DNA of 10,395 nucleotides, from the NCBI GenBank assembly GCA_003455235.1, contig DMRT01000135.1, forward strand, positions 1-10,395. The letters are read 5' to 3'. The stretch is from Chitinophagaceae bacterium (GTDB taxonomy: Bacteria; Bacteroidota; Bacteroidia; Chitinophagales; Chitinophagaceae). Every line of letters begins with the position of its first letter. Within the stretch, counting starts at the first letter, position 1. The translations under genes were made by a program, and so were the position numbers. The notes beneath the pieces were generated by a model, which saw only the letters and a list, made by a program, of their open reading frames with translations, was not told where the DNA came from and did no database searches. This document shows positions 1 to 10,395 of the stretch, one piece after another.

Positions 1-678
1 AGTGGTTTCCAGATTGCCATGAGAGACCTTGACATCCGCGGCGCCGGCAATATGCTGGGTGGAGAGCAAAGCGGCTTTATTGCCGAGATTGGTTTTGAAA
101 TGTACCAGAAGATACTGGATGAAGCCATCCGGGAACTGAAACGTTCGGAATTCAAGGAATTGTTTAAAGCCGAGATACAGCAGCAGGATGATTATGTAAC
201 CGACTGCAGCATTGATACCGACCTGGAAATACTGATACCGGATGAATACGTAGAAAGCATCACCGAACGGCTGAGCCTGTATTCACGACTGGATAATTGT
301 GAAACGGAAGATGACCTGCTCGTCTTTCACCAGGAACTCGCCGACCGCTTTGGTCCGGTACCGGCGGAAGTGGAAGACCTGTTTACCACCGTTCGCTGCC
401 GCAGGCTGGCCGTTGACCTTGGTTTTGAAAAAATGCTGCTGAAGAATGATACCCTTCGCTGTTTCTTCGTGGGCAATCCCGATTCACCCTATTTCCAGAG
501 CGAAGTATTCAATGGCATCCTCCTCTTTTTACAAACGGGCACCAACAAAGCAAAGCTGAAGCAGGTGGGAAAGAACGGTATTCTTGTGGTGGAATCCATC
601 CGCACCATGAAAGACCTGCATGAGTTTTTGGGAAAAATGCACAAAGCTGCGGTAAAGGAACTTAGTCCCGTTTCATAA
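1..678 (+). CDS. mfd: Transcription-repair coupling factor Mfd, C-terminal part (5' end outside window)
   Basis: The frame is open from base 1 and gives the last 225 residues before TAA at 676-678. Mfd is a large cytoplasmic ATP-driven translocase that removes stalled RNA polymerase from damaged DNA and recruits UvrA. The first ~40 visible residues carry the conserved end of the RecG-like translocase module (MRDLDIRGAGNMLGGEQSG, then IGFEMYQKILDEAI). The rest, from about residue 70, fits the TRCF C-terminal D7 domain, including IPDEYVESITERLSLY and the ELADRFGPVP segment. D7 normally packs against the UvrB-like domain and keeps Mfd autoinhibited. The ATPase motifs lie upstream of the window. 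The 3' end overlaps the convergent gene on the minus strand by 17 bp, and no terminator hairpin is visible between them. Identification is by recognised family motifs and is firm. Confidence 0.96.
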   Translation, partial: SGFQIAMRDLDIRGAGNMLGGEQSGFIAEIGFEMYQKILDEAIRELKRSEFKELFKAEIQQQDDYVTDCSIDTDLEILIPDEYVESITERLSLYSRLDNCETEDDLLVFHQELADRFGPVPAEVEDLFTTVRCRRLAVDLGFEKMLLKNDTLRCFFVGNPDSPYFQSEVFNGILLFLQTGTNKAKLKQVGKNGILVVESIRTMKDLHEFLGKMHKAAVKELSPVS

Positions 679-2572
679 CAATCTTCTCATTCACATCGGC
701 CATTACCTGCCTGTTAAAATCATACAAGGCATTATAATCAGCTGCTTTGATCACCCGCTCTTTCATCTGCAGCGAAACCACTGTAGTGAGTGTACGTGCG
801 GCCGCATCCCAGGTGTAGGTGCAGGTATAACCGGCAAAAGGCTTGTTCACCGATTTGTTCTTTGGTACATTTTCGAGGCTGAACCCCGCCGGGAATTTAT
901 ATACGGTGGTATCAAATACCTGGTAAGGATTGGTGAAGTGATAGTCACGCAGCCGGCTGCTGTTCTCCGGGATGTCTTCATTAAAAACGGGATACAGCCG
1001 CGGTTCAAAAAACAACTTTGGCCCGGCGCTGAAGGAATATATCTTTTCATATTCCATAGACGCCTTTACCCAATAGGGATTATCCGGTTTACCCGCTGTG
1101 CTGAGGTTCAGTGCATCGGGCTGTTTCCAGTTCATGTCGGTTATAAAGGCTTTCCTTTTCTCATCGTCTTTGAGGTCGTGAAAGCCCATCAGCATGTCGT
1201 CCCTGTTTTCCCCCGTAAGGCTGCAGAAGGCATTCACTATAGCACCGCCATCGGTGTTTACCTCAATGATGGTTTTCACCGACTGCGTGTTTCGTAAATA
1301 GTTACTCGCCGGTGTGCTTACCAGTACACCTCCTTCATCGGTAACCATCATGGCCTTGCGGTTTTCTGTCCACGGGCCCAGTTCTGCAAAAGGTAATGTG
1401 CGGCTGGTGCATTCCAGCCAGATGGAATCCTTCGGTTGCGGAACGCAGAGAATGGCGTGGTTGAAATAATTGGCCGGAAAATCTTCCATGACGTTTCTTG
1501 GCTTAAGATCTCCCTGGATGATCACAATATTTGATTTAACGCCTACGGCATCGAGGGCCGATTTCAGGTAATTGCTCAGGGCTTTACAATCGCCGTATTT
1601 TTTATCATCCACAAAACTTGCAGGAAAGGGTCTTAGTCCGCCAATGCCTAACTGGATGCTTACATAGCGCATGTTGTTCTGCAGGTACGAATACAATATC
1701 CTTGCTTTGTCCCGGTCGGTGGAAGCATCCTTCACCAATGCCTGGTAAAATTGCTTTTTCTCCTCCGGCAGCCCGGTAGTTTTTGCGTACAGGTTATTGA
1801 TCCAGTTGCCCAGGTTCTTCCAGCTGGTCATGTCGCCTTCGTAATCATCCAGCTGGAATTTATTCGGGCCGATCAATACCATCGGTTCATAGAGGTAGGG
1901 AGAACCGCTGTGTTTTTCCAGTTTATACGCTTTCAGGTTGTTCACCTCCCATTGCATCAGATCCTTGCTTCCGGAACGACTGAGCTTTGGCTGTAGATCT
2001 GTGTTCACCAGTTTGTACCGGACACCAAGGTCGGAGGGCACTTCCACTTCAAACTTTGAGTGCTGTACCGATTGCCAGGGGGAGTGATAATCGTAACCGG
2101 GCAGGCTGAATATGCCTTTGAACTTGATGCTGTAATTATATTCCACGGTGATGGGGTAAGCCGGTGCGGTAATATCAAAATAAGTAACCTTCCCTTCAGG
2201 CACCAGGCCTTCACCGTAATTCTGGGAGTTCATTTCCTTTTTGGAATAGGTATTCTTCCGGTTCCCGAGCATGTCGTATACCTTGATTTCTGCATCATCC
2301 AGTACATGAAATTTATCGGAGAACTGCACAAAGGCCAGGAAGCGTTTTCCCTGTTCATTCAGGATGGTCATCACCTGGTGTACATCGTACCAGGCGGTGT
2401 TTTTATCTTTTACGCTCAGCCGGATGCTTTCGTCACGCATGATCACATCGGCGTCTTTTTTTAATGAATCAGGAATGGTAAGGGCGGAATACAGTCCGGG
2501 CTGTGCATGGCCGGTTACCACGATGAACAGAAGCAGGGTAAAAAAGGATCCTTGTTTCATTGCAGGCAGCAT
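662..2572 (-). CDS. Secreted DUF3857 / transglutaminase-like domain protein
   Basis: 636 codons from the upstream ATG. The in-frame ATG at 2558-2560 gives a more typical signal peptide (MKQGSFFTLLLFIVVTGHAQ) and is the likelier start, giving 632 residues. After cleavage near residue 24 comes a DUF3857-type N-terminal beta domain (about 40-240), then a transglutaminase-like cysteine-protease fold (about 270-400). Cys329 in KYGDCKA and His372 in YFNHAIL are the expected catalytic pair. The third position, usually Asp, reads Glu387 in WLECTS. A C-terminal beta-rich region of ~230 residues follows. Such proteins are common in Bacteroidota and lie in the periplasm or on the outer membrane. Their substrate is generally unknown, and peptide or cell-wall processing is only a guess. 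The gene stands alone on its strand, tail-to-tail with mfd. The fold assignment is confident; the function is not known. Confidence 0.87.
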   Translation of the reverse strand: MLPAMKQGSFFTLLLFIVVTGHAQPGLYSALTIPDSLKKDADVIMRDESIRLSVKDKNTAWYDVHQVMTILNEQGKRFLAFVQFSDKFHVLDDAEIKVYDMLGNRKNTYSKKEMNSQNYGEGLVPEGKVTYFDITAPAYPITVEYNYSIKFKGIFSLPGYDYHSPWQSVQHSKFEVEVPSDLGVRYKLVNTDLQPKLSRSGSKDLMQWEVNNLKAYKLEKHSGSPYLYEPMVLIGPNKFQLDDYEGDMTSWKNLGNWINNLYAKTTGLPEEKKQFYQALVKDASTDRDKARILYSYLQNNMRYVSIQLGIGGLRPFPASFVDDKKYGDCKALSNYLKSALDAVGVKSNIVIIQGDLKPRNVMEDFPANYFNHAILCVPQPKDSIWLECTSRTLPFAELGPWTENRKAMMVTDEGGVLVSTPASNYLRNTQSVKTIIEVNTDGGAIVNAFCSLTGENRDDMLMGFHDLKDDEKRKAFITDMNWKQPDALNLSTAGKPDNPYWVKASMEYEKIYSFSAGPKLFFEPRLYPVFNEDIPENSSRLRDYHFTNPYQVFDTTVYKFPAGFSLENVPKNKSVNKPFAGYTCTYTWDAAARTLTTVVSLQMKERVIKAADYNALYDFNRQVMADVNEKIVMKRD

Positions 2573-2690
2573 TAGCGTATTCCGAATATAGTATTTTTTG
2601 AACGGCCGTTACCGTAGCAGCACAAAACTTTACTTTTTATTTGCATGGGTAAAGAATCCTAATTTCCGCCAGTCTTCAATGGGAAGCAAT

Positions 2691-2721
2691 AAAAAAGGCC
2701 ATCCGCAACCGAATGGCCTTT
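2691..2721 (-). terminator. Rho-independent terminator of the small minus-strand gene
   Basis: A perfect 9-bp stem (AAAGGCCAT at 2694-2702 pairing with ATGGCCTTT at 2713-2721) with a 10-nt loop. Read on the minus strand it ends in six T residues (2696-2691). It begins 20 nt after the stop codon at 2742, so it fits termination of the 66-codon gene and probably of any gyrB read-through. The plus-strand T run is only three long, so it is mainly one-directional. Confidence 0.85.
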
Positions 2722-2741
2722 AATAAGTTCTTTGTTGAAAT

Positions 2742-2942
2742 TTACCAGGATTTTTTGGCCACCCCGTTTTTAACGGCTTCCAGGGCAGTTGCTTCATTGA
2801 GCATGGTGGTCATCTTATTGCCTTTACCGTCATGCCCCTGGGCCATATATCCTCCACGGGCTGTTTTAGTGATTACTGCATCCTGCATCGGAACATTTTT
2901 TTCCTTTGTCTTCATGCAATAAGCGGTTAACATTTTTGACAT
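2742..2942 (-). CDS. Small 66-residue protein resembling DUF5679 but lacking its zinc ligands
   Basis: The ATG at 2940-2942 opens a 66-residue lysine-rich protein with no signal peptide or membrane segment, so it is probably cytoplasmic. Its N-terminal half (LTAYCMKTKEKNVPM, then ARGGYMAQG, then GNKM) follows the pattern I remember for DUF5679 mini zinc ribbons (AYCxKC...GxCPxCGTKM). Only one of the four cysteines, Cys9, is kept. The C-terminal ~20 residues form an Ala/Glu/Lys-rich likely helix ending in VAKKSW. The stop is followed after 20 nt by a clear intrinsic terminator, which supports a real gene. It lies 131 bp downstream of gyrB on the same strand and could be cotranscribed or separate. 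I see no convincing promoter just upstream. Function unknown; the family link is from memory. Confidence 0.75.
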   Translation of the reverse strand: MSKMLTAYCMKTKEKNVPMQDAVITKTARGGYMAQGHDGKGNKMTTMLNEATALEAVKNGVAKKSW

Positions 2943-3073
2943 TTTCTTGAATTTATGGTTAGTAAATATGGGTTGAAGTTATATACTTCGGGATACAAGC
3001 TACTGAAATTCCCGGGTTTTCCAAAAATGCGGCCCAAACACAGCCCGGCCTCTTCCTCCGGCCGGCACCCATT

Positions 3074-5074
<2,001 letters not shown>

Positions 5075-5098
5075 TTAGATGTAAAAATCACATTCGTG

Positions 5099-5130
5099 CA
5101 AATGTACAAAAAAGCAGGGGTTCCCGGCAA
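5099..5130 (-). promoter_or_regulatory. Bacteroidota-type promoter for gyrB
   Basis: On the minus strand a TTG (-33 element, plus-strand CAA at 5128-5130) lies 21 bp upstream of TACATTTG (plus-strand CAAATGTA at 5099-5106). This is a full match to the TAnnTTTG -7 consensus of the primary sigma factor in this phylum. Transcription would start near 5094, leaving a leader of about 40 nt before the gyrB ATG. Confidence 0.75.
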
Positions 5131-5191
5131 TTATCGAAGGCTTATTTTAAGTCATTTTTTACACAAATTCCCACCCGTTCCGGAGGCGGAA

Positions 5192-5209
5192 TTTTACCTG
5201 TTTTACCTG
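5192..5209 (+). repeat. Perfect tandem 9-bp repeat TTTTACCTG x2 in the gyrB/araC gap
   Basis: Two contiguous copies of TTTTACCTG (5192-5200 and 5201-5209). They lie ~80 bp upstream of the presumed -7 element of the AraC-type gene and ~60 bp upstream of the -33 element of gyrB. AraC-family proteins commonly bind direct repeats, so autoregulation is conceivable. The copies are spaced 9 bp, a little under one helical turn. A third exact copy occurs inside the AraC coding sequence, where it is probably incidental. Confidence 0.4.
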
Positions 5210-5287
5210 GCAAAATACAGCAGGCAAGAGCCGGTAAAAAAGCCCCCGGACGCCTTGCTGGCTTTTCACTGTTTAAACATTCTTTTG

Positions 5288-5295
5288 TATATTTG
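5288..5295 (+). promoter_or_regulatory. Candidate -7 promoter element of the AraC-type regulator gene
   Basis: TATATTTG is an exact match to TAnnTTTG and lies 15 bp before the ATG at 5311. No good TTG-type -33 element is seen at the expected distance, which would fit a promoter that needs an activator. It overlaps the alternative TTG start codon at 5293, which argues for the ATG as the true start and for a very short leader. Confidence 0.55.
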
Positions 5296-5310
5296 CATCG
5301 AAATTCTTCA

Positions 5311-6249
5311 ATGAATCAATCAACCGACATACTAAGTATTGCCCAGCGGCAGCCTGTTATGCACGACGACCTGGAGGTATTGCTGCATGTTGACCGGGTG
5401 GTGCCCGGTTCGGTGAATTATTCCATCAGGCGCTATCGCCGGCAACCGCAATGGAACATCGATGATACCGGTATCCTGGTATACCATGTGGAGAAGAACA
5501 ACCCTGCCGGCAATTATCTTGAACTGAAATTCTGCGTAAGCGGCAACGTGTATTGCCGGCAGAAGCAGACCGAATGTGATTTCTGCAAATTCAGCAGCAG
5601 CAAGAGCTGCGTGGAAAAGGTGGACAGTGTAGATGTGGTCAGCTTCAGTTTTAAACCAACATACCTTACCCAGTTCACCAACAACAGCAACCAAACCGGC
5701 TTAACGGAAGAAGTCCTTTCTTTCAGGCATAAAACGTCTTTTTCAAAACAGCTGCCTTTGTGCGGCAAAACAAGAACTGCTATTGAAGCGCTGCTGAACC
5801 ATACCTACACCGATACCCGGGAAAACATCTTCATCAATGCACAAACACAGATCCTGCTGCTGTACAGCATGGATTGCATGCTGGGCGAAGACAAGGAGAC
5901 CGGTTTTACCTGTAAATTCCTGCAAAATGCCGAAGACCGGGAAAAGATCATCAAAGCCCGGGAAGTACTGCTGCAGCACATCGGCGAGCCCATCACCATC
6001 AAAGCACTCAGCCGCAAAGTAGCGATTAACGAATGCTACCTTAAGAAAGGATTCAAAGAAATATTTGGAACCACCATCTTCGACTTTTACCAGGGCCAGC
6101 GCATGGAACATGCCAAATACCTGTTGTACGACAAAGGCCTCAGCGTTACCGAAGTTTCGATGATGCTCGGGTATTCATCCATCTCCCACTTTTCAACTGC
6201 GTTTAAAAAACACACCGGCATCAAGCCCTGCGAACTGCTGCTTCATTAA
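5311..6249 (+). CDS. AraC-family transcriptional regulator, PchR-like, with cysteine-cluster sensor domain
   Basis: 312 residues from ATG 5311. A TTG at 5293 would add six residues but lies inside the promoter element. The C-terminal third is a complete AraC DNA-binding domain. The first helix-turn-helix lies around 228-250 (ITIKALSRKVAINECYLKKG) and GTTIFDFYQGQRMEHAKYLL follows. The second lies around 277-298 (LSVTEVSMMLGYSSISHFST), closing with FKKHTGIKP. The NECYLKKGFKEIFGTT wording is typical of the PchR/YbtA branch that controls siderophore and heme receptor genes. The N-terminal ~200-residue domain is less conserved and carries Cys75, Cys82, Cys89, Cys92 and Cys100, which could bind Fe-S, heme or zinc (inference). 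The gene is divergent from gyrB and 247 bp upstream of the TonB receptor, which it probably activates under iron or heme limitation. The family is certain; the ligand is unknown. Confidence 0.92.
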   Translation: MNQSTDILSIAQRQPVMHDDLEVLLHVDRVVPGSVNYSIRRYRRQPQWNIDDTGILVYHVEKNNPAGNYLELKFCVSGNVYCRQKQTECDFCKFSSSKSCVEKVDSVDVVSFSFKPTYLTQFTNNSNQTGLTEEVLSFRHKTSFSKQLPLCGKTRTAIEALLNHTYTDTRENIFINAQTQILLLYSMDCMLGEDKETGFTCKFLQNAEDREKIIKAREVLLQHIGEPITIKALSRKVAINECYLKKGFKEIFGTTIFDFYQGQRMEHAKYLLYDKGLSVTEVSMMLGYSSISHFSTAFKKHTGIKPCELLLH

Positions 6250-6340
6250 TCATTGCGTTTACGAAAAAAGAAAACGGCTTACGGAATCAGGAATCTTCTT
6301 CAGCCACACCGGTTGCCCTAACCATTTATCACGCAATTGC

Positions 6341-6378
6341 GCTGATGCAGGTCAGTAGTATCGTTGACCTATATCAGC
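6341..6378. promoter_or_regulatory. 38-bp near-perfect inverted repeat upstream of the receptor gene (candidate operator)
   Basis: GCTGAT-gc-AGGTCA, a 10-nt centre, then TGACCT-at-ATCAGC. The arms pair at 12 of 14 positions, and the two mismatched bases are symmetric. It lies 92 bp downstream of the regulator stop and about 90 bp upstream of the likely receptor -7 element. No T tract follows it on the plus strand, so it does not look like the regulator's terminator. A dimeric repressor or activator site, or an mRNA hairpin, are both possible. Confidence 0.55.
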
Positions 6379-6406
6379 TCCTCTGTCATCATTCGGTAAA
6401 AGCTCC

Positions 6407-6421
6407 CTGATTGATATCAGC
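6407..6421. repeat. Second symmetric element sharing ATATCAGC with the upstream inverted repeat
   Basis: CTGAT (6407-6411), a 4-bp spacer and ATCAG (6416-6420) form a short palindrome. Its right side, ATATCAGC at 6414-6421, is an exact direct copy of 6371-6378. The two copies start 43 bp apart, about four helical turns, so a protein could contact both from the same DNA face. It ends ~49 bp before the putative -7 element of the receptor gene. Confidence 0.4.
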
Positions 6422-6469
6422 AACAGGTGTAAATGACAATTCCGTGATAAAGCTCTTCGCCAGTGAAAA

Positions 6470-6477
6470 TAGTTTTG
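6470..6477 (+). promoter_or_regulatory. Candidate -7 promoter element for the receptor/HmuY operon
   Basis: TAGTTTTG matches TAnnTTTG and lies 19 bp upstream of the receptor ATG at 6497. No TTG -33 element is found 17-23 bp further upstream. That is compatible with a weak promoter that depends on the neighbouring AraC-type activator. Confidence 0.5.
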
Positions 6478-6496
6478 CGTCATAAACCTATTTGCA

Positions 6497-8566
6497 ATGA
6501 AGAAACTATTTATAACCGCTGCAGCACTCGCTGGAACCGCAGCGGTTTATGCCCAGAACAAGACTGCTGATACGGCCTGGTATTCAAAAGACCTGTCGGA
6601 AGTGATTATTACCGGGCAGTACAAACCACAGTCTGTAAAAAAATCTGTTTACCAGGTACGGGTAATTAACAGTGAACGCATCAAACTCAGCGGTGCCACC
6701 AATGTACAACAGGTGCTGAATAACCAGGTGGGGTTCCGCTTTTCGAACGACAATACACTTGGCACCACCGATGTACAACTGATGGGTATGAGCGGACGCA
6801 ATGTGAAGATATTGCTCGACGGGGTGCCCATGATCGACCGCGGCGATACCCGGGAAAGCCTGAACCAGGTTGACATCAACAGCATCGAACGCATCGAAAT
6901 CGTGTAAGGTCCCATGTCGGTGATCTTCGGATCGGATGCATTGGCAGGGGTGATAAACATCATCACCAAAAAACACCAGAAAGACGATCTTTCTGTATCG
7001 GTAAAACTGCAGGAAGAAACCGCCGGAAATGAATACCATGCTTTCAACTACAAAGGGGTGCATACGCAAAACCTGAACGTTGGTTATAAGAAAAAAGACT
7101 GGTCCTTATCAGCAGGCGCCACACACAATGACTTCAACGGTTATGGCGGTGATGCGTATGGCCGCGATAAAGACTGGCTGCCAAAAGAACAATGGATGGG
7201 CAATGCCAAGATCGGTTACAGCAAGGGCGCATTCAATGCCTATTACCGCACCGACCTGCTGAATGAAGACATTAAGAGCCGGGGACCGATCAATTACAGC
7301 AACTATAAAGCCATCGATCAGCAATACATCACCGATCGTTTCTCTCACCAGTTGCAGGGCGGGTATACCTTCAACAAGAACCAACAGCTTGCCGGCATTA
7401 TAAGTTACACTGATTACAAAAGAAAGACAAAAACAACGGTGCATGACTTTGAAAAAGGAACCGATCAGCTTACCACCGGCCAGGGTGAACAGGACCTGGC
7501 GAAATTCAACAGCTTTACGTTCCGCACCAGTGTACTGTACCAGGTATCTCCCATGCTTACCCTGCAGCCGGGTGTAGACATCAACCGGGAAGAAGCAAGC
7601 GGGGAACGCATTTCCGGCACACCCGCAATTACCGACTATGCCGCTTTTGTTTCAGCAGAGATCAAACCGACCAGCCGCATCAATATCCGCCCGGGTTTGC
7701 GTTTCATCAAAAACTCCGTATACAATGCGCCGCCGGTGATCCCTTCCATCAACAGTAAATTTGTAATAAACAAAAACCTCGACCTCCGTCTCGCTTACGC
7801 ATACGGCTTCCGCTCTCCTGCCTTACGTGAACTGTATTTCAATTTTGTAGATGTGAATCACAACATTGTGGGAAACCCTAACCTGAAAGCCGAATATTCA
7901 AACAGCTTCAACAGTTCACTTAACTGGACAGCCACTCCGTCCCGGAACCTTACTTACAGTGCTTCGCTGGGAGGCTTCTTCAATGACTTCAACAACCAGA
8001 TTGATTTTGCATTGGCTGCGTCCGGAAGTAACCAATACAGTTATTTCAATGTGAACAAAGCAAAAACAACCGGTGCTGTGCTGGAAACAAAAATGGCCTG
8101 GAAGAAACTGGATGCCGGTCTGGGTTTTTCATACACCGGCTTTTACCGGAAATTGTACGACGATAAGGAATATATCAAACTGGATGATAAGGAATACCTG
8201 TGGAGCCCCGAACTGAACGCATCAATCAGTTATGCATGGGATAAAATCAAAACCAAGTTCAGCCTGTTTTATAAATACACCGGCGTCAAACCGCAATATG
8301 TTACCGGTACCAGCACCAGCGGACAGGATGTATTATACATCGCCGAAACATCCGCCTATCACCTGGCCGACTTTACCGCAAACAGCACGTTGAACAGGTA
8401 CATCAGCATCACCGCAGGTGTAAAAAATATTTTCGACGTAAATAACGTAAACAATACCGCAGCAGCATCCGGAAGCATCCATAATGCAGGTGGTGCTGTG
8501 GCAGTGAGTTACGGCCGTTCGTACTTCATTGGCCTTGCCCTTCAATGGAACAGGAAACAGAAATAA
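6497..8566 (+). pseudogene. TonB-dependent heme receptor (HmuR/HemR-like), interrupted by one in-frame stop codon
   Basis: 690 codons in one frame, broken only by TAA at 6905-6907. The protein would be an outer-membrane beta-barrel that imports heme using TonB energy. Residues 1-19 are a signal peptide (cut after VYA). A possible TonB box is SEVIITG near 34-40. The plug domain spans about 45-160 with LMGMSGRNVKILLDGVPM, IERIEIV, the stop at codon 137, then GPMSVIFGSDALAGVINIIT. The barrel fills the rest. Its FRSP (438-441), His455 and NPNL (460-463) match the FRAP/NPNL box with intervening His typical of heme receptors. The plug has no His, unlike HemR, which is reported to use one there. The barrel ends YFIGLALQWN plus a short basic tail, so the 3' end is intact. 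As read, only a 136-residue exported plug fragment would be made. The gene heads an operon with the HmuY-like gene 24 bp downstream. Confidence 0.88.
6905..6907 (+). other. In-frame TAA within the receptor plug domain
   Basis: The context reads GTG TAA GGT CCC ATG, that is V-stop-G-P-M. Relatives have Lys or Arg here (IEIVKGP or IEVVRGP), so a single A-to-T change in AAA explains it. Frame and motifs continue unbroken on both sides, so no frameshift is involved. The next in-frame ATG (6914-6916) lacks a signal peptide, so reinitiation would not yield an exported receptor. Confidence 0.9.
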
Positions 8567-8590
8567 TCCATCAACCGATAAAAATAATTT

Positions 8591-9655
8591 ATGAAACCGT
8601 TTAAAACAATCATCACCATTGCGGCAGTTACCGCCCTCTTTTCTGCCTGTAAAAAAGATGCCGACCCCATCATTATTGTGCCTACATCCGCCGGCGCCAC
8701 TATCCAGTTAAGTGGTATTGCAGCCGCTGAGCCGGGAACTGCAGCAGGCAATTCTGTTTACATCGATCTTTCAGCTGATAAACAAACCCCTGTATTACGT
8801 TCCGGCTGGGACCTTGGTTTTTACTGCGGCACCGGGTTCAGGGTAATTCTTAACAACACTTCTGTGGCCGGAGCTAAAGTGCTGGCAAAAAACGACCTGT
8901 CTACCGTAGGTGCAGCCGATACCATTGGCCTTACCCTCAGTACCAGTCAAACCAATCCATTGCCTGATCAGCTTGTTTATTTTGACAACATTGCCGGCGA
9001 CATCAGCAAAACCGTAATACCCGAAGTATCTGCCACGGACGCAGATAATAAAGTGATCATTGTAAACCGCGGTACCGGTGGGGGCATTGCCGCCAGGCCC
9101 TGGGTAAAACTCCGTGTGCTGCGCAATGCAGCAGGCGGGTATACCCTGCAATATGCAGGCATACAGGAAACAAGCTTCAAAACCCTGTTGATACCAAAAG
9201 ATGCCAACTGGCATTTTAAAGGCGTTTCTTTTGAAAACGGACTGGTGGATGCACAACCGGAAAAAGAAAAATGGGACCTGGTATGGACCTACTCCGTTTT
9301 TGAAACCAATTTTGGAGCCGGCGCTGTCCCGTATAACTTTTCTGACCTGATTGCCGTGAATCATTTATCCGGCGTAACCGTTGCCACAAAGATTTATGCA
9401 GATGCAGCCACGGCTGCCGCAGCCTTTTCGGCATTCAACAAAGACAGTGTTGCCAACGCAAGCTTCTCGGCCAGCCGGTGGGCCATCGGAAGCAGCTGGA
9501 GAAGCACACAGCCGGCCACAGGCGCAAGACAGGACCGGTTTTATATTATCAAAGATCCACGCGGCAATTTTTATAAATTCAAATGCATCGACATGGGCGT
9601 AAACGACGGAGGTACCCGGGGCAAACCCCAGTTCAGGTACAGCCTGGTAAACTGA
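8591..9655 (+). CDS. HmuY-like heme-binding lipoprotein
   Basis: 354 residues, second gene of the receptor operon. Residues 1-20 are a lipoprotein signal (LFSAC, lipidated Cys20). KKDAD after the cysteine has the acidic character linked to surface export in Bacteroidota, so it probably faces outward. The body is beta-rich and shows the HmuY-family signature SGWDLGF (71-77) with GFRVILNN. A second WDL at 228-230 (KWDLVWTYSVF) suggests the two-part layout. The C-terminus has FYIIKDPRGNFYKFKCIDMG. Family members capture heme, sometimes from host proteins or other carriers, and hand it to the HmuR-type receptor encoded just upstream. The only histidines are His208 and His258, and Met337 is the only internal methionine, so the heme ligands are not those of Porphyromonas HmuY at the first WDL site (Tyr78-Cys79 here). 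An intrinsic terminator follows 18 bp after the stop. Confidence 0.87.
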   Translation: MKPFKTIITIAAVTALFSACKKDADPIIIVPTSAGATIQLSGIAAAEPGTAAGNSVYIDLSADKQTPVLRSGWDLGFYCGTGFRVILNNTSVAGAKVLAKNDLSTVGAADTIGLTLSTSQTNPLPDQLVYFDNIAGDISKTVIPEVSATDADNKVIIVNRGTGGGIAARPWVKLRVLRNAAGGYTLQYAGIQETSFKTLLIPKDANWHFKGVSFENGLVDAQPEKEKWDLVWTYSVFETNFGAGAVPYNFSDLIAVNHLSGVTVATKIYADAATAAAAFSAFNKDSVANASFSASRWAIGSSWRSTQPATGARQDRFYIIKDPRGNFYKFKCIDMGVNDGGTRGKPQFRYSLVN

Positions 9656-9673
9656 TTTATATCCTATGAGTTT

Positions 9674-9710
9674 AAAAGCTGCCTGTTTACATGGGCAGCT
9701 TTTTCTTTTT
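9674..9710 (+). terminator. Rho-independent terminator after the HmuY-like gene
   Basis: A perfect 10-bp stem (AAAAGCTGCC at 9674-9683 pairing with GGCAGCTTTT at 9694-9703), a 10-nt loop and a T-rich tail (TTTTCTTTTT, 9701-9710). It starts 18 nt after the stop at 9655 and closes the receptor/HmuY operon, so the next gene needs its own promoter. Confidence 0.9.
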
Positions 9711-9783
9711 GCGTAAATATCGTTCCTGAATCCGTAAGTGGCTGCCTGTGAGATTGATTTCTTTTGCAACCAAATTATACATC

Positions 9784-10395
9784 ATGGTAAAAAAGATAAT
9801 CAGCCTGGCTTTACTCACTGCCCTCCTGCAAACAGGAATAGCGCAAACCCCCGACAAAAACATCAACAAACTCTGCGGATGCTTTGAAGTGGAATTCAAA
9901 TATGCAGAAACCTTTTCACCCGATCCCAATTATAAATTTCATGAGAGAGAAATAATAAACGGCGGACTGGAGTATGTATTCCCGGTTGAAGCCGGCAACA
10001 AACGCATTGTTCTTCAGCACCTGCTGGTGATCACCGATTCGATGATCATTAAACACTGGCGGGAAGACTGGACCTATGAGAATCCCGTGATCTGGAAATA
10101 CCGGGGCAATAAAACTTGGATTAAAGAAATGCAGAAACCCGAAGCCGTGAAAGGGAAGTGGACCCAATCCATCTGGGAAGTAAGTGATGAGCCCCGTTAC
10201 CAGGGTACCAGCGAATGGATCAATGCCAATGGCGAAACTTTCTGGCTGAACAGTACCGATGCACCCCTTCCCCGCAGAGAATATTCAGTGCGGAACGATT
10301 ACAATATCCTGAACCGCACCAACCGCCTGGTGGTATCCGGCAATGGATATATTCATCAGCAGGATAATAAAAAGATCTTCCGGGAAAACGGCATT
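9784..10395 (+). CDS. Secreted protein, probably DUF6607 family (3' end outside window)
   Basis: The ATG at 9784 opens a frame that stays open to the window edge, giving 204 residues. Residues 1-20 are a signal peptide (KKIISLALLTALLQTGIA), so the protein is exported. The mature part starts with a CGC motif (Cys31, Cys33) and FEVEFKYAETFSPD, then GGLEYVFPVE, IVLQHLLVITD, IIKHWREDWTYEN, GKWTQSIWEV, LNSTDAPLPRREYS and a further His191-Gln-Gln-Asp segment. This wording matches what I recall of DUF6607, an uncharacterised Bacteroidota family. Several Trp, His and the CGC pair could bind a metal or heme, but that is inference. It follows the operon terminator, with only an imperfect -7 element (TTCTTTTG at 9759-9766) upstream. 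Its position behind the HmuY-like gene suggests a role in the same heme process. Function unknown. Confidence 0.85.
   Translation, partial: MVKKIISLALLTALLQTGIAQTPDKNINKLCGCFEVEFKYAETFSPDPNYKFHEREIINGGLEYVFPVEAGNKRIVLQHLLVITDSMIIKHWREDWTYENPVIWKYRGNKTWIKEMQKPEAVKGKWTQSIWEVSDEPRYQGTSEWINANGETFWLNSTDAPLPRREYSVRNDYNILNRTNRLVVSGNGYIHQQDNKKIFRENGI

What the first reader, a model, noticed from the sequence alone, without database searches (positions are those of the whole stretch)
6905..6907. Single in-frame TAA in an otherwise intact TonB-dependent heme receptor
The stop falls in one of the most conserved spots of the plug (IEIV-stop-GP instead of IEIVKGP). The following 552 codons have no stop, frameshift or visible decay, and the FRSP/NPNL box and final barrel strands are kept. 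Under neutral decay more damage would be expected, so the change is very recent, an assembly error, a mixed-population variant, or a tolerated or read-through stop. The downstream HmuY-like gene would lose its import partner, and polarity could lower its expression.
Basis: partly seen in the sequence, partly recalled or inferred. Interest (0 to 1): 0.75.

Follow-up and report, generated by a model that had tools for sequence, protein, structure and literature searches.

The report
Freshly broken heme receptor gene copy
One stop codon cuts an otherwise intact heme-uptake receptor gene in a draft genome of an environmental bacterium; a near-identical whole copy exists in public data, so this is most likely an ordinary, very recent loss of one gene copy, or an assembly error, and not a new way of reading stop codons.

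Summary
In detail: an in-frame TAA at 6905-6907 ends a 136-aa piece of a TonB-dependent receptor, and the next 552 codons are open.

Relatives speak against recoding: 70 of 70 other distinct copies read have a sense codon at the site, and no other copy was seen to stop there in family and order searches. No suppressor tRNA is among 13 anticodons read.

A full-length protein (P0001) that differs from the window only at the stop and two other residues exists in public data; the truncated 136-aa form is there too, on a 10,733-base contig. The change is strain-level and very young. The window is one contig of a fragmentary bin (68% complete, 346 contigs), and two further genes in 121 sampled contigs are cut by a single in-frame stop, so consensus error or strain mixing stays a real rival.

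HmuY downstream is intact; no second HmuR- or HmuY-type gene was found in the bin. Ordinary; low interest.

The parts
5311..6249 (+). AraC-type regulator (listed ORF from 5293; relatives' match begins at residue 7, hence start near 5311)
   Evidence: PF12833 71.2 bits; L032 ORF and match
6497..6907 (+). Receptor, 5' piece: signal-peptide-like start (by eye) and most of the plug, closed by the TAA
6905..6907 (+). In-frame TAA, the finding
   Evidence: sense codon in 70 of 70 other distinct copies read
6908..8566 (+). Receptor, 3' piece: 552 open codons (end of plug and whole barrel) and the normal stop; an ATG at 6914 lies 6 bases after the TAA
8591..9655 (+). HmuY-family gene, intact; lipobox-like FSAC near its start (by eye)
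   Evidence: PF14064 65.1 bits, cut-off 27; only match of the family in the bin
9674..9703 (+). Terminator-like hairpin after HmuY, 13 pairs; the whole scan found 6 such sites against 5.2 in shuffles, so it is not above chance by number

Best explanation
An ordinary HmuR-HmuY-type locus of a Ferruginibacter-like bacterium in which one strain carries a very young nonsense change in the receptor gene. Shown: the stop, the open remainder, a near-identical intact protein in public data, and a sense codon in every other copy read. Inferred: ribosomes stop after 136 aa; the exported plug fragment does nothing; any restart at ATG 6914 makes a barrel without a signal peptide, which stays inside the cell; HmuY is still made from its own start but lacks its receptor.
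For: Intact P0001 equals the window except at the stop, 296 and 473. The identical truncated 136-aa protein P0121 lies on a 10,733-base contig, a length other than the window's 10,395. Both of the other differences leave the commonest residue (96 and 78 of 116 homologs), as expected after loss of constraint, though two changes prove little. gyrB of the same contig has no residue unique at conserved columns; 29 of the 38 relatives found were used and have 0 to 6. Only the window stops at this site among the copies read.
Against: The 10,733-base contig may come from the same reads. The database shows no source for P0001 and P0121. No reads could be inspected.
Confidence: 0.57

Rival explanations
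1. The stop is an assembly or consensus error, or a minority variant pulled into the consensus from mixed strains; the dominant strain has a whole receptor.
For: Bin 68% complete in 346 contigs; two further single-stop interruptions in the 917 kb sampled (L057, L183); a nearly identical intact protein on other contigs.
Against: The truncated protein is also held on a contig of other length; gyrB of this contig looks clean; the remaining 552 codons show no second defect.
Confidence: 0.36
2. The TAA is read through or recoded and a full-length receptor is made.
For: The frame stays open for 552 codons with no other damage. The 100 nt after the stop fold somewhat better than shuffles (z -2.1, 3 of 200 at least as good).
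Against: 70 of 70 other distinct copies have a sense codon, as do 11 of 11 more; 4 of 4 relatives show no such fold (z -0.13 to 0.19); no suppressor among 13 anticodons, though the tRNA set is incomplete; TAA closes 83 of 139 long frames that end inside the 61 sampled contigs; no Rfam match in the window.
Confidence: 0.03
3. Split receptor: plug and barrel are made separately, the barrel by restart at ATG 6914, and work together.
For: The ATG lies 6 bases after the stop. Separately exported cork and barrel of FhuA are recalled to work together; the listing did not bring up that paper.
Against: The barrel product would begin MSVIFGSDALAG, with no signal peptide (by eye), and the plug is cut before its end. 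None of the copies read is arranged this way.
Confidence: 0.03

Closest known systems
HmuR-HmuY heme uptake pair (described for Porphyromonas gingivalis; start of abstract of PMC8911585 seen in the listing)
   Same: TonB-dependent receptor followed at 24 bases by an HmuY-family gene; the order receptor-HmuY holds in 13 of 14 relatives' loci examined, the 14th being cut by its contig end
   Different: Receptor interrupted by a stop here; the organism is an environmental-type Chitinophagaceae; heme as substrate is inferred, not tested
Single-nonsense young pseudogenes in bacterial genomes (general knowledge, recalled)
   Same: One stop, rest of the frame intact, whole copy in a near-identical relative
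   Different: Whether the stop is in the DNA or arose in the assembly is unknown
Programmed stop-codon read-through (general knowledge, recalled)
   Same: Open frame continues after the stop
   Different: Stop not shared by relatives, no shared RNA fold, no suppressor tRNA found

Membership tests
TonB-dependent receptor | Plug and barrel domains | tested here: met
   PF07715 on the 5' piece and PF00593 on the 3' piece, both over their cut-offs
TonB-dependent heme/hemoglobin receptor (TIGR01785) | Score over the curated cut-off 316.85 | tested here: not met
   Intact copy P0001 scores 125.2 (its best NCBIfam hit), P0002 117.2; so 'heme' rests on the HmuY neighbour and the recalled FRSP...NPNL motif
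HmuY family (PF14064) | Score over Pfam's gathering cut-off 27 | tested here: met
   65.1 bits for the gene downstream; no PDB sequence match below E 0.16, and that one is unrelated
Young nonsense pseudogene | Near-identical intact homolog; stop absent from relatives | tested here: met
   P0001
Young nonsense pseudogene | Stop truly present in the cell's DNA | not testable with these tools
   No reads available; P0121 on another contig is suggestive only
Stop-codon recoding or read-through | Stop shared by relatives | tested here: not met
   0 of 70 other distinct copies and 0 of 11 more
Stop-codon recoding or read-through | Suppressor tRNA | tested here: inconclusive
   None among 13 anticodons, but the bin is incomplete
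Stop-codon recoding or read-through | RNA element after the stop that relatives keep | tested here: not met
   z -2.1 in the window, about 0 in 4 of 4 relatives

The most novel reading that the evidence does not exclude
This plug codon is a recurrent off-switch: several lineages lose the receptor by a stop at exactly this residue, perhaps to shed an entry point for phages or bacteriocins while HmuY remains. Of 124 short plug proteins found, three end exactly here: the window's own form P0121, P0186 (about 47% identical to it, on a 12,494-base contig) and P0200 (on a 1,038-base contig). The last two may simply be cut by contig ends; their DNA could not be fetched.
Probability: 0.04. Interest if true: 0.5.

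Novelty: new member of a known kind. Interest (0 to 1): 0.12.

Why it matters
Mostly a caution: a single in-frame stop in a draft metagenome bin should be held against near-identical intact copies before recoding is invoked. If the allele is real, it is a small example of strain-level loss of a heme receptor with its partner lipoprotein left behind.

Tried and rejected
Recoding or read-through: disfavoured by relatives, fold and tRNAs. A stop shared by descent: rejected. A second HmuR-type receptor or HmuY gene in the bin: none found (besides the window only a weak match on C191, E 9.5e-5). The first coding scan of 61 contigs gave 135 candidates, most of which I take to be antisense noise; the better model gave 20 in 121 contigs, of which by eye 3 are interrupted genes, 1 (L062 at 15002, minus strand) is unclear and 16 look like gene junctions. 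That sorting is a judgement; only L057 and L183 were followed up.

Promoter-like sites around the receptor were fewer than in shuffles (2 against 5.6), so nothing was built on them. No structure prediction was run; it would not bear on the stop.

Literature (listings only, no paper opened): searches returned no papers for their terms, three and seventeen, of which ten were listed. None of the listed titles names this allele. This is no proof of absence from print.

A control rate of in-frame stops in a complete genome of the genus was not obtained. The DNA of P0001, P0121, P0186 and P0200 could not be fetched, so synonymous change and the nature of those ends are unknown.

Full report
What is there. 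The window is a whole 10,395-base contig (C50) of a draft bin, 68% complete, 346 contigs. Named relatives of the receptor are mostly metagenome genomes labelled Ferruginibacter, Chitinophagaceae or Chitinophagales; Ferruginibacter is a genus of Chitinophagaceae. Genes on the contig: the end of mfd, a DUF3857/transglutaminase-like gene (-), a 66-aa ORF (-) without a Pfam match, gyrB (-), an AraC-type regulator, the receptor, an HmuY-family gene, and a DUF6607 gene that runs off the end (the name mfd is recalled from the TRCF domain).

The observation. TAA at 6905-6907 is in frame. The piece before it is a plug domain, the piece after it a whole barrel; on TIGR01785 they end at position 107 and resume at 109, so one codon is replaced. 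The next 552 codons are open, and the FRSP...NPNL stretch is kept (its meaning is recalled). Distant receptors do have lysine: 7 of 74 copies, 2 of 78 short proteins, 2 of 11.

Relatives. The codon was read in 74 aligned copies, 71 after removing three contigs fetched twice; the window is the only stop. Several of the 71 are distant receptors (about 22-26% identity). A search of 394 family genomes with the intact homolog P0002 (only the two best candidates per genome were scored) gave matches in 121 genomes, 127 places. Of the 18 places other than the window that were flagged with stops, two have a stop inside the gene, at other positions (L134 at residue 166, L139 at 198 of P0002), and 16 show none in the aligned part or only at its very end. 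A search of 396 order genomes, overlapping the first, gave matches in 145 genomes, 148 places; all 16 flagged places other than the window were read, none with an internal stop and all with a sense codon at the site. Some places do not cover the site.

Intact and truncated versions. P0001 is 689 aa long, in a cluster of 5 sequences on 2 contigs (longest 3,955 bases), and equals the window except at the stop, 296 and 473. P0121 is the 136-aa form, identical, on one contig of 10,733 bases. Both versions are therefore held in public data; whether P0121's contig is independent of the window's reads is unknown, and the database shows no source for either.

Error or biology? For biology: the truncated form on a contig of other length; clean gyrB (0 residues unique at conserved columns; 0 to 6 in the 29 relatives used, of 38 found); the two other differences from P0001 both leave the commonest residue. 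For error: a low-completeness bin, and in 121 of 346 contigs (916,634 of 2,619,604 bases) two more genes cut by one stop: a purine nucleoside phosphorylase-like gene (L057; PF01048 profile 2-156 and 159-232) and an outer-membrane barrel (L183), where three of three close relatives examined align with both sides and leave room for just the one codon besides one unaligned residue. I put a real allele at 0.57 and error or minority variant at 0.36.

Consequences. HmuY is intact, 24 bases downstream, and follows the receptor in 13 of 14 loci examined (12 of 13 once a twice-fetched contig is removed), the remaining one being cut by its contig end. A 13-pair terminator-like hairpin lies after it, though the scan as a whole found no more such sites than shuffles (6 against 5.2). 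The two genes are probably one unit (inference). The family search found one HmuY in the bin, and the receptor searches only a weak second match (E 9.5e-5, C191); about a third of the genome is missing. If the allele is real, the strain most likely lacks this uptake route. That heme is the substrate rests on the HmuY neighbour and the motif: the intact copy stays far below the cut-off of TIGR01785 (125.2 against 316.85), and the PDB sequence matches cover mainly the plug of receptors with varied substrates.

Read-through. The 100 nt after the stop fold at z -2.1, but 4 of 4 relatives show nothing there. The 13 tRNAs read, of 14 Rfam hits, hold no suppressor. No Rfam family reaches its threshold in the window. 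I regard recoding as very unlikely.

An open coincidence. Of 124 short plug proteins from two searches, three end exactly at this residue: P0121, P0186 and P0200. Contig ends can explain the last two. It is kept as the most novel reading at 0.04.

Noticed in passing
L057 (G000:C18) about 1291, minus strand: A single in-frame TAG splits a purine nucleoside phosphorylase-like gene of the same bin (PF01048 on both sides).
   Followed up: partly
L183 (G000:C88) about 283, plus strand: A single in-frame TGA splits an outer-membrane barrel gene (PF14905); three of three close relatives examined align with both sides.
   Followed up: partly
L032:3050-5335 (minus strand): L032 has a further TonB-dependent receptor gene between the AraC-type gene and the HmuR-like gene. 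L033 and L034 have a gap of similar size there (not read); the window, L003 and L141 have only about 0.2-0.3 kb.
   Followed up: partly
P0186 and P0200 (database proteins): Two homologs, one about 47% identical to the window's piece, end at exactly the residue where the window's receptor stops; contig end or true stop is unknown.
   Followed up: partly
L134 and L139: Two other family genomes carry an in-frame stop inside the same receptor gene at other places (residues 166 and 198 of P0002).
   Followed up: no
window 9748-10395: A DUF6607 gene lies downstream of HmuY; a match also follows HmuY in L032 and L036.
   Followed up: no
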